Assembly (NCBI GenBank): GCA_946480685.1
Contig: CAMLLI010000199.1
Span: forward strand, 1-7,306
Source of the DNA: an uncultured Flammeovirgaceae bacterium
Lineage (GTDB): Bacteria; Bacteroidota; Bacteroidia; Cytophagales; Cyclobacteriaceae
DNA length: 7,306 bases
Direction: 5' to 3'
Under the pieces are notes generated by a model. That model searched no databases and was not told the origin of the DNA. It saw only the letters and a program-made list of their open reading frames with translations. Positions 1-7,306 of the stretch are shown here, in pieces (position 1 is the stretch's first letter; each line of letters begins with the position of its first letter). The position numbers were made by a program, and so were the translations under genes.

Positions 1-2
1 CA

Positions 3-944
3 TGGTGCCAGTCTGAGCCGAAAGAACCACTGGGTCTGGCATTGGAAAATTTCGAGTATCCTTTTCCGGTTCAGTATTTAAAACTTCATGTACAAGGGCA
101 AGACCTGGTTATGGCCTATATGGATATAAAGCCTGTAGCCAAAGCCAACGACAAAACGGTTCTGCTGCTCCATGGTAAAAATTTTTTCGGTGCATACTGG
201 GAGCGAACCATACGGTTTTTAGCGGGTCAGGGATATCGCGTTATAGTGCCCGATCAGATTGGCTTCGGTAAATCTTCCAAAGCATCTATAGTATATTCGT
301 TTCAGTTATTGGCCGAACAAACCAAGCACTTACTGGACTCACTTTCTATTTCAACTGTAGCTGTGGTAGGACACTCGATGGGTGGAATGCTGGCAACGCG
401 CTTCACGTTGATGTATCCCGGAATTGTAAGTCATTTGATACTGGAGAACCCGATCGGTCTCGAAGACTATAAAGTAAAAGTCCCCTATAGTTCTATTGAG
501 AAAGAATTTGAAAAGGAACTCAAGAAGACTGAAGGCAGTATCCGCAAGTATCACGAAGGTTATTATGTAGTGTGGAAACTTGAGTATGAACCATACGTAC
601 AAGTTCAATACCGCTGGACATTAAGTCCTGAGTATAGTCGGCTGGCGTGGGTAAATGCACTCACCAGTCACATGATCTATACCCAGCCCGTTGTATATGA
701 ATTTCAGAATATAAAACGACCAACGCTGTTGATTATCGGTCAGGCTGATCGTACTTCGCTTGGAAAGGATGCATTATCGGAAGAAGAACGGAAAACCGTA
801 GGACACTATCCGACCCTCGGTAAAAAAGTGGCTGAGTCGATTACAGGAGCGCACCTTATCGAGTTTGAAAATGTTGGTCATATACCTCACCTGGAAAGTG
901 CCGAACGATTCCAGCAGGCATTAAAGGATTTTATAGCTCAATAA
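3..944 (+). CDS. alpha/beta-fold hydrolase (Ser-His-Asp type), 5' truncated by the window edge
   Basis: Predicted alpha/beta-hydrolase of unknown substrate. Numbering from the TTG codon at 42, the oxyanion region is LLLHGKNF (41-48), the nucleophile elbow is GHSMGG with Ser112 (110-115), the acid is probably Asp236 in GQADRT, and the base is His280 in GHIPH. A helical cap lies at about 138-215. Ser at the nucleophile position argues against haloalkane dehalogenases and epoxide hydrolases, which use Asp there. The frame is open to base 3 with no stop and reads LGLALENFEYPFPVQ across the TTG, which resembles the start of the mature part of exported relatives. The true start, perhaps with a signal peptide, therefore probably lies outside the window, and TTG-42 is unlikely to be the start. 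The CinA-like gene follows after 8 bases, so the two are probably co-transcribed. The fold and triad are confident; the substrate is unknown. Confidence 0.9.
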   Translation, partial: WCQSEPKEPLGLALENFEYPFPVQYLKLHVQGQDLVMAYMDIKPVAKANDKTVLLLHGKNFFGAYWERTIRFLAGQGYRVIVPDQIGFGKSSKASIVYSFQLLAEQTKHLLDSLSISTVAVVGHSMGGMLATRFTLMYPGIVSHLILENPIGLEDYKVKVPYSSIEKEFEKELKKTEGSIRKYHEGYYVVWKLEYEPYVQVQYRWTLSPEYSRLAWVNALTSHMIYTQPVVYEFQNIKRPTLLIIGQADRTSLGKDALSEEERKTVGHYPTLGKKVAESITGAHLIEFENVGHIPHLESAERFQQALKDFIAQ

Positions 945-952
945 TAAATGGC

Positions 953-1432
953 ATGTACGATCTGAAAGAAATCACCGTCATTAAAGACTATATGTTGAAA
1001 AGCAACCAGACTGTAGCAGTCGCGGAAAGCGTCACGTCCGGGCATATACAGGCTGCCTTGTCGCAGGCCGAATTTGCATTGCAGTTTTTTCAGGGCGGCA
1101 TAACAGCCTATAATCTGGCGCAGAAGTATAAACATTTGCAGGTAGAACCGATACACGCACAACAATGTAATTGCGTATCGGAAAAAGTAGCGATGGAGAT
1201 GGCTGATAATGTATGTACGCTTTTCAAAAGCGACTGGGGTATAGCCATTACCGGCTACGCAGCGCCAACACCTGAGTTTTCGGTGGAGGAACCCTTTGCT
1301 TTCTTTTCATTTTCGTTTCGCGGTAAAAACCTGGAAGTAAAACGCGTTCACTCATCGTTAAAAAATGCCTGGGAGGTTCAACGTTATTTTACAGAAGAAG
1401 TCATTAAGGAATTTGCTTCACTGATTGTGTAG
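953..1432 (+). CDS. CinA C-terminal domain / PncC-like (nicotinamide-nucleotide amidase family) protein
   Basis: A 159-residue stand-alone CinA_C domain. Classical members deamidate nicotinamide mononucleotide to nicotinate mononucleotide in pyridine-nucleotide salvage. Visible motifs are VAVAESVTSG (21-30, for the usual TAESCTGG), QGGITAYNLAQK (47-58), CNCVSEKVAMEMA (72-84, for AVSExVAxEMA) and DWGIAITGYAAP (94-105, for the usual GIAVTGIAGPGG). The Ser-Lys pair proposed as catalytic in PncC appears kept as Ser26 and Lys58. The glycine-rich phosphate-binding stretches are altered (TGG to TSG, AGPGG to AAPTP), so the substrate may differ. This variant recurs in Bacteroidota as far as I recall. 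The ATG at 953 is chosen because the nearby ATG at 948 runs into a stop after five codons. No Shine-Dalgarno is visible, as is usual in this phylum. It lies 8 bases after the hydrolase and is followed by a hairpin terminator. Confidence 0.88.
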   Translation: MYDLKEITVIKDYMLKSNQTVAVAESVTSGHIQAALSQAEFALQFFQGGITAYNLAQKYKHLQVEPIHAQQCNCVSEKVAMEMADNVCTLFKSDWGIAITGYAAPTPEFSVEEPFAFFSFSFRGKNLEVKRVHSSLKNAWEVQRYFTEEVIKEFASLIV

Positions 1433-1460
1433 GTTCGCATCTTGATGATATATAGTATAT

Positions 1461-1502
1461 AAATAAAAGCATCCCGCGTATATACACGGGATGCTTTTAT
1501 TT
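1461..1502. terminator. bidirectional hairpin terminator between convergent genes
   Basis: Perfect 16-bp inverted repeat: arms 1461-1476 and 1487-1502 around a 10-base loop. The core is GCATCCCG/CGGGATGC, flanked by an A-rich left arm and a T-rich right arm, so it reads as a rho-independent terminator in both directions. It sits between the stop codons of the CinA-like gene (plus strand) and the BON-domain gene (minus strand). Confidence 0.88.
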
Positions 1503-1517
1503 ATACAAAATATATAC

Positions 1518-2537
1518 TTATAATATCTCTGTAGTACTTGTTTTACGGGATGCGTTCGAGGTTGTTGTTTTACCGTCAGCGATCGAAGCATTGCCTTTGT
1601 TGCTGTTTCCGAAAATATCTGCAGAAGATTTCACGCGGATTCTGTTTTCTACATTCTGAACTCCTGAAACTCTTTCGGCCAGATCTTCAGCCCTGCGTTT
1701 ATCCATGCGATCATTCACCGAACCAATCAGCGTAACTTCGCCATTGGCAACAACGATCTCGATCTCGGTAGCATCTATATACGGATCATCCCCGAGGCGA
1801 TCGCTGATATCTTCCTTGATGCGTTCATCAGAACGTTTATAGCCTTTCGGTCCTTTACCGCGGTGGCCGCTTCGCATGCGGTCTTGTTCGCGTCTGCGTT
1901 CAGCGTCATCATCACCAAACCAGGAAGAAACTTCATCGCGGCTCTTGTCCCACCAGCTGCGATCTTCATCCTGATCGTCATACTCGGAGCGATAGCGATT
2001 ATAGTTTTGATTATACGCTCCATAGTTACCGGAATTATAATTCATTCCACCATAACCGCCATCTTCGCGACTGCGCTTGTTCCGGTATACATCATCGTCA
2101 TAACTCATATCATCGGACCAGCTGTTGCGATGTTCACGGAAGCGATCGTTGTCATAACCACTGTTACCATAACCACCTTCATAACTTCCGCCACGATAGG
2201 TGTTGCGATTGCCATAGTAGTTTGAGTTAAAATCGCGATCGTATGGTATACGTGAATTTCTGTTTCCGGAATTACCCTGGTTGCGATAGTCGTTCTCTAT
2301 ACGATTATAGCCATACTGACTATATTGATTTTCTTTACCGTATGAAGGACGCTGATAACGTGCATTGTCAGGATAATATGATTCATTTCCGTAACGTCTT
2401 GCATTCTCATTCCACTCTGAATTTTCAGAATGTTCATCAGTATGATAGCGATCACCATAATTGGAACCACGTGAACTACTTTCTTTGCCGGGCCAGTAGG
2501 TACGCGATCCTCTTTGCGCGCGATTGTAGTTAGCCAT
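1518..2537 (-). CDS. BON-domain protein with SWFGD motif and long Tyr/Asn/Arg/Gly-rich disordered N-terminus
   Basis: A 339-residue protein in three parts. Residues 1-190 are low-complexity: by hand count about 29 Tyr, 29 Asn, 24 Arg and 22 Gly, plus many Ser and Asp, and almost no aliphatic residues. Next is a conserved linker with WWDKSRDEVSSWFGDDDAERRR (194-216 region) and HRGKGPKGYKRSDERI (225-240). Residues about 235-303 form a BON domain (EDISDRL, then IEIVVANGEVTLIGSV, then AEDLAERVSGVQNVENRIRV). The tail is Ser/Thr/Asn-rich. BON domains are thought to bind phospholipid or other surfaces and occur in osmotic and envelope stress proteins such as OsmY. There is no signal peptide, so it is probably cytoplasmic. 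The SWFGD-BON layout is known from other bacteria; the N-terminus resembles prion-like or condensate-forming segments (inference). It lies 132 bases downstream of a receiver protein on the same strand. Confidence 0.88.
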   Translation of the reverse strand: MANYNRAQRGSRTYWPGKESSSRGSNYGDRYHTDEHSENSEWNENARRYGNESYYPDNARYQRPSYGKENQYSQYGYNRIENDYRNQGNSGNRNSRIPYDRDFNSNYYGNRNTYRGGSYEGGYGNSGYDNDRFREHRNSWSDDMSYDDDVYRNKRSREDGGYGGMNYNSGNYGAYNQNYNRYRSEYDDQDEDRSWWDKSRDEVSSWFGDDDAERRREQDRMRSGHRGKGPKGYKRSDERIKEDISDRLGDDPYIDATEIEIVVANGEVTLIGSVNDRMDKRRAEDLAERVSGVQNVENRIRVKSSADIFGNSNKGNASIADGKTTTSNASRKTSTTEIL

Positions 2538-2669
2538 AAGTTAAAGTATTTAAAGTTGATAAATGAATACGACAAGGGAGGCGACAAAATCGTGCCTTTA
2601 CTCGCGAAGAAGTATAAGCGCAGTGTAGCACACACTACGGGACGGGAATTACACAACAAAAAGTTCTCT

Positions 2670-3020
2670 TCAGGTAAATGAAGGCGACTCAAAAATCTTA
2701 TTGAGTTCTTCCATTACCAGTGGCTTTTCTAAAATGCGAAATGACGAAGCTGTAGGTTTTGGAACATGATACGCACTGATGAGGTTCAGTTGTGCCCGCG
2801 GGTAATTAACAAGTATATATTCCGTTTTTCCCCAACCTAATCCATCCGGCAGGTTGTTGTCGAGAAATATATAGTCGGGATTAACTTCATCCAGTATTTT
2901 CATTCCCTCTGCTAACGTAAGTGCATGATAGACCTCGCAATTTTTTCGAGTGAAGAAACTCTTCATCAGAACACCGAAATCACGTTCATCGTCAATCAGC
3001 AAAATTTTCTTGGTCTCCAT
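2670..3020 (-). CDS. single-domain response regulator (CheY-like receiver)
   Basis: A 116-residue receiver domain with no output domain. Numbering from the ATG at 3020: acidic pocket Asp10-Asp11-Glu12 in LLIDDE, phosphoacceptor Asp54 in IFLDNNLPDG, Ser82 at the Thr/Ser switch position in NLISAY, and Lys99-Pro100 in ILEKPL. All phosphotransfer residues are therefore present. It probably acts by protein-protein contact in a phosphorelay or as a partner of a hybrid kinase; no kinase gene is in the window. The frame also allows a start at 3053 (11 extra residues), but receivers normally begin 3-5 residues before beta-strand 1, which favours 3020. The BON-domain gene follows on the same strand and may be co-transcribed. 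The NTF2-like gene diverges from it, and the shared upstream region carries repeated TACACTT-like elements. Confidence 0.88.
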   Translation of the reverse strand: METKKILLIDDERDFGVLMKSFFTRKNCEVYHALTLAEGMKILDEVNPDYIFLDNNLPDGLGWGKTEYILVNYPRAQLNLISAYHVPKPTASSFRILEKPLVMEELNKIFESPSFT

Positions 3021-3067
3021 AATGCTGTCTTCCCGTAAAAACCCTACCAACATCCATTTTCGAATGC

Positions 3068-3108
3068 ATACACTTTAAAAAAGAAGTGTAGAAGTGTATA
3101 AATGTGTA
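3068..3108. repeat. cluster of TACACTT/AAGTGTA repeats in a divergent intergenic region
   Basis: GAAGTGTA occurs twice in direct tandem (3083-3090 and 3091-3098), followed by the near-copy AATGTGTA (3101-3108). An inverted copy, ATACACTT, is at 3068-3075 and pairs exactly with AAGTGTAT at 3092-3099. The cluster lies between the response-regulator start and the NTF2-like gene start, a typical place for operators. Which protein would bind is unknown, and the repeats are A/T-rich, so chance similarity is possible. Confidence 0.5.
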
Positions 3109-3221
3109 TTTAACTACTCATCCGCACTTTGTTCCGCAATGGATAAGTCTGCATGCATAATGCTAACCAGGTATATACAAATGCTCTGGTATAAAAATAG
3201 ACGCACGAATGCTTATAAAGC

Positions 3222-3227
3222 AGGAGG
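3222..3227 (+). promoter_or_regulatory. strong Shine-Dalgarno sequence of the NTF2-like gene
   Basis: AGGAGG, six bases before the ATG at 3234. It matches the anti-Shine-Dalgarno core and has good spacing. None of the other starts that can be seen here has a comparable site, which supports both the start choice and an unusual mode of translation for this gene. Confidence 0.75.
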
Positions 3228-3233
3228 TATAGT

Positions 3234-3695
3234 ATGAGTGATGTGAAACAAAAAGTAAGACAATTTTTTCAGGCATACGAAGCCCGCTTTATGCGCGCGC
3301 TGCAAGGTGACAACAAAGTGGAAGGTGCCGTAGATGATATTGAAGGAACGGTAAACGCATTCGCGGAGCACTTTATTGAAGCGAGTCCTGCCGGAGTCGT
3401 TGCTGGTAAAAATGACGATACATTTCGAAAGCTGATCCCACGGGGAAATGAGTTTTACCGAAGCATCGGTACACAACTGATGACTATACGCAACATTGCT
3501 ATTGCCGAACTGAATGAATACCACGTGATGGCTACGGTGGAATGGGACTCCCGCTATAAACGAAGTGATGAGAAAGAAATTGCGATCAGCTTTGAAGTGA
3601 TATACTTGTTACAACACATCGATGGTACGTTAAAGATCTTTGCATACATAACAGGCGATGAACAACAGGCACTGCGTGAAGCAGAGTTGATCTGA
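3234..3695 (+). CDS. small NTF2-like (SnoaL-type fold) hypothetical protein
   Basis: A 153-residue soluble protein without signal peptide or membrane helix. The pattern suggests an NTF2-like alpha+beta barrel: N-terminal helix VRQFFQAYEARFMRAL (8-23), a second helix around VNAFAEHFIEASPAGVVAG (40-58), helix FRKLIPRGNEFYRSIGTQL (64-82), then long strands IRNIAIAELNEYHVMATVEWDSRY (85-108), IAISFEVIYLLQHIDG (116-131) and LKIFAYITGDEQ (133-144). Such folds serve as small-molecule binding or isomerase-like scaffolds, but I see no decisive catalytic residue and make no functional call. The start is fixed by the AGGAGG site at 3222. The gene stands alone, divergent from the receiver gene, and ends before a hairpin terminator. 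Confidence 0.8.
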   Translation: MSDVKQKVRQFFQAYEARFMRALQGDNKVEGAVDDIEGTVNAFAEHFIEASPAGVVAGKNDDTFRKLIPRGNEFYRSIGTQLMTIRNIAIAELNEYHVMATVEWDSRYKRSDEKEIAISFEVIYLLQHIDGTLKIFAYITGDEQQALREAELI

Positions 3696-3724
3696 TGCCG
3701 CTGTATATATACTGGTATAAAACA

Positions 3725-3751
3725 AAAGAGCCGATCATGAATCGGCTCTTT
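3725..3751. terminator. bidirectional hairpin terminator between convergent genes
   Basis: Perfect 11-bp stem, AAAGAGCCGAT (3725-3735) with ATCGGCTCTTT (3741-3751), and a five-base loop CATGA. The A-rich left and T-rich right flanks allow use from both strands. It separates the NTF2-like gene (plus strand) from the OmpA-family gene (minus strand). Confidence 0.85.
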
Positions 3752-3773
3752 GTGTATGTATACTTTACTGAGT

Positions 3774-5537
3774 TTATTTTTTCAATACTGTAAACTCAAC
3801 GCGTCTGTTGTTGGCACGGCCGGCATCGGTATCATTTGTGTCGATCGGTTTGCTTTCGCCATAACCGTGCGCGGTGAGGCGGTAACTTTCTATACCCTGG
3901 CTGATGAGATAATCAACCACAGCCTGCGAACGACCTTGTGAGAGATTGGCGTTATAGTCATCCGAACCTTTGTTATCGGTGTGACCGGCAATTTCAATTT
4001 CAACAGTACTGTTCTGTTTCAGGAAGTCAACCACTTTGTTAAGTTCTGTAAATGACTCTTTCTTCAATGTAGTCTTGTCGAAATCGAAGTATATATTTTT
4101 AAGACGTACCGTTACACCAATCTCGATCGGTAACAGGTATAGATCGCGAATGGCCGGTGAGAGTTCTTCACTTTCCAGTTGAACGCTGTCTGTAGTGTTA
4201 AGATATCCTTCAGCAGATGCGGTTATCATATACCAGCCGAGCTTCGGTACTTCTTTTTCATAGCTTCCGCGTGCTGCATCTACTTTGAAGTTGGTTTTGC
4301 GATCGTTGCGTAGTGTTATATCCAGTTTCGCAGCAATTTGCTTGTCGGTTTTCTTATCGTATACATTACCGCTAACCAGTAATTTCTTCGCTACCGGTTT
4401 CAACAGCATCTCGATATATATTGTAGTATCTTTTTTGAGTACTGGCAGTTTGAAGGATTGTTCTTTTGGTATAAAACCTTCGGTACGCGCAGCAACAGTA
4501 AATGCCTGCATCTCGGGAGCCTTCGTGTCAAATTTACCTTGTGCGTTTGAGCGCAGTGCAACCGGCTCGCGATCGGTAACTTTTATCTCAACGTTTGCCT
4601 GCAGCGGCTCTTGTGTTTTTTCATTCAACACGATACCGGTCAATTGTACTTTGAAAGTTTTTGGCACCAGTTGGTATAGATCAAGTTGTGCACCGTCCAT
4701 CGCCTTGTTCGCACGACTCGTAAATACATTACCTGCATTGTCAATTGTGAAGTAATAGTCGAGTGCACTCGTGTTGATGGGCTTGCCCATGTTAATCGGT
4801 TCTGACCAGTTCATCCAGGTATCATCGAGGCGTGTGGTTCTATATATATCTACACCACCTTGTCTGCCGGGTGATTGTCTCGCGCTCGCGAAGTATAACG
4901 TTTTTTGATCCGGTCCTATAAAGGGTCCTACATCATCCAGCGTTGTGCTCAGTTTTAATTTTTCAGGTTTAGACCAGGAGCCATTCGGCAGAACGTGACT
5001 TGCGTACAAGTCGCTGTTAGGACTATTTTCTTTTTCACTGAAGTAGATGATCATGTGCTTCATATCAGCCGACATACTGGCGCCATAGAAGCGACCTTTG
5101 TTCATCGACTTGAAATCTTTTACATCAAGTTCGCGCAGTGATGAACCGGTAACAATTGAAAATCCTTTTTCACCTTTTGTCTTTCCTCCCTTAATAAAAA
5201 GATTGCCATCCGGAAATACAGTGAACACCTGGTTGGACCGGTGAATGTTGAACGGATTGCGCAAGTGTTCGGCTTTACCCCAAACGCCATTCGCATCTTT
5301 CTTCGATACCCAGATGTCCTGAGTATCATCTTTACCTTGTGTGTTCTCCGGGTGATCCTGAACAAAGAAGTAAAGCGTGTTGCCATCCGGAGAAATTACA
5401 GGAGCAGCTTCGTGGTGAAACGTGTTTACATTCTTGTCCATTTTAACAAGCTCATAACGTTCCATCGGTTGTTGTGCCGGTTGACCGAATACGCAAAAAG
5501 TGAGCAAAGTACAAACGAGTAAAAGTGGGATTTTCAT
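3774..5537 (-). CDS. OmpA-family outer-membrane/periplasmic protein with PD40 propeller and two carboxypeptidase-regulatory-like domains
   Basis: A 587-residue exported protein. A signal peptide (MKIPLLLVCTLLTFCVFG, 1-18) has no clear lipobox. Residues about 40-290 carry PD40/WD40-like propeller motifs (APVISPDGNTLYF at 45-57, TVFPDGNLF at 106-114, GPFIGPDQKTLYFAS at 204-218, DIYR at 230-233). Two beta-sandwich repeats of carboxypeptidase-regulatory type follow (about 296-380, GIVLNEKTQEPLQANVEI; about 386-470, GNVYDKKTDKQIAAKLDI). The C-terminal OmpA domain (480-585) has IYFDFDKTTL, GHTDNKGSDDYNANLSQGRS and NNRRVEFTV. Asp521 and Arg536, 15 residues apart, match the pair that binds the diaminopimelate of peptidoglycan in OmpA domains. 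The likely role is anchoring an envelope complex to the cell wall. The order resembles PorE of the type IX secretion system but lacks its TPR part, so that link is uncertain. It has its own transcription unit between terminators. Confidence 0.93.
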   Translation of the reverse strand: MKIPLLLVCTLLTFCVFGQPAQQPMERYELVKMDKNVNTFHHEAAPVISPDGNTLYFFVQDHPENTQGKDDTQDIWVSKKDANGVWGKAEHLRNPFNIHRSNQVFTVFPDGNLFIKGGKTKGEKGFSIVTGSSLRELDVKDFKSMNKGRFYGASMSADMKHMIIYFSEKENSPNSDLYASHVLPNGSWSKPEKLKLSTTLDDVGPFIGPDQKTLYFASARQSPGRQGGVDIYRTTRLDDTWMNWSEPINMGKPINTSALDYYFTIDNAGNVFTSRANKAMDGAQLDLYQLVPKTFKVQLTGIVLNEKTQEPLQANVEIKVTDREPVALRSNAQGKFDTKAPEMQAFTVAARTEGFIPKEQSFKLPVLKKDTTIYIEMLLKPVAKKLLVSGNVYDKKTDKQIAAKLDITLRNDRKTNFKVDAARGSYEKEVPKLGWYMITASAEGYLNTTDSVQLESEELSPAIRDLYLLPIEIGVTVRLKNIYFDFDKTTLKKESFTELNKVVDFLKQNSTVEIEIAGHTDNKGSDDYNANLSQGRSQAVVDYLISQGIESYRLTAHGYGESKPIDTNDTDAGRANNRRVEFTVLKK

Positions 5538-5599
5538 GAAGGTTATTTATTAACGTTATTCAGAGTAAAGTTAAGACAATAAGAGCAATCGTAATACAC

Positions 5600-5625
5600 A
5601 AAAAAACCGGGCAATTGCCCGGTTT
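5600..5625 (-). terminator. rho-independent terminator downstream of the four-helix membrane protein gene
   Basis: A perfect 22-base palindrome at 5604-5625, folding as a 9-bp stem (AAACCGGGC/GCCCGGTTT) with an AATT loop. On the minus strand it runs into seven consecutive T (complement of 5600-5606). It starts 54 bases after the stop of the 5680-6123 gene and lies before the OmpA-family gene, so it should insulate the two. Confidence 0.85.
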
Positions 5626-5679
5626 GTCGATAGCCATACCGTTATTTTATAGCTTTATATCTAATTACTTACATTGTTT

Positions 5680-6123
5680 TTACATGCGCACACTGCCAAT
5701 GATTTTGAGACCACCCTGCAGTGCTACAGCAATGATGATAATCAATGCGATGGTGTTGAAAATAAATAAGCGTTTGTGTTTGGCAACCGGATCGCTCATG
5801 CGCTTCGAGGTTGAACGCACAATGGTGATCAACACCACGGCAATGAGCATACCGGTGATGTGCTCGACTGTCCAATAGCGTGTCACTTTATCACTCATGG
5901 TCTCGCCACCGAATTGAACAAACGGACTTTTAAAATATAGTGCTAATCCCGCAAGGAACTGAATGTGTGTAAAGATGAGCAGGAAAAGGCTCAGCATGTT
6001 GTCCGCTTTTTCGAAAGGCTTTTTGTTTAGCAGGCCGATCAATGATTTGATGATCACCACGATCAACAGTAACAATACGAGATAGCGAATGGATGAATGG
6101 GTATGTAATAATCCGGTATACAT
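5680..6123 (-). CDS. four-helix membrane protein, 'cytochrome b-like' hypothetical
   Basis: A 147-residue integral membrane protein with four predicted helices: about 12-31, 44-64, 87-102 and 118-138. Histidines are at 7 and 9 (LLHTHS, ahead of helix 1), 53 (FTHIQF, in helix 2), 88 (VEHITG, start of helix 3) and 116 (AKHKRL, before helix 4). Similar Bacteroidota proteins are commonly labelled cytochrome b or hypothetical; as I recall the family, the N-terminal LHxxxR-type start, the helix-2 His and the VEH of helix 3 are shared. Paired His in helices could bind haem, but this is inference and no classical cytochrome b motif proves it. It is transcribed divergently from the ion-channel gene and has its own terminator. 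Confidence 0.85.
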   Translation of the reverse strand: MYTGLLHTHSSIRYLVLLLLIVVIIKSLIGLLNKKPFEKADNMLSLFLLIFTHIQFLAGLALYFKSPFVQFGGETMSDKVTRYWTVEHITGMLIAVVLITIVRSTSKRMSDPVAKHKRLFIFNTIALIIIIAVALQGGLKIIGSVRM

Positions 6124-6208
6124 AAGCAGTTTAAATTTGCTTCCAAATTAACACTGCATTTTCAAAGTTCCGAACCTTTCATAACTTCTTTAAAACGGGT
6201 AAAACATT

Positions 6209-6216
6209 TACTTTTG
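6209..6216 (+). promoter_or_regulatory. candidate Bacteroidota -7 promoter element for the ion-channel unit
   Basis: TACTTTTG fits the Bacteroidota -7 consensus TAnnTTTG exactly and lies 20 bases before the ATG at 6237. The -33 element is weak (TTCT at 6186-6189 with a 19-base spacer, or TTTA at 6189-6192 with a 16-base spacer, against TTTG). If used, the leader would be only about 14 bases. A second exact TAnnTTTG match at 6132-6139 on the same strand is an alternative. Confidence 0.35.
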
Positions 6217-6236
6217 ATCTCCCTGATCTGCTCTAC

Positions 6237-7184
6237 ATGCCGAAGTATTTTTTTACCCTGTGCCTGGCCCTGGTGCTGGCCACTGCGTATGCTCAACAAG
6301 AACGTGTACCCGACACTGTGAAGGTGGGCGCGTATGTAATCAGTGTACACGACATTAACTTCCACGATAAAGAATATACCATTCGCTTCTGGTTGTGGTT
6401 TGTATATGATAATGCTGATTTCGATTTTTCAAAACAACTCGATATTCCCAATGCAAAAGAAATAGAACCGCCCGATATCATTGTTGATAGCGTGGAAGGT
6501 AAGTCGTGGGCAATCATGAAAATGAAATGTACCATGAAAGAAAAATGGGATGTGCAGGATTTTCCGTTCGATCAGCAACACCTGAAAGTGCAGATCGAGA
6601 ATGCATTGTTTGATAACCGGAGTCTCGTGTTTGTGCCAGACTTGAAAGGCAGTCGCTTTGATGAGAAGGAAGCGATTGACGGCTGGACGATCCGAAATTT
6701 TCACGTATTGAGCAAGAGTAATGATTATGAGACAGGCTTTGGAGATTCTACAGTGACCGGACAAGTGTTCTCTACCTTTAACATCGAGATGGATATCGAA
6801 CGCAATGCATGGGGATTGTTTATGAAGATCTTCATCGGTATGTATATAGCGTTTCTCATTGCTATTGTGAGTTTTACACCACATCCTTCGGAGTTGGAGC
6901 CGCGGTTCGGATTACCGGTCGGTGGTTTGTTCGCGGCCGTTGGTAACAAGTATATTATTGATTCAGTGTTGCCCGAGTCCTCTACATTTACGCTGGTAGA
7001 TACACTGCATGCCTTTACCTTCTTTGCCATCTTTATGACGCTGGTGGTTTCTGCTATTGCACTGAAGTACCATGACAGTGGGCGTACAGACGCTGCGTTG
7101 CGTGTGAATAGAATTGGTTCAAGAATAGTAGTAGTGTCTTATATTTTAGCGAACTTGATAGCTGTTATATTAGCCTTACGTTAA
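6237..7184 (+). CDS. prokaryotic pentameric ligand-gated ion channel (Cys-loop receptor homologue)
   Basis: A 315-residue protein, about the length of GLIC and ELIC. Signal peptide 1-19 (ending TAYA before QQ) is followed by a beta-sandwich ligand-binding domain (about 25-190) containing the Pro-loop WDVQDFPFDQQ (104-114). The two loop cysteines of animal receptors are absent, as in other bacterial members. Four membrane helices follow: M1 about 192-214, M2 about 222-244, M3 about 252-277 and M4 about 292-313. The M4 stretch RIGSRIVVVSYILANLI resembles the SRI...LLAN part of GLIC. It should form a homopentamer in the inner membrane with the binding domain in the periplasm. The ligand is unknown. 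M2 contains E221, R223, G225, G229, F232 and G236, an unusual pore (see findings). A secreted-protein gene starts 13 bases after the stop, suggesting an operon. Confidence 0.92.
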   Translation: MPKYFFTLCLALVLATAYAQQERVPDTVKVGAYVISVHDINFHDKEYTIRFWLWFVYDNADFDFSKQLDIPNAKEIEPPDIIVDSVEGKSWAIMKMKCTMKEKWDVQDFPFDQQHLKVQIENALFDNRSLVFVPDLKGSRFDEKEAIDGWTIRNFHVLSKSNDYETGFGDSTVTGQVFSTFNIEMDIERNAWGLFMKIFIGMYIAFLIAIVSFTPHPSELEPRFGLPVGGLFAAVGNKYIIDSVLPESSTFTLVDTLHAFTFFAIFMTLVVSAIALKYHDSGRTDAALRVNRIGSRIVVVSYILANLIAVILALR

Positions 7185-7197
7185 AATAAAACACGCT

Positions 7198-7306
7198 ATG
7201 AAAAAATGTATCAACCTGAAAGTTGTATTCGCACTACTGGTATCTTTTGCTGCGGCTGATCTGCAGGCACAAACACTGTCGCTGAAATGGAAAGATCGGA
7301 AGAGCA
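7198..7306 (+). CDS. N-terminus of a secreted protein, truncated by the contig end
   Basis: The ATG at 7198 begins a clear signal peptide, MKKCINLKVVFALLVSF followed by AAADLQA, with probable cleavage before QTLSLKW. Only about 31 genuine codons remain: the frame continues to 7306, but bases from 7293 are adapter, so the final residues (DRKS) are artefactual. It lies 13 bases after the ion-channel stop on the same strand, so co-transcription is likely. The mature protein is not visible and cannot be assigned. Confidence 0.75.
   Translation, partial: MKKCINLKVVFALLVSFAAADLQAQTLSLKWKDRKS
7293..7306. other. Illumina TruSeq adapter remnant at the contig end
   Basis: AGATCGGAAGAGCA is identical to the first 14 bases of the TruSeq read-1 adapter and ends exactly at the window edge. 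A chance 14-base match at this exact place is very unlikely. These bases should not be read as genome sequence. Confidence 0.95.

Follow-up and report, generated by a model that had tools for sequence, protein, structure and literature searches.

Here, we identify the M2 segment of P0001, a protein encoded in the window (the whole 7,306-nucleotide stretch of DNA that was analysed), as the pore-lining helix of a bacterial pLGIC subunit, as predicted from its sequence and structural model. Our explanation as a whole, to which we assign a probability of roughly 0.7, is that this M2 would combine a cation filter at -2', a Phe gate at 9' and a wide lumen lined by glycine. The translation of the ORF at 6237-7184(+) contains SELEPRFGLPVGGLFAAVGNKYIIDSVLPESS, and residues 221-246 of P0001 read EPRFGLPVGGLFAAVGNKYIIDSVLP. 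The stretch at 6900-6972, in which the earlier note saw a glycine-rich pore helix of mixed cation- and anion-type signature, begins at P222 (-1') and ends on the first base of P246, and E221 (6897-6899) lies just upstream (Table 1).

Table 1. Features of the pLGIC subunit gene and its product, with positions in the window
Feature	Residues	Position	Strand	Basis
pLGIC subunit gene, P0001	315 aa	6237..7184	+	
Ligand-binding beta domain (periplasmic, extracellular-type)	25-188	6309..6800	+	nine predicted strands, fold matches, weak Pfam PF02931
Pro-loop FPFD	F109-D112	6561..6572	+	P and D in 141/141 rows
Pre-M1 arginine	R189	6801..6803	+	GLIC alignment and row counts
M1 helix	192-213	6810..6875	+	alignment and AlphaFold
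Site of the usual pLGIC M1 14' kink proline	G201	6837-6839	+	
Predicted M2 pore helix	220-244	6894..6968	+	AlphaFold; register from alignments
Charge filter region	E221 (-2'), P222 (-1'), R223 (0')	6897..6905	+	
Further M2 residues	G225 (2'), P227 (4'), G229 (6'), G230 (7'), F232 (9'), G236 (13')	6909..6944	+	
Outer acidic residue	D242 (19')	6960..6962	+	
M3 helix	253-280	6993..7076	+	AlphaFold
M4 helix	284-314	7086..7178	+	AlphaFold

The AF2 model of P0001 (pLDDT 93.6) has the pLGIC fold, i.e., an ECD beta sandwich and four TM helices, and it matches pLGIC folds (Foldseek, VIA). Family models score below their thresholds, with 21.4 bits for PF02931 (Pfam; cut-off 26 bits) and 41.8 bits for NCBIfam LGIC_1 (NF033918; curated at 500). 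The Pro-loop, FPFD at 109-112, has the form [F/Y]PxD with the invariant Pro. The only cysteines are C9 and C98, and the pair that flanks the Pro-loop in animal Cys-loop receptors is absent. The superfamily hallmarks pre-M1 Arg (R189) and M2-M3 Pro (P246) are both present in P0001; Table 1 of PMC4795631 gives their frequencies among pLGICs as 94% and 88%, respectively. The M1 14' proline is replaced by G201; this position is common rather than defining, and the same paper lists it as Pro in 77% and Gly in 5% of pLGICs. P0001 belongs to the same superfamily as the prokaryotic ART-LGICs of Tasneem 2004 (PMC549065). The accessible text of that study already expects both cation and anion selectivity among prokaryotes, and in it we found no description of the M2 signature of the P0001 family or of its Streptomyces branch described below. 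Likewise, a literature search over titles, abstract openings and text passages, with few subscription papers among them, returned no paper on either, which leaves absence unproven.

In M2, positions -2' to 20' are identical in 121 of 121 rows, i.e., in the query and the 120 top-ranking relatives out of 3346 matches. Because these rows are near relatives, the comparison was widened. In the nearest clade, comprising 75 sequences from the window and Cyclobacteriaceae-type loci with tandem copies counted separately, 18 of 23 M2 positions are invariant compared to 26 of 164 in the ECD, and a mean of 3.5 synonymous codons is in use for the main M2 residue. Among 103 rows hand-picked for spread out of 241 proteins plus the loci (25-93% identity, query included), R0' and F9' are found in all 103, G2' in 102, G6' in 100, D/E at -2' in 96 and P-1' in 91, and the mean relative entropy is 2.97 across 0'-20' versus 1.95 for the whole protein. 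These alignments argue that M2 is under strong purifying selection and far from chance, and that its oddities are a trait of a broad bacterial family, not of one protein. We describe the P0001 family as a wide bacterial pLGIC family with the M2 signature [DE]-P-R-F-G-L-x-V-G-x-L-F-A.

Outside the Streptomyces branch, the pre-M1 Arg is present in 100 of 101 rows (139 of 141 rows overall; 39 of 40 inside the branch, the remaining one being a gap) and the M2-M3 Pro in 101 of 101, while M1 14' is Pro in none, Gly in 70 and Thr in 24. The unusual features of the family are the glycines at 2', 6' and 13', the invariant Phe at 9' and, except in the Streptomyces branch, the lack of the M1 kink proline; the branch is itself unusual. 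The earlier note had named its residues correctly, including these three glycines and D242 at 19'; a fourth M2 glycine, G230 at 7', was missing from its list. At four loci (L013, L019, L029 and L043), adjacent pLGIC paralogues have ECDs that are 57-65% identical and identical M2 segments; these paralogues possibly form heteromeric channels. In a small branch (P0228, P0231 and P0234), -2' is Gly and the linker is shortened (AGPRFGL); the acidic filter residue was lost there separately.

The residues of P0001 at -2'/-1'/0' are E-P-R. This differs from both motifs as defined in PMC4795631: the anion-type A-[R/K] at -1'/0' of GlyR and GABA-A is absent, as is the animal cation-type G-E-[R/K] at -2'/-1'/0'; like GLIC, P0001 carries its acidic residue at -2' rather than -1'. 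Because 0' is basic in 79% of the pLGICs in the survey of Jaiteh 2016 (PMC4795631), R223 is not specific to anion channels, and we rejected R0' as a mark of such a channel. Of the mixed signature proposed earlier, the acidic -2' and G2' stand, while R0' turns out to be generic, L3' is shared with GLIC and sTeLIC, and G6' with sTeLIC and DeCLIC. G2' and the length of the M1-M2 linker, which aligns to GlyR without a gap and is two residues longer than in GLIC, sTeLIC and DeCLIC, are what is left as GlyR-like. Outside the Streptomyces branch, none of 101 rows has a basic residue at 2', 6', 9', 13', 16', 19' or 20', and 65 have D/E at 19'. A lysine does occur at 15' (65 of 101), a position that by convention we regard as facing away from the pore. 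The acidic ring at -2' together with the lack of a basic ring at pore-facing positions points to a cation channel, and we favour the reading that the channel of the P0001 family is probably cation-selective. Points against it are K15' and the fact that in sTeLIC and DeCLIC the acidic residue is found at 2' and not at -2'.

The alternative that the channel is anion-selective or poorly selective, with the GlyR-like linker length, P-1', R0' and G2' outweighing E-2', is unlikely. It draws on the ungapped linker, on the proline adjoining the filter, on the A-R motif and R16' of the Streptomyces-branch relatives, and on profile scores, which also lend some weight to the anion-type half of the earlier claim: the GLIC/GlyR chimera 4x5t outscores GLIC with the full-length family profile (89.7 bits versus 79.4 for the best GLIC chain) and with the TMD-only profile (38.5 versus 31.6). 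It is opposed by the prevalence of the acid at -2' in the 103 rows and by the absence of basic residues at the counted pore-facing positions. It is also opposed by the finding, cited in PMC8011927, that A-1'E alone turns GlyR cation-selective. Nevertheless, the same paper cites that alpha7 nAChR is still cationic after E-1'A alone, which shows that one filter residue does not settle selectivity in every case. The earlier caution that ion selectivity is not simply predictable agrees with Jaiteh 2016 (PMC4795631), as far as its accessible text goes.

With the TMD-only profile, sTeLIC scores highest (42.4 bits), followed by DeCLIC (38.7-38.8), 4x5t, GluCl (37.3), GABA-A gamma2 (about 37) and GLIC, and most gaps between solved channels are of a few bits only and call for caution. 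In the fold comparison, the best rows (GluCl 24.6, GABA-A 24.4, GLIC 23.8 and GlyR 23.7) all lie within 1 and leave the nearest channel undecided; the 50 fold matches listed name neither sTeLIC nor DeCLIC, which excludes nothing. The entry 6v4a and its near-twin 9ftg, which we take to be DeCLIC, share G6', a small 13' and an aromatic 16' with P0001, and differ by a longer chain (609-642 aa), G-2', Q0', E2', L9' and a linker two residues shorter. GLIC (3eam) is the best single-sequence PDB match and has E at -2', E at 19' and L3'; it differs by N0', T2', S6', I9', A13', a linker shorter by two residues and an M1 proline where P0001 has G201. The GlyR alpha1 TMD (in 4x5t) shares R0', G2', L3', the M1-M2 linker length, the LP and the D at the M3 start, yet it belongs to a Cys-loop receptor and has P-2', A-1', T6', L9' and R19'. 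Finally, sTeLIC (6fl9; PMC8449418), the best TMD-profile match, has R0', L3', G6', an aromatic 16', the LP and T..D after M2, while T-2', D2', L9', its M1 proline and a linker two residues shorter set it apart; its structure is described as having a wide-open pore (PMC8449418).

We suggest that five subunits assemble into the pore and that a ligand or ion sensed by the periplasmic domain would open a ring of five Phe residues at 9'. With glycine, and hence little side-chain bulk, at 2', 6' and 13', the lumen may be wide, and the acidic ring at -2', aided by 19', would confer cation selectivity. As in other pLGICs, the role of R0' may be to pack or anchor the beginning of M2 instead of selecting anions. 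We know of no measured current for any family member. Conservation is not significantly higher at pore-facing positions than in the rest of M2 (Mann-Whitney p = 0.11), and its helical moment has p = 0.17 over 0'-20', 0.30 over 0'-10' and 0.02 over 10'-20', the last pointing to 265 degrees, i.e., 65 degrees off the pore direction. This lack of a significant excess implies that the whole M2 helix is constrained; in the near clade every face is conserved, N14' and K15' included. Such uniformity, with a pore-facing stripe that is not clearly singled out, would also be expected if M2 were frozen structurally, by glycine-mediated tight helix packing or by a non-conducting sensor role, in a receptor-like pentamer with little or no conductance. 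The G2'xxxG6' spacing with G7' fits this alternative, as does the missing M1 proline in all 101 rows outside the Streptomyces branch, a residue linked to gating in nicotinic receptors (PMC4795631, in its accessible text). However, the Pro-loop, the pre-M1 Arg and the M2-M3 Pro are retained, and the acidic filter and the aromatic 9' persist across a large divergence; we consider a structural freeze improbable and retain the gated cation pore as the preferred reading.

The assignment of E221 to -2', R223 to 0', F232 to 9' and D242 to 19', made by the earlier note, agrees with ungapped HMMER alignments: in phmmer, M2 of P0001 shows no gap relative to GLIC between -2' and the LP, and it is also ungapped against the GlyR TMD, sTeLIC and DeCLIC. 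When a score matrix from the 103-row alignment was slid along the TMDs of the four channels, this register ranked first over -3' to 23' against sTeLIC (86 offsets), DeCLIC (88), GlyR alpha1 (90) and GLIC (92). Over two shorter spans without the LP, it took the top rank in five of eight cases and was runner-up in the other three (GlyR twice, DeCLIC once), and the better-scoring place was then 34 or 66 residues off, never a near shift. Among the four solved channels, the M2 of GlyR had the poorest fit to the family matrix (2.2 versus 6.3-13.1). The earlier note had named a profile alignment that shifts the M2 register as evidence against its claim; in these sequence comparisons no shift was found. 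Thus, even though the structural alignments to solved chains are only 13-18% identical and the short spans gave those three second ranks, a register wrong by at least one residue, in which the named residues would not line the pore, is very remote, and we discarded it on the first rank over -3' to 23' against all four channels.

A family match was found in 9 of 296 sampled Bacteroidota genomes, positive centre included. The source names of relatives include Ohtaekwangia, Chryseolinea, Flavobacterium, Ignavibacteria, WOR-3, Luteolibacter, Azospirillum, Roseomonas and Streptomyces; the nearest named relative is from a MAG labelled Chitinophaga (L001, 97%), followed by relatives labelled Flammeovirgaceae, Ohtaekwangia, Pseudochryseolinea and Cyclobacteriaceae. 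The host is therefore probably a Cyclobacteriaceae-like member of the Bacteroidota. Across 81 loci, no functional link emerged from neighbour genes: the two commonest neighbours, both within the window, are on the strand opposite to the channel gene, and same-strand neighbours recur in at most 29 loci. A membrane-type protein of 147 aa, encoded at 5680-6123(-), matches no Pfam or NCBIfam model, and in 59 of 81 loci a relative of it lies at most 6 kb from the channel gene; an OmpA/PD40 gene (3774-5537, minus strand) recurs in 50 of 81. Another protein encoded in the window (1518-2537, minus strand) is of low complexity, with abundant Ser, Arg, Tyr, Asn and Gly, and contains a BON and an SWFGD domain. 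Searches against a phage collection, PHROGs and Rfam and a tRNA scan gave no match. The window ends at 7293-7306 with terminal AGATCGGAAGAGCA, and similarity to L002 ends at 7293. This sequence is presumably the start of an Illumina adapter, and the contig end is probably adapter read-through. In Azospirillum sp. B510 (L074), a plasmid-borne relative adjoins an alanine racemase and has genes for ABC substrate-binding proteins nearby; the accessible text of Tasneem 2004 (PMC549065) mentions stand-alone PBP-II genes next to such channels.

Relatives on Azospirillum and Streptomyces plasmids were detected by tblastn, and a search with the Streptomyces pair as queries yielded 38 proteins (source names: Streptomyces 27, Actinacidiphila 1). 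Together with two loci, L076 (the same sequence as P0245) and L075 (5 residues different from P0242), they make up the 40 rows of the Streptomyces branch; P0277 (named partial), the short P0264, P0272, P0274 and P0279, and P0278 with its deviant M2 end were kept in residue counts, and P0279 (too short), L075 and L076 were left out of trees. R0', G2' and F9' are present in all 40 rows, none has an acid at -2', 36 have Ala at -1' and 39 have Arg at 16'; judged by its residues, the filter of this branch is of the anion-type pattern. D19' and E20', each in 16 of 40 rows, count against a purely positive outer pore. Moreover, 6' is Ala or Thr instead of Gly, the M2-M3 Pro is replaced by Gly in 38 of 40, and the M1 proline is present in 39 of 40 rows versus 0 of 101 outside. 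In a quick tree, the 37 remaining rows form one group (SH-aLRT 100, branch length about 2); this tree included M2 columns, and as a warning, L074 meets the Streptomyces rows on long branches. When the M2 columns and L074 were removed, a second quick tree still placed the 37 rows on one side of a branch (SH-aLRT 100). Both trees require three changes of the -2' label. The model of P0245 (pLDDT 86.1, first 44 residues poor) has M2 at 245-274 and matches GLIC (E 3.7e-20).

To our knowledge, the choice between cations and anions in pLGICs is mostly known from mutated animal receptors. We tentatively propose, while regarding it as more doubtful than our main reading, that the family is a natural selectivity-switch series on an R0'/G2'/F9' scaffold, in which [DE]-P-R cation channels of Bacteroidota, Alphaproteobacteria and other phyla contrast with chloride channels of Streptomyces and relatives that mostly have [AVG]-A-R and R16'. 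The cation side would lack a basic pore ring and an M1 kink proline and have a glycine-lined lower pore. If this proposal is true, the Streptomyces branch holds bacterial anion-selective pLGICs. A fixed gate and scaffold with a branch-specific filter would make the selectivity question testable on natural homologues, and a pore with mostly glycine at its lumen positions, Phe at 9' and no M1 proline would test to what extent the standard gating picture is required.
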